Below are positions 1-64,000 of a stretch of DNA of 64,000 nucleotides, piece by piece. Within the stretch, counting starts at the first letter, position 1; every line of letters starts with the position of its first letter. The translations under genes and the position numbers were made by a program. The notes beneath the pieces were generated by a model. That model ran no database searches and was not told the origin of the DNA. It worked only from the letters and a program-made list of their open reading frames with translations. This stretch comes from Synechococcus sp. AG-683-C23 (GTDB lineage: Bacteria > Cyanobacteriota > Cyanobacteriia > PCC-6307 > Cyanobiaceae): positions 1-64,000 of the forward strand of contig QCVD01000004.1 in the NCBI GenBank assembly GCA_003208835.1. Reading direction: 5' to 3'.

Positions 1-1024
1 CTTGTAAGACTGAACTGTCCCCCGATGGGCGATTGAGAATTTCACCAATGACCCATGCCTGGTGATTGTTCAGACGGCAGGCATCAAGTGCGGATTGTTC
101 CGCTTGTCTTGGCACCACGATGCAGAACCCGATCCCCATGTTGAACGTATGCCATAGATCACGTTCTGGAATTGCACCGGCGGATTGAAGCCACTGAAAT
201 AGAGCAGGTCGAGGCCATGCCTCAGCCTCGACTTTGGCCGTCGTGTTCTTTGGAAGACAGCGAGGCAAATTTTCAGGTAGTCCTCCGCCAGTGATGTGGG
301 CCATGCCGTGAATCTCGATGGCGTTGCTGAGTAGTTGTTTAACCAGCGAGGCGTAGAGGGTTGTCGGAGCGAGAAGGTCGTTTATGAGGTGTCGGTCTAC
401 TGCGCCGTATCGAGTGGTTTCGTTGATGCTTGCTGTTTCTAGGACCTTCCTGACGAGGCTGAATCCGTTGCTGTGCACTCCACTGCTGGCGATGCCGATG
501 ATTCGATCTCCGGGGGAAATGGCTCGACCATCGATTAGGTCGTCTTCTTCGACGACGGCAACGCAGAAGCCGGCGAGGTCATACCTGCCTTGGGGGTAGA
601 ACCCTGGCATTTCAGCGGTTTCGCCTCCTAAGAGTGCGCAACCGCTCTGACGGCATCCATCCGCGATTCCCTCGACCACTTCCGCCATGGCGCTTGGGCT
701 CAGGGCGCCAGTGGCCATGTAGTCGAGGAAAAATAAAGGAGCGGCTCCAGAGGTGATGACGTCGTTCACGCACATCGCCACAAGATCAATGCCTACCCCG
801 TGATGGCAGTGATGATTTTGGGCAAGCTCCAGCTTGGTACCGACGCCGTCAGTTCCGGAAACAAGGAGTGGCTTGCGCAGGCCTGTTGGAAGTCGCATTA
901 ACCCGCCAAACCCGCCGAGTCCTCCCACAACCTCTGGGCGGTGGGTGGCCTCGACCGACGCCTTGATGCGCTGAACAAAAGCACGTCCAGCCTCTACATC
1001 AACACCTGCGCTTTTGTAATCCAT
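1..1024 (-). CDS. purM: Phosphoribosylformylglycinamidine cyclo-ligase, truncated by window edge
   Basis: Minus-strand translation from ATG at 1024: [21 protein letters not shown]...GGFGGL...[13 protein letters not shown]...[12 protein letters not shown]...[13 protein letters not shown]-type PurM motifs. Confidence 0.9.
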
Positions 1025-1345
1025 GGAATAGATCCGGTTTCATGATCCTGCCCCGGCGCTAAGGCCGTGTGCCGGGCGGGTAGGCGTCCGTAAGCTGATC
1101 ATGCCTGCTTATGTGAGCAACGTCTTCTGCTTATCCATCGTTGGGGGCTCCTGACGGGTGTTTGTTCAGTACTTGAGGTCATTGAGGGGGCTGCCGCTTC
1201 GTCGTGGCTACGCTGAGGCAGGCATTGGTTCCAGCTGATTGATCCTGAGGTTTTTTGATTAGGTTTCGGCACCAGTTCGATTTTGAAAGCCTTCTGAATT
1301 CGGATGCCGAATCGTTCGGCTCTGGATTTGGTTGGTTTGACCGAC

Positions 1346-1900
1346 ATGCGAGTTTCTTTCACGCTGCTTGTGATTTGTGGAGCGATGTCTGGCAGCGCGA
1401 CGCTGCTCCCTGTCGATGCAGCAGATTTTTTGGATCAGGGTCTTGCTGACCCCATTGATCCCATCGATTTGGCGGCACCGCCTGTCGTTATTCCTTCGGC
1501 ACCTATGAAGGCCACTTTGAGTCCGTCTGATGTGGACGAAGCCCAAGACACGGCTCCTGCCATGACGGTCGTTCCGCCGCCAAAGATCAAGACTGTGCCA
1601 TCGGTCGTTCGCATCATTACGGGCGAGGCCAGTTGGTACGGACCAGGATTTTTTGGGAACCGCACGGCCAATGGTGAGGTGTATCAGCGGGGCACGATGA
1701 CGGCTGCCCATCGAACCTTGCCGTTTGGGACCAAAGTGCGAGTCACCAATTTGTGGAATGGGCGCTCAGAGGTGATTCGGATTAATGATCGTGGCCCCTT
1801 TGTGCACCACCGGGTGATTGATTTGGGCCATGGAGCCGCCAGCAGTCTTGGTTTAACCGCCTCTGGTATTGCTCAAGTTCGGCTCGAGGTCCTGCGCTGA
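1346..1900 (+). CDS. RlpA-like double-psi beta-barrel septal ring lytic transglycosylase family protein; start at 1346 preferred over 1304
   Basis: GEASWYGPGFFGNRTANGEVYQRGTMTAAHRTLPFGTKVRVTNLWNGRSEVIRINDRGPF; signal-like N-terminus MRVSFTLLVICGAMSGSA. Confidence 0.8.
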   Translation: MRVSFTLLVICGAMSGSATLLPVDAADFLDQGLADPIDPIDLAAPPVVIPSAPMKATLSPSDVDEAQDTAPAMTVVPPPKIKTVPSVVRIITGEASWYGPGFFGNRTANGEVYQRGTMTAAHRTLPFGTKVRVTNLWNGRSEVIRINDRGPFVHHRVIDLGHGAASSLGLTASGIAQVRLEVLR

Positions 1901-1920
1901 GTTTTCCTCTCCTAAGCACC

Positions 1921-3423
1921 ATGACCCAACTCAACGATTGGATCACGGCTCAGCAGGGTGATCTTCAATTTGTGCCCACGATGGGTGCTCTCCATGCTGG
2001 GCATGGAACTGTGATCCGCTCCGCGTCCTTGATGGGACCAGTGTTGGTGAGTGTGTTCGTTAATCCTTTGCAATTCGGTGCTGATGAGGACTTGGACCGA
2101 TATCCCCGCAGCCTCGAGTCAGATTTGGTTTTGGCAGAGCGATGGGGTGCTACAGCTCTTTGGGCACCTTCGATTGAACAGATCTATCCGCATGGTGTTG
2201 AGAGCCATCCACCAAGGCTTCAAGTTCCATTGGCTCTGCAGGAGCACCTCTGTGGAGCCAAGCGACCGGGACACTTCGATGGGGTTGTTGCCGTTGTGGC
2301 CAGATTGTTGGAGCTGGTTCGTCCCCGCCAGCTTTGGCTTGGTGAAAAGGATTGGCAGCAGCTCGTCATTCTTCGCTGGTTAGTCGCCCATTTGGCATTA
2401 CCGGTGACTGTTCAAGGTGTCGCCACAGTTCGGGAGGCTGATGGACTGGCTTTGAGTTCCAGGAATCAATATCTCTCGGCTGATCAACGACGGATGGCTG
2501 TGGCGTTGCCAAGGGCATTAAGTGCTGCTTTGGGAGCTGGATTTGATCCGGTGCCATCCATACGGCGAACACTCTGTGATGCAGGCTTTGATGTGGAATA
2601 CGTTCAACGCGTTGATCCCTGCACTCTTCAACCCTGTGGGCATGGGAAAGCAATCTCACTGCTTGCAGCAGCCGTGTGTTGTGGGTCAACGCGATTGATT
2701 GATCATGCGTTTTTGATGACTCGCCAGCCTCTTGTTGCTATCGATGGTCCGGCTGGAGCTGGAAAAAGTACGGTCACACGGGCGTTCGCTGAACGCTTAG
2801 GGCTGGTGTACCTCGATACGGGTGCGATGTATCGCTCGGTGACTTGGTTAGTTCAGCAGCGCGGAGTTGACCCATCTGATGGCGTGGCGATCGAACCTCT
2901 GCTCAACGCCTTGGATGTGCAGCTGCAGTCCTTACCCGGTGGGGTTCAGCAGGTTCTTGTGAACGGAGAAGACGTGAGCACAGCCATTCGCTCTCCAGAA
3001 GTCACTGCATCGGTATCTGCTGTCGCAGCCCATCGTTGTGTGCGTCAAGCCTTGACGGTGCAGCAGAAAGCGATGGGCGCGAAGGGGGGCTTAGTGGCAG
3101 AAGGTCGGGATATCGGGACTGCTGTTTTCCCCGATGCTGACCTCAAAGTTTTTTTGACGGCCACCGTTGCTGAGCGAGCTCGACGTCGTGCTTTGGACCT
3201 AGAGCAACGCGGGTTTGCGGTGCCGGAGCGGGCGGAGTTGGAAGCCCAGATCTCCGAGAGAGACCGGCTGGATAGCTGTCGGGAGGAGGCGCCTTTGATG
3301 CAGGCCGACGACGCGATCGAGCTCGTTACCGATGGCATGGACATTGATGCCGTGATTCAAGCCTTGCTGCGATTGTTCCGTGAACGGGTGGCTGAGGAAG
3401 CGTGGCCTACCCCTCAGCGGTGA
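1921..3423 (+). CDS. panC/cmk: Bifunctional pantoate--beta-alanine ligase / cytidylate kinase
   Basis: PanC part (FVPTMGALHAGHGTVIR, LWLGEKDWQQL, SSRNQYLS) fused to Cmk part (VAIDGPAGAGKSTVTRAFAERLGLVYLDTGAMYR). Confidence 0.92.
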   Translation: MTQLNDWITAQQGDLQFVPTMGALHAGHGTVIRSASLMGPVLVSVFVNPLQFGADEDLDRYPRSLESDLVLAERWGATALWAPSIEQIYPHGVESHPPRLQVPLALQEHLCGAKRPGHFDGVVAVVARLLELVRPRQLWLGEKDWQQLVILRWLVAHLALPVTVQGVATVREADGLALSSRNQYLSADQRRMAVALPRALSAALGAGFDPVPSIRRTLCDAGFDVEYVQRVDPCTLQPCGHGKAISLLAAAVCCGSTRLIDHAFLMTRQPLVAIDGPAGAGKSTVTRAFAERLGLVYLDTGAMYRSVTWLVQQRGVDPSDGVAIEPLLNALDVQLQSLPGGVQQVLVNGEDVSTAIRSPEVTASVSAVAAHRCVRQALTVQQKAMGAKGGLVAEGRDIGTAVFPDADLKVFLTATVAERARRRALDLEQRGFAVPERAELEAQISERDRLDSCREEAPLMQADDAIELVTDGMDIDAVIQALLRLFRERVAEEAWPTPQR

Positions 3424-3886
3424 GCTCATCAAGTAGCGCAGAACAGGAGTCTTCGAGTAGGTCGAGGACGTGCTCAAAACCCGCTTCGCCGCCGTAATAG
3501 GGGTCTGGCACTTCGGTTTCGTTGAATTCTTTAGCAAAGCTCAGCATGGGTCTGATCGTTGCTGTGGCACGGCTGCCGGTCTCATCGGACAGGCTCCGCA
3601 CCGCTGACAAGTTGGCATCATCCATGGTGAGGATGAGATCGAAATTCATCAGGTCGTCGAGACTGATCTGTCGGGCTCGACTTGGTAGTTGAATCCCTCG
3701 GCGATTGGCTGCTGCCTGCATGCGTCGATCTGCCGGGTTCCCCACATGCCATCCGCCTGTTCCGGCCGAATCCGCCACAAATTGATCGGTGAGGTTGCGC
3801 TCGGCGAGCAAGTGCAGAAACACCCCTTCGGCAGCCGGAGATCGGCAAATGTTCCCGAGGCAGACGAAGAGAATGGTCTTGGTCAT
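3407..3886 (-). CDS. Low molecular weight protein-tyrosine phosphatase
   Basis: ILFVCLGNICRSPAAEGVF active-site loop and VPDPYYGG motif. Confidence 0.9.
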   Translation of the reverse strand: MTKTILFVCLGNICRSPAAEGVFLHLLAERNLTDQFVADSAGTGGWHVGNPADRRMQAAANRRGIQLPSRARQISLDDLMNFDLILTMDDANLSAVRSLSDETGSRATATIRPMLSFAKEFNETEVPDPYYGGEAGFEHVLDLLEDSCSALLDELTAEG

Positions 3887-4515
3887 TCGGCTTGAAGACG
3901 TTGCAAGGCGAGCTTTGCCCGCTGTTTCACCACCTTGACAGCCTCTGAATTCGAACTGAGTTGTTCCAAATGGGCGATGGCTTGGGTTCTCAGCCCGGTG
4001 TCTGTTGAGTTTTGGCAGAACCGTTGCTCAAGGCCGAAGGCCGCGGCGTAACGCACGATCCACTCATCATCCGCAGCGGCTTTGAACAGGGCCTCAGAAC
4101 ACCTTGAGAAATCCTTGAAGAAGCTTGGACCTTCGAGCTCCATCTCGGCCAGCCCACGGGTGGCGGAGCGCCGAACGCTGGGTGCGATGTCGGCGTTGAG
4201 CGCATGCTCCAGCAGATCGAGTCCGCGGGGATCTCGCAGCGTGGCGATGGCCCGGATCACCCAGGCTCTGGCGCCGTAATTGCCAACATCCAAACTCACC
4301 AACAGGATCGGAACAACATCACGGCCGAGGGCGATCAGTCCTTGGGTGGCGACGGCTCCTACCGCAGGATTGTTGAAGCCAAGCACCTTGATCAACGTGG
4401 GAGCTGCTTCAAGATTCCTTAGGCCACAAAGGGTTTGCGTGGCTTGGACGATTTCTGAGGTCATCGTTGCGCGGTCCAACGCAAGGACGGCCTTCTGAAG
4501 ATCAGACGCCGTCAT
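3883..4515 (-). CDS. rpcF: Phycobilin lyase F-type subunit (CpcF/RpcF-like)
   Basis: HEAT-repeat protein (GLRNLEAAPTLIKVLGFNNPAVGAVATQGLIALG...VRRSATRGLAEM) next to an E-type subunit and rpcBA. Confidence 0.7.
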   Translation of the reverse strand: MTASDLQKAVLALDRATMTSEIVQATQTLCGLRNLEAAPTLIKVLGFNNPAVGAVATQGLIALGRDVVPILLVSLDVGNYGARAWVIRAIATLRDPRGLDLLEHALNADIAPSVRRSATRGLAEMELEGPSFFKDFSRCSEALFKAAADDEWIVRYAAAFGLEQRFCQNSTDTGLRTQAIAHLEQLSSNSEAVKVVKQRAKLALQRLQAE

Positions 4516-5294
4516 CAGAGCAGTCGGTCCATCACATCGAGCACCTTGATGTCGTCGCTTTGTTCGGCTAATCCGCGCAAAGCCACCAACTTGAGACTGG
4601 CTTCAACGCTGGCGTTTTCGATGGCTGGGAGGGCTGCTGTCCATCCGCTGGCTCCAAGATCCAACAACACTCCACGCCGAACCAGTGGCTCAGGATGTTG
4701 AAGCAGTTGTTCCAACTCATTGGCCCAGCGTTGTTCCTTCATGAGCTGCAGCAGGGCACGGCAGGCCGCGGCGCGAACCAAAGGGCGAGGGTGATCGGAG
4801 AACGGTGTAATCACAGCGACAACGTCTGGGTTATTCACGCCGATGTTTCCCAAGGCTTCGAGTAGCGCTTCACAGGGTTCTTTCAATGTGGATGCGCCCA
4901 CTTGTTCTTTACCGGCCGCGGCTGGACCACCGCTTAAGAGTTGGCACAACTGAGGAATAGCCGCCTTGGCTTTCATGGCGCCCAGACTTCGTGCTGCCTC
5001 TTCACGCACGCTGTAATCCTTTGATCCAAGCATGTGCATGAGTGGATCATGAGCTGCTGGATTGAGCAGAAGCCCAAGAGCTCGAATGGCGTTGATTGCG
5101 ACCCCTCGATCTTCCTCATCCACTGGTTCGTCACTTAAGGCTGAAAGAGTGTCCAGTAGTAGGGGCACCGCCTCGGGGTGCTGGCTGCGCATCTTTCCTA
5201 ACCACCATGCGGCGTAATACCGGTCTGATGCATCGTCCCGCTGTCTCAGGTTGGCGATCACTTGCTGCTCGTTCAGAGGCTGCATCAGCTCCAT
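4515..5294 (-). CDS. rpcE: Phycobilin lyase E-type subunit (CpcE/RpcE-like); start at 5294 preferred over 5363
   Basis: RYYAAWWLGKMRSQHPEAVPLLLDTL...AINAIRALG...VREEAARSLGAM HEAT repeats; MELMQPLNEQQVIANL start. Confidence 0.7.
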   Translation of the reverse strand: MELMQPLNEQQVIANLRQRDDASDRYYAAWWLGKMRSQHPEAVPLLLDTLSALSDEPVDEEDRGVAINAIRALGLLLNPAAHDPLMHMLGSKDYSVREEAARSLGAMKAKAAIPQLCQLLSGGPAAAGKEQVGASTLKEPCEALLEALGNIGVNNPDVVAVITPFSDHPRPLVRAAACRALLQLMKEQRWANELEQLLQHPEPLVRRGVLLDLGASGWTAALPAIENASVEASLKLVALRGLAEQSDDIKVLDVMDRLL

Positions 5295-5905
5295 GTCACG
5301 GGAATGTCGTTCGACCAACCTGCTATGCGTTGGAAGCGGAATTCGCCTGCGATGGAGCCCCAACAGCGTTCATTTGTTTCAGGGTCATGGCCTCGGTCCA
5401 GTGTCTCAAGGGACTCTCCCTTGAGGGTGAAGCTGCTCATCAAGACGGTGTCCTTGCCATCGCGATGAACAATGCAGCGGCAACCTGGCTCGATCTCGCC
5501 GTAGTACCCCCCTTCTTTTTCGGTGACTTGGTAGTGGCATTGGTCGAGGCAGATCAGATCGCTGTCCTGAATCTCCTTTCGACAGGCTTCGTCATCGGTT
5601 GCTGAAGCGAAGCGTTGGGGATCTCGGAAGGTGTGGTTCCAAAGCTTGATAACTCCAGGGCCTCGTTCTTCTGCACGAATCATGCGAAGTCGATAGGGAT
5701 TCTTGGGATCTACGGCATAGGTTTGTTCGAGCAGGATCGACCCCGGTTGGAGATGTTCGAGCGGTCGATATCTCAGAAAGATGTGGGCAAAAAAAGGCGG
5801 GTTCTCAAAAGCTTGTTGCTGGTTGCTGTATTCACCGCATAGCAAGGTGAGAAAACGCTGCACTGTTGGCGTGATTGTTGCGTTCATGTTTCTCGGCACC
5901 TTCAC
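5285..5905 (-). CDS. cpcT: CpcT/CpeT-family chromophore lyase
   Basis: FLTLLCGEYSNQQQAF...PFFAHIFLRYRPL...LEQTYAVDPKNPYRLRMI; lies just downstream of rpcBA. Confidence 0.82.
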   Translation of the reverse strand: MKVPRNMNATITPTVQRFLTLLCGEYSNQQQAFENPPFFAHIFLRYRPLEHLQPGSILLEQTYAVDPKNPYRLRMIRAEERGPGVIKLWNHTFRDPQRFASATDDEACRKEIQDSDLICLDQCHYQVTEKEGGYYGEIEPGCRCIVHRDGKDTVLMSSFTLKGESLETLDRGHDPETNERCWGSIAGEFRFQRIAGWSNDIPVTWS

Positions 5906-5920
5906 GATCTGACAATAAAA

Positions 5921-5946
5921 AAGAGCCCCCCTTGGGAGGCTCTTGC
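5921..5946 (-). terminator. Rho-independent terminator downstream of rpcBA
   Basis: AAGAGCC...GGCTCTT hairpin with a T tract on the minus strand. Confidence 0.65.
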
Positions 5947-5971
5947 AGTGTGCAGATTCAACTGAATTTGA

Positions 5972-6460
5972 TCAGGTCAGTGAATTGACGGCGTAGTCGA
6001 GGTAGCTGTTCGCCTCAGTGGCAGCGTCGCCGCTGAGCCCGTGGTTGGCCTTGATGTGCTTTAGAGCTTCCACATACCAAGAGGGAGAGAGCTCGAAGGT
6101 GCGATTGATTTCGCTAAGACCGGCAATTAGGTAGTCGTCCATTGGGCCGGTACCACCAGCAACCAGGCAGTAAGTGACCATGCGCAGGTAGTAGCCCACG
6201 TCACGGGAGCACTTGGCTTTGCCTTCTGGAGTTGAGGCGTAGTTAGCCCCATCCATTTGCGTGGTGTAAGGGAACTTTGAGTAAACAGCTTGCGCTGCAC
6301 CATTAACCAAAGCTTCGGCTTTGCTGGTCAGGCCTTTTGCAGCTTCAAGGCTGGCTTTGGCACGATTAAAACGACCAGATGCGGCCTGAACTTCGGTGTT
6401 GCTCAGGAAACGGCCCTGGGAATCAGCCGCTGCAACGGCTTCGGTGAGGGGAGTTTTCAT
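5972..6460 (-). CDS. rpcA: Phycocyanin alpha subunit (R-phycocyanin type)
   Basis: [68 protein letters not shown]. Confidence 0.92.
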
Positions 6461-6501
6461 GATGGGGAGTTAATAGATTTAGATGAAAAACTTGGGCCGA
6501 A

Positions 6502-7020
6502 TCAGGCAACAGAAGCGGCAGCACGGTCGAAGTAGACCCCGATTTCGCTGCTGAGTGAGGCGCAGTCGCCAGAAGTGATGCCACTTTTGTCGTTCACCAT
6601 CCCAAGGGCGGCATCTTTCATCAGGTTTACACCGGATGCGACGGATGCACCTGGAGTTCCGAGAGCCAGGTAGGTCTCGCGCAGGCCATTCAGGCAGCGG
6701 TCTTCCATCACGGAAGCATCACCGGTGAACACTGAGTAAGTGACGTAGCGGAGAATGATTTCCATATCGCGAAGGCAAGCAGCCATCCGACGGGAGGTGT
6801 AGGCGTTGCCACCTGGAGCGATCAGTGCAGGCTGTTGAGCAAACAACTGACGAGCAGCATTGGCAACGATGGTCGATGCATTGCTGGAGATACGACTCAC
6901 AGCGTCTAAACGCTTGTTGCTATCCGAGACGACGGCGGCAAGAGCATCAATTTCGCTGGTGCTGATGAACTGTCCCCGGGCATCGGCCTGGGCGACAACC
7001 TTGGTGAAGGCGTCGAACAT
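6502..7020 (-). CDS. rpcB: Phycocyanin beta subunit (R-phycocyanin type)
   Basis: [75 protein letters not shown]. Confidence 0.92.
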
Positions 7021-7205
7021 TTTGAACTCCTCTTGGCGGCGTCTAAGTGGTTATCAGAGATACCAGAAGGACATCTTGAGAAGGTCCCTGCTGGGTCTTC
7101 AAACATTCTCTCGAAGTGGACTCGGGCCTTTCGACTGCTGTTCACAATGCTTAATCCCCCTTTCTGAGACAGGGATTTTGCAGGCTTTCCAAGATCTACA
7201 AACGA

Positions 7206-9299
<2,094 letters not shown>

Positions 9300-9303
<4 letters not shown>

Positions 9304-9533
9304 GAGCTGATGGCCTGGTTATCGCGCTGATGTTTGAGTTGGCTCAGGATTTCATCGATCCGTGTTAATTCAGGATGCTCGTTGACTGTTGCATCAATTT
9401 TTTTTTGGGATAGGCGAAGTTTTTTGCCTAAGCCGATCACGTCGTTATAAAGACGCTCTCGATAAGCAGAAAGTTCATCAATTGATTCCTGCAGCTCTTC
9501 AACTGATGGTGCCTGATCAGCTTGATCCGTCAT
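9300..9533 (-). CDS. Small coiled-coil hypothetical protein of the phycobilisome region
   Basis: 77-aa ORF with a start overlapping the downstream gene (ATGA-type coupling). Confidence 0.6.
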
Positions 9534-9897
9534 TCGGATTACTACTTAGTAAACCAGTTTTGGAAGATTACCTCGCCAGCCTTCCCTAGCCCTCCGTTCA
9601 CGGTCCGCAGCGTTGCGATTGGTGAACCGCTGATGGGGTGGATGGCTGAAAGGCGCTCCCTGCCCTTGATTTGATGCGTTTTTTGGGTGGGAGACGCAGT
9701 GACACGTGATCGGCGTTGAGGCTCAGAAGATGACGAACTTTTGCGTGATCCGCAGATCCCCTGCCACTGCTTGGTTAAGCCGGTTTACGTTGCTAGGGCG
9801 CTTCAAGTCCTTTGAGTTCATTAGTCCTTGGTTAAAGCTTCTTTGTTGAATGCTTCTCCTTTGACTACTCGCAGCACCAGAAGCCCCCTCCCCCTAA

Positions 9898-10467
<570 letters not shown>

Positions 10468-10503
10468 ACGGCCTCTCTTCTTCTCAGACACTTTCCCCCT
10501 TAA

Positions 10504-11010
<507 letters not shown>

Positions 11011-11018
11011 GATCCGTT

Positions 11019-11068
11019 AAAACTCAAAAAAAAAGGGGAGCTTCGGCTCCCCCTTTTTTTTGAGTTTT
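11019..11068. terminator. Long bidirectional terminator between cpeA and a convergent lyase gene
   Basis: AAAACTCAAAAAAAAAGGGGAGCTTCGGCTCCCCCTTTTTTTTGAGTTTT near-continuous hairpin with a TTCG loop. Confidence 0.8.
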
Positions 11069-12005
11069 AGTTGCTTTGTTCTGCTTTGAGTAGTTGTGCT
11101 ATTGCAAGTTTGACAACGTTTAAAACAATTGCATCATCTTCTACCTTTGCTCTTTCTTGAAGGGCGTTGAGTGACGATGTCGCCCGCAGCTTCATGAGCG
11201 AAAGAGCGCTGTTCTTTCGTACCCAAATGTCGGAATCAGACAATAAAGGTATGAGCAATGGTCCCGCGTTACCCATGTCGTCGAGTTTGCCCAATAAGGT
11301 AACTGCTTCAGCACGAATTTCTGCATAAGGATCTGACAATGCATTGATTAATAGGTTTTTATCGGCCTCAATATCTAATGTCTGAATATTACTCGCTAAA
11401 GCAAATATTGAGGCTTTCCGCACATTGGCATTGGTCGAAGTAGTTGCTTCGTGAAGGGCTTGTGGAGCTCTATCCCCGATAATAGTTAATGCCCAATTTG
11501 CTAGGCCAATTTGCATTTCCGTACTTTTAGGATTCTCAATAATGCTCAGAATTGGTTCGACAGCTTGTTCTCCCATGGCAGCTATGGCACCCATGGCTGA
11601 ACCCTGAACAACTGAGTCTTCATCACCAAGAAAAGCTGAAAGTAGGTCTGGGAGGCTGGCAGTATCACCAATCAAAGTAAGTGTTTTAGCGGCTGCTCTT
11701 CTAACTGTGACTTGATCGCTAGTCAACATGGCTTTACAAAGAGCTGGCGTTGCAACTTTCCCAATAGATCCAAGACTCTCCGAAAAACTTCGACGCAACA
11801 GGCCTCGAGGGTCACCTAAGCCAGCTACCATTTTGGAGATTGAAGCAGGATCTGATTCAATTGATACCCCTGATTTCAGTTTCTCCTTGAGGTGTGACGC
11901 CAAAGCCGAAGCCTCAGCTTCGCTTAGCTGAATACACTCATTGCCTTCGGACTCGACTTGAGAATTCACCTCTTCTCTCGAACTCAAGTTTGGCTCGGTT
12001 GTCAC
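11067..12005 (-). CDS. E/F-type phycobilin lyase (CpeF/MpeU/MpeV family)
   Basis: 312 aa; [36 protein letters not shown] and HEAT repeats; paralogous to 14941-15861. Confidence 0.8.
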
Positions 12006-12048
12006 TTGCGATCATGCACTCTATCTCTACAGACCTTAGGCCTTAACA

Positions 12049-12480
12049 ATGACAATTTTTGTTCTTTCTCACAATCTCCAGGTTCAATCTGCGCTTGTCC
12101 CTTCCATTTCAGCCGCAGATTTGGCAGAAGGGCTTTTGAGCAGCTCATCCTCCTTCTCTAACGCTGAGGCCTTAAGTCATCCTCATTGGTTGGTTCGTAT
12201 CGAATCTGACTTGGCCGCCCATGAGATGGCTCAAGAACTAGTAAAAGCTTGGAAGCAATATCGCTTAATTAAGAAGCACAATGTTGATCATCATTGGCTT
12301 GCCCTTGGTGGCCGCAAGGATACTTCTGGAAGTCCAGGATCCCCTCTAACACTAGGTAGTTGGGGGGTAGACGTTGTCGAATGTGGTAACCCCGATGCTT
12401 TTCTGGAGAGTATTAACTGGAATGCCCTCAAAGCCGGCCGCCCGTCAGATGCGGTATTTGAGGTGACAAACTCAATCTAA
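12049..12480 (+). CDS. Conserved-looking hypothetical protein of the phycoerythrin region
   Basis: 143-aa ORF divergent from the lyase gene; no motif recognised. Confidence 0.55.
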   Translation: MTIFVLSHNLQVQSALVPSISAADLAEGLLSSSSSFSNAEALSHPHWLVRIESDLAAHEMAQELVKAWKQYRLIKKHNVDHHWLALGGRKDTSGSPGSPLTLGSWGVDVVECGNPDAFLESINWNALKAGRPSDAVFEVTNSI

Positions 12481-12491
12481 TAAGTCAGTCC

Positions 12492-12767
12492 TTAGCCGTT
12501 TTTACGTTGACGTCGTCGTGCATTAGTTTTCTTGGTGTTTGATTTCGGAGTTTCGGGATGTACCTTTTTTGATCCGCTGGCTATATTTTCTTTCGACTGC
12601 TGGGTTCCACTCGAAATGCTATTGATAAGAAAACCAGTGCGATGCATTACTTGCATGCCATTATTTAATTGATTGAAGGGGATTTTAAAATGCGTTGTTA
12701 ATGATGGCCTGGATCTATTAAGTGATCTGACTTGAACCGTGAATTGCGCTCCTGAGAATGGGCCCAT
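12492..12767 (-). CDS. Small CpcD-like (rod-cap linker domain) protein with basic C-terminal tail
   Basis: FTVQVRSLNRSRPSLTTHFKIPFNQLNNGMQVMHRTGFLINSISSG resembles the CpcD domains at the ends of the linkers at 23209 and 24906. Confidence 0.6.
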   Translation of the reverse strand: MGPFSGAQFTVQVRSLNRSRPSLTTHFKIPFNQLNNGMQVMHRTGFLINSISSGTQQSKENIASGSKKVHPETPKSNTKKTNARRRQRKNG

Positions 12768-12902
12768 CTTTTTGGTGTATTTGCATGATTTTATGACTTA
12801 TTTGGGTCCTAGCTCAAAGCGTTACTTTTTTTAATCAGCTTGCGAATGTTATCGCTCTGTTTTGATAGAATGTTTGATGTTAATTCATAAGCTTATATCT
12901 CA

Positions 12903-14225
12903 ATGGTTGAAGATTTCAATAATATCCATCCCGAGCTCACATGTGACCACGCATATCAAATATTAAGTACGCCAATTGATCAGCTCGAGTCCAAAAGTGA
13001 TTTGTATACGGCTGCTGCACATTTGATTAATTTTCCTGGAAGACAAACTGAGCAAATACTTTTGGATTTGCTGGCGCAATCTTCAGGCGAACAGGCTGTA
13101 AGGATTGCCAAGAGGAAGGCTGTAGAAGTTCTAGCTCGCCTTGGTGCTACTCAGTCAGTAGCGGCCATTGGTCAATGTCTTGAATCTGATGATATTTACT
13201 TGGTTGAAAATTCAGTTTGGGCTTTACAGCAGTTGAAGTGCTGTGATCCTGTGATTATTAATCGAATGCTCTCTTTGCTTGAGGATAAAACTCAAAATCT
13301 TCGTATATTAATTCAATGTCTTGCGAGCCTGAAGGTGCAGGAAGGTATTGAATCTATTCGTCTCCTTCAGGACTCTGAGAGCGCTGGTGTACGTGGAGCT
13401 GCTGTTTCGGCAATAGCACAACTTACAAATGATAAATCAAATTTAGATAAGATTGTCGAACATTTGACTCTCCCCAATCAGATGGATCGGCAATCGGCTG
13501 TACAGGATCTGATTGATGCGAATGCTTCTGTCTTTCTCTCAGAAATCGTTGCTGCACCAGTCTCTCCAGCATTTCGTATGCGTGCATGTCGTCAGATTTT
13601 AGGCGGCTCAGATTCTGCATTGATTGATTCAACAATGTTGTCCTTCATTGATGCTGTATTATGTGATAATCCTGGTAATATTAATATTGTACATGAATAT
13701 GATCAGCAGCCAAGTGCAGAATTTTTATTGCAAGATCTATTCAGTACTGATTTCAGTCGTTGTTATTTATCTTTGACGGTCTTGCAAAATTGCTCTACGG
13801 AGATTTTATGGCCACTCATGTCAGATTTATGGGAGAGCGCAGCTTATAACGACTATGGAGCGCACTACTTTTTTATGCGCGTGTTTGGATCGCGATCGGA
13901 TTGGCCGCAAGCAGGTCTTCGTCGTGTACTTGAGATAATCCAAGAATCAATCATTAATCGTCGCCCTCAATTTAGAAAAAGTCGAGCTGCTGCTATTCAG
14001 GCACTTCACTTTTTAAGTCCAGACTTATTTATCAAGTCTATGCCTACCCTCCTCTCTATAAGTGTTGACGTGCCTTGGGATTGTCGCTACATGATGATTG
14101 TTTGTATTGAAGGCATTCCCGAAATGGACATATCTTTAAAAGTGAAGATATTGAATCAGTTAACGGCTGATTCTGATGTGTTTGTGCGGGCTCGATCCGA
14201 GTTATGTCTTTCGCACTTGAGTTGA
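12903..14225 (+). CDS. cpeY: Phycoerythrobilin lyase subunit CpeY
   Basis: 440 aa; DLYTAAAHLINFPGRQTEQILLDLL HEAT-repeat E-type lyase; paired with a cpeZ-type gene. Confidence 0.82.
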   Translation: MVEDFNNIHPELTCDHAYQILSTPIDQLESKSDLYTAAAHLINFPGRQTEQILLDLLAQSSGEQAVRIAKRKAVEVLARLGATQSVAAIGQCLESDDIYLVENSVWALQQLKCCDPVIINRMLSLLEDKTQNLRILIQCLASLKVQEGIESIRLLQDSESAGVRGAAVSAIAQLTNDKSNLDKIVEHLTLPNQMDRQSAVQDLIDANASVFLSEIVAAPVSPAFRMRACRQILGGSDSALIDSTMLSFIDAVLCDNPGNINIVHEYDQQPSAEFLLQDLFSTDFSRCYLSLTVLQNCSTEILWPLMSDLWESAAYNDYGAHYFFMRVFGSRSDWPQAGLRRVLEIIQESIINRRPQFRKSRAAAIQALHFLSPDLFIKSMPTLLSISVDVPWDCRYMMIVCIEGIPEMDISLKVKILNQLTADSDVFVRARSELCLSHLS

Positions 14226-14304
14226 ATCACCTGCTTAGGTTAGTTATTTGACTATCCCTATTGATGCTAAGATATAGATATAGATCAAATGAATCGCTGC
14301 TGAT

Positions 14305-14934
14305 ATGAGTGCTTCACCCCCCTCGTTTGAGTCCTTGGTTCAAGACCTCAGGCACCCCAATCCAAACATAAAAGATAATGCTTGTGTTCTGTTAGCAGAG
14401 CACTGGCCAGGCCAGGCAATGCCATATTTTTTTTCTAAATTACATGATCCTGATCCAGTTGTTTATAGAACAGCGGTAAAGGCTCTGGGTACATTGGGGC
14501 ATCGCACCCTACCTGATTTGCTTGAATTATTTCAGTCATCGGTTAATGGAACAGTAAGAGCATGTTGTGTAAAGGCTATTGTTCAGATTTCGGTCAATTT
14601 CCCTGATGTGGCTTTCCCCTTGGAAATATTATCAATGCTTGAGCAAGCCTTAGATGATTCAAGCCCAGTAGTCGCTCAGTCATCCTTGATGACTCTTGGC
14701 TATTTGTCTAAGCATGATTCTGAGAAGGATCATGTGATCCCTCTCTTAATTCAGGCTTGCGATCGATCTAATATTGCACATGTTCAAGGTTCGGCTATGG
14801 CCTTGGCTGAACTAGATTCTCCTCTGGTATCTACTTTCTTGGAAAAGTTGGCTGTAGATGTTACCAAGGATCCTCTCATACGTGAAATTGCTCAAGCAAG
14901 TCTTGAGAGGCGTGCAAGCTTAAATCTCAAGTAA
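14305..14934 (+). CDS. cpeZ: Phycoerythrobilin lyase/chaperone-like subunit CpeZ
   Basis: 209 aa F-type HEAT-repeat protein directly downstream of cpeY. Confidence 0.8.
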   Translation: MSASPPSFESLVQDLRHPNPNIKDNACVLLAEHWPGQAMPYFFSKLHDPDPVVYRTAVKALGTLGHRTLPDLLELFQSSVNGTVRACCVKAIVQISVNFPDVAFPLEILSMLEQALDDSSPVVAQSSLMTLGYLSKHDSEKDHVIPLLIQACDRSNIAHVQGSAMALAELDSPLVSTFLEKLAVDVTKDPLIREIAQASLERRASLNLK

Positions 14935-14940
14935 TTGTCA

Positions 14941-15861
14941 TTATTTAAGCGTGACAAGTTGATTGAGAGCAACCTTTAAAACGGCTTTGACCTGATCGTC
15001 TTTTTCTGATGAAATTGCCTCGTTCAATTGATTGATTGATTCAAGTGCTTCCATCTTCATCAATGCTAAGGCAGTATTTTTTCTGACTTGAGTATTTTGG
15101 TCTTTTAGTAATTGGTAAAGTTCGTTGATGATGTCTTCTGGTTCTAAAGTCTTTCCCGCAATTGTGGCTGCTTCCGCACGCACCTCGCTTGAATCGTCCT
15201 TTAAAGCTCGAACTAGTAGCACTTTTGCCTGATTGTTTGTTTCAGAGTGGACTTGTTCGGCCAGTGCAGTAATGGCCGCTATTCTTATTTCAGGATTCTC
15301 TGATTGAACGGCTTGATTGAATACATCGGGAGCCTTTGAACCAGCAAAACTTAAGGCAAGATTGATCAGACCAACTTGAAAAGCGCTGCAATTTCTATCT
15401 GTCAGTATTTCAAGGAGTGATTCAATGGCAGGCTCTCCTATTGTTGCCATTGCTCCGGCCGATGAGCCTTGAACGACAGGGTCGTCGTCTGTTCGAAATG
15501 CCTCAATCAGGTTTGGCAATGCAATTTCGCTGCCAATGATATTGAGTGTTTTGGCAGAAGCACGTCGGATTAAAACATTCGGATTGTTCTTCAGTGCATC
15601 GCACAAGATTGGAATAGCCGCCGTTCCGATGCTCCCAAGACTTTGCGCAAAGGTGAGGCGGAGACCACCTCGTGGATCCCCGAGCCCGGCGACCATTTTT
15701 TTGATTGAATCTTGATCTGAACTTGGTATTATTTGCTCTGCCAGTTTGAGCTTCAACTCCTCTGCTAGTTCGTATGCTTCTTGTTCTGTGAGTTGCTCTG
15801 CCGCATTGATTGGATGATTAGATGCTTCTGCGGCCACAGTCCCCTTGATTGGTGTGCTCAC
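14941..15861 (-). CDS. E/F-type phycobilin lyase (CpeF/MpeU/MpeV family), paralog of 11067-12005
   Basis: [38 protein letters not shown]; same architecture as the 312-aa paralog. Confidence 0.8.
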   Translation of the reverse strand: MSTPIKGTVAAEASNHPINAAEQLTEQEAYELAEELKLKLAEQIIPSSDQDSIKKMVAGLGDPRGGLRLTFAQSLGSIGTAAIPILCDALKNNPNVLIRRASAKTLNIIGSEIALPNLIEAFRTDDDPVVQGSSAGAMATIGEPAIESLLEILTDRNCSAFQVGLINLALSFAGSKAPDVFNQAVQSENPEIRIAAITALAEQVHSETNNQAKVLLVRALKDDSSEVRAEAATIAGKTLEPEDIINELYQLLKDQNTQVRKNTALALMKMEALESINQLNEAISSEKDDQVKAVLKVALNQLVTLK

Positions 15862-15918
15862 TCAATCTAGTTCATCATTTTTAGGGTCGAACTCTTTTGT
15901 TGTAATGAACGACGATTA

Positions 15919-15950
15919 TAAAAAAACCCTTCCATTTAAATGGAAGGGTT
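15919..15950 (-). terminator. Terminator downstream of mpeC
   Basis: Perfect 26-bp palindrome AACCCTTCCATTTAAATGGAAGGGTT (15925-15950) followed by Ts on the minus strand. Confidence 0.75.
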
Positions 15951-15987
15951 GAGGTTGTGTGATTGCTTTTTCTTGACCTATAACAGA

Positions 15988-16872
15988 TCAGAAGTGACAA
16001 CCAAACGGGCGGAAGGCTACGTAGTCCGTCATCTTCGGAGGGTTGTGGCCTGTGTACTTCTGCTGGGGAAGTTTGGCAGGAACCCGAGTGATTGCGGTGT
16101 AGCTGAAGAAAGGAGCAGGTTTTAAATCTTCCCGTGCTGCAATGGCAAGGGGGTTGATGGTGCGGCTTTTGCGACCTTGTGCGTTGTCACTGACAGCAAC
16201 CTTTGTGCCACCAAGTTCCCGCATCAGGTTGAAGGAACGTGTGAACATCCCTGCGTAAGAATCGTGAGCTCTTTCGTAAGGAACGATGTCTGAACCAAAG
16301 ACCTCTGTGTATTCAGCAGAATCAGTCAGCTTGTCAATTAGAGCATCAAAGCCTTGCTCTGCTTGAAGCTTGATATGCTCCTGAACTTCTGATTGGTTTA
16401 GAGGAGATCTGCCAAGAATGTGTTTAAAGTTCAGTTCGATGCCACGTTGTGCTCCAACGGCATGAAAGAAATTGGCCTTATAGAAATCTGACTTGGCCAA
16501 CCCATTCACGAAATCACGAACTGTGATTTCACCGTTCAATAGACGTGCCTCAAGTGACGTTTCTCTTTGGCTTTCTCTGGGGTGTAGGTTCCCTAGTACT
16601 TGACGATAAGCAGCCGCGATCACACGCTCAAGCGCTGCTGCATTGTCGGGATTGTACTGATCGAACACTGAACCGAAGGGGCATTCAGCGTGTAGCCGGG
16701 GTCCAATTCCAATCCCCATTGATGCACAGTGTTGCCGCTTGTACTCAGCGCGTACTCCTGCGACTGTTTTGTGTGCTGTGTTTTTACCGGCTTTGTTTTG
16801 TGTGGCGTAAGCAGCGGGTCCGGTTCGAGTCGCCGAAGTGAGCGACTTCCGGCTGGTTTCTGTGCCGAGCAT
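15988..16872 (-). CDS. mpeC: Phycoerythrin II-associated linker polypeptide
   Basis: CASMGIGIGPRLHAECPFGSVFDQ; RGIELNFKHILGRSPLNQSEV; 294 aa next to mpeBA. Confidence 0.85.
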   Translation of the reverse strand: MLGTETSRKSLTSATRTGPAAYATQNKAGKNTAHKTVAGVRAEYKRQHCASMGIGIGPRLHAECPFGSVFDQYNPDNAAALERVIAAAYRQVLGNLHPRESQRETSLEARLLNGEITVRDFVNGLAKSDFYKANFFHAVGAQRGIELNFKHILGRSPLNQSEVQEHIKLQAEQGFDALIDKLTDSAEYTEVFGSDIVPYERAHDSYAGMFTRSFNLMRELGGTKVAVSDNAQGRKSRTINPLAIAAREDLKPAPFFSYTAITRVPAKLPQQKYTGHNPPKMTDYVAFRPFGCHF

Positions 16873-17045
16873 GATTTGTGAGGGGGTGATGTTGTGGACT
16901 GTTCGTCACATCTCCCTGAAGGAATTACAGGTCTTGTAAAAACCTTTTGGTCAAAGTGACGTTCTCTAGAGATTCAATCTTTATTTGATGGCTAAATAAA
17001 ATTGTTTAGACATGCAGCCCAATTGTTGCTTTGCGACCGGTAAAA

Positions 17046-17075
17046 AAAAGGGTGGGCATTGCCCACCCCTTTGTT
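17046..17075 (-). terminator. Terminator downstream of mpeA
   Basis: GGGTGGGCATTGCCCACCC hairpin with a T tract on the minus strand. Confidence 0.7.
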
Positions 17076-17106
17076 TGCTGTGTTTTAACAACAACCAAGC
17101 TGATGA

Positions 17107-17604
17107 TCAGCCCAGTGAGTTGATCACATAGTCCAGCAACTGGTTGTAGGAGGTCAGAGCCTGGGGGCTCATGTCGCGAGGGGCACAACCGTCGTTGCGC
17201 ATCTGCGAGAAACCAGCCACGTAGGTGCCAGCGTCGATGCTGAGAGCCTTGTAGACCTCTTTTTGGCCATTGATAGCCAGCTCATCCAGGGGGCCGGTGC
17301 CGCCGGTGACCAAGCAGTAGTTGATCAGACGCAGGTAGTGAACAAAGTCACGCTTGCACTTCTCTTTACCTTCGGTAGCGCACTGGCGGGGCTGACGGCC
17401 AGTTGCACCGTTGGGGTACTGGGCGTACACAGCGTCTACAGCGCGCTGCGCGATGCCGTCATAGTTCTGGGAGAGCTTTTCAGCGGCTTCCAAACGTGCA
17501 GCAGCGCGTTGAATTGAACCCTGTACTGACTCCATGTCGGAGGAAGAAGGGAAGCGGGAGGCGCTATCGGCAGCGCCGACCACGGTGGTGATAACAGACT
17601 TCAT
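17107..17604 (-). CDS. mpeA: Phycoerythrin class II alpha subunit
   Basis: 165 aa; [86 protein letters not shown]. Confidence 0.93.
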
Positions 17605-17648
17605 GTTGTGGAAGTAGGTGGGTGTGGACGTTTAAATAAAGACGTGGC

Positions 17649-18377
<729 letters not shown>

Positions 18378-19580
18378 TTATGACAACTGTTGAAGCACCC
18401 GTTCGCAGCTCCATCTAAGGGGTGTCCATTTGCTCTCTGCTTGGATCTCCCTGAGCAAATCGACTTGGTCGGAGAGGTTAAGGCTCAGGCAAGCCCAGGC
18501 TGCTGCAACCCTCGACTTCGTGTACTGCGGCAGTGTTTCTGCCAGTGCTGTCCGAACGAGATTGCTGTGTTCTTCGACTTTTTGGAGTCCAATAATCGAC
18601 GTCAAGAGGTAATTCGCGCCGTAATCGCTCCAATGTTTGGCCTGGATCTGTTCAATCGCATCAATTTGTTGATGCTTCTGCATCCTGATCAGGCTCAGTG
18701 CGCCCCCGTATTGCTTGCCTTCGTCGCGATGTTGGAGATTCTTTTCGATCTCAATAGTTTCCCCCTCACAGATCCAATCTTCCTGTAATGCGAGGGTTGA
18801 AGGGTCGTCTCGTAGTAGTTGCTCCAGCAGGTCTATATAAATGTCGGGTATTTGACCACTCTTCTCGGGATCGACCAGTTGAAAGGCGCTTTTTGCCCTT
18901 AACGGCATCGAGACCGGGCAAGTGACCAAATGACGCAGCAAACTGGCATCCCCAGCATCGCCAAGGTCGATCACAGCTGATCGTCGTCGTCCCGCGATCG
19001 GATCAGTGAGTTGTTTAATCAGCGGCTCAAGGGATTCAACCCTGCCAAAAACTTTGGCGGTGTAGGCCCGGGCCGCCCCAGCGACCAAGGGATTTTCATC
19101 GTTCTCAAAGGCAGAGATTGCTTGTTCCCCCGTTGAAAGCTTGAGGCGAGTGTGAGCTTGTATCGCCGATCGCTTTTGATTGTCACTGCTTTGGAGTGCG
19201 GCCAGGAGTTGATCGCTTTGTACAGCTGTGATTGGCGATCCGATCTGCGCGATCGAATCCAGTGCGTTGATCACCGAAGGTTCGTCATCGAAATGCAGCG
19301 CGCTGAATAAGCTCGGGAGGGCTCTCTCGTCTTTTCTGCGTCCAAGCGCTTCCAGCGCTTTTCTACGTGTGATTCTGTTGATAAGGTTTTCAGGATCGAG
19401 TTGTACTGCTGCAATCAATCCTTCTAAAGAGCGTTCGCTGCGGCAAGCTGCAAGTTTGGTTGCAGCCATATATTTGTCGACTGGATTGGATAGATCGTCA
19501 GGGTTTGTCTGTAATAAAAGTAATGCTTTTTCCTCTGGCATTCCTTCAAACAAAATGTCAAATCTCTCAGACACGACCAT
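18378..19580 (-). CDS. mpeY: Phycoerythrin II alpha lyase MpeY type; ORF track starts at 19592
   Basis: 400-aa HEAT-repeat lyase directly upstream of mpeBA; NRITRRKALEALGRRKDERALPSLFSALH. Confidence 0.72.
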   Translation of the reverse strand: MVVSERFDILFEGMPEEKALLLLQTNPDDLSNPVDKYMAATKLAACRSERSLEGLIAAVQLDPENLINRITRRKALEALGRRKDERALPSLFSALHFDDEPSVINALDSIAQIGSPITAVQSDQLLAALQSSDNQKRSAIQAHTRLKLSTGEQAISAFENDENPLVAGAARAYTAKVFGRVESLEPLIKQLTDPIAGRRRSAVIDLGDAGDASLLRHLVTCPVSMPLRAKSAFQLVDPEKSGQIPDIYIDLLEQLLRDDPSTLALQEDWICEGETIEIEKNLQHRDEGKQYGGALSLIRMQKHQQIDAIEQIQAKHWSDYGANYLLTSIIGLQKVEEHSNLVRTALAETLPQYTKSRVAAAWACLSLNLSDQVDLLREIQAESKWTPLRWSCERVLQQLS

Positions 19581-19732
19581 TACCGGAAGCACTTAACAAA
19601 ATTAGCACTTCATGTACAGAGGCCCAGTAGGCATTACAGATCCTTGTTGTGCTTGATATTGCGCATCATTTTCTAAGGTGATGAATGTTGGAGAGTGTTG
19701 TCTGTTAATCTCGTTTCAACAGTTGGTATGAG

Positions 19733-20053
19733 ATGCCTGTTCCTGCTGAAGCTGAATTGGCATTGTCTCGCTTCGTTGAGACAATATGTAGTAATTCCTT
19801 GGCTCAGGATCATTTGAATGATGTTGAAGATCTTGAAAAATTACGTGTTGTTGTGCAATCTTTTGATTCTTCACTCACAGGATCAGCCTTAATCCCTTTA
19901 GAGCAAGCGACTCGACCACCGAAGATTCTTGTGGATTCAGGTGTTACAGATAAGGCAATACCTTGGCGTTTGTTGCGTTGTACTGGTGGTCCATTGGTCT
20001 TGCAACTAATCTGTAAGAAGGCTAATTTCGCGATCTGGATAGAGAGTTGCTGA
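19733..20053 (+). CDS. Hypothetical protein of the phycoerythrin region
   Basis: 106-aa ORF upstream of two Nif11-like ORFs on the same strand. Confidence 0.5.
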   Translation: MPVPAEAELALSRFVETICSNSLAQDHLNDVEDLEKLRVVVQSFDSSLTGSALIPLEQATRPPKILVDSGVTDKAIPWRLLRCTGGPLVLQLICKKANFAIWIESC

Positions 20054-20349
20054 TGTCAACTGAAGCTTTAACTTGTTTTTTAAATGAAGTGGTCCAGTCT
20101 CATGAGCTAGCGACAGGTTTGAAAGCACTGTCTAGCCATGATCAGATTATTGCCTATGGGCAGGGCCAAGGTTTTGATTTCTCTGCAGAAGAGTGGGCTG
20201 GTTTTATTGATAAGGATTTTGAGCTCCAGACAGAATTGGTTCAACGATCAATTTTGTCTGCGAACCCAGTTCACTGGTCGTGGGCCTTTCGACAACACTC
20301 AGTTTGGAGGGCTATGCTGATGATCGGCGCTGGTGATGGAAGTACCTAA
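20053..20349 (+). CDS. Nif11-like domain protein
   Basis: STEALTCFLNEVVQSHELATGLKALSSHDQIIAYGQGQGFDFSAEEW fits the Nif11-leader pattern. Confidence 0.62.
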   Translation: MSTEALTCFLNEVVQSHELATGLKALSSHDQIIAYGQGQGFDFSAEEWAGFIDKDFELQTELVQRSILSANPVHWSWAFRQHSVWRAMLMIGAGDGST

Positions 20350-20384
20350 AGCCAGCTAACTTTTCAAACTAGTAATTTGTTCTT

Positions 20385-20606
20385 ATGTCTGATTTAGAGC
20401 AAGATCAAGTGCTTGATCGTTTTATAGCATTGGCTCGATCGGATGACGATCTTCGTGGTGAAATCAAAAGTGCAATCAATCAAGAACAGGTGATTTCAAT
20501 TGCGGCGCAACACGGTTTTGCTGTGGATCCTTTGGCCATTCTAAGAAAATGGAGCAAGCACACTGATTTTGCAAAACCCACATGGATGGGATGGTTTGAT
20601 GATTGA
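20385..20606 (+). CDS. Nif11-like domain protein
   Basis: QVLDRFIALARSDDDLRGEIKSAINQEQVISIAAQHGFAVDPLAILRKW fits the Nif11-leader pattern. Confidence 0.62.
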   Translation: MSDLEQDQVLDRFIALARSDDDLRGEIKSAINQEQVISIAAQHGFAVDPLAILRKWSKHTDFAKPTWMGWFDD

Positions 20607-20608
20607 AA

Positions 20609-20914
20609 TCAGCTGTTGATTTCGGAGTAGCGGGTTTGTTGGTTTCCTTTTTTAGCCCAGTAAGTTACAAATTCTTCTCCTCCTGGGCGAGGAACACTGG
20701 CAATAGCTCGTAAAACTTTAAATGATCGTTTCGGTCCCATTGGCCAATTGCCGACTGCTTTCACTGCGCGGACTTTGCTCCCCATCGATTCAATGCATAG
20801 CTCAAACTTTTCTAATTGTGTTTGATCGACCGTCTCAAAAATAAAGTCTGTCCCATCGCATATTAAATGCTGTGAGCGAATCCATGCTTTGATTTGTTTT
20901 CCATAGTCAAGCAT
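20609..20914 (-). CDS. cpeR: CpeR-type regulator of phycoerythrin expression
   Basis: 101 aa; LDYGKQIKAWIRSQHLICDGTDFIFETV...NWPMGPKRSFKVLRAIASVPRPGGEEFVTYWAKKGN; lies next to cpeT/cpeS. Confidence 0.8.
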   Translation of the reverse strand: MLDYGKQIKAWIRSQHLICDGTDFIFETVDQTQLEKFELCIESMGSKVRAVKAVGNWPMGPKRSFKVLRAIASVPRPGGEEFVTYWAKKGNQQTRYSEINS

Positions 20915-21529
20915 TTATGTTTCCTTCTTTAATATCCAGTCCGATGTGATGAGTTCAGAAAAACTCTCAATACGTTTGAATCGTAGAGGTCCATGCTCAG
21001 ACCCCCATTTCGGTTGATCAGATTCTGGGTCAAAGCCACGATCACGGCTGATCCAGTTTGTTTCATCAACTTCGACTTCGCTTACTAAATATGTTATTGT
21101 GCCGTCTCTAGGTATGAAACATTTTTTTCCAGGTTCAACTGTTCCAATATATTTACCGTCGCTTGCTTCTGTGAAATGCATTGCACATCCGCATCGGCTG
21201 TTTAGGCTTGATATGTCGAGAGATTCAAGTAATTCTGGATTGCGTCCAGAGCCTGCCAACCTTTCCTTGTCCCCAAAATCAAAGTTTTCAACAACGAAGC
21301 TCTGATCTTTGATTTTTAGTCGATGAATTCCTTGGCGATAAGGATTCCACTTGGCGTAATCATAATATTGCTCAGAATAGAATCCAGGCCCTTTAAAAAT
21401 CTCCCAGGGTAATGGGCGAAATACTATATTGATTCGAGCAAAGTCTTTTGGGTTGGACTGTGCTTGCTCGTAGTTGTCGTAAATTCCCGCTAGGGTTTTT
21501 GCAAATCTTAGCTGCTGTTCTATATGCAT
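20915..21529 (-). CDS. cpeT: CpcT/CpeT-family chromophore lyase
   Basis: QLRFAKTLAGIYDNYEQAQ...ARINIVFRPLPWEIFKGPGFYSEQYYDYAKWNPYRQGIHRL. Confidence 0.82.
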   Translation of the reverse strand: MHIEQQLRFAKTLAGIYDNYEQAQSNPKDFARINIVFRPLPWEIFKGPGFYSEQYYDYAKWNPYRQGIHRLKIKDQSFVVENFDFGDKERLAGSGRNPELLESLDISSLNSRCGCAMHFTEASDGKYIGTVEPGKKCFIPRDGTITYLVSEVEVDETNWISRDRGFDPESDQPKWGSEHGPLRFKRIESFSELITSDWILKKET

Positions 21530-21543
21530 AAATTAATTATTTG

Positions 21544-22080
21544 CTAGACCTTGATGCGTCGTACTTCTGAAGCAAAGGATGACTGCAAAATGCCTGATCC
21601 TTCTGAAGTTTTTAACACTGAAGATCGACAGCGAACATGCTTTGATACGAACCAAATTCTTTCTTGCGCAATGGATTGCTCGTAATTAGTTTCCAAAATA
21701 AATGTCCCATCATCGAGGAATCGGTATTTTGATTCTGCTGGAAAAGACTCTGCATATCCGACACTTCTGAGAAGATTGCCAGATGATTGATCAGTAGGAA
21801 TTGGAATAATGATGCATGAACCTGAAGATACAGCTGTTGGATCATCTGGTTCCCAGTCACTCTCTGCATTCCATTCCATCTTGAATGGAGCGATGTAAGA
21901 GCTGTTGTCTGGTTGAGAGGAGTTTTGTATTGCCTCTTTGATTGCTTTGTTATCGATGTCGATTTCTGTAATGCTTATCTCGCTGAGAACATCTTCAAAT
22001 TGTTGAAATGCCAGGGAGTGCCCTGATCTCATTGAGCGCCATTCTCCAAGACTTTGAGCAACAAATTGCTCAATATTCAT
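21544..22080 (-). CDS. cpeS: CpcS/CpeS-family chromophore lyase
   Basis: NIEQFVAQSLGEWRSMRSGHSLAFQQFE...YRFLDDGTFILETNYEQSIAQERIWFVSKHVRCRSSV. Confidence 0.82.
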   Translation of the reverse strand: MNIEQFVAQSLGEWRSMRSGHSLAFQQFEDVLSEISITEIDIDNKAIKEAIQNSSQPDNSSYIAPFKMEWNAESDWEPDDPTAVSSGSCIIIPIPTDQSSGNLLRSVGYAESFPAESKYRFLDDGTFILETNYEQSIAQERIWFVSKHVRCRSSVLKTSEGSGILQSSFASEVRRIKV

Positions 22081-22342
22081 CTTGATTTAGGCCTAGATTT
22101 AAGCTGTTGTTCTGATGTGTTTGTGGAAGATTGCTATGCATCATGTTAACCAGTGAGTCCACCATCATGGACATCGCCATTGGTACTGATGAAACAGACT
22201 TGTTAAAAGCTTCGCTTTGATTGGGTTGGTTTTCAGTGGTTTGGCGAAGGATGGGCATAATTAAAAAATTAAGTGATGGATCAGCTAAATGCTTGGAAGA
22301 CTTTTCCTTTCGGCAGGATGCCTTTAAGGAATCATCTACCAA
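22070..22342 (-). CDS. Small hypothetical protein; true start may be internal, near MPILRQ
   Basis: ORF overlapping the cpeS start; no known motif. Confidence 0.4.
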   Translation of the reverse strand: MVDDSLKASCRKEKSSKHLADPSLNFLIMPILRQTTENQPNQSEAFNKSVSSVPMAMSMMVDSLVNMMHSNLPQTHQNNSLNLGLNQDEY

Positions 22343-22387
22343 TCATCGCTGATCTTTTTGACGTGTGGCCCATAAAGGGCCTTTTCG

Positions 22388-23122
22388 TTAAGCCTTCGCA
22401 ATAGAAGAGATCCGTCCACCCTGCTTCAGGATGCTCTGAATCGTTGCGGACATTGAGGTTTGACTCACAACCGACTTCTGGACTGCACGGCGGTTTGCAC
22501 CAATTTGTCGACCTGAAGTCCATATGATTCTGAGCGCATTGGCATTGCCGACGCTCTTGCGATCAATGATGCTCGGTGCACTCCCTGTTGTAAGGCTGCT
22601 AAGCAGTTTTGATCCTTTTTCGGCACCATCAAAACCTGCATAGCCTGCGTCAACAGCTGCAGCACGTGGAAAATTGACCGCTCGGCCACCGGTAAGGGTC
22701 TGGGTTGAGCGATTAGAGGGCACTTGATCTACGCCGAAGACCCTTAGGTATTCCTCGCTGTAGGTGTAGCTTGCAATTTCTGCTTCGTAGCCATGTTCGT
22801 TCATTAATCGAACGTGGGACATCAACTCCGCTTGGTCATGGGGAGTACGTCCTAGCAGGTGCTTGAAATTGAGCTCAACAAAGCGGTAAGGACTGTTTGG
22901 TTCGAGAAACAGCTTTCTGTAGGTTTCTGACTGAGCCAATGCAGTGACAAAACCTTGAACGGTAAGGTCGCCGTTCATGAACAAAGCTTCTAGAGATTGA
23001 TTGATATCAAGCTCCATTAGATGACGGTTGCCAAATACCTGTTTGTAGACCGACTGAATCACCTCTTTGGCATGGCCAAGGTCAGTGTTGGCCGGGGCGA
23101 CCAGTGTTTTGGTTTCGATCAT
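22388..23122 (-). CDS. cpeE: Phycoerythrin I-associated linker; start at 23122 preferred over 23164
   Basis: AKEVIQSVYKQVFGNRHLMELDINQSLEALFMNGDLTVQGFVTALAQSETYR; RFVELNFKHLLGRTPHDQAE; C-terminal CpcD-like end GGRISSI. Confidence 0.72.
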   Translation of the reverse strand: MIETKTLVAPANTDLGHAKEVIQSVYKQVFGNRHLMELDINQSLEALFMNGDLTVQGFVTALAQSETYRKLFLEPNSPYRFVELNFKHLLGRTPHDQAELMSHVRLMNEHGYEAEIASYTYSEEYLRVFGVDQVPSNRSTQTLTGGRAVNFPRAAAVDAGYAGFDGAEKGSKLLSSLTTGSAPSIIDRKSVGNANALRIIWTSGRQIGANRRAVQKSVVSQTSMSATIQSILKQGGRISSIAKA

Positions 23123-23208
23123 TGTTGTGTGATGGGGGAAAGAGTGTTTGCTTTTGTCCCCCATCCAGTTGGGGGGCTATCGAATGAAATTCAATATCAA
23201 CGACCGAG

Positions 23209-24849
23209 TTACATCACTTCAGTGATGGAGACAATTTTGCCGCCGCGAGCATGGATGTATTTCATCTGGCTCGACATGTCTTTGCCAGATACCAAATAGG
23301 TGTTGCCAGCGGTGCGTTGGCGTCCACGTGCTGCTTGAGCGCCCACCACAATGCGGAAACGCTTTTTGGTGGGATCTGGTGCACCAGATTGAGTTCCTGT
23401 GCGGTTGATCCGTGTTGTGGTCGAGCTCCAGCCACCCGGAACCATGCCAGTGGCAACGGACCTTACGAGCGAAGAACTGGTTTGAACGGTGTCGCTGGCA
23501 GCGAAGCCTTCAGCCAGTTTGAGGTGACGGTTAAAGGCCACTTGAGACCGTCCGTTCTCCGACAGAATTCGGGCGAAGGGAACTGTGTCTTCACCGAAGG
23601 TGCTTTGGTATTCCTCGCAATCGACGTAACTTGCGATTTCTGCGTCGTAGCCACCATCAGCCAGGATTTTGGTGTGCTCACTGATTTCAGCTTGCGACTT
23701 CGGAGCCCGACCCAGGAAGTGCTTGAAGTTCAATTCGATGAAACGATATGGCGCATTTGTTTCAAAGAAACGGCGCTTGTATTCAGCTGACAATCCAATG
23801 GCACGGACAAATTCACGGGTGCTCAAGTAGCCGTCGATGAACCTGCTTTCCGCTGAGATGGCACGCTCAAACTCCATCAGATGGGGGTTCCCCATCACTT
23901 GCTTGTAGGAAGCGCGAATCAATGCCGCGAGCTGATCTGGGCTGTCTCCAGGACAGCGTTGGAATGTTTCCTGTTCACGCTGGCCTAACCCGAAGTAAAC
24001 ATACGAGTCACCGCGCATGGGCGCACTGTCCTTGCCACTGGTGATACCAGGAGCTTTGCTCGGGATACGACCGCTGAAGCTTGCAGATGGGCGTATTCCA
24101 AACGGTTGCGATGGGACGCTGATCCGAGGGGCCATTCCGCGGCCAAGGCTTGTTGTAAGTGCACTGCCTGCTCCGCGCGCACTGTCGCTTCCAGCAAAGC
24201 TCTTCTGAAGAGCCGCCAGCATTGGGAAGGCAGCGGTTGCGAGATCTGCGGGGGAGCTCCATGAACGTGCATAAGGAACCACGTTGTCCCCAAACACTTC
24301 GAGGTATTCGGCTGAATCGACGATGCTGTCGATCACAGCTGCTTGACCGTGTTCTGCTTGCAGGGAAATTTTTGCCGACATCTCTGCTTGGGAGTGCGGT
24401 GCGCGCCCTAGCAAGTGTTTGAAGTTCAGCTCAATGCCGCGCTGAGGGGCAACGGATAAGAAGAAACGACTTTTGTAAAAGCTGGATTTCGCTAGCCCGC
24501 GAATGAAATTTCGAACATCGAGGTCTCCGTTACACAGTTGAGCTTCAAGCTCTGTGGAACGCTCGAAGTCCATCACATGGGCATTACCAAAGACTTGTCG
24601 GTATGCGGCAGAGATGACGTCATTCAGCGATGCCGAGTCATCGGGGCTGTAGCACTCTGCGGTGACGCGGTGAGGGCAATCTGCATGACTGCGAGGTCCT
24701 ACCCCGATGGCCATTTGATCGCATGATTGCTTGAGGAACTCGCCAATCGTGAGAGCAGGTTTCTTGCTAACGCCTTTGCGCTCAAAGCTGACGGGGTTGT
24801 TCCATTTGGTTTCTGCGCCGAATCCGGTTGAGGCTTGATTTGTGTCCAT
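23209..24849 (-). CDS. mpeD: Phycoerythrin-associated linker with two rod-linker domains plus CpcD-like C-terminus
   Basis: 546 aa; two copies of AAYRQVFGNAHVMDFERS.../ASYKQVMGNPHLMEFERA... and C-terminal KKRFRIVVGAQAARGRQRTAGNTYLVSGKDMSSQMKYIHARGGKIVSI. Confidence 0.68.
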   Translation of the reverse strand: MDTNQASTGFGAETKWNNPVSFERKGVSKKPALTIGEFLKQSCDQMAIGVGPRSHADCPHRVTAECYSPDDSASLNDVISAAYRQVFGNAHVMDFERSTELEAQLCNGDLDVRNFIRGLAKSSFYKSRFFLSVAPQRGIELNFKHLLGRAPHSQAEMSAKISLQAEHGQAAVIDSIVDSAEYLEVFGDNVVPYARSWSSPADLATAAFPMLAALQKSFAGSDSARGAGSALTTSLGRGMAPRISVPSQPFGIRPSASFSGRIPSKAPGITSGKDSAPMRGDSYVYFGLGQREQETFQRCPGDSPDQLAALIRASYKQVMGNPHLMEFERAISAESRFIDGYLSTREFVRAIGLSAEYKRRFFETNAPYRFIELNFKHFLGRAPKSQAEISEHTKILADGGYDAEIASYVDCEEYQSTFGEDTVPFARILSENGRSQVAFNRHLKLAEGFAASDTVQTSSSLVRSVATGMVPGGWSSTTTRINRTGTQSGAPDPTKKRFRIVVGAQAARGRQRTAGNTYLVSGKDMSSQMKYIHARGGKIVSITEVM

Positions 24850-24905
24850 GGGTTAGGTGTGTGGGAGGGAAAAAGAGGATGACGTCGAAGAATGTCCTGA
24901 ATCGC

Positions 24906-25790
24906 TTAGGTCACAGGTGTGATGCTTGCGATTTTTCCTCCTTCGCGGTGGATTCGAATGAATTGCTCTGAGAGCTTGTTAAACGGCACGTAAAAAACGC
25001 GGTTGCTGCGTACATAGCGGGAGATCCGGCGCACATTGTTTGCGCTGTATCCCGTCACTTCGACGCGATAGGTCATGCCTTCTTCGCCTGCACCCACGCC
25101 GAGTCGGGTTGGCGCGTCCTGCAGATTTGTGGAAGGGCGGAAACTCCAGCCAGAGGTTTCGCTGGAGGACGGTGGAATCACCGCAAGAGGGCGGTTTTGG
25201 TAAGCGGCACCACCAAGCTTGCTCTTGATGCCAGCGAGATCTCCTTTGAGACTGCTGCTGCTGTTACCGCGCAGTAACTGGAAGCTCCAGGTGAATTCCT
25301 GGAGTGTGGTGCAGCTTTCGGTTTTCCAGCCGCGTTGGTAGGGAACGATCCACTCGCCGAATGTGTTTTGGTAATCGGCGGAATCACAGAAGCTGTCGAT
25401 ATCAGCGTCGTAGCCCTTGGCGTCCAGCCGTTCGGAGTGGTCGCGCATTTCCTGGAAGTCGACAGGAGCACGTCCCATCAAGTGGCGGAAAGTTAACTCG
25501 ATGTAGCGGTAGCGAGCGCACGTTTCGAAGAAACGGCTTCGGTAGAGATCGCTCTTGGCGATGCGACGAACAAGTTCACGCACGCTGATTTCGCCAAGCT
25601 TGAACTGCGATTCGGCGACAACCTGACGCTCGCTTTCCATTACATAGGCGTTGCCAAGCACTTGCTTATAAACAGTGCGAATAATCTGCTCTTTTTTGGC
25701 GTCTTCATCACCCGGAAGCAGTTCTAGTGGCGCTTCACTCTCTTCGGAGAAGCGTTCTACCCCCAGAAGCGAGGCAGGACCGAAAGGCAT
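24906..25790 (-). CDS. cpeC: Phycoerythrin I-associated rod linker
   Basis: IIRTVYKQVLGNAYVMESERQVVAESQFKLGEISVRELVRRIAKSDLYRSRFFE; CpcD C-terminus YRVEVTGYSANNVRRISRYVRSNRVFYVPFNKLSEQFIRIHREGGKIASI. Confidence 0.8.
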   Translation of the reverse strand: MPFGPASLLGVERFSEESEAPLELLPGDEDAKKEQIIRTVYKQVLGNAYVMESERQVVAESQFKLGEISVRELVRRIAKSDLYRSRFFETCARYRYIELTFRHLMGRAPVDFQEMRDHSERLDAKGYDADIDSFCDSADYQNTFGEWIVPYQRGWKTESCTTLQEFTWSFQLLRGNSSSSLKGDLAGIKSKLGGAAYQNRPLAVIPPSSSETSGWSFRPSTNLQDAPTRLGVGAGEEGMTYRVEVTGYSANNVRRISRYVRSNRVFYVPFNKLSEQFIRIHREGGKIASITPVT

Positions 25791-25955
25791 GAATTTTCTC
25801 GCATTAGCACCAGGTAATACTCAGTCAGAACTGCTGATGTGGACCAGCTTCTTTATAAACCTCAATCAAGTGTTGCCAAGTGTTGCGTGACGCATCAATG
25901 TCTTGCCCTCGCAAGGGCTTTGGCTGCCTTTTCGGGGTGCGCGTTTTGAGACCGT

Positions 25956-26660
25956 TCAGCTGTGCGGGCTGCGGAGTGATTCCAAGCTGGTCCGTGTTGT
26001 GCCGCGTGTTAGTGGATTCCAGTGATCCAGTTCCAGCGCTGAGCGATTCAGCAAGTGCGTGATTTGTTCGTTCAAGCCCGAGCAATGGCTGAAATCAGCA
26101 CCTTTGATGGATTCAACGTTGTCTAGAGCAGCGTCTTGGAGATCTGCACCACGGAAATCGGCCAGATCAAGTTGGCTCGTGCCAAATCGGGTTGCACGGC
26201 ACATCGCACCCCTAAGAATGGCGAAACGAAGATCGGATCCAGCTAGAGATACACCATCGAGCAGTGCACCACTGAGGTCGGCACCGCTGAGGTAGGCCCC
26301 CATTAAGACAGCACCACGCAGATCAATTCCGCGCAGATCGGCATTATTCAGAAAGGCTCCGTTGAGCTTTGCGCCTGGGCCGACTGCCCCACTGTTGAAC
26401 AGATCAAAGCCCTCTGGAACTGTCGTTGCATGGTCAAAACGTGCAAGACGAAGGTCCGTCCCTTCCAATTGGCATCGACTTAGGTCGCAGCCTCGTAGAT
26501 CGCACCTGCACAAATTGGCGTTGCGTAGGTCTTGGGATCCAAGGTCTTGTTCACTCCAGTTGGCACCGCGTGCATCAATGCACTTGCGGTTGATTTGTTC
26601 TGGATGAACTGATTCTGGTGCAGCCCAGGTGCGCAGATTGAGAGGAACCGAACCCACCAT
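25956..26660 (-). CDS. Pentapeptide repeat protein of the phycobilisome region
   Basis: NLCRCDLRGCDLSRCQLEGTDLRLARF...NADLRGIDLRGAVLMGAYLSGADLSGALLDGVSLAGSDLRFAILRGA. Confidence 0.85.
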   Translation of the reverse strand: MVGSVPLNLRTWAAPESVHPEQINRKCIDARGANWSEQDLGSQDLRNANLCRCDLRGCDLSRCQLEGTDLRLARFDHATTVPEGFDLFNSGAVGPGAKLNGAFLNNADLRGIDLRGAVLMGAYLSGADLSGALLDGVSLAGSDLRFAILRGAMCRATRFGTSQLDLADFRGADLQDAALDNVESIKGADFSHCSGLNEQITHLLNRSALELDHWNPLTRGTTRTSLESLRSPHS

Positions 26661-26667
26661 CAGAACG

Positions 26668-27432
26668 TCAGCTGCGAACCATTGAGATTGCGATCGTAAT
26701 TAGCACCCTGGTGATCTCGAAGCCACCCACCAGGAAGAGGCCCAACCAGACTTTAAGCAGCCATGCAGGAGGTTGTCCGTTGACCCAAAGCGCCGAGGTT
26801 TGCAGTGTTTGGGTCTGCATATACGCGACCTGAGCACTGGGGGCTCTCTTTTGCAGAGAGTCGCGCCAGTCGGCTCCGTAGCGAGGGAAGCTTTGATAGA
26901 TCGGGATCTCGCCTAGTGAGCGTCCTGGCAGGACGCGGGACCGTTGCTGCGGCACAAGGTCGTAACCGAAGCAGCCCATGTATTCATCACTATTAAGGAG
27001 GGTGTCTACAAAGGTTGTGAACCCTTTCTCACCAATCACGATCGACCAGGCCAAGCGCTCAGCATCGCCATAGACGGAGCGGCCGAGCACACGCCCCACC
27101 ACTTGATCCACCATCCGGTAGTTCGAGCTGCATTGGTAATAGCCCTGCTGAAAACGTTCCGAGAGCAGCAGGCCTCGGATGAAATCTCTGGCCGTGATGT
27201 TGCCGCTTCTCAGCTGCGATTCCAGAAACGGGTCACGATCGCTTCGCATCGCATGGAAAAAGATCTGCTGATAGGCCTTTTCGATCAAGTCGTCGACGTC
27301 GGCGCGATAAGTATCTGCCCCGCCTGCAGACGAACCCGTCAGCTCTGTACGCACCGTGCTGCTGTCCCCAGCCAGATTGCTAACTCGTGCGTTCTGTGTT
27401 GTTAGGGGATACGCCTGTAGGGGCAGAGCCAT
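26668..27432 (-). CDS. cpcG2: Rod(-core) linker of CpcG2/CpcL type with hydrophobic C-terminal segment
   Basis: VDDLIEKAYQQIFFHAMRSDRDPFLESQLRSGNITARDFIRGLLLSERFQQGYYQCSSNYRMVDQVVGRVLGR; C-term PPAWLLKVWLGLFLVGGFEITRVLITIAISMVRS. Confidence 0.78.
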   Translation of the reverse strand: MALPLQAYPLTTQNARVSNLAGDSSTVRTELTGSSAGGADTYRADVDDLIEKAYQQIFFHAMRSDRDPFLESQLRSGNITARDFIRGLLLSERFQQGYYQCSSNYRMVDQVVGRVLGRSVYGDAERLAWSIVIGEKGFTTFVDTLLNSDEYMGCFGYDLVPQQRSRVLPGRSLGEIPIYQSFPRYGADWRDSLQKRAPSAQVAYMQTQTLQTSALWVNGQPPAWLLKVWLGLFLVGGFEITRVLITIAISMVRS

Positions 27433-27504
27433 TGAAATACTGCTGGGTAGAAATACTTGGATTTGATCTTCCTTCCCTTTGTCGCAATCTGAACGTTTCT
27501 CGTA

Positions 27505-28077
27505 TCAGGTCTTAACTGCAGATTTGTTGAGTTCCTCCAAAAGATGGTCGAATGATTCGCTAAGGAGTTGATCTTCGGTTGGGCCCATAGCCTCCTGTCG
27601 AGTCAGGATTTTCAGCTGTGAGAGAGCGATATTCAGTCCTTCCAGCGGCACTCCGACGTGGGCATACAGAGCCCGCAAAGCGCCCATTCCGACTGGATCT
27701 GTGAACTGGGGGCGTCGGCATGCGAGGGCATAAACGATCACTCGAAAGAACTGCCAGCAGTCTCTCCAGCAGGCTTCAGCCCGCTCTGATGGAAACAGGG
27801 CACCCCCTGGTTGCACCAGATGCGGCTGTTCTCTCAAAAGGAAGTCGCGCGCTTGTTGCACCAATTGATTGGCTTTGTTCTGGAGATGCTCCGTGAGCTG
27901 ACCATCAACGTTGGAGGAGCTACAAATTTGTTGAATTTCTGTCGCTGATAGGGCACGTTTCTGCTCATCTGCGATCCGCAGAATCTGGCGATCACCAGCT
28001 GGTACAGAAGGGTCGTGCTGTATCCCCAACACTTGCGCCGATGCGATTAACTGCTTCAGCACCAGATCGTCCTGCAT
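27505..28077 (-). CDS. aplA: Allophycocyanin-like protein
   Basis: Divergent phycobiliprotein: ALSATEIQQICSSSN...RDFLLREQPHLVQPGGALFPSERAEACWRDCWQFFRVIVYALACRR. Confidence 0.78.
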   Translation of the reverse strand: MQDDLVLKQLIASAQVLGIQHDPSVPAGDRQILRIADEQKRALSATEIQQICSSSNVDGQLTEHLQNKANQLVQQARDFLLREQPHLVQPGGALFPSERAEACWRDCWQFFRVIVYALACRRPQFTDPVGMGALRALYAHVGVPLEGLNIALSQLKILTRQEAMGPTEDQLLSESFDHLLEELNKSAVKT

Positions 28078-28086
28078 GGTCTTTGG

Positions 28087-28518
28087 TTAGGACTTAAAGG
28101 ATGCGACTGGAGTGGCAATGAGGCCACCTTGCCGTTCCAGATAAAAAGCCCACACAAGGTTTTCCCCTAAGCCTGGGCATTTCTCGATCGCGATTTGAGC
28201 CACTTCACTGGGCGATCCCATGGACTGCAGTAGATGCTGCGCTTCAGTTGAAGAGTTAATTGTGGTGCCGCGGATGGCGGAGCCCACGACCCAGGTGAGC
28301 GTTGTGTCGATGAGATCGCCTGTATTGTCTGCGCAGGCCAGCAAAAGGTTGGCAGGACTGGCGATTTGTTCGAATGTTTCCTGCCAGAGATGAATGTTTT
28401 CGTCCCGCAAGTTGATGCGAAAGCAGTCAGGACCTATCGGGAAACTCAGCTCTCCGCTGGCATTGGCATGCTGTTGAAGTGCCTCGATTCTTGGATCCGC
28501 GAGACAACTCATCCGCAA
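28087..28518 (-). CDS. Conserved hypothetical protein adjoining aplA
   Basis: 143-aa ORF with a good start context, collinear with aplA. Confidence 0.6.
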   Translation of the reverse strand: MRMSCLADPRIEALQQHANASGELSFPIGPDCFRINLRDENIHLWQETFEQIASPANLLLACADNTGDLIDTTLTWVVGSAIRGTTINSSTEAQHLLQSMGSPSEVAQIAIEKCPGLGENLVWAFYLERQGGLIATPVASFKS

Positions 28519-28828
28519 TAACCAGTAATGGTCAATTTAACCAGTGTTGCGGGTCTCTCTTTTGAATTCGCAACTGCGGCGGGTAAGCCCTGTTTTGACA
28601 ATCGATTCGATAGGTATGGCTGCGGGGAAGACCGCTTGCCGCGATTGGATATTGCCACTTCAGAGGGTGCTCGATTGATGCAATTGATTGAAAAACGATG
28701 TTAGATATTTTAAGAGGTTGAAAATGGCCAGTAAGAATTCATGATGTGATGAAAATGCCCGAATAAGTTTTTAGATCGATTTGGAAAAATTTTAACTCGC
28801 TTTGGCGCATCGACTAGTATAAGAGTAA

Positions 28829-30055
28829 TCATTCGTTTGATATTTGTTGCCTGTCAATCATTCGAGCAAAGACTTGTTGGCAAGACCATCGCAGGGGCTC
28901 CCAATGTGCAGTATTTGACAGTTCATAAATAAGCTCTAGTTGATCATAAAGTTCTAATTTTAAACAGGCCCAAGCCGCCGCAACCCTCGACTTTGTATAT
29001 TGCGGCGTTGTTTCTGCAAGAGCTGATCTAACCAAGTAGCTTTTCTCCGAAAATTCTCTTAGTCCAACAATGCATGTGAGGTAATAGTGCGTTACATAGT
29101 CTGACCAAAGCCGATCTTCCATGCTGTTAATGATCTTGAGGCAAAGTTCTGAATCCAGAGTCATCAAACTCAATGCAGCCCCATATTGAATGGCCTCATC
29201 TCGATGACTGAGGCATCGCTCGATCTCCTCTGGATCAAGACTGCACTGCCATTCAGTTCTAATATTTAGACGCTGTGGATTATCTATTAGAAGCAATTCA
29301 AGCTGTTCATTCAATTGTTTCCTCTGCTGAGGATGCTGATGATTAATGATTTGAAAACAACTGTTCGCCCTTAGTGATATCGAGATTGGTGCTTGTACCA
29401 AGGTGGCTATTCGACTCGGATCTCTTGCATCACCTAAATCAATGACTGCTGAACGTCTTTTGCCTGCAGTGAGGTTTGATAACTGTGTTTCAAGTTGGTC
29501 TAATAAATGATTTTTTCCATAAAGCTTTGCTTGGTAAGCTCTTGCTGCACCAGCGATTAAGGCATGTTCATGATCGCAAAGTTCATATATAGCTTTTTCG
29601 GCTTTTAAATGTTTGATGCCGAGCCTCGTGTGTGCTTGAATAACAGCACGAACTTGTGTACATTCTCCGTCCAAGAGTGATAAAAGTAGTTCTCTATCTT
29701 CCTCAGTGGGATCCCAATTTATACGTATTAATGCATAAATGGAATTGATTACTGCCTCAGTATCACTACAGTGTAAAACGTCGACTAAGGCGGGTATTGC
29801 CCTTTTATCCTTTCGTCTTCCAAGTGATTCAATTGCTTTTCTACGGGTAATGCGATCATACAATTCTTCGATTTTAAGATTACTAGTTGCCATCAACAGT
29901 GCATCTAGTGATTCTTTGCTATCACTTAATCCAAGTCGAGTGGCGGCGAAATAACGATCTGCAGGCCTCTGAAGGCTCGATGTCTGAGCCATCAAAAGGG
30001 ATAATGCTGTTTGCTCGCTTATTCCTTCGACCAGAACATCAAATCGTTCAGCCAT
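28829..30055 (-). CDS. mpeZ: Phycoerythrin II lyase/lyase-isomerase, MpeZ type of the CA4 island
   Basis: 408-aa paralog of the lyase at 18378 (DRITRRKAIESLGRRKDKRAIPALVDVLH; TTPQYTKSRVAAAWACLKLEL), next to tandem AraC regulators. Confidence 0.72.
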   Translation of the reverse strand: MAERFDVLVEGISEQTALSLLMAQTSSLQRPADRYFAATRLGLSDSKESLDALLMATSNLKIEELYDRITRRKAIESLGRRKDKRAIPALVDVLHCSDTEAVINSIYALIRINWDPTEEDRELLLSLLDGECTQVRAVIQAHTRLGIKHLKAEKAIYELCDHEHALIAGAARAYQAKLYGKNHLLDQLETQLSNLTAGKRRSAVIDLGDARDPSRIATLVQAPISISLRANSCFQIINHQHPQQRKQLNEQLELLLIDNPQRLNIRTEWQCSLDPEEIERCLSHRDEAIQYGAALSLMTLDSELCLKIINSMEDRLWSDYVTHYYLTCIVGLREFSEKSYLVRSALAETTPQYTKSRVAAAWACLKLELYDQLELIYELSNTAHWEPLRWSCQQVFARMIDRQQISNE

Positions 30056-30274
30056 CTTGATGCCGCAAAGCGATATAAAATATAAATCAATACCACTTAT
30101 AATGCTGAGCTATTTACATATAGTATTTCCTCTATTCGCAAATTCGAATTCTGTAGCCCTGCGGAAGCACTTTCTTTTTTTTCATATTGAGTAGTCTATG
30201 CGCTTCATTTTGCACAAATGTAAAAAGCATCATTAGCATCCTGCATAATCTCTAATGGCGGATACGCACGAATT

Positions 30275-30312
30275 ACTGTCGTACAGTCTGCCCCATACTT
30301 GTTGTCGTACAG
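30275..30312. promoter_or_regulatory. Candidate operator: two copies of TGTCGTACAG, 26 bp apart
   Basis: ACTGTCGTACAGT at 30275-30287 and TTGTCGTACAGAT at 30302-30314, in the AT-rich region upstream of the mpeZ-type gene. Confidence 0.3.
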
Positions 30313-30378
30313 ATTATATTAATCGCGAAAACTAAATAAGATGGCGAACAAAGAGAATTTTGAATAATTGATCGCTAC

Positions 30379-30546
30379 TTATTTTTCCCTTTTGTCGATC
30401 AATTCGATAAGATGTGCGTCATGCTTATCACAAAAATCAGCTACGCATTGCCTTAAGATATGACCAATGGATACTGACTCTGTATAACAAAGAAGTTTGA
30501 GCTTTCTGTGAAGCTCATCACTTAGCTCGAACGTCACTCTCTTCAT
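30379..30546 (-). CDS. Small ribbon-helix-helix-like protein (55 aa), not in the ORF track
   Basis: MKRVTFELSDELHRKLKLLCYTESVSIGHILRQCVADFCDKHDAHLIELIDKREK*. Confidence 0.7.
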   Translation of the reverse strand: MKRVTFELSDELHRKLKLLCYTESVSIGHILRQCVADFCDKHDAHLIELIDKREK

Positions 30547-30773
30547 TGTTTTTTTCAGGAAGGCGTGGAAACGATCAACTGTTTCCCGATGAATGTTGCC
30601 CTCATTTTACTTTCTTTGATAAGAAATGGATACTGCGTCAGGAAAGTTAACCTGATCTAGGCGTTGGTTGTATATGGCACGTTGGCTACTCTCCTAATCG
30701 TTCCAGTCCTGACTCGAGAGAGCCCCGCAATTCCTAATGTCCGCCTTGGATTAAGAGCATAGAGGCGCTAATG

Positions 30774-31724
30774 TTAGTTGATTCCTTCTATTGTTTGACT
30801 TGGAAGCTCGCCAAAAGTGGTGAAATATCTTCTTGAAAATCGTCCTTGGTGTTTAAAACCGTAGTTAATAGCGATCTCACGTACAGTTATTTTACGACTA
30901 CTATGATTTTGTTTTTGCATTAATAATGCTCGTCTTGCTTCTTCAAGTCTTATTTGTGTCATCATTTCGATAATTCCCATGCCAAAGTAATCGTTGCAGA
31001 CCCTGTAAAGCGATGCTTGCCCAGTATCTAGATGTTGACATACATCTAACAGTGTCATTGGTGAGCTCATTTGTTTGTTGTCATGTGCAAGCTGCACAAT
31101 CTCACCCAGTAATCGATAGTTTTTTGCCAATCCCTTTTTATATATTCGCTTGTCTCCACTCTCAAGGCATGTGAGTATTAGATCGTAGTATTTTGTCGGA
31201 TTAACGATGCCTCTTTCTAAATCTTTTCTTGTTAATTTCTTGAGTTGATGTAACGCCTCATTATTGATATCAAGTCCTCTTGCTTTTGAGAGGTTATTAA
31301 TTGCTTGTTCCGCATTGCATTCTTTTAGCATTCTCATCAAAACTTGCTTATCAAGCATGCATGCTGTTGAAGAGCAATTATTTGAATATTTACCCCATGA
31401 GTCCCCTGGTGAAGTATTCAAAGTATTGAATCCACCAAGACTATTTTGTTTCATCTCATACCCCTCGCAAAAGCCGAAAGGATCGTTGGATTGATGGGTT
31501 GGTGTAATCCAATTGAAGTCAATCGACCAAGTTGTACCCCATCCTTCATATAATAGTGGTTTTGTTGAATGTATTTCTGCAAGTGCTACTCCAGAAAATT
31601 GTTGGAATGAGATTGTGTATTGTCCATCACCCTGATCGAGTTGAGTGATTCGTGTTTTCTGCCCTAATTCACTAAGAGATTCTGAAAGCTGGATATGATC
31701 TGAATAGCAGAAATTTAATTTCAT
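30774..31724 (-). CDS. fciB: AraC-family transcriptional regulator of the CA4 island (fciB candidate)
   Basis: C-terminal AraC HTH: TLLDVCQHLDTGQASLYRVCNDYFGMGIIEMMTQIRLEEARRALL...VREIAINYGFKHQGRFSRRYFTTFGELPSQT. Confidence 0.65.
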   Translation of the reverse strand: MKLNFCYSDHIQLSESLSELGQKTRITQLDQGDGQYTISFQQFSGVALAEIHSTKPLLYEGWGTTWSIDFNWITPTHQSNDPFGFCEGYEMKQNSLGGFNTLNTSPGDSWGKYSNNCSSTACMLDKQVLMRMLKECNAEQAINNLSKARGLDINNEALHQLKKLTRKDLERGIVNPTKYYDLILTCLESGDKRIYKKGLAKNYRLLGEIVQLAHDNKQMSSPMTLLDVCQHLDTGQASLYRVCNDYFGMGIIEMMTQIRLEEARRALLMQKQNHSSRKITVREIAINYGFKHQGRFSRRYFTTFGELPSQTIEGIN

Positions 31725-32755
31725 TATCTTTGCCTCCTCATTAAATCTGTAATTAAAACAGAATCCCTACTAGATTTTTCGATTGTTTCGTCAGGACTTT
31801 CTTGAAATGTTGCGAAATAGGATTTCTCAAATTTTGTCCAGTTTTTGAATCCATAGTACAAAGCATTTTGTTGCTTCGTGAAATGTTTTAACCCTTTTGG
31901 TACATGTGGGTTTAGATATGATTTTTTGACTTGCTCTAGCCTGATGCTTTTTATTAAATCAAGAATAGGCATATTAAAATTAGTTCTGCAAGCGATGCTT
32001 AATGACTCCTTTTCTGTATTCAAATATTTTGTGATCTCACCAATCGTTAAGGGAGGCATGCCTTTACTGTCTTCATATAAAAATTTGACAAGATCTTCAA
32101 TCAGATCTGTCTTGTCTGATCTTTCAGTAAGATTAACTTCTTGATCACAAGGTTCCTCCAAGGTTGCAATTGCTAAATCGTAAAAAGCATCTGACTTGAC
32201 CAATCCTTTTGTGAAATGTCTTTCAAATAGATTTTTTAATTGGATACTCGCTGAGCTATTTGAATCAATTCCAATACATTCTTCTAGTTTGGCGAATGCA
32301 TTGTAGGCATTCATCTTATGTATCTTTTCTTTCATTTTTTCCCACTTGAGGCTCATGCAGCAAAGCATTGTGTTTGCGCCAACAATGTCCCATATATTTC
32401 CTCCTGTTTTATTTAAGCGATTGAATCCTGCAATGCTGAGATCGACCATCTTATGGCCACTGATAATAGTATTGGATTGTAGATGTTCTCCCTGGTTGCT
32501 GATCCAGCAGAAGGCTACTGAGTTTTGATTGGCTTCTTCTTCATACAAAATAGTTTGATTGGACTTGAAAATCTCAAGGTGAGCATCGTTTATCGGTGCA
32601 CAAATTGAGCTTGTAACCAATTCTCCTTTGCTGAGCTGCGTGACATTACAGGAGAAATCTGATTTTGGATAGTAATCGCTATAATGCCCCTTGCAATATG
32701 TTTCCATTGAGAGTAGATCGTTGAATATATACTCTTTTGCCTTTCGTGCTTTCAT
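31724..32755 (-). CDS. fciA: AraC-family transcriptional regulator of the CA4 island (fciA candidate)
   Basis: C-terminal AraC HTH-like: TIGEITKYLNTEKESLSIACRTNFNMPILDLIKSIRLEQVKKSYL...YYGFKNWTKFEKSYFATFQESPDETI; stop/start overlap with the next regulator. Confidence 0.65.
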   Translation of the reverse strand: MKARKAKEYIFNDLLSMETYCKGHYSDYYPKSDFSCNVTQLSKGELVTSSICAPINDAHLEIFKSNQTILYEEEANQNSVAFCWISNQGEHLQSNTIISGHKMVDLSIAGFNRLNKTGGNIWDIVGANTMLCCMSLKWEKMKEKIHKMNAYNAFAKLEECIGIDSNSSASIQLKNLFERHFTKGLVKSDAFYDLAIATLEEPCDQEVNLTERSDKTDLIEDLVKFLYEDSKGMPPLTIGEITKYLNTEKESLSIACRTNFNMPILDLIKSIRLEQVKKSYLNPHVPKGLKHFTKQQNALYYGFKNWTKFEKSYFATFQESPDETIEKSSRDSVLITDLMRRQR

Positions 32756-33068
32756 TTTGATTTTTATGCGTTCTTGTTCTGCGGTTTATAGTATTTTATA
32801 ATTGTATAGCATTTTTGCTCCGCATAGAGTTTTATTGAGTTAACTTAATGTATTGCTCTATGAGATAAATCATATATTTTAGATTCCTCTATAGGCGCAT
32901 CTTTTTTCTGGAAGGAGAGTGCTGCTGTTGTGCGTTTTAGCAGTGATGTAATTGCGGCAATGCGGGAAATGCCTTTGCTCAATAGTAGAAATATTAACTT
33001 AGAAAGATGGTTTTATTGCCCCTTTTTTTCAGCATTGGATGTATTTATTTTTTAGAGACGCTTTTCTG

Positions 33069-33392
33069 ATGTCTAAGTCTGCATTGCACGCTTTCATCGA
33101 TCGCGCACGAGCCGACGATGTCTTCCGTGCAAAGCTTGAACATCTCGATCCAAATCAAATTATCGAATTTGCGGCTCAGCAGGGCTTTATTTTTTCTCCC
33201 GAAATTAAAGGTCGTTTCATTAATAGATGGAAAGGCGTCTATTTTTGCCCACAGGCGATAGAAGTGGGTCAATTATGTCCAGGTTTAGTTCCAGAAGGCT
33301 ATAAGAATTTAATTCACTATGCCCAATCTACTTGTTCTTCGAGTTTCTTAATGGAGGAAGAAAATGATTTCAGGGCTGGTGGTACTTATTGA
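33069..33392 (+). CDS. Nif11-like domain protein in the CA4 island
   Basis: MSKSALHAFIDRARADDVFRAKLEHLDPNQIIEFAAQQGFIFSPEIKGRFINRW. Confidence 0.6.
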   Translation: MSKSALHAFIDRARADDVFRAKLEHLDPNQIIEFAAQQGFIFSPEIKGRFINRWKGVYFCPQAIEVGQLCPGLVPEGYKNLIHYAQSTCSSSFLMEEENDFRAGGTY

Positions 33393-33793
33393 ACTTTTCT
33401 AATATTATTTGAGTGTATCCATGTGACATCATTTCATTCTAATGAAATTTTAGCATCTGCCTTGATTAATTGATTGATCTCGCTTGTGTTGTTACCAATT
33501 TCATTATGAGGTCAATGGATTCAATGCCCTTGGCCTTCCTTTTGTGAGGTATTCCCTCTGGATAACCAATAGTCTTTCTCGTTGCAAAATTATCACTTGG
33601 AAGAATGCTCGGCTAGTAGCTGATCCCTTGGTATTCGGATGACGGGAATGTCCCTTTGCAGGCGCTCTGAATCTCTTGTGAGCGAATAGGTAAGGCAGCT
33701 ATTGATATCAGTATTGCTCTATTTTCTTGACTTGATAGGCAATTGATTGCAGGAATTTGTTGTCTTCAGTTTTCTTTTTTGATTATGATTTAA

Positions 33794-34441
33794 TTAATCG
33801 CTTGGCTCAATTGCTTTTTTCTTAAGTAATCCAGTCAGTGTGGCCAAGGCAAACATGGCGAGTAACGCTACTCCCAGCATCACGCTTGCTCCTTGAGTAA
33901 CCCCAGCGCCTACGGCTACCAAAATTGAGTCACTGATCAGTACACTGATCACAAGAGCAGGCGCAAAAATGCGCCAACGGGTTTGACTGATCCCAATTGC
34001 ATAGCTTAAAAAGTCAAATAAACCAGTCATCAATAGCCCTGTCATCAGAAAGAAATTGCCCTCTAGTTGATTTTGGCTGAATCCATCGATTCGCTCCATG
34101 GCTTTTGTCCCAACCAGACGGCTTACGGGTGAGCGACCCCAAATTCTTGCAATGAAAAATGCGGCGTTACAGAAGACAAGGTCGGCGAAAATAATTGTGA
34201 GATAGCCTGTTTCGAACCCCAGCAATGAGCCAGCCAGTAAGGAATAAACCGAGCTTGGTAATGCCGGTAAAACGATGCTCACTCCACGAAGAAGTGCTAT
34301 GCCCAATGGCGCCCAAACGCCCATGCTCTTGACAGTCTCTTTTAAGGGTTCAATCCCGTATTTTTGCAGATAATAAACAATTAATATTAAGGATATGGTA
34401 ATTAATGCTATTTTTAGTCCGTTCTTAATTCTTAGCATCAT
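33794..34441 (-). CDS. TVP38/TMEM64 (DedA/SNARE-associated-like) membrane protein
   Basis: GVWAPLGIALLRGVSIVLPALPSSVYSLLAGSLLGFETGYLTIIFADLVFCNAAFFIARIWGRSPV. Confidence 0.7.
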   Translation of the reverse strand: MMLRIKNGLKIALITISLILIVYYLQKYGIEPLKETVKSMGVWAPLGIALLRGVSIVLPALPSSVYSLLAGSLLGFETGYLTIIFADLVFCNAAFFIARIWGRSPVSRLVGTKAMERIDGFSQNQLEGNFFLMTGLLMTGLFDFLSYAIGISQTRWRIFAPALVISVLISDSILVAVGAGVTQGASVMLGVALLAMFALATLTGLLKKKAIEPSD

Positions 34442-34576
34442 TGAGGCTTAATCTTTTGACTGCTACTGTAGGTCAATTGGCTGGTCCTTCCGCCTATCGG
34501 TAACGCTTTATGCAGTAAACGGCTGCATTCAAGTGATACAAAATCTCTGCAGACGGCGCTACAATTCGCTCACGAT

Positions 34577-35113
34577 TTGCCTGCTAGAGGTCAACTTCTT
34601 CCAGTAGGCGTGGACAGTGCGTTCAGCATCGATACCATCAGCGAAATGCTCATAACGAGGTTGTCTCTAGTGGCCACTCCCTCCCTGCGGTCCGAGTTCG
34701 AACAACAGCTGTGCGTACAACTCCTCAGTCTCAGCGAAGTGGTGGAAGTTTTAGTGGATCGAGCCCTTGACTTGGAAGAGCGTTTGCAGTTGGTGGAAGG
34801 CCAGCAACTCGAGGCTTCAACAGATTTTGAAAGCGCTGAGCAGGCTGGTGAATTGCTCTCCGCTAGTGAGTTGAAAGTACGTTCGCTTCGCAATCGCTTG
34901 ACTCCTTTGACAGTTGTGCCTTTGAAGCCTGAAGCCGTTCTTGAGGAGAGGATTGAAGATCCGATTACTGCCGTGCACCCTTCCGAAGATCACACCATCG
35001 CTGATCAGCCTGCTGAACAAGTCTTGCAGCCCGCTGAGGACCTAATCGAAGCTGCTTCTAATGGCGAGATGGAATATGTGGATGATCCTCAGATTGATTT
35101 GTTGTCTGCTTGA
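34577..35113 (+). CDS. Conserved-looking hypothetical protein
   Basis: 178-aa ORF, acidic/coiled-coil-like, plausible composition. Confidence 0.6.
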   Translation: MPARGQLLPVGVDSAFSIDTISEMLITRLSLVATPSLRSEFEQQLCVQLLSLSEVVEVLVDRALDLEERLQLVEGQQLEASTDFESAEQAGELLSASELKVRSLRNRLTPLTVVPLKPEAVLEERIEDPITAVHPSEDHTIADQPAEQVLQPAEDLIEAASNGEMEYVDDPQIDLLSA

Positions 35114-35114
35114 T

Positions 35115-35354
35115 TTAAGACAAGTCGAGTAAACGAATCCTGAAGATGGCGACTTGATGCGCCATCTCAGGTGAACTGATCAAAAAAGGATGCTCAGCCA
35201 TGGCTTCGAGCACGGCTTTAATCCGCTCTTCCGTGGAGCTGGATGGGTCACTGGAGCCGCTTAATCTTTTCCAGGTGCGATCGAACACCATCGCGAAGCT
35301 GTCCGCATTGTTGAAAACGCGGTCGCTGTCTGCGTTAGCCACCACAAAGGACAC
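35115..35354 (-). CDS. Small hypothetical protein
   Basis: 79-aa ORF convergent with the preceding gene. Confidence 0.55.
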   Translation of the reverse strand: MSFVVANADSDRVFNNADSFAMVFDRTWKRLSGSSDPSSSTEERIKAVLEAMAEHPFLISSPEMAHQVAIFRIRLLDLS

Positions 35355-35859
35355 AATTAACCCTGCATCGTTGAACGCCAGGAACCAGATCTGAGTTAGG
35401 GCGATACGTCTTCGTGTCCCCTATGCATTCAAAGTGGTGGAGCAATGATGCCAAAAACGCCATGCGGCGTACTGGCTTTTTGCTCCCTACCGGATTACCA
35501 AACCTTGAGGTGTGCAGGGCGATAGGACCGATCACTCCTGGAGGGTGGCTCGGGATGTTGACTCTATTCCTCGTTGGTCTCTGCCCAATGGGACGCCATC
35601 CTTTCGTCAGACTTGCTCTTGGCGATTTAGAGCCGATACGGCGCCTGGTTTTTGCCTTGCGCGGAGCCAGATGCGCGACTGGACAGCCGACCTTCAATGA
35701 TTCGTAACATTCCGGTTAAGGTATGTAAAGCGTTTCCTTGGACGGGATCGCCAGACAAAAGACAAATCAAGAGGAGCCTGTGGGAGGGGTCCTCTTTTTT
35801 TTGTTTAAAGGTTTTCACTGACAGCTTCCTCGGCACAATGGAAGAAATGGTTTCGTTCA

Positions 35860-36054
35860 ATGAAGTATGAGCAAGAAGTGATTTTCAAATGCGCCATCAA
35901 AGGAACCATTGGCGGTCTCCAGGAGAAATTGACCGCAGAGGATTTTGATGAGTTGCTCAATGCTTCTCAAGATTGGCGAGAGCACCTTGTGATCGAAGCG
36001 ATTACTGAGGTGGCAACGATTCATGCTGGTCGGCGGCGTCCTGAAATTGATTGA
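35860..36054 (+). CDS. Small hypothetical protein
   Basis: MKYEQEVIFKCAIKGTIGGLQEKLTAEDFDELLNAS... Confidence 0.55.
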   Translation: MKYEQEVIFKCAIKGTIGGLQEKLTAEDFDELLNASQDWREHLVIEAITEVATIHAGRRRPEID

Positions 36055-36121
36055 TGTGGATCAGGCCAAGCCAATGGGTCTTTGCTCAAACGGGTAGAGA
36101 TGGATTGATTGGCTAATCACG

Positions 36122-36325
36122 GTGATGAGGGAAGGGACGTTCCGAATCGAAGAACTGAATCCTTTCCAGGAGTGGCATCATCATGGTTCCTCTTCAACGC
36201 TTGAGGATGCCTGCCATATGGCTCAAAAGATCGCTCAGATGATCGGTCGGAAGACCAGGGTGTTGGATGAAGATGGCAGGGTTATGGAGCAGGTGAATCC
36301 ATCCTTTCCGAGGCGAGATCTTTGA
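36122..36325 (+). CDS. Small hypothetical protein
   Basis: 67-aa ORF with balanced composition. Confidence 0.4.
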   Translation: MMREGTFRIEELNPFQEWHHHGSSSTLEDACHMAQKIAQMIGRKTRVLDEDGRVMEQVNPSFPRRDL

Positions 36326-36369
36326 CCATGGGAGTGCTTCCATCTGCTGTAGCGGAACGGTTCAAGCTG

Positions 36370-36789
36370 CTAATTTTTTGACTTTCCGTTTTTGTATTGG
36401 ACTGCTTTCTCTAGATGCTCCAATCTCTTCTCGATGTCCTTGCAGGTGACTTGACCTTCCAGTGTTTCGACCCGATGAAGGAGCATCTCAAAAGCACTAA
36501 CAAATTCACGGTCATCGGCTTCAACTCTTTCCATTCGTTCCAGGAGCTCTGCAACCGTGTCGCCTCTGGTGTTGATGCTGCTGCTGGCAGGAACTGGTTT
36601 TGATGTTGCCGCGGGAGCTGGAGCAGACATGTCCTCAAGCAATGTCCCGTTGGTCTTGAGGTAAGCCTCTGCTAACTGCTCCAGCACTGTCGTGTATTGC
36701 TTTCCCTGTAAGCGAGACAGGTTCTTGAACGCCTCAAGGGTGTCTGGAGCAAAGTTGATCTTGAAGGCACCTGGTTGTTCTGGTGACAC
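36370..36789 (-). CDS. Hypothetical protein with N-terminal RHH-like segment and coiled coil
   Basis: FKINFAPDTLEAFKNLSRLQGKQYTTVLEQLAEAYLKTNG...LEHLEKAVQYKNGKSKN. Confidence 0.5.
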   Translation of the reverse strand: MSPEQPGAFKINFAPDTLEAFKNLSRLQGKQYTTVLEQLAEAYLKTNGTLLEDMSAPAPAATSKPVPASSSINTRGDTVAELLERMERVEADDREFVSAFEMLLHRVETLEGQVTCKDIEKRLEHLEKAVQYKNGKSKN

Positions 36790-37247
36790 TGATCATCAAT
36801 TCTCTGTGGGTTAAGGATACGGGTAAATTCTTGGGAGGTGTCTGATTCTTTATTGACTAAGGTTCTTGATTGGGTTTGATTCCGCTTCAAAAGAAAAGAT
36901 AAAATGGCTTCATAACAGCTCAATATTGATTTCATGGATGGAGGAGCTAGCTCCATGATGTTTCTCTTCTCATCAATAACGCTGTATTGCTTGCCAGCTT
37001 GAGTGGCTTTGGTTTGTGCTTCTCTTGAGGTAGAGGGAAGGTGATGGATGGTTTGATACGACTGCCAACCATCAAACTGATTTCGAATTTGATTTTTTGT
37101 ATTGGGGTGGACGTCGCTTCCTGTCTATGATTTCTGTGTGAGAGGGAGACCAAGCAGGCGTGGTTGCTTGTTTTGGTGGGTGGGGTCACGCCTACTGCCT
37201 CTTTCACACCTCTTTGCTGGGTGGAACCGCAGGATCAGTGGTCCCTT

Positions 37248-37430
37248 TCATTTTTCCTCCAAGACCTTCTCCACCAAAGCCTCTTTCACTCTGTCCTCAA
37301 AGGTTCTTCCATCCTTTTGTGGGGCAATGGCATCACCAGCTGCACGAAGTACGTCTCCCGTGATCTGTCGTGCCTCTGGGTTGGTGAAGAGTAAGAACCC
37401 GAGGCCAACTCCAATCAGGATTTTCAGCAT
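37248..37430 (-). CDS. Small secreted/membrane hypothetical protein
   Basis: MLKILIGVGLGFLLFTNPEARQITGDVLRAAGDAI... Confidence 0.5.
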   Translation of the reverse strand: MLKILIGVGLGFLLFTNPEARQITGDVLRAAGDAIAPQKDGRTFEDRVKEALVEKVLEEK

Positions 37431-37574
37431 TACACCATCACCTCCGCATCACAAATGATGCGTCGGATGGCGGAGAGAGCAAGACCTGTGCGGGCGCTAG
37501 CCGATGCCACAGCACACCTTTTCCTGAGACGCTTGTTGATGGGCGCTAATATTGACTGAGTAATAAGTCTGCAG

Positions 37575-38153
37575 ATGTCCTTTGAAATTACATATAAAAG
37601 CGATTGCTCGTTCATTGATTACTATTATTCTGCGCCTGAAAATAAGGATGATCCATTCATTCAGGAAATGGACTCTCTTGTTGAGGAGATCAAAGGACTT
37701 CAAGAGGAGATTGAGTATCGCAAAGCGAAGATGGTGCAACTTGCAAATGAAAAAATAAAAGAAGACAGTGCAAAAACTTACGAACTCGTTTCATTTAATT
37801 CAGAAGGAGAGGTCGAAGTCGATGAAGAATTGGAAGACATTTGTGATGAGTGGTGGCAGGCAACACGCGAGGTTGAATCGCCTTTGGCTTCCAAGCTTGA
37901 AAAGCTGTTGGATTTAAATTGGTTTATACAAAGTACTAGCCAAAGGAGTGGCATCCATCATCTAAAAGTTTCCGAAGGTTGGGACTTTAATATAAATAAT
38001 CTGCAGTGGAAGAATGATTGCCTGTATTACGATGGGGAGCGCATTGATGATGACTATGGCGAAAGTAAGTTGATTAATGATTCTGCAATTCTTCGTATTC
38101 CGAGTCTCAGTCGCATGGAGGATTCTGCTGTCCTCAGCATGGAAAAGAATTGA
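37575..38153 (+). CDS. Hypothetical protein (accessory region)
   Basis: 192-aa ORF, acidic, AT-rich codon usage. Confidence 0.5.
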   Translation: MSFEITYKSDCSFIDYYYSAPENKDDPFIQEMDSLVEEIKGLQEEIEYRKAKMVQLANEKIKEDSAKTYELVSFNSEGEVEVDEELEDICDEWWQATREVESPLASKLEKLLDLNWFIQSTSQRSGIHHLKVSEGWDFNINNLQWKNDCLYYDGERIDDDYGESKLINDSAILRIPSLSRMEDSAVLSMEKN

Positions 38154-38810
38154 CCAATTATATTTTCGACAGCTTTAGTGGCCGATTCTGAGCCATCAAT
38201 CCACTGTTTTAAATTGTGGATGACTGAATTAATTCTAATCGGTAGTCGAGCCTTATAATAGAAAAAGGAAAAGAACAATAAACAAAGTTCCCATTAGAAT
38301 AAGTCTATCTTTCCCATCATTTAAATCATTCATCTTGTCGTTAAAAGTGGCTCAAATTATCATAGTCCATACGGTTTCTAGTTGTGGGGCATCCGCCTTC
38401 GACACAAAAGCGAGCCGGAATTGTCCGCTCTATAAAGCTAACTTCATTTCTTCTCAGGGTTTGAGTGGGTTGTAAGTGGGGATGCCAGAAAAGCGATTGC
38501 TTGCTGTCCCGAGCCGATCTTGCTTGACTTGATTGAGCACATAGTGTCTTTCTTCAGGAGCCTAAGAATGAATATCTATTGGAAAGTCTCCCCCTCACTT
38601 CGTGCTGTTTTTTGGTCGGTATAAAACTCGTCAAAAGTTTCAATGTTTTCCAAGCCTTACCGAATAGCGAATGGTCTCCTCCTATTTGTTTGCCAATAGC
38701 CACTGATGAATTCGTGATGGGTATTGACTACTAGATCAGACGGTTCCCTTGATACCGATTTCCAATCGTCAGGAAGAGAGTGAATCCACGTCATCAGCGG
38801 GCGGGTAAAA

Positions 38811-38844
38811 CCTCTGGGGAGTAGATGCCCCAGGGGTCTTTTTT
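38811..38844 (+). terminator. Rho-independent-type hairpin
   Basis: CCTCTGGGGAGTAGATGCCCCAGGGGTCTTTTTT. Confidence 0.6.
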
Positions 38845-38851
38845 GCTCTGC

Positions 38852-39358
38852 CTACGTCCGCATGATGCGACCACCTAGGCAGTTGCTGGAGATCTCCCAA
38901 AAACCTGCTGCTGCTTTAAGAAGTTGCCTGCTGGAAGAAAACTCTTTGGTTCTCCAGAAACGGAGAGCGCTGTCTAGCCCAACGAACAGGACGCGGTTCG
39001 TCTCCTGAGGTTTGGGCAGGCGTCTGTAGGGGTTCCAAACCTGCTCGTCTGCAAACAAAACAGCAGTTCCGGAATGGGCGACATCACCTGATTGAAAGGA
39101 CCAAATGCTTTGACGGAAACTATTAGGTCTGCTCGTTGCCATCGTCCCTAGTGTTTTTCCCTCATGGGTCACTGCGCCTCGGAGCGCAGTGTGGGTTCTT
39201 TTGTCCAGGCGGATGACAAAAGCGGGATCCTCCTCGCTGGTTAGTTCGCAAACCATCGGTAGGGGTACTGCGGATGCAGGTGATGCAAAAACCAGTAGGA
39301 GCAGCAGTGCCCTCATCCCGCTCCAGTACTTAAAAGGAATCCAACGCATTGTGTTCAT
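38852..39358 (-). CDS. Secreted hypothetical protein
   Basis: Signal peptide-like MRALLLLLVFASPASA; the longer ORF to 39505 has an implausible N-terminus. Confidence 0.55.
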   Translation of the reverse strand: MNTMRWIPFKYWSGMRALLLLLVFASPASAVPLPMVCELTSEEDPAFVIRLDKRTHTALRGAVTHEGKTLGTMATSRPNSFRQSIWSFQSGDVAHSGTAVLFADEQVWNPYRRLPKPQETNRVLFVGLDSALRFWRTKEFSSSRQLLKAAAGFWEISSNCLGGRIMRT

Positions 39359-39458
39359 GGTGCTTCTGCATCGCAACGAATGCCCTTCCCTCCACCTTCC
39401 CCCTTGATCCTCGAACGTATTCTTTGCTAGTACTTCTGTACTAATAAAAGAGGGTTCG

Positions 39459-39692
39459 ATGGCAGAAGAGGAATGGGACTTCGTGGAGGGACTGAAGAGG
39501 ACCAAGACCGCAAGGGTCTGTATGACTTGTCAGCACTTCACCTATGTGACTGATCGGGACTGTCGAACGCTGCTGACTTGTGGTTTTCAGAAGTGCCTGG
39601 TGCCTCATGGCGAGCACCTCACAAAAAAGTGTCGGGACTGGATGGTCCGAAGAGAGGTTGAGGTCGGATGGTGCCCCGAGGTTGCCTCATGA
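39459..39692 (+). CDS. Small Cys-rich hypothetical protein
   Basis: CMTCQHFTYVTDRDCRTLLTCGFQKCLVPHGEHLTKKCRDW. Confidence 0.55.
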   Translation: MAEEEWDFVEGLKRTKTARVCMTCQHFTYVTDRDCRTLLTCGFQKCLVPHGEHLTKKCRDWMVRREVEVGWCPEVAS

Positions 39693-39961
39693 GTATTGAT
39701 CGCTCGAAACCAATCTCTGTCAAAGCAGGAGACCCCATCTTTTTGTCAGTACAGGCAGGAATGACGGTGATTGTCCGACATCTGCCCGAAGTGGGACAAG
39801 AGCAAGACGAGGAGTCCTGGTGGATGGCAGATGTCATCCATGTGGATGGAGGAGCACGAAACCCCAAAGTCCCAACCTTGTTTCAGGTGGCAGATGTGGA
39901 TGAGGGAACGGTCAGATGGATCAATGCCGATCTGGTCTCTCACATCGTTCCCAGGGTTTAG
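39689..39961 (+). CDS. DUF3104-like small protein
   Basis: PISVKAGDPIFLSVQAGMTVIVRHLPEV...WWMADVIHVDGGARNPKVPTLFQVADVDEGTVRWINADLVSHIV. Confidence 0.65.
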   Translation: MSIDRSKPISVKAGDPIFLSVQAGMTVIVRHLPEVGQEQDEESWWMADVIHVDGGARNPKVPTLFQVADVDEGTVRWINADLVSHIVPRV

Positions 39962-40213
39962 TGCCCGTCCCTACAAAAAGGTTCCATGTGATACACAACA
40001 ATTCTCTTGTCCTTGGGAACGGGGATGCGTCGAACTTGGGGAGGTCTGGGGAGACCTTCCTTTTTTTTTGGTATTGGTGGGGGAGTCCTGAGGTTGCCTT
40101 GTGCTTAAAAAGTTCTCGAAAACCCCCTGCCGCTCCCATGGCAATTGGGATTGCAAGCACTTTATTGCAACATTGTTGTTGCTTTTACGTGCTCTGAATA
40201 GCATTTCGGGAAA

Positions 40214-40286
40214 TGCCAGGACCCAGATTTGAACTGGGGACACGGCGATTTTCAGTCGCCTGCTCTACCAACTGAGCTATCCCGGC
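40214..40286 (-). tRNA. tRNA-Phe (GAA)
   Basis: GCCGGGATAGCTCAGTTGGTAGAGCAGGCGACTGAAAATCGCCGTGTCCCCAGTTCAAATCTGGGTCCTGGCA; acceptor, D, anticodon and T arms fold by eye. Confidence 0.95.
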
Positions 40287-40316
40287 TTGCCGCTTTCGCG
40301 ACCACTCAATCTTAAA

Positions 40317-40427
40317 TCACCGACCGTTGCGTCTTGCTGGTGTGCGTGCCAAACAGATGACTCCATGAACCCGATGGCCGCCTTGGGTCAGAGCGTTCCT
40401 AGCAGCTAAGGCTGTTGCTCCAGTCGT
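40317..40427 (-). pseudogene. comF: comF C-terminal fragment separated by element insertion
   Basis: Minus strand reads TTGATALAARNALTQGGHRVHGVICLARTPARRNGR*, a ComF/phosphoribosyltransferase C-terminus, beginning exactly at the element junction. Confidence 0.85.
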
Positions 40428-40446
40428 AACGGGTGCAGTTTCGTAC
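40426..40446. other. attL junction, element-side arm
   Basis: GT|AACGGGTGCAGTTTCGTAC; the outer GTACGA mirrors the right arm. Confidence 0.75.
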
Positions 40447-40456
40447 TAGCCGCAAA

Positions 40457-40618
40457 ATGGAGTCAACCATTGAACAGGTGATGACCCTCAAAGTGAGGGG
40501 AGAAGCCTGTGACCAGTTGCAAGCGATGGCATCTGAGGGAGATCGCACCCTCACTGCTCAGCTTCAACGCACGATCCGTCGTGATTACGCCTGCTTCATT
40601 CAGGAGGTGGCGGAATGA
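40457..40618 (+). CDS. Small RHH/Arc-like DNA-binding protein of the element
   Basis: MESTIEQVMTLKVRGEACDQLQAMASEGDRTLTAQLQRTIRRDYACFIQEVAE; the upstream start at 40433 falls inside the att arm. Confidence 0.55.
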   Translation: MESTIEQVMTLKVRGEACDQLQAMASEGDRTLTAQLQRTIRRDYACFIQEVAE

Positions 40619-40935
40619 GAGTTTCTGACGCGATCACATTGGCCATGTCCCGCCAAGACGGGGCTCGAGCCGCAGCGGTGATGGTTGCCGATGACCGACT
40701 AACTCCGGACACTCCGCACCATGTCGGAGCAGGTGATGCCAGGGAATGGGGCTCTGAGGATTTCTGCCTGGAAGACGCCTCAGTTTCTGCATTTCTGGGT
40801 GAGGGCTGTGAACCATTCAGCCGCCATCGGCAGATGTGTGAAACGGATTGGAATGGCGATCACTGCCAGGCCTTTCATCAAGGCTTCCTTGCTGTAGCCC
40901 TCGAATGCCTTCGGGCCGGAGGGATCAATGGCTGA
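40615..40935 (+). CDS. Element hypothetical protein
   Basis: ATGA overlap with the previous ORF and overlap with the next. Confidence 0.5.
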   Translation: MRVSDAITLAMSRQDGARAAAVMVADDRLTPDTPHHVGAGDAREWGSEDFCLEDASVSAFLGEGCEPFSRHRQMCETDWNGDHCQAFHQGFLAVALECLRAGGING

Positions 40936-41194
40936 AATCCCAAAGTTGCTCGATGAGTATTTCGAAGATCCCGATCAGCTTGAACTAGCCGATAAGACCT
41001 GGGATCAAATCGACCGTCTGTTGGATGCGTTGGTTCAAACCACGGCTTGCACCAATGAAGCCATCCGGTATCTGCTGGGGGCCATCGCTAAGGGGTGGCC
41101 TGATCCAGCCGATCGGTTTGCTTTCGAAGCGCGCCTGCTGAAAAAGAAGCAGGAGGGGATCAATGCTCATAACGAGCAACAGAGGGCGGCGTGA
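40928..41194 (+). CDS. Element hypothetical protein
   Basis: 88-aa ORF in the overlapping early operon. Confidence 0.5.
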   Translation: MAEIPKLLDEYFEDPDQLELADKTWDQIDRLLDALVQTTACTNEAIRYLLGAIAKGWPDPADRFAFEARLLKKKQEGINAHNEQQRAA

Positions 41195-41598
41195 TCGAAA
41201 CCATCGACAACGTGCTCGAGCAACTGGTGCTCGCCGGTGATGAAAAGATCGACTGGAGCCAACCGGATCCAAACGGTTCAATTGGCCGCTCCTGCCCCAT
41301 TGGCAGTTGGAGCATCGCTGAAGACACCGATTGCAGCGTCTTTGAACATCTGGACGACACGATCACAAAACGGTTGTGTCGGCTCGATATGAACGTGAAC
41401 GATGACGCTCACCTCCAGGCAATCTTTGATCCTGAAACCAGACGGATTGAAGCGCTCGAGATTTACGAGATCGACACCGGCGGCGTGTTGCTGACGTTGT
41501 GGTTTTGGCCTGGTCTGGAGTTAGCGCGCAAGCTGACGATCGCTACGCACAACCAATGGACCAAAGCCATTGATAACGGCTGGTTCGAGGGGATCTGA
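41191..41598 (+). CDS. Element hypothetical protein
   Basis: 135-aa acidic ORF, last gene of the overlapping early operon. Confidence 0.55.
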   Translation: MIETIDNVLEQLVLAGDEKIDWSQPDPNGSIGRSCPIGSWSIAEDTDCSVFEHLDDTITKRLCRLDMNVNDDAHLQAIFDPETRRIEALEIYEIDTGGVLLTLWFWPGLELARKLTIATHNQWTKAIDNGWFEGI

Positions 41599-41613
41599 CG
41601 TAAGGGCAATTAC

Positions 41614-41646
41614 GACGGTGACCCGGATCGAACCGGGTCAGCCGTC
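41614..41646. terminator. Strong hairpin between convergent genes
   Basis: GACGGTGACCCGGATCGAACCGGGTCAGCCGTC. Confidence 0.5.
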
Positions 41647-41949
41647 TTGGATTTGCTCGATGGTCCAGCCATATCCATCGCGCACAACCCGGTAACCGCG
41701 CTTCAGATAGCCGTGGCCTTCCAGAACTTCAAATTTGTTGCCATCAACCTTGATTCGAATTTTCCAGAAAGGATTAAGCGGCTCAGAATCAATGTCAATG
41801 TGCCCACCCATCTTTCGGAATTTGGACGCAGAGTTCCTGCCATCGTCCACGAACATGCCGTGACGGCCTGGCTCCCAAACTTTGTGGTTCTGAACCATCT
41901 TCACGGAACCGTCGGGATTGATGTCGACGATCAGAACGATCTCAGCCAT
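41638..41949 (-). CDS. Element hypothetical protein; start at 41949 preferred over 42180
   Basis: MAEIVLIVDINPDGSVKMVQNHKVWEPGRHGMFVDDGRNSASKFRKMGGHIDID...YGWTIEQIQDG. Confidence 0.55.
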   Translation of the reverse strand: MAEIVLIVDINPDGSVKMVQNHKVWEPGRHGMFVDDGRNSASKFRKMGGHIDIDSEPLNPFWKIRIKVDGNKFEVLEGHGYLKRGYRVVRDGYGWTIEQIQDG

Positions 41950-42359
41950 CAGACGCCCATCTGTCTGGTAATAATCCCATTTAAACGTTTCTTGTGTTTG
42001 TCGAGGTAAGCCGTCAGTGCTGCCTCCAACGCATCGGATTGGTCGGAGATCTTCTCCTCTGCATTGGTCTGGTCGGGACAGGGTTATGGGTCCGTCCCTC
42101 TGTGGCCGGACTGCACGTCGAGTAAAACGTGCAGATTGATGCAGATGGCAGGTGTCTATGTAGTAACTACTGCACAACATCTGCTGCTTTTTGGTATCTG
42201 TATTTACCTATCCGGTGTGTTGTCTTTTTGCTCAGATAAATTGCAATAACTGAGTTCGCTTGATTTATTGCTTGTTTCACTTGCGTGGGCTAGCAATTAC
42301 CCCTCCAGAAAAAGATTGGATCTAAAATTTAATCGCTAAGTCCACTTGACTCTTGAAAT

Positions 42360-42542
42360 ATGCTCACCATCGAGGAAGAGCTAAGGCTTCGGAAAAAGGG
42401 GGCAATGTCCCTCCATTTGACTCCTGATCTGCGCTTGTTGATTGAGCGTTATCAGCATCGTGAAGAAATTCGATCAGAAGCTGCCGCAGCGCGTGAAATC
42501 ATCCGCGCCGGTCTTCTTGTCACCGGAATGATTCCCGACTGA
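42360..42542 (+). CDS. Small RHH-like DNA-binding protein
   Basis: MSLHLTPDLRLLIERYQHREEIRSEAAAAREIIRAGLLV. Confidence 0.55.
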   Translation: MLTIEEELRLRKKGAMSLHLTPDLRLLIERYQHREEIRSEAAAAREIIRAGLLVTGMIPD

Positions 42543-42554
42543 TCCACATAAAAA

Positions 42555-42587
42555 TCCCCGGAGGTGCTTCCAACACCTTCCCGGGGA
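42555..42587 (+). terminator. GC-rich hairpin
   Basis: TCCCCGGAGGTGCTTCCAACACCTTCCCGGGGA. Confidence 0.5.
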
Positions 42588-42607
42588 ATATCTGAATCTC
42601 CTGAATC

Positions 42608-42772
42608 ATGGCATCTCCAACATCACTTTGCTGCCGTCATTGCGGCCAGCCGCGTACATCCGCCGATCACTATGCCGCTGCCGCCGCGATCGTCGACGAG
42701 CACTATCCCCGGATCAGTCGCGTTCTGAGTCGCCAGGTGGATCGCCACCTTGCTGCTGCGGAGTTGGTCTGA
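42608..42772 (+). CDS. 54-aa ORF with CxxC, not in the ORF track
   Basis: MASPTSLCCRHCGQPRTSADHYAAAAAIVDEHYPRISRVLSRQVDRHLAAAELV*, ending 4 bp before the next CDS. Confidence 0.5.
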   Translation: MASPTSLCCRHCGQPRTSADHYAAAAAIVDEHYPRISRVLSRQVDRHLAAAELV

Positions 42773-42775
42773 GTT

Positions 42776-45679
42776 GTGCATGCCCCGCACCTACCCGTTG
42801 ACTTCGACCTCGATGAGGATCTGCTCCCTCAGCACCTTGAAGAATGGACCCGTTACAGCGGGGTGTCGGAGGCCATCACTCGACTGAACGTCACCAGCTA
42901 CGCCGGTGAGTCAGTCCATGAGCTGATGATCGGTGATCGGCTTGAAGAGGCTGGGGGGCATGGCCAGCAATACGTCACCGGTCCCGTCCGAGTGCTGCTC
43001 GATAACCGCGACTCCCTTGAGCTCGGTGGTTGGTGGTGTCAGGGAGTTGATCTACAAAACGGTTGCAATTCTGCGACTGAGTTCGGTGTTTTCAAGCCGG
43101 ACCATCCCCGGAACAAAAAGAACGGCAAGCCGGCCAAGTACGAGCACCCCTATGGAATCCCAGAGCGGATCGTGGCGTTGCGCATGCCCGACCCCGATTA
43201 CTGGGCGCGGATTAAGGCCGACCCATCAATCGACATTGTTTTGGATGAGTCCGGCGGAAAGAAGCCCGGCGCATGGCTCACCGCTGGGATCCCTGCCTTA
43301 GGCGTCCCCGGGATATGGGCTGGAAGTCCTCCCATCGATTCCGATGATCCGGAACCAACCGTCGGCTTCGGGTACGGCGACAGCAAACCCAATGGCGGGT
43401 TTGTCTATGTCCCCAAGGTCAGGAAATTGCACCCTGATCTCGAGGTGCTCGCGGTCGGTCGCAGGTTCATCGTCAGCTTCGATTTCGAGCCCACGTCCGA
43501 TAAGGCTGCTCGCCGTGATGCAGCCACCCGTTTGTTGGTGGAGCAGCTCTATGCGGCTGGAGCGGCCAATGTTGCTGTGGCTCATCGCGAGGGCCCCGAG
43601 AAGGGCGCTGATGACCTGTTGGTGGCTGAGGGGGAGGAAGCCCTCCACGACTTACTCGCAAGCGCTGAGGACATCTCCCGCGGCCAATCGGCCCCGTCAT
43701 GGGAAAGGCAGCGATCAACACCCCTGATCGGTGATGCGCATGAGGCCGATTTACTTGCCAATGCAATTGCAGAACGGATTTATGCCGGCAGGCAATGGGC
43801 CCATGAGAACGATCGGGCGATCACCGACACCGCTCCCCTAATTCAGCTCACCAACACCCCCGGAACGGGCAAGTCGCACCTTGTTCCCCAGACCGGGCCA
43901 CGGCTGCTGGAGATCAAAGACATCGATCGGGTGATCTACATCTCCGACACATACCGCTCCCCATCAATCGGTGAGCTCCAGCGTTGGGTTGCTCCCCCGA
44001 CCAGACACAACGGTTTGGTGAAGGTGGAGGTTGAAGGCCAGCAACGGCTCCGCCGGCGCAAACGCTCCGATTCCGAGGAGATGGTCGTGGAGAAGGCCAA
44101 TTGTGGATATAGCGGCGGATTGCAGCAATTCCGCAATCAGGGAGCCAGCCAGGAGTCAATCACCGACTTCTGCAGCAATACGTGTCCAATACGTATGGGG
44201 TGCTCTTACCGGCGGAACCGGAGTGAATTCCTCAAGGGGCTGAAATCCGGCGAGCATCGCTTGCTCCGGTGTTCCGTTGAGTCGATTCCCACTCTCCAGC
44301 ATTGGCTCGGCAAGAAGGCCTGGGCGAAGACCTTTTTGATCTTCGATGAGGCCCCTCAGATTGAAAAGAGTGCAATACGTATCCGGCAACTAAGGCTTGA
44401 TCGCTTCCCGGTATGGGCCACTTGGCTCCGGATCGAATATCCCGGCCACATGGCCTCCCCCGCCGGCCAACAGCTCATCGCTTTGCTCGATGCGCTCACC
44501 ACCATCGAATCCAAGCTCGAGCCACAACAAAAGCAATTTGGCCTCCAGTCGCAGGAACTCCTCCGAGCTCTGCCACCAATCCCCTCGGCAGACGATCTGC
44601 ATTTCTTGGAGATTCCTGACCCTGAGCTAACCGCCATGGCCCCCGATGCCGATCACCAGGAGCAAAACCTCCCCTCCCCCCGGTTGTTGCCTTCACTGCT
44701 TCCAGCTCTTCGCTCAAAGGAACAGCACGAACTCCCGTCGGTTGCCTTCTACAGCCCGCAAGACGGGGGAAACATCACTGTTGTGGCCGCAGCATTTTCC
44801 CTGGTTGTTCCAGCTCTCTCCAGTGCTGGCTCATTGGTGCTTGATGGGACAGCTGCTCTGGATGACATCAACCGAGCTCTCCGCGGCGGATGGCCGGCTC
44901 CAGCCGATCATTTGGCCCCCATGGCCATCACAACTCCCACCACGCTCCAACCCGCAAATCTCGAGATCATTCAGATCCCCGACCTCGGGGCAATGGGCCG
45001 GAATCGTGGCGCAGACAAACAGCGCCGCCTCGAGGCTCTTCTCCCCGCTTTGAAGCAACACACCATCGATCGCTTTGGCCAAGAAGCCAAGCTCGGTGTG
45101 CTCGAGAAATCTCATTTCCGCTCCCGTGAAGCTGGCCACGGCATCTGGTTTGTTGATAACCAGGGGAGCAACGCGTACGAGAACGATCAGGCCTTGGCCA
45201 TGGTGGGAACCCCTGCCCCCAATCTCACAGCTTCTCTCTCACAATTCCAAGTCGCTCATAACCAGCCAACTGCAACTCTGAATTCCAATTCCTTCCGCGA
45301 TTGGTATGGCCGACGCATGGGGGAACAAATCATTCAGGGCATCCATCGACTCAGACCAATCCGCCGCAATGGTGAAACGCTTCAGATTTTCCTGATCACA
45401 GACATCGATCTCTCCAACGTCATCAAACCCGGGGGAGTTGTATCGTTCACCAAGAAACCATCTGCGACTTTTACAAAAGCGGCCGCCCCCAAGAAAGACC
45501 GCACGAGAGATCGCGTAATTAATACCATCCGTGAACTGCATCAAGAGGGAATATCCGCCGGCGAGATCACATGCAGGCGGGTTGCTGAACATGCCGCAGT
45601 TGGGAGAAATACCGCTCATAGACAGGCAGGAGACGGTCAATGGCTCACCTTTGTTGAGCTCTGCCTCAATGATGGCTAA
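42776..45679 (+). CDS. DUF3854-like (TOPRIM-type) plus P-loop helicase/primase replication protein
   Basis: DUF3854-like LTAGIPALGVPGIWAG...VSFDFEPTSDKAARRDAATRLLVEQL; Walker A TNTPGTGKSHL; Walker B-like FLIFDEAPQ; C-terminal HTH. Confidence 0.7.
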   Translation: MHAPHLPVDFDLDEDLLPQHLEEWTRYSGVSEAITRLNVTSYAGESVHELMIGDRLEEAGGHGQQYVTGPVRVLLDNRDSLELGGWWCQGVDLQNGCNSATEFGVFKPDHPRNKKNGKPAKYEHPYGIPERIVALRMPDPDYWARIKADPSIDIVLDESGGKKPGAWLTAGIPALGVPGIWAGSPPIDSDDPEPTVGFGYGDSKPNGGFVYVPKVRKLHPDLEVLAVGRRFIVSFDFEPTSDKAARRDAATRLLVEQLYAAGAANVAVAHREGPEKGADDLLVAEGEEALHDLLASAEDISRGQSAPSWERQRSTPLIGDAHEADLLANAIAERIYAGRQWAHENDRAITDTAPLIQLTNTPGTGKSHLVPQTGPRLLEIKDIDRVIYISDTYRSPSIGELQRWVAPPTRHNGLVKVEVEGQQRLRRRKRSDSEEMVVEKANCGYSGGLQQFRNQGASQESITDFCSNTCPIRMGCSYRRNRSEFLKGLKSGEHRLLRCSVESIPTLQHWLGKKAWAKTFLIFDEAPQIEKSAIRIRQLRLDRFPVWATWLRIEYPGHMASPAGQQLIALLDALTTIESKLEPQQKQFGLQSQELLRALPPIPSADDLHFLEIPDPELTAMAPDADHQEQNLPSPRLLPSLLPALRSKEQHELPSVAFYSPQDGGNITVVAAAFSLVVPALSSAGSLVLDGTAALDDINRALRGGWPAPADHLAPMAITTPTTLQPANLEIIQIPDLGAMGRNRGADKQRRLEALLPALKQHTIDRFGQEAKLGVLEKSHFRSREAGHGIWFVDNQGSNAYENDQALAMVGTPAPNLTASLSQFQVAHNQPTATLNSNSFRDWYGRRMGEQIIQGIHRLRPIRRNGETLQIFLITDIDLSNVIKPGGVVSFTKKPSATFTKAAAPKKDRTRDRVINTIRELHQEGISAGEITCRRVAEHAAVGRNTAHRQAGDGQWLTFVELCLNDG

Positions 45680-45855
45680 GGGAAATGGACCACTCTGCTA
45701 TGGGAAATGGGACAGAAGGAATAATCGATTCGAACCCGGCTGGAATTGGCCAATCTTGTCCCATTTTCTATATATCTCTCTATATGGGTTTTGGGACAAG
45801 CTCGCTATGGGAAAAAACTCGTGATTCCGCTGCTCCGAGCTCAGTGAAATGATCC

Positions 45856-45882
45856 GTCCCACGGGGATTAGTCCCCCTTTTT
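45856..45882 (+). terminator. Weak terminator-like hairpin
   Basis: GGGGATTAGTCCCCCTTTTT. Confidence 0.4.
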
Positions 45883-45950
45883 GAGTGGATTTGCGCAAGG
45901 CGCGCACATTTATACTTGTGGAAATTACCGATTGAGGAAAAAACCGGTAA

Positions 45951-46462
45951 TGCGCAATCAGCCGGCCATTGATCTCAAGATTCGCCCCCTCAATCCGCGG
46001 CAAGTGAATGCGCTGCAGATGGTGATTGATGGATATCGGAAGGGGGAGATTTGTGAGCGGCTTGGTATTACTGAAAAGACGCTGTTCAACTGGCGCCGGC
46101 TCCCCGCATGGAATGAGCAAGTCCAGGCGGTGCTGCAGATCGACAGTCAGGACGGCCAAGGCCAGATCAAGAGCCTTTTGCCGCTGGCTGTGCAGACGCT
46201 GAAGAAGCTGATCGTGAACGGCACCGACAACGTCAAGCTCGGGGCGAGCAGGACCGTGCTCGAGGCCCACGCCAATCTTGTGGCTCGTGAAGAGCAAGCG
46301 GCCGTCATTGCTGATCTCGAGGTACGGCTGGAGGAGATCGCAGCTGTTGGTGTCCAGAGCCTTGCCCCAATGGCCAGCGCCGTGGTGATCGATGCAGAGC
46401 TCGAGCCTGTCCAGTTCAGCAGCGTCACTGATCAACAGACAGGTACGCAGGAGGCGATGTGA
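45951..46462 (+). CDS. HTH protein resembling phage terminase small subunit
   Basis: LNPRQVNALQMVIDGYRKGEICERLGITEKTLFNWRRLPAWNEQVQAVLQ; start at MRNQPAIDLK preferred. Confidence 0.55.
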
Positions 46463-46640
46463 CAGTCAGGCCGGGCCAGGACTTAATCCGCTTGTCTCAT
46501 GAGATGAGATTGGAGATCGATCTGTGTCCAATGCAGGGTCGATTTATGTCCAGCTCACCTGTCTCATGGGGTGGTGTGCCAGTTGGAGCTCGAGTTCGAC
46601 CCCCGCCACGATGCGCGCCACAGCGATGGAGGCCTGACTG

Positions 46641-47390
46641 ATGGGCGCTGTCATTGACATCACCGGGAATACCTACGGCGAGTGGACTGTTAAGAGGCAC
46701 AGCCACAAGAGCTATTGGTATTGCCAGTGCTCCTGCGGAAGCGACGAGCAGCTCGTACTTGGAGGAAACCTCAAATCAGGAAAGTCCAAACGTTGCAAGT
46801 TCTGCTCTGGCAGGACGCAAGACATGACTGGCAAGGTCTTTGGCCGCCTCACTGTGATCCGTCAAGCACCATCGCAGGAGTACAGAAATTCAAATGGCAA
46901 GTTGGCTTACACCCGAGTCATGTGGGCTTGTAAGTGCTCTTGCGGCAACCCCGAAGAAGTCATTGTCTCGGGTGACCACCTGCGCAACCAGGGCACCAAA
47001 TCCTGCGGCTGTCTTCGGAGTGAGGCAGCACAGCAGAAGCGCACCCACGGGATGACTGTTGATGGTCCTGACGGTGGACCGACGCCGGAATATCTAATGT
47101 GGGCGAGAGCAAAACGCCGGGCTCAAGAAGAAAAGTTGCCCTTCGATTTGGATCCCAGTGATATTGAAATTCCGGAGTGCTGTCCTGTCTTTGGATGGAA
47201 ATTAGATATTGGGGATGGAGCAAGCCAGGACGCCAGTCCGTCAATGGACAAACTCGTTCCATCGAAGGGATATGTGAAAGGCAACGTCTGGGTGATCTCC
47301 CACCTTGCGAATCGAATTAAGAACAACGCGACGCTCGATCAACTCGAGGCAGTTACTGCAGCTCTTCGTAAAAAATTTGAGGCCGTCTGA
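46641..47390 (+). CDS. Phage-type HNH endonuclease-like protein with two zinc-ribbon-like repeats
   Basis: TGNTYGEWTV..WYCQCSCG.., TGKVFGRLTVI..WACKCSCG..., C-term CPVFGWKLD...PSMDKLVPSKGYVKGNVWVISHLANRIKNNAT. Confidence 0.7.
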   Translation: MGAVIDITGNTYGEWTVKRHSHKSYWYCQCSCGSDEQLVLGGNLKSGKSKRCKFCSGRTQDMTGKVFGRLTVIRQAPSQEYRNSNGKLAYTRVMWACKCSCGNPEEVIVSGDHLRNQGTKSCGCLRSEAAQQKRTHGMTVDGPDGGPTPEYLMWARAKRRAQEEKLPFDLDPSDIEIPECCPVFGWKLDIGDGASQDASPSMDKLVPSKGYVKGNVWVISHLANRIKNNATLDQLEAVTAALRKKFEAV

Positions 47391-47734
47391 TGGGATCCGC
47401 TGCACAGATCCTCCAACCCCCCAAAGCCCGCTTGCAGGCCCTCCTGAGTGGTGTTGAGGAGCTCGAGGCCAGGGTGCTGCAGGCCAAACCGATCAAGACC
47501 ATCAGAGTTGCGCGTTGCGGCCATCCGGAATGTGGAGCAGCCCCTCCAGCCGAGCTCCCCGTGGATGCGCTGGTGATCGAGATGGGCTGCCAATACGCAG
47601 TGCCCCAGATCTCCATGCCAGAGCCCGAGAAGGTGCGCACCAGAGCGGAGCCCAAGCGAGTGGAGCATGCGATCGGTGTGGGGATTAGCGAGAAGCAACA
47701 GAGCCGGCTGCTGAGCAGGGTTCAACTCCTCTAG
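47390..47734 (+). CDS. Element hypothetical protein
   Basis: Adjacent start, same operon direction. Confidence 0.5.
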   Translation: MGSAAQILQPPKARLQALLSGVEELEARVLQAKPIKTIRVARCGHPECGAAPPAELPVDALVIEMGCQYAVPQISMPEPEKVRTRAEPKRVEHAIGVGISEKQQSRLLSRVQLL

Positions 47735-47752
47735 CCCTCCCATGCGTATCTG

Positions 47753-48733
47753 ATGACTACTGATCCCAAGGGCACGACAACGGCTGATCTCGCCGGAATG
47801 GTGGAGGAGACGCGTCAAGCGAGCCCACAGCAACGCAAGGAGGTGATGGGGCAACTCTCAACCACTACGGAAGGCGGTGCGTTACAGCACGTCCTGGGGG
47901 TGCTGGAGAAGCTTGCGGAATGGCTCCCCTGTTTGTCTGAGCAGCAGCGGGTAACGCTTGCCACGGGTCAGTCGCTGGGAGTTAGAAGCCTGGCTGAGCA
48001 AGACATTGAAGAGAGGTTATTTGCGTTCTGGTGGAAGAACAGCGACCGGGATGCGTTTGATCTACGGATGCAAGTTTTGTTGGCTGATGGTGTGATGCGC
48101 CCCTCAGCCCGATTGTTGATCAGGCGTGTACGGAGCCGAATTGATGATCGGTTGATCCTTGAGCAGCTTCCACGATTTGAGGTGTTGGAGTGGAGCGCTG
48201 AAGAAGTGAAGCGCAAGAGCGAGGGAGAGCCCCATGAAAATGTGATTAGCAAGGAGGCCAGCGCATTAGCTAATGAGGTGCTGGCGGCTTACTCCGCAGA
48301 GCTCAAAGATGGTGATGCTTTGGTGTACGGCCAGATCACACCTGAGGATGCACGGCTATGGATTCAATGCAGCAAACAGATATCAAGAACAGGGATGATA
48401 AACATGAATTCAAAAATCAGTTATCGAGAGCAGGCGCTACGTAAAATAAAGAAGCTCTTTAACAAAGTGCGGAATAACGGTTGCGACAGTTTGGGGCAGT
48501 ATCAGCAACGGATCGAAGAGCGAAGAGGCTCATGGGGAAAGGCAACAGAATTCCGAATTGATAGCCGAGGGCAGATGGTTAATGGATTAAATCAGCCTGT
48601 GCAGTGGCATGAATCATCTGGGCGTTATGCGGTTGAGGAGCTTGGTTTTATGAGTGTTTTTGGTGATCGTCAATTGGAGGATGTTGTGAATGAGATCAGC
48701 CGTGCATCACGGGTCAAAAAAGAGCGAGGTTGA
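47753..48733 (+). CDS. Element hypothetical protein
   Basis: 326-aa ORF, plausible composition, no motif recognised. Confidence 0.55.
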   Translation: MTTDPKGTTTADLAGMVEETRQASPQQRKEVMGQLSTTTEGGALQHVLGVLEKLAEWLPCLSEQQRVTLATGQSLGVRSLAEQDIEERLFAFWWKNSDRDAFDLRMQVLLADGVMRPSARLLIRRVRSRIDDRLILEQLPRFEVLEWSAEEVKRKSEGEPHENVISKEASALANEVLAAYSAELKDGDALVYGQITPEDARLWIQCSKQISRTGMINMNSKISYREQALRKIKKLFNKVRNNGCDSLGQYQQRIEERRGSWGKATEFRIDSRGQMVNGLNQPVQWHESSGRYAVEELGFMSVFGDRQLEDVVNEISRASRVKKERG

Positions 48734-48802
48734 GCAAAGTCGATGAAATGTAGGGATTAAAATTAAGGGGCAATAAACCTCGAGCATTGACTCGAAAAGG
48801 GT

Positions 48803-49321
48803 ATGGCTGGCAATCATGAATTGACGGATCCAGAGGAGATTAAATTCCTCTATGAGATCGCAGTTTCTACGGATAATCAGGACAAGATCACGTGTGAGAA
48901 CCCTGCATCAAAGAACGGCCAAGTGGCTGATTTATTGATGATGCAAGCGGACACATTGAATCCTGCTTTAGCTGCACGTTGGCGCCGTCGTGCTGGGGCT
49001 ACCCCAACGATTGCGGCGATGGCTGCATTGCATGGCCATGCCGAGATGACAGCAGAAGCGAAAGCGAATCTGCGGTCATGCGATGAGGATTTTGTTCTGG
49101 ACGATTTAGCGGCGCAGAAGGCCTATGAGGCAGAGCAACTGGCAGCGATGGATCGGCAGGTGGAAGCAATCCAACGAGATCGAGAGGGAGATGCGAGATA
49201 TGAGGCGCGATTGAAGCGAGAAGCAGCTGCAGCGGCGGCTCATGAGGAGCAAGTGCAGCAATCCCATGAAACCCAGCGCCGGATTGAAGCGATCCAAGCC
49301 CAACACGCGAGGACTTACTGA
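48803..49321 (+). CDS. Element hypothetical protein with Ala/Glu/Gln-rich helical C-terminus
   Basis: 172-aa ORF, coiled-coil-like C-terminus. Confidence 0.55.
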   Translation: MAGNHELTDPEEIKFLYEIAVSTDNQDKITCENPASKNGQVADLLMMQADTLNPALAARWRRRAGATPTIAAMAALHGHAEMTAEAKANLRSCDEDFVLDDLAAQKAYEAEQLAAMDRQVEAIQRDREGDARYEARLKREAAAAAAHEEQVQQSHETQRRIEAIQAQHARTY

Positions 49322-49586
49322 TTGTTGAATCAATCAGCCGCAAGATCACACCCAGCCAGCAATGGTGGGTTTTTCTCTGAGAACAGACAATCCCTGTTGG
49401 CGTTGCAGCCGATGCCTGCGGGCTAGTCACTTTTTTTTGGCATATGAGGGGGGGGGGATGTCAGCCGAAGTGACTACCCGTTCTGGGGAGGTGGCTTCAT
49501 ATAGATAACGTCAAGATAAATGTGCACTTAGGAATGCCAGCAAAGGCTATGTATGCTATTTGCTGTCTTAATGCTTCAACTCAGCT

Positions 49587-50471
49587 GTGGCAAAACTACC
49601 TTCTGAAGCCCCTATTTTGTTTGACGTTGAGTGCGACAGCAGCACGATCAAGAAACGCAAGGACGGCAGCTACAAGCTGGTGATGGAAGACGTTGATAGG
49701 GTTCACTGGGAAACAGACGAAGCAGAATCTGAGGAAGGTTATTACACCGCAAAAAAATATGCCGACAACTATTACGGCGAAGAAGCTGGGGTAAGCGCCT
49801 ATGAGACGTTCACCCTTGCTGACGGGACAAAGAAGAAGTGCAAGTTCACAATAACTGATGTCAAATATAACAAGAAGTCAAACAAGCTAATTTACGAAAT
49901 CACACCTAAAAATAACAAGCAGGCTGACAAGATTACGGGCATTGAAAGTGATACGCAGACCGTAATTGCTGCGTCTTCATCAGATGGCACCCGTTTTCGT
50001 CCTGGTTGGATGCCGGATGGGGAGAGAAGGAACCTGAATGGTGAGTACCTGAGTAATGCGGACCTGAGTAATGCGGACCTGAGTAATGCGGACCTGAGTT
50101 TTGCGGACCTGAGTGATGCGGACCTGCGTGGTGCGGACCTGCGTAACGCGGGCCTGCGTTTTGCGGACCTGATTGCTGCGGACCTGAGTGATGCGGACCT
50201 GCGTGAGGCGGACCTGATTGGTGCGGACCTGATTGCTGCGGACCTGAGTTTTGCGGACCTGAGTGATGCGGACCTGAGTGGTGCGCGCAATGTGATTACA
50301 TCAAAAAATCCAAAGTCGGCGAAATGGGATGGAACAACCTGCCCTGATGGTTCCATGAACGTTGATTACCAACCCTGCAGTGGAGATCAATTGACTCCGC
50401 TGACTCCCACAGCTCCTGATCCATTACCCGGTCAGTCTCCGGTAGCTGACCCATTAGCTGATCCTTTCTAA
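49587..50471 (+). CDS. Pentapeptide repeat protein of the element
   Basis: [39 protein letters not shown]...; GTG start. Confidence 0.8.
50041..50285 (+). repeat. 15-bp tandem DNA repeat (about 16 units) encoding pentapeptides
   Basis: Consensus GCGGACCTGAGTAAT with conserved GCGGACCTG core and variable 6 bp. Confidence 0.9.
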
Positions 50472-50631
50472 GGCGATGACAACCCCGTCGTTATTGCCGA
50501 CGATCTGTTCTAGGCCAACTCAGATCTGATGTAACACTTAAGCTGATTTATATGGAACCATCACTTGAATGAAGGTTTCATAAATGTTGGTACACTACCC
50601 TGCGGTGGAGATCAATTGATTCCGCTGGCTT
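50349..50631 (+). repeat. Imperfect direct repeat of the pentapeptide gene 3' end (50349-50406 and 50574-50631)
   Basis: GGTTCCATGAACGTTGATTACCAACCCTGCAGTGGAGATCAATTGACTCCGCTGACT versus GGTTTCATAAATGTTGGTACACTACCCTGCGGTGGAGATCAATTGATTCCGCTGGCT. Confidence 0.8.
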
Positions 50632-50643
50632 GATTCACACTTA

Positions 50644-50667
50644 GCCCCGTCGCAAGGCGGGGTTTTT
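50644..50667 (+). terminator. Rho-independent terminator
   Basis: AGCCCCGTCGCAAGGCGGGGTTTTT. Confidence 0.75.
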
Positions 50668-50823
50668 GCTGAGAAGTCGATATTTTTAGTGGCCTAAAAT
50701 TAAGGGGTCTATCAGGGACATTGCATCCCGCATTATGACTCCAAAAGAAGTTCAAATAATGAACCTTCAAACCTTTTTTTGGACCGATTCATTCGCCAGG
50801 AACAGCTTTGGGGGTGACTGCTG

Positions 50824-51306
50824 ATGTGGCTGCCTGTCCATGGATGTGCTTTGCCATTGCCACTGCGCAGTCCCCAAAGATGCGGGGTTCGACAGTTCGG
50901 ACCAAAGCCGAGCCCGTTGTGGATCAAGTGTTCCGCCGACCCCCAATTGGCTTGGATTTTGTTGATTGGTGGTCCAGAAGCAATCGCTGAGTTTGCCCTT
51001 GCTCGACATGAATTAAGCCGTTGTGCGTTTGAGAAAAAGCATTGGATGACGTTTGTTCATTCCGCTCACCGGATATACGACCGCCAAGCGAAGCGGGAGG
51101 CAATTGAGCGAGAACGACAACCCAAGCCATTGACCTGGGAAGAACGCCGCCAAATTCTCATCCAACGGGATGAACAACGTCGAGCCCAATACGTTTTGGA
51201 GAGGTCATGGGACAAACCATCGGCTCCATGTCCACGGCGGCTGACGCTGTCCGAGCGAATGGAGCGCAGCTATCGAAGGCGCCGTTATTTGGTGAAGGGC
51301 CAATGA
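50824..51306 (+). CDS. Element hypothetical protein
   Basis: 160-aa ORF, basic C-terminus; ATGA overlap with the next ORF. Confidence 0.45.
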   Translation: MWLPVHGCALPLPLRSPQRCGVRQFGPKPSPLWIKCSADPQLAWILLIGGPEAIAEFALARHELSRCAFEKKHWMTFVHSAHRIYDRQAKREAIERERQPKPLTWEERRQILIQRDEQRRAQYVLERSWDKPSAPCPRRLTLSERMERSYRRRRYLVKGQ

Positions 51307-51713
51307 AACGCAACGGCCTTGATAATTGGAAGCCTGGTGAGCCATTGGTTTCGCTGTCCGGGGATCCCCCAGAGGAGAGCGGGCGGGCGTCCCTCTCTTC
51401 GCCGGCGCCGGCAGCAGGCCTCGACGGGGGCATCGGGGCCACCCCAATGAACGTCGAGCTCAATGGCACGGCTTGGCAGATGGTGGCCGGCACTGATGCC
51501 GATGAGCACGGCCAAGTTGAAACCCTGGAACATCTCCAGCATTTGCTTGAAACCAGCCCGGAGGTTGTGGGGCCGATGCTGATGGGAGCGCTGGTGCGAT
51601 TGCGCGCCGCGTTGCAGCAGATCCCCCGTGATGCCGATGCAATGCACCCGGTAGCGGTGCCGGCTTGCGATGCAGTGCTGTTGACCCGATCGGTGTTGAG
51701 AGGCCTGCGATGA
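51303..51713 (+). CDS. Element hypothetical protein
   Basis: MKRNGLDNWKPGEPLVSLSGD...; ORF track start 51207 is in frame but overlaps the preceding ORF. Confidence 0.5.
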   Translation: MKRNGLDNWKPGEPLVSLSGDPPEESGRASLSSPAPAAGLDGGIGATPMNVELNGTAWQMVAGTDADEHGQVETLEHLQHLLETSPEVVGPMLMGALVRLRAALQQIPRDADAMHPVAVPACDAVLLTRSVLRGLR

Positions 51714-51718
51714 GACGC

Positions 51719-51943
51719 CTATTGGCACCAGATCTGAAGTTCTTTGGCAATCACTGGGGAGAGTGGATCGACCATGCAGTTGGCGTCAGGCAAGTCATTC
51801 ACATAGGCATAAGCACCCTTTTGAGTGATGACCTTCGAGCCTTTCATGTAGGTGTTAAAGCCGGCTGCGATGGATGGAAGGACGGTTGCAAAGCCCATCC
51901 CAATCACGATTCCAGCGAACAACCCCTTAGTTGCCTGATTCAT
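51719..51943 (-). CDS. Small membrane/secreted hypothetical protein
   Basis: MNQATKGLFAGIVIGMGFATVLPSIAAGFNTYMKG. Confidence 0.5.
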   Translation of the reverse strand: MNQATKGLFAGIVIGMGFATVLPSIAAGFNTYMKGSKVITQKGAYAYVNDLPDANCMVDPLSPVIAKELQIWCQ

Positions 51944-52014
51944 TTATGCAGAGCTGATCCATTCACCTTCGCAGTATCGGTAGGGATGGCGCATCTCCAA
52001 AACGGGGGGTTCCG

Positions 52015-53259
52015 ATGACCGTTCAGATGCTCGAGCTCAAACCGGCCGCGGCGGAAATTCTTAGGTCGCCGGCCAAGGTGAAAGTGGTGAATTCAGGGCG
52101 CCGATTCGGAAAGACCCGGATGGCGTTGACCTGGTTGCTGGAGGGTGCACTGCTGACGCCTGGGAGCCGGATGTGGTTTCTCGCCCCCTCGCGATTGCAG
52201 GCCAAATCGATCGCTTGGAAAGATCTCAAAGAGATGGTCCCCCAGAGCTGGGCGTCCCAAGTGCGGGAATCGACCCTCACTGTGGAGCTTCGAAATGGGA
52301 GCCACATTCAACTTGCTGGAGCCGATTACGCCGACAGCTTGCGTGGTCAAAAAGCTGATCGATTCGCGGTCGATGAGTACTGCTATATCAGGGATCTGCA
52401 GCAGATGTGGGAGGGCGCGCTGCTCCCCATGCTCGGCACCTCTGACGATGGCTCGGTGATCTTCAGCAGCACCCCTGCGGGTGGTGGATCGTTCTCAGCT
52501 GATCTCTGGGAGAGGGCTGGCAGCATGGAGAGCTGGGCCCGGTGGAACTTCCCCTCAGTTGCTGGTGGATGGATCAAACCCGAATATGTCGAGCAAGCCA
52601 AAGCAACGATGGATCCAAGCCTGTGGCGACAGGAATTCTTCGGATCGATCGAGAGTCTGTTGGGGGCCGTGTACCCGGCATTTAATCAACAGAACATCAG
52701 GGACACCGTTGATAACGATGGGCCGATTTTGGTGGGCTGTGACTTCAACAGATCGCCTTATTGCGGCTGCATCCTTCAGGTCCAGGGGGACTCGGTGGTG
52801 GTGCTCGAGGAGATCGTGTTGATGGAGGCCGACTCCAGAGAGTTTGCGTTGGAAGTCCGTGATCAGTATCCCAACCGCATGATCCATTGCGCGCCGGATC
52901 CAACTGGCTCGCGAAAACAGACCAGCTCGCTGGGGCTGAGTGATCACAAGATCCTCGAGGAATACGGCAACTTCAAAATCTGCAGCCCCCGTGCACCGTG
53001 GGCCATCAAAGACAAGGTGAACAGCACCAGATTGATGATCTTGGATGCCAGTGGACGGCGCCGGCTCCAGGTCGATCCAAGCTGCAAGCGGCTGATTCGA
53101 AGCCTGAAGAACCTGGAATTCAAACCAGGTTTATCGGTGCCAGATCCTCAGAGCGATCACGGCCACATGGTCGATGCTTTGGGTTATGGCTGCCTGGCGC
53201 TGAGTAAAGGCCTGACGCCTTGGAGGGTCGGCTCAAGCGAGATGATCAGGGTCTGGTAA
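52015..53259 (+). CDS. Phage-type terminase large subunit
   Basis: Walker A-like VVNSGRRFGKTRMAL; SRLQAKSIAWKDL; LRGQKADRFAVDEY; IFSSTPAG; nuclease-like GCDFNRSP, CAPDPTGSRKQ, DHGHMVDALGYG. Confidence 0.85.
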   Translation: MTVQMLELKPAAAEILRSPAKVKVVNSGRRFGKTRMALTWLLEGALLTPGSRMWFLAPSRLQAKSIAWKDLKEMVPQSWASQVRESTLTVELRNGSHIQLAGADYADSLRGQKADRFAVDEYCYIRDLQQMWEGALLPMLGTSDDGSVIFSSTPAGGGSFSADLWERAGSMESWARWNFPSVAGGWIKPEYVEQAKATMDPSLWRQEFFGSIESLLGAVYPAFNQQNIRDTVDNDGPILVGCDFNRSPYCGCILQVQGDSVVVLEEIVLMEADSREFALEVRDQYPNRMIHCAPDPTGSRKQTSSLGLSDHKILEEYGNFKICSPRAPWAIKDKVNSTRLMILDASGRRRLQVDPSCKRLIRSLKNLEFKPGLSVPDPQSDHGHMVDALGYGCLALSKGLTPWRVGSSEMIRVW

Positions 53260-54720
53260 TCACTTTTCTTTTTTTAAAAATCGACCACTTTTAGCGTCAA
53301 TAGGAACAGGTTGCTCATGAAATTTGGGTAGGAACTCTCTCACCTTGGGCATCCATTTATATCTATGTAGCGTCTGATAAAGCTTTTTATTGTTCTGTGC
53401 AATATCTGAGATCGATCGATACTCTTGAGCCATCTTAAGAGCCATCTCTTCGCTCCATACAATTCGTTCTCGACTGAAATGAGACCCAATCTCATCCATA
53501 ATTCCACGACGATGGGCTACTTGATAAGCACCTGGAGATCCAAGACGAAATTCACTACGCGATTTGTAATGCTTGGCAACCTCAGCTAACTTTTCCTTGG
53601 TCCATTTTCCAGCACTAGATCCAATCGCACCTACACTTGCGCTGCTATTTAAAATATCAAATCCTTTTTCATGAAGTATATCCATGAACTCTTTCTCAAT
53701 TCCATCTTTAACTTCAGCAGCTGAATATATGTAAGGAGTCATTTGCTCATAGACCGTATCCTCCTCAAGCGTAATCTCTTTAGACCTTGTCGTGTTACTC
53801 ATATAGCGATGTGCTGCAAATCTTGAATCAGCCTTCTGCGCGGTGATCCCAACGTAAGCCTTTTGAAGTCTTTGGTTGTAAATTGCATAAACGCAGTGGA
53901 GATAGCCATTATCGGCAATTTCCATATGCTCACAGGCCTCTTCTAGCCATCCATTAGCACGTGCCTGGTTATATGCAGCGCCTTCTTCTCTTGAAAAAAC
54001 TGATCGGCTATTAAAGGTTTTGGCCACATCAAGAACATTTTGCTTGATCGTCCAAGGGGCTCCCTTCCGCTCCATATGAGCGCAAATTTCGTCCAACCAT
54101 CCATTGGCACTAGCGCGTTGGTAAGCGCTTGTAGAGGCATCATCGAAATCCTTCCTGTGTTTGTACTTGGCCGCCTCTTCTTTGCACGCCTCAAAAGTCC
54201 ACTTTTGTTCCCAGAGGACTTCCATATGGGCGCAAATCTCATCAAGAAATTCTTGACCTTGCTCTTTGGCGAACCCCCAGCAACCTTGAGCCTCATCATG
54301 GAAAGCACCTCTATTTGAGTAATTTTTTGCTTCAGCCATGGCACTGTCTCTGGTCCACCTTTTTGGAGCTGGCATATGGGCCATTGCATCTTCTGCCCAT
54401 CCGTATCGAAGGGCTGCTGCATAAGCACCATTGGAACCATGAATAAATTTTGATCGTTCCTGATACTTCTGTGCTTCAGCGATGACCTTTTCTTTGCTTA
54501 GCCATTTCCCTTCCCTTACCAAGTAAGGAGGTGGCATGTGGGCAATAGCTTCTTCTAGCCATCCATTGCGAATAGCAGATTCATAAGCACCATTTGAATT
54601 GCTGGTGAAATCACTACGTCGTTTGTATTTCTGAGCCTCTCTAATGACATTTTCTTTGAGTCGCCAGTGGCCCCAGGGAGTTTTCTGCCCTTCGCTGTGA
54701 TCCTCCTTTTCTGAGTTCAT
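53260..54720 (-). CDS. GIY-YIG endonuclease-like protein with about seven ~48-aa repeats
   Basis: CVYAIYNQRLQKAYVGITAQKADSRFAAHRYMSN plus repeats W..E.v..eA.kY..Rs.F....GAY.aA..nGWl.E...HM. Confidence 0.75.
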   Translation of the reverse strand: MNSEKEDHSEGQKTPWGHWRLKENVIREAQKYKRRSDFTSNSNGAYESAIRNGWLEEAIAHMPPPYLVREGKWLSKEKVIAEAQKYQERSKFIHGSNGAYAAALRYGWAEDAMAHMPAPKRWTRDSAMAEAKNYSNRGAFHDEAQGCWGFAKEQGQEFLDEICAHMEVLWEQKWTFEACKEEAAKYKHRKDFDDASTSAYQRASANGWLDEICAHMERKGAPWTIKQNVLDVAKTFNSRSVFSREEGAAYNQARANGWLEEACEHMEIADNGYLHCVYAIYNQRLQKAYVGITAQKADSRFAAHRYMSNTTRSKEITLEEDTVYEQMTPYIYSAAEVKDGIEKEFMDILHEKGFDILNSSASVGAIGSSAGKWTKEKLAEVAKHYKSRSEFRLGSPGAYQVAHRRGIMDEIGSHFSRERIVWSEEMALKMAQEYRSISDIAQNNKKLYQTLHRYKWMPKVREFLPKFHEQPVPIDAKSGRFLKKEK

Positions 54721-54785
54721 TGCTTTGTTCCTATCCCGCCAGTATCCACCGGTATTTCTGCGCTGTCATTCCCCATTTGGGTGAA

Positions 54786-56426
54786 TCAAGCATTGAGTTT
54801 CACGCTCATGACCTTTCTCTCATTGACCTGGATCTCCTGGACAATTTCCCGGATAAGTTGAATCCAGGGGTTCTCTTTCCAGGTGTAATCCTCTGGTTTT
54901 AAAGGGTTGCCGCCCTCTCGCAGGCCATCGGGCTCCTGGGCATAAATCGCATGCTGGAGTTGCTGCTCAGTCCACTCCATGCCTGCCATTGATCGGCCTC
55001 TTTCCCTCCACCAATCGGCCACCGCATGCTCGGGATCTGGTGGGGTCAAAACCACCTCTTCGCCTAGTTCAATTTCGCCGGCCTTCACCTTGTCGAGTAC
55101 GTCCAAAAGCCCCACGCGCTGTGATGCCTCCATCCGGATTCGATCCAGCTTTGGCATTCCATATTTCCCCCAATCCATGCCGGCCTCCATCAGTGCAGCA
55201 ATCTGCTGATCGAGCGATGTGACTGCCCCTTGGAGCTCTGGGGCATCACCGTCGGCCATCAGTTTCAAATACTTCTGACGCTTGGCCTGGAGCTTCTGAA
55301 CCTCGGGTTGATCCAGTGCCGCTTGGTCTTGCTGTTTGGCTTGCTTCTCCTCCAATGCGGCCAGGGCATCGGCCTGATCGTGCATCGCTTGGAAAACTGC
55401 GGTGAACACTAAAGATTCGCTGATGCTGTTGCGGCGGACCCCAGGCTTGCGCCAGTTGCAATCCTCGTTGAGGCAGCGATATGCGGGGTTTCCTGGAGCG
55501 TTCCGGCCTGGACGCATGGCGCGCCCCATCTTTCGGCCGCAGTGGTTGCAGATCACCTTCCCGCTGAGGAGATGCTGCCGGCGTTTGTCTGGTGATGATC
55601 GGCGGGCTTGAGCTCCACGGATGCGCGCCTCCAGTTGTTGATGCCGCTCGGGATCCACTAACGGTGTGCCGCCGGCCCCCTCTTCAACATCGGCCCAAGT
55701 TGCGATCGATAAGTTCTTGCAACGCTTGCCAACCTTCGCCCCGCGAAGAGCCGGATTGATCAGCAATCGTTGAATCATTACGCGGTCTTTCCAGATCCCG
55801 TATTTCTCTCCGATGTATCGCCATGGGGCAACAAAGCTGATGTTTTCTTCGAGCTTGTCGATCATCTCCAGCACTAAATCAGCGCGGGTGACTGTTCGGC
55901 GCTCTGCAATAAAGCAAAAAATAGCCTCCTCTGGGTCGTTGTCAGGTTGTAATTTTCCCGCAACTTGTTTCATCCCAAAAGGAGCTTTATCGACCAATCC
56001 CTTGGCTTTTCGATGAGCTTTACCGGCCGCGGCACGCTCACGAATCCGCTCGACTTCAGCCTGGGCCACAGCACCAAGCAAGCGCAACTGGAGCCGGCCC
56101 CCAATGCTGCTGAGGTCCATTGGGTCATCGAGCAGGACGAGGTCTGGAGCGCCGTCTGCGGTGAAGACATCTACGAGCCGACAAGTTTCTGTCGCGCCCC
56201 TGGTCAGACGATCCCAGCGGGTGGCCACCACCTTGGAAACATCGCCGGCTTTTACCCGTTTAAGCAGCTCTCGGTATCGCGGTCTGGCCTCACTGGTGCC
56301 GCTCATTATGTCCACAAGAACCTCGCCGGCCCCGGCTTCTTTCAGCCGCTGGATCTGCTGCTCAAGTGTGAGACCCCTGTCCTGGTCTGTCGTTGAGAGG
56401 CGCGCGTAGCCGACAACAGACGCCAT
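54786..56426 (-). CDS. Large serine recombinase (integrase)
   Basis: VVGYARLSTTDQDRGLTLEQQIQRL; RWDRLTRGATETCRLV; LLGAVAQAEVERIRERAAAGKAHRKAKG; zinc ribbon CNHCGRKMG...CLNEDC. Confidence 0.93.
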   Translation of the reverse strand: MASVVGYARLSTTDQDRGLTLEQQIQRLKEAGAGEVLVDIMSGTSEARPRYRELLKRVKAGDVSKVVATRWDRLTRGATETCRLVDVFTADGAPDLVLLDDPMDLSSIGGRLQLRLLGAVAQAEVERIRERAAAGKAHRKAKGLVDKAPFGMKQVAGKLQPDNDPEEAIFCFIAERRTVTRADLVLEMIDKLEENISFVAPWRYIGEKYGIWKDRVMIQRLLINPALRGAKVGKRCKNLSIATWADVEEGAGGTPLVDPERHQQLEARIRGAQARRSSPDKRRQHLLSGKVICNHCGRKMGRAMRPGRNAPGNPAYRCLNEDCNWRKPGVRRNSISESLVFTAVFQAMHDQADALAALEEKQAKQQDQAALDQPEVQKLQAKRQKYLKLMADGDAPELQGAVTSLDQQIAALMEAGMDWGKYGMPKLDRIRMEASQRVGLLDVLDKVKAGEIELGEEVVLTPPDPEHAVADWWRERGRSMAGMEWTEQQLQHAIYAQEPDGLREGGNPLKPEDYTWKENPWIQLIREIVQEIQVNERKVMSVKLNA

Positions 56427-56461
56427 TCAGGTGGGTGGAGTTGCATCATCATTATTGTTGT

Positions 56462-56482
56462 GTACGATTTTGTCACCCCGGT
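56462..56482. other. attR junction, element-side arm
   Basis: GTACGATTTTGTCACCCCG|GT. Confidence 0.75.
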
Positions 56483-57037
56483 AAGAATGTCGTCAACAAG
56501 CCAAAGCTCATGTTTTGGCTGAATGGATGCATGGGGGGCAGGGGCCGCGTGAAAAGCGACATCCAGGTTTTGCATTCGCATGGATCGATTGAGGTGGTGC
56601 TGACTAAGCCCCGTCCGAGTCCGTTGGAGCAGCATTGTGCTGGGCTGCCCAAATCCTGCGGCAATTAGCTTTGGGAGAGGATTACTTCGCTTCTTTTTCC
56701 AGCTCGGAATGGGCACCAACAAAGCTCCCTGGGGGAGGGGGTGATTGTTGGCAAGTAGCTGAATCACTGCGCGCCCAGTGCGGCTTTGAGGCTGCTGTTT
56801 GATTTGCAATACGAGCTGTCGGAACTCACCTTGATAGGTGCCGAGTGCTTTCCATGGGAGAGGCTCATTCCCGCTGGTATTGGATTGGCCGAGGCCGTAA
56901 TCCTCGATGCAATGGCCACAGGGCTGAAGCTCGGCACCGGTCTTGGCGGCAGGGTTGCCTTCGAGGCTCGCTCGACAGATCGGACAGGACGGCTGAATCA
57001 GGAGTGCTTAAGCCGCCTTGAGCAGTGCATCAAACAC
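56481..57037 (-). pseudogene. comF: comF N-terminal fragment (amidophosphoribosyltransferase-like)
   Basis: Minus strand: CPICRASLEGNPAAKTGAELQPCGHCIEDYG...LVPIPSWKKKRSNPLPKLIAAGFGQ...QRTRTGLSQHHLNRSMRMQNLDVAF...ELWLVDDILT|; junction at 56481/56482; upstream start uncertain. Confidence 0.85.
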
Positions 57038-57122
57038 AGTGCACCTTGATCCTGTGCAATCGGCAGAGTGCATTGAGAACAGTTCTGATGTGGTCCATCA
57101 GTGTTCCCCAATCGCCACAGGG

Positions 57123-57392
57123 TCAGGTTTTTGGCATGGCCCGCAACATGGCTACCAAAGTGCGATGGGCATCCTCGCTGTCGGTGAGGGTGTGATCAAA
57201 GGGGATTTGCAAACTTCTCCCATCGACTTCCAATTCCATGGAATCCGGCATCACCGCCACCATGCGAGCCGATTCGGGTGTTTCGATGCCGCCGTAATGG
57301 CGGGCGTAATCCAATACAGCTTCAGCGTGGTCATCATTCATGTGCGTGCAAATGCGAGCACTGATAGCGGGAGTTAAGGGGTCGGCGGGCAT
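57123..57392 (-). CDS. DUF2470 (heme-utilisation-type) protein
   Basis: SARICTHMNDDHAEAVLDYARHYGGIETPESARMVAVMPDSMELEV. Confidence 0.75.
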   Translation of the reverse strand: MPADPLTPAISARICTHMNDDHAEAVLDYARHYGGIETPESARMVAVMPDSMELEVDGRSLQIPFDHTLTDSEDAHRTLVAMLRAMPKT

Positions 57393-57421
57393 AGGGAATT
57401 GTTCAGAAAAAAAATTTTGTC

Positions 57422-57535
57422 TTAGCTAAAACGTTGCCATAGCAGCGCTCCAAGTCGGATTCCGCTGAATGCCACGTAGCACGACAGTGCCACAAACAAC
57501 AGCAGGGAGAGCACCTCTTGGGGTTTTGTTGGCAT
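57422..57535 (-). CDS. 37-aa single-pass membrane ORF, not in the ORF track
   Basis: MPTKPQEVLSLLLFVALSCYVAFSGIRLGALLWQRFS*. Confidence 0.5.
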   Translation of the reverse strand: MPTKPQEVLSLLLFVALSCYVAFSGIRLGALLWQRFS

Positions 57536-57641
57536 GGCCATAAGGATCAAATTCAAAAAGCATCGAAACCTTTCGGTCACGATGCTTTAGAGATAATTGG
57601 TTGAATTGAAGCCCCTCAGTGGGGCATTAAAGACTCTCTAA

Positions 57642-58544
57642 TCAGCCCCAGGTTTTGGCATTTTTAGACCCATACATTCTGGCAAAAGCGCCGGATGTTG
57701 GATCGTTCACGGCTCGCGAGTAGGAGAAGCTTGCAACCTCGTAGCCACCCTCTGCCGTGGTCAGGCGTCTGGCATTGGTGAATTCCATCACCAGTTGGCT
57801 GCGACCTTCAATCGTCGTGTCTGAAGCGGCATTCCCAGGCGTGACGCGTCCAAGATTCACGAACGTAGAGCAGTAAGCACCTGCTGCGGAGGTCCAGGCA
57901 CGCAAGTAAGGAACGGTATCCGTGCCAAATACTTCTAAGTATTCACCCGACCGTGTGAGCTTCTCGACCAGACCATCGAACCCATGCTCAGCAATCAGGG
58001 TGATCGCTGCGCTCACTTCGGCCTGGTTGATTGGCGGACGACCGAGCAAATGTTTGTAGTTCAGTTCGATGCCACGAATGGGTGATACCCGGAAAAAATA
58101 GTTCTGTTTGTACAGATCAGATTTCGCAAGGCCCGCCACAAAATCACGTACAGAGATATCTCCATTCATCAGCTGAGACTCCAGCTCTGTGAAGCGCTGA
58201 TTCTCGGTAGGCCCAAGATTGCCAAAGACTTGGCGGTAAGACGCTGTGATCGTTGCTGTTAGAGCATCACTACCCGTTGAGGCGAATTCATCTGCAACGG
58301 CACTAAACGGACATTCACTATGAATGCGAGGGCCGATACCAATACCGGTCGCTCCACATAGATTTTCCTTGTATTCAAGGGTTGTCTTGCCAACAAGGCC
58401 TTTTCTGGGAACCAAGTTCCCAAGTTTCTGCTCTTCGCGATAACGATTGATTGCAGTGTTCTGCTTCTGTTTCGCGGAGTTGCTTGCGGTGTAAGAAACG
58501 CGGTTGAGACTTGTGAAATCGCGTGTCGGCTTGATGACGACCAT
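57642..58544 (-). CDS. mpeE: Phycoerythrin II-type rod linker outside the main phycobilisome cluster
   Basis: CGATGIGIGPRIHSECPFSAVADEF; RGIELNYKHLLGRPPINQAEVSAAI; same architecture as mpeC. Confidence 0.72.
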   Translation of the reverse strand: MVVIKPTRDFTSLNRVSYTASNSAKQKQNTAINRYREEQKLGNLVPRKGLVGKTTLEYKENLCGATGIGIGPRIHSECPFSAVADEFASTGSDALTATITASYRQVFGNLGPTENQRFTELESQLMNGDISVRDFVAGLAKSDLYKQNYFFRVSPIRGIELNYKHLLGRPPINQAEVSAAITLIAEHGFDGLVEKLTRSGEYLEVFGTDTVPYLRAWTSAAGAYCSTFVNLGRVTPGNAASDTTIEGRSQLVMEFTNARRLTTAEGGYEVASFSYSRAVNDPTSGAFARMYGSKNAKTWG

Positions 58545-58690
58545 TAATGAGCCTTACAAGGATTTGTGGCTGACAATAAAGCGATGAATGTATTTAGGGC
58601 CTTGATACCCCAGGCTTGCAACAAAATGTTTGCCGATTAAATTTTTCAGCTGATTTTTGGTGATTGATGCCCTCTCGCAGAAGATTCTCT

Positions 58691-59947
58691 TCAATCTTGC
58701 TCACTCGATGGCCTGGCTTCCTCTATCGCGGCGAGAGCGAGCCGTCCTACTCCTGCTGCAGGCTGCTGTCGAGAGGTGACGACCGGGATGCCAAGGCGAC
58801 GTTCTCTGATGCGCCGCCACTGAGGATTTCGGGCGCCACCTCCGATGCTGATCAGTCGTTTTGGGGGCTTTGCTCCCAAGGCCGTCAACGTGGTCCACCC
58901 CTGCGCTTCGATCTCTGCAAGGCCTTCCAATAATCCCTGGAGGAATAAGGCATCGCTCACAGGCCTTGGTTCAAGGATGGGTATCAAGAATGGATCATCC
59001 ACAGGAAAGCGTTCGCCAGGTCGCGGCAATGGGCGAAACGCTAGCCCGCTGTTGGTTTCTGGGTTGATTTGCCGGCTGAGTTCAAGCAGTAGTTCATCGC
59101 TGAAGAACTGACGCAGCACCCCTGCGCCAGCATTGGATGCGCCGCCGCAGAGCCAGCGTCCGCCGACGCGATGACTCGTGATCCCTGGTGCGTGGATCGG
59201 GAGTGCTGTGAAGCGCTTCATCACCAGAGTTGTGCCCAACACGGTGATCCCGTCGTCATTACCAGGATCAGTCGCAAGCACCGCCGCATTGGAATCCGTT
59301 GTTCCAGCCACGATTTGAACATCGCTCGGAAGTCCCAGCTCACGGGCTCGGGTGGTTGCGATGGTGCCCAACTTGCTTCCACTGGGCCGAATGATGGGCA
59401 GCCGAGTGAGCCATGGCGGTTCGGTCAGGCCATCTGGCCAAGAGTGATGGCCCAAATCCCATCCCAGACGCAGATTGTTCCCTTCTTCGCCCCAGGTCCA
59501 ATCATCTAAAAACCAACCGTTGATCCAGTCCGCCTGATGACGAAGCAGGGTTGTTGGGCCGTACAACTTGGTGAGTTGCAGCGCCCGCGCCAGGCTTCCA
59601 CTACTGCTGGAGGCTGCTCCACCTTTGGGAACAAGGTTTTGCAGCTGCTGCTCAAATCCATGGCAAACCTCTGAATACAGCAATGCCTCACCCTGGGCGC
59701 GTCCCTTTGAATCACAGGCAAGCAATGTCCCTGATGTGCCATCAACAGCCAGTGCGCGAATGCTGCCTCGCTGTTCTGCGGGGATTCCAGCAATCAATGT
59801 GGAGCAGGCCTGCGTCCAATCGTCGGGACTGTTGAGTCCGATGTTGTACGGGATCGAATCCGAGTACTTGATGGAATGCCATCGATCCAGTACCGCGATG
59901 CGAACGCCACTGGTGCCCAGATCAATTCCGAGCACAAGGGACGTCAT
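58691..59947 (-). CDS. FGGY-family carbohydrate kinase
   Basis: LVLGIDLGTSGVRIAVLD; VAGTTDSNAAVLAT; ISIGGGARNPQWRRIR. Confidence 0.85.
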   Translation of the reverse strand: MTSLVLGIDLGTSGVRIAVLDRWHSIKYSDSIPYNIGLNSPDDWTQACSTLIAGIPAEQRGSIRALAVDGTSGTLLACDSKGRAQGEALLYSEVCHGFEQQLQNLVPKGGAASSSSGSLARALQLTKLYGPTTLLRHQADWINGWFLDDWTWGEEGNNLRLGWDLGHHSWPDGLTEPPWLTRLPIIRPSGSKLGTIATTRARELGLPSDVQIVAGTTDSNAAVLATDPGNDDGITVLGTTLVMKRFTALPIHAPGITSHRVGGRWLCGGASNAGAGVLRQFFSDELLLELSRQINPETNSGLAFRPLPRPGERFPVDDPFLIPILEPRPVSDALFLQGLLEGLAEIEAQGWTTLTALGAKPPKRLISIGGGARNPQWRRIRERRLGIPVVTSRQQPAAGVGRLALAAIEEARPSSEQD

Positions 59948-59954
59948 GACTCAA

Positions 59955-61181
59955 TCAGGCCTTGCGCAGTTCCTCTGCCTTGGCAGCGACATCTTCCCAA
60001 GGGAGATTGAGGTCGTTCCGGCCGAAATGACCGTAGGCCGCAGTGTTTTGGTAGAAGCGACCACCACGATCTTGAGGCAAATTGCGGAGTCCAAAGTTTT
60101 CGATGATCGCGCCAGGGCGCAGGTCGAAATGTTCTTGGACAAGATCTGTCAGGTCTTCGTTCGACACGGTTCCCGTACCGAACGACTCCACCAAAATTGA
60201 AACGGGTTTGGCCACACCGATGGCATAACTCAATTGCACTTCGGCACGGCCGGCTAAACCGGATGCAACAAGCGCTTTCGCGACAAAGCGGGCGGCGTAG
60301 GCAGCTGAACGATCCACCTTGGTGGGATCTTTGCCCGAGAAGGCACCACCGCCGTGGCGGGCGTAGCCGCCATAGGTATCAACAATGATCTTGCGTCCTG
60401 TTAATCCTGCATCTCCCTGAGGTCCACCCACAACGAACTTGCCCGTGGGGTTCACCAAGTACTTGGTGCTTTCTCGGCTGGGTTTCAGGCTGAGGTCGGC
60501 TGTGGCGGGCTCGACGACGTGGGTCCAGAGATCTTCCGTGATGCGCTCGCGGATGCCTTGCTCATCACTCATGCCCCCCACTTCTGCGGTGTGCTGGGTT
60601 GAAATCAGGATTGTGTCGATCGCCACGGGCTGGTCGTTTTCATAGACCACGCTGACTTGGGTCTTGCCGTCAGGCAGGAGATAGTCGAGCGTTCCGTTGT
60701 GGCGAACTTCAGCAAGTTGACGGGCCAAACGGTGGGCCAGGCTGATGGGCAGCGGCATCAACTCCGGGGTTTCGTTGCAGGCGTACCCAAACATGATGCC
60801 CTGGTCGCCAGCGCCGACCAAGTCCAGCGGATCGCCAGCATGGTCATCAGCTTCATTGACGCCTTGGGCAATGTCAGGTGACTGCTGATCGAGAGCGACT
60901 AAGACAGCGCAACTGTTTGCATCAAATCCACCGGCGCGAGCGCCGCTGTAGCCAATCTCTTTGATGACGTCACGAACGAGGTGAATGAAATCCACCTTGG
61001 CCTTGGAGGTCACCTCTCCGGTGATCATGCAAAGCCCAGTATTGACCACTGTCTCGCAGGCCACACGGCTAGCAGGATCCTGTGCCAGTAAGGCATCGAG
61101 GACTGCGTCACTCACTTGATCGCAGATTTTGTCTGGATGTCCTTCGGTAACGGATTCCGAGGTGAAGACGTAACGACTCAT
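59955..61181 (-). CDS. metK: S-adenosylmethionine synthetase
   Basis: [56 protein letters not shown]. Confidence 0.95.
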
Positions 61182-61205
61182 GCAGATAAATGTCTTGGGA
61201 CAACT

Positions 61206-61979
61206 TTACGGCGCGGCTTCAAGCTCAAGCTCATTCCAATGTTCAAACTGATGCTTAGTGCCTGTTAATTCCGGACGTATTTGCCATCCGCCCAGATAAC
61301 CCAGCACGCAGCAGATACCAGCATCCCGCGCCATTTGGAGGTCGGTTTCCGCATCTCCGATCAAGGCACATTGATGAGGTGAAAGTTGCATGCGCTCACA
61401 CAGTTGGAGCACTGCCTCCGGGTTTGGCTTCCTTGGTTGATCATCCGCACTCCAACAATCAACAACCAGAGAGCTGATGTTTTCGTGCTCTAAAAATGTA
61501 TGGATCCCTTTCGTTGTGTCATTACTGATCACAGCGCTGGAAACCGATGCCTTGGCCAGTTCTTCAAGGAACGTCTTGGCACCGTTTAGGAGTGGTCGCG
61601 ATGTTCCGTCATCGCTGAATTGTTGATCAATTCGTTGGAAAGAAGTCTCGGCCAGTGCGAGTGCTTCGGGCCAGCTGCAACCAAAAATGCAGAATACCGT
61701 AGCTGTTGAGGTGAGGTTGTCTTGGCGTGCTGCAACCGCGAGGGTTCCACCTGGATGCAGTGCCTTGTCGCGAATCCCAAAGGCTTGGCGGAGTGTGATT
61801 TTTAGTTCCCTGAGATTTGCAGCGCCTTTGGTTTCACTCCAGAGATCGCAAATCACAGTCAACCTTCGCTCGAAAAGATCGAGAAGGTGCGGCTCGCTAT
61901 GAGAAAGGGTGCCGTCCTTATCGAACAGCACCCCGTGAATGGAGCCGATGGGTTTTCCCCTCAGCAGCAACGTGGCCAT
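61206..61979 (-). CDS. HAD-family hydrolase
   Basis: VLFDKDGTLSHSEPHL; SAVISNDTTKGI; ALIGDAETDLQMARDAG. Confidence 0.85.
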   Translation of the reverse strand: MATLLLRGKPIGSIHGVLFDKDGTLSHSEPHLLDLFERRLTVICDLWSETKGAANLRELKITLRQAFGIRDKALHPGGTLAVAARQDNLTSTATVFCIFGCSWPEALALAETSFQRIDQQFSDDGTSRPLLNGAKTFLEELAKASVSSAVISNDTTKGIHTFLEHENISSLVVDCWSADDQPRKPNPEAVLQLCERMQLSPHQCALIGDAETDLQMARDAGICCVLGYLGGWQIRPELTGTKHQFEHWNELELEAAP

Positions 61980-61986
61980 GGATGGC

Positions 61987-63135
61987 TCAAATCATCATTG
62001 ATGCGATGGGCTCATCTCCTTCCTCAGCCTGCTCTTGAAGCATCTGCTTGTAGCGAGCAGCCATTTCCTCAGCTTTTTCAAACACTTTCTGAGGGTCGGT
62101 GAGCATGTCACCGGGTTCCGGCTCCAAAGCCTTGGTGGAGAGGGAGATACGGCCTCGTTCAGCGTCCAGGTCAATGATCATGACCTTCATCTGATCGTTC
62201 ACATTGAGCACAGAGTGGGGAGTCTCAATGTGCTCATGGCTGATTTCAGAGATGTGCAGCAATCCACTGACACCTCCGATATCGATAAAGGCTCCGTAGG
62301 GCTTGATTCCGCGGACGGTGCCAACCACCACCTCGCCAACTTCCAGGCGATTCATCTTGCGCTCAACCAGAGCACGGCGATGGCTTAAGACCAAACGGTT
62401 GCGCTCTTCATCCACTTCAAGGAATTTGAGTGGAAGGAAGTCGGCAACCAACTCTTCTTTTGGTTTGCGCGTGCTGATGTGGGAGCCCGGGATGAAACCG
62501 CGCAATCCTTCAACACGGACGAGTGCACCACCACGGTTGGTGGCAAACACCTCGGAGTAGATCGTGGCATCTTCTTTCTGAAGCTGACGCACTCGCTCCC
62601 AGGCACGTTGGTATTCGATCCGTCGGATGGATAGCGCGAGCTGACCATCTTCGTTCTCTTCACTCATGATGAAGAATTCACGGATCTCACCAGGCAGGAG
62701 CACATCGCTCAGGCCCTCAACCCTGTTGATCGACACCTCTTGTAGGGGCATGAATGCGGCGGTCTTGGCGCCGATATCGATCATTGCGCCCTTGGATTCA
62801 AGAGCGAAGACAGTCCCGTTGACGATGTCGCCAGGCTTGAAGTTGTAGTCGTACTTACTAAGAAGGGCCGCGAAATCATCAATGGTGAAGCCGGCTTCCT
62901 CTAGGTTATTCCGGTCTGCTCTGCTGCTGGGGTCATCAGCGGTCGGAACGTCTTCGGGAATGCCTAAATCTTCTGCGTCAAAGGCTTGCTCAGCTGTAAG
63001 CGCACCAACTTCTGCAGTGGCAGATGGTTCTTCAACTGGTGCTGCTGTGCTGATGTCTGGGGTTTGCTCTTCTGTGGGCGTCGCGGCCATGGGGGGTTGG
63101 CGGTCTACCTCAGGTGGGTAGTACGAAGGATTCAC
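61987..63135 (-). CDS. rpsA: 30S ribosomal protein S1
   Basis: Repeated S1 domains: GDIVNGTVFALESKGAMIDIGAKTAAFMPLQE; GEVVVGTVRGIKPYGAFIDIGGVSGLLHISEIS. Confidence 0.93.
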   Translation of the reverse strand: MNPSYYPPEVDRQPPMAATPTEEQTPDISTAAPVEEPSATAEVGALTAEQAFDAEDLGIPEDVPTADDPSSRADRNNLEEAGFTIDDFAALLSKYDYNFKPGDIVNGTVFALESKGAMIDIGAKTAAFMPLQEVSINRVEGLSDVLLPGEIREFFIMSEENEDGQLALSIRRIEYQRAWERVRQLQKEDATIYSEVFATNRGGALVRVEGLRGFIPGSHISTRKPKEELVADFLPLKFLEVDEERNRLVLSHRRALVERKMNRLEVGEVVVGTVRGIKPYGAFIDIGGVSGLLHISEISHEHIETPHSVLNVNDQMKVMIIDLDAERGRISLSTKALEPEPGDMLTDPQKVFEKAEEMAARYKQMLQEQAEEGDEPIASMMI

Positions 63136-63204
63136 GTCAAACGCCCGCCGACGTTGTACGGAGAATGTGTGACTCTACAGATAAGCCTGCCTTAACTCTC
63201 GTTT

Positions 63205-63681
63205 TTAGCCAACGGCGGCAAGGTGTTCTTGCTCTTTGTTCATCGTTTCGAGGGTGGACACAAAATCGTCAATTCCTCGGAATTGTCGGTACACCGAGGC
63301 GAAACGGATGTATGCCACTTCGCTGATTTGCTTGAGCTCTTTTAGAACTAATTCTCCAATTTCAAAGCTTGCAACTTCTTTGGCAGTGCGTTGCTGCAGT
63401 TGAAGTTCCAGATTTTCAACAATCGTTTCGAGCCGTGCAGCGTCGAGCCCGGTCTTATCGCAAGCTCGGCTCAAGCCGTGCAGGACTTTGGTCCGGTTGA
63501 AAAGTTCTCTACAACCATCCCGTTTAATCACCGTAATCGGAACCTTTTCCACCCGTTCGTAGGTGGTAAATCGAAAATCACAGTTGAGACATTCCCGACG
63601 ACGACGCACACTGCGGCCTCCATCAGCAGCTCTGGATTCCAGAACGCGGCTATCTGTGTTTTGGCAGGAGGGGCACTGCAC
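63205..63681 (-). CDS. nrdR: Transcriptional repressor NrdR
   Basis: [45 protein letters not shown]. Confidence 0.96.
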
Positions 63682-63861
63682 GCCCGTTCACGATCAAATA
63701 TGCCTCAACTTTAAGCATTGATTAGTGACTTGAAAAGGGTGGTGGGGCGATATTTATTTTTTTGCCACGACTCATCGGAAGTTTTGAACCGATTGGTTCG
63801 CTTTTTAATCAATCGATCTGATGAACAAGTCATCCGCTTTAGCTGCTTGGAAAAGCATGAA

Positions 63862-63884
63862 AAAACCCCGCCGAAGCGGGGTTT
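63862..63884 (-). terminator. Terminator downstream of psbT
   Basis: AAACCCCGCTTCGGCGGGGTTTTTT on the minus strand. Confidence 0.75.
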
Positions 63885-63895
63885 GCTTGATTGGA

Positions 63896-63991
63896 TTACT
63901 TTCCGATCTTTGGTGGATCGCGGAAGGCGATAGCAAAGAACAAGGTGGCAATCGCAAAAGTGAGGATGAGGACGTAAGCGAAGCTTTCCAT
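63896..63991 (-). CDS. psbT: Photosystem II protein PsbT, not in the ORF track
   Basis: [31 protein letters not shown] (31 aa). Confidence 0.93.
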
Positions 63992-64000
63992 CTGAGGGTT

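Follow-up and report, generated by a model that had tools for sequence, protein, structure and literature searches.

A satellite-like element with a large serine recombinase interrupts comF at one dinucleotide in Synechococcus and related picocyanobacteria

The window, i.e. the whole 64,000-nt stretch of Synechococcus sp. AG-683-C23 (genome G000) that was analysed, contains the competence gene comF in two halves on the minus strand, separated by an element of 16,055 bp from core to core. The features of the locus are listed below; percentages are protein identities to related elements in two other genomes, G029 and G118.

40214-40286, minus strand: tRNA-Phe, directly downstream of comF, an arrangement also found in relatives
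40317-40427, minus strand: comF 3′ half (TTGATALAARN...ARRNGR, then stop)
40426-40427, minus strand: crossover dinucleotide AC (minus-strand letters), element/comF-3′ junction
40428-40446, minus strand: recombinase-distal attP arm, beginning GTACGA
42776-45679, plus strand: 967-aa DUF3854 protein, primase/helicase-like, with a Walker A-like motif (63% to G118)
45881-46462, plus strand: terminase small subunit-like HTH protein (57% to G118)
46641-47390, plus strand: HNH/endonuclease VII-like protein
47390-47734, plus strand: 114-aa protein of no assigned family (51% in G118)
47753-48733, plus strand: 326-aa protein of no assigned family (28% to a G118 protein; a fragment in G029)
48803-49321, plus strand: 172-aa protein of no assigned family (33% to a G029 protein)
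49587-50471, plus strand: pentapeptide-repeat protein, 294 aa
50824-51306, plus strand: 160-aa protein of no assigned family (40% in G029)
51207-51713, plus strand: 168-aa protein of no assigned family (59% in G029)
52015-53259, plus strand: terminase large subunit (87% to G029, 68% to G118)
53260-54720, minus strand: 486-aa protein with a weak GIY-YIG match
54786-56426, minus strand: large serine recombinase, 546 aa (Resolvase and zinc ribbon; nearest NCBIfam model XisF, below cut-off)
56462-56480, minus strand: recombinase-proximal attP arm, ending TCGTAC
56481-56482, minus strand: crossover dinucleotide AC (minus-strand letters), comF-5′/element junction
56481-57037, minus strand: comF 5′ half (GTG start; ...LWLVDDILT)
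57008-57010, minus strand: premature TAA at comF codon 10 (CAA in the relative L006)

The 5′ half starts with a GTG at 57035-57037 and reads ...LWLVDDILT up to 56481, after which the sequence no longer resembles comF. The 3′ half, read on the minus strand from 40427 to 40317, encodes TTGATALAARNALTQGGHRVHGVICLARTPARRNGR and ends with a TGA stop codon at 40319-40317. Both junctions share the letters TTAC (56481-56484 and 40426-40429), and joining the halves at this common tetranucleotide produces an in-frame ...LWLVDDILTTGATALAARNALTQGGHRVHGVICLARTPARRNGR followed by the stop codon, including ...VDDILTTGATALAARN.... The minus-strand reads and the shared TTAC thus confirm the original prediction of both junctions, and the predicted 16.05-kb insert and large serine recombinase at the right junction were also found, the recombinase gene lying 54 bp inside the junction. 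The assignment as ComF is based on a match to TIGR00201 (E 1.2e-11, under the strict cut-off of the model) and on an alignment with 12 relatives, in which the cysteine pairs and the PRPP-loop motif are conserved. An intact comF elsewhere in the genome would have spoken against the original prediction; a search of the contigs of this fragmented, 77%-complete assembly yielded no second comF.

The base preceding the AC core (56483 and 40428) is T on both sides in the window and C in relatives; in G029 it is C on both sides. The T/T agreement is unexpected, since the host should have supplied one copy and the element the other; the two letters may agree by chance, or the exchange may have covered slightly more than the core. 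Between comF and tRNA-Phe, at 40300-40320, lies a TTTAAGAT motif that is also conserved in relatives. It may serve as the promoter of the tRNA, and this could be why the tRNA tolerates the insertion. A phycobilisome rod-core-type linker protein is encoded at 57642-58544 (NCBIfam CpcG matches under cut-offs). An intact dprA lies outside the window on the same contig, about 11 kb from comF (G000:C4:67999-68610), and the comF-dprA neighbourhood was also found in G004, G006, G015, G029, G118, and G129.

Empty sites were found in three relatives, as had been proposed as a check of the original prediction. In G004 (L006) comF is uninterrupted, and the joined flanks of the window align to it at 94% DNA identity in a single alignment (positions 83-2345) that spans the junction at 2116. 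G015 (L008) and G006 (L009) also have an intact comF and agree with the empty site of G004, and in all three tRNA-Phe is located directly downstream. The insert is therefore foreign and comF its target, as predicted, and the insertion into this competence gene was precise.

The identical comF dinucleotide is occupied by related elements in three further genomes, i.e. G029, G118, and G423, a recurrence that exceeds chance. The complete, single-contig genome G029, from the same genus, has an element of 9,406 bp between its comF halves, with a terminase large subunit 87% and a recombinase 67% identical to those of the window. There is a frameshift near residue 95 of its recombinase and another in its comF 3′ half (TTGSTALAAGQALK, then AAGHHVAGLICLGRTPARERRR in a different frame). 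The element of G118, a complete, single-contig genome of a different genus, comprises 18,849 bp, and its primase (63%), small (57%) and large (68%) terminase subunits, and recombinase (54-57%) are related to those of the window. It is the only one of the four copies with every part intact, including both comF halves and the recombinase. The fourth copy, of 18,185 bp, is on contig JAPOKD010000028.1 (G423), which is labelled Planctomycetota and has the comF halves at its two ends. The recombinase is 68% identical to that of G118; the cargo differs, and no match to the terminase large subunit was found in this element. The joined flanks are 97% identical to the intact comF of G129, indicating that the contig is from a misbinned picocyanobacterium and represents a second pair of occupied and empty sites.

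Occupancy is low. Recombinase matches with E <= 1e-30 were obtained in five genomes of a 400-genome sample of the family (G000, G029, G118, G129, and G301). The recombinase of G301 is more distant, and comF is intact in this genome. G129 was rejected as an occupied case, its recombinase being an N-truncated remnant far from an intact comF. The comF search gave strong matches in approximately 190 of the 400 genomes, only three of which are split by an element. G239 was considered as a fifth case and rejected, since both contigs merely end at the att codon and the genome has no recombinase relative. Such breaks at the att codon were seen in two fragmented assemblies (ends of G239:C141 and C40; start of G371:C119) and could stem from populations in which only some cells carry an element, or from low coverage. 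In-frame TGA codons that recur in comF of one genus were discarded as mutations, because in G129, the sole case examined, the TGA is the natural stop codon.

To characterize the att sites, attP was reconstructed for each genome with the crossover set at the AC of the first Thr codon, and 124 centres were ranked for inverted repeats. In four of four genomes the longest inverted repeat is centred exactly on AC (rank 1 of 124), i.e. GTACGA/TCGTAC in the window, GGTAC in G029, CTGCTGG/CCAGCAG in G118, and GGTGGT/ACCACC in G423, with single-site shuffle P values of 0.005, 0.019, 0.001, and 0.004, respectively. When the centre was left free, an ungapped palindrome search over attP gave no significant result; the dyads become informative once the four sites are compared at the shared dinucleotide. 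A central dinucleotide common to attP and attB and a quasi-palindromic attP are typical of large serine recombinases, and both are seen here, with AC in all four genomes. The attP here carries no replacement for the comF 3′ end.

The recombinases form one clade of five sequences (support 100/100), within which G118 and G423 are grouped at 99/98. The orientation of the elements follows this tree. The recombinase gene adjoins the comF 5′ half in the window and in G029, and the 3′ half in G118 and G423, the latter sub-clade being inserted the opposite way. For serine integrases, the central dinucleotide alone decides orientation (PMC3556126), which suggests that one sub-clade has its core turned round with respect to the recombinase gene.

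The window recombinase has an N-terminal resolvase domain (Resolvase, 1e-27) with the catalytic serine motif YARLS, a zinc ribbon (Zn_ribbon_recom, 3.9e-6), and a long C-terminal region, and can be aligned to the SPbeta integrase YokA over residues 34-340. Its score against the XisF equivalog model, 232.7 bits, is below the curated NCBIfam cut-off of 375. The element proteins scanned against Pfam and PHROGs gave no match to capsid, portal, or tail families, as would be required for a complete tailed prophage; an integrase together with replication and packaging genes and no virion module is the composition of a phage satellite, and in its gene content the element looks phage-satellite-like. 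Proteins scanned with Pfam did not match XisH or XisI, and ten element proteins gave no match to defence families. Single-sequence scans of IMG/VR and of genome contigs with the recombinase, terminase, and primase gave no hits, and no close relatives were retrieved from IMG/VR or the phage records: for the recombinase, long alignments in IMG/VR did not exceed about 34% identity, and matches in phage records were confined to the N-terminus, the relatives of the terminase large subunit reached only about 30%, and the primase had no relative in IMG/VR.

As stated in the original prediction, the two halves of comF are in frame. The TAA at codon 10 had been overlooked, and because of it the joined gene is not open from its start. 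The next in-frame start in the list of open reading frames is the TTG of a 155-aa frame (56342-56809), and a ComF translated from it would lose the zinc-ribbon region. Compared with L006, dN is 0.027 and dS 0.09 (dN/dS about 0.3); eight synonymous changes, six non-synonymous changes, and one stop are derived on the window branch, and four and two changes, respectively, on the L006 branch. Stop aside, the window comF is thus not obviously decayed, and this constraint points to a young insertion and a recent stop or to a sequencing error. Clean excision would not yield a working gene unless this base is an assembly error.

Four genomes with the element at one dinucleotide, precise empty and occupied sites, a single recombinase clade, and AC-centred attP dyads are best explained, with good confidence, by a recurrent and precise knock-out of comF by a site-specific, satellite-like element, whose serine recombinase joins attP to an attB within comF. 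The attB would lie in the PRPP-loop codons (VDDIL-T-T), the first Thr codon providing the AC at which crossover takes place. Through the insertion ComF is deprived of its PRPP-loop end and of about its last 36 residues, from which loss of ComF function can safely be inferred. ComF is necessary for transformation in Synechococcus elongatus (PMC7125226), and, in a report cited in PMC7690421, was described as crucial in Synechocystis. Insertion is therefore likely to result in the loss of natural transformation. Such a block would cost the element nothing and could shield it from chromosomal curing, i.e. deletion by transformation, which has been proposed as the reason why comYC, comFA, comK, and comM are broken by mobile elements (PMC4774983). 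Mobilisation would presumably need the capsid of a helper phage, since terminase genes are present in the element and none for a capsid, portal, or tail were recognised. In the window host the knock-out would in practice be one-way, because comF has also gained the nonsense codon.

The main rival concerns the evolutionary purpose. It is a tenable, albeit less probable, reading that comF merely offers a conserved place to land. The integrase would then recognise the invariant DNA of the PRPP loop on account of its conservation, and losing competence would be a by-product, either neutral or slightly harmful. Integrases usually have DNA-level targets inside conserved genes, and the target here encodes the most conserved ComF motif. 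In addition, comF was lost or decayed without the element in G001, G013, G014, G151, G064, and G144, suggesting that it may be weakly selected and merely a conserved landing site, which counts against a selected knock-out. Both comF and comEC are broken in G001, and comF, comEC, and dprA in G014, while in G064, G144, and G151 comEC is retained although a good comF is missing, so that the losses of comF and of competence appear to be loosely coupled. In G001 (C1:423155-423777) and G013 (C4:51299-51909) the frameshift in comF is located just upstream of the att site, and comEC of G001 is truncated. G029 and G118 have full-length comEC and dprA. Arguing against a mere landing pad, most integrases use sites that leave the gene whole, and here attP brings no replacement 3′ end; moreover, repeated hits on a competence gene are in line with the pattern described in PMC4774983.

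The original prediction had proposed that the element switches competence off and on, as a Listeria comK prophage does. Under such regulated gene integrity the recombinase would excise the element in some condition, comF would be restored, and the element would later re-integrate; a programmed counterpart is the excision of heterocyst DNA elements by the related recombinase XisF. The clean junctions, at which no comF bases are lost, would permit this, and among curated families the recombinase is closest to XisF, which in cyanobacteria carries out excision under developmental control (PMC4874684). However, excision would leave comF closed in the window genome (nonsense codon) and in G029, where comF and the recombinase alike carry frameshifts, the XisF score is below the curated cut-off, no XisH or XisI was matched in the Pfam scans, and the excised form was seen in none of the assemblies. 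We therefore regard a reversible switch as improbable. As reversibility is contradicted in two genomes, a one-way selfish knock-out is favoured, which would resemble the insertions into competence genes reported in PMC4774983. For G118 a reversible version is possible, as the comF halves, recombinase, comEC, and dprA are all intact and excision would reopen the gene. A decidedly speculative extension would be that, in G118-type picocyanobacteria, the XisF-like recombinase reversibly frees comF of the satellite, possibly upon infection by a helper phage, resulting in competence switching at the DNA level. If true, this would be a case of such switching in unicellular cyanobacteria. Lastly, a chimeric assembly of two unrelated pieces, for which the fragmented, 77%-complete window genome could be blamed, is refuted by the split at the identical base in two single-contig genomes and in a metagenomic contig with both comF halves, and has a negligible probability.

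Integrating elements are poorly known in marine Synechococcus, isolates of which were reported to have no intact prophages (PMC8776855), and here a satellite-like serine-integrase clade repeatedly targets one dinucleotide of a competence gene. The view of mobile elements as agents that disarm transformation gains a new lineage and a new target. The defined attP/attB pair of a new serine integrase is a candidate tool for cyanobacterial engineering, and the comF split is a simple marker to score the loss of competence in ocean populations.

Several known systems resemble the element in part. Prophages of the Listeria A118/comK type share the large serine integrase, the attB in a competence gene, the quasi-palindromic attP of about 50 bp, and the orientation-setting central dinucleotide (PMC3556126). 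In contrast, the target here is comF instead of the regulator comK, the phylum is different, no virion genes were recognised, both orientations occur, and comF is damaged in two of the four copies. The prophages and islands in comYC, comFA, and comM (Croucher et al. 2016, PMC4774983) share the repeated, precise breaking of competence genes in different species. In the accessible part of that study, however, neither comF, which encodes a ComFC-type phosphoribosyltransferase (comFA encodes a different protein), nor a cyanobacterial case is among the targets. The fdxN element and other XisF-type elements likewise interrupt a host gene, have the recombinase family nearest to ours among the NCBIfam models, and may have the recombinase gene pointing either way (PMC4874684), as found here. 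They differ in that our recombinase scores below the XisF cut-off, xisH and xisI were not found, and no cell differentiation is involved; the heterocyst-element survey does not mention comF (PMC4874684). Phage satellites (PICI, PLE, and PICMI, as well as VEIME and tycheposons of marine bacteria) share a size of about 9-19 kb, site-specific integration, a primase, terminase genes, the lack of recognised structural genes, and aquatic hosts. Unlike these, the present element has a large serine integrase, a protein gene as target instead of a tRNA, and a DUF3854 primase that matches no PHROGs profile. In a text search of the main texts of freely accessible literature, no paper united comF, a serine recombinase, and an insertion. 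The type of event is known; what appears to be new is the gene that is hit, the lineage of the host, the satellite-like cargo, and the occurrence of two orientations.
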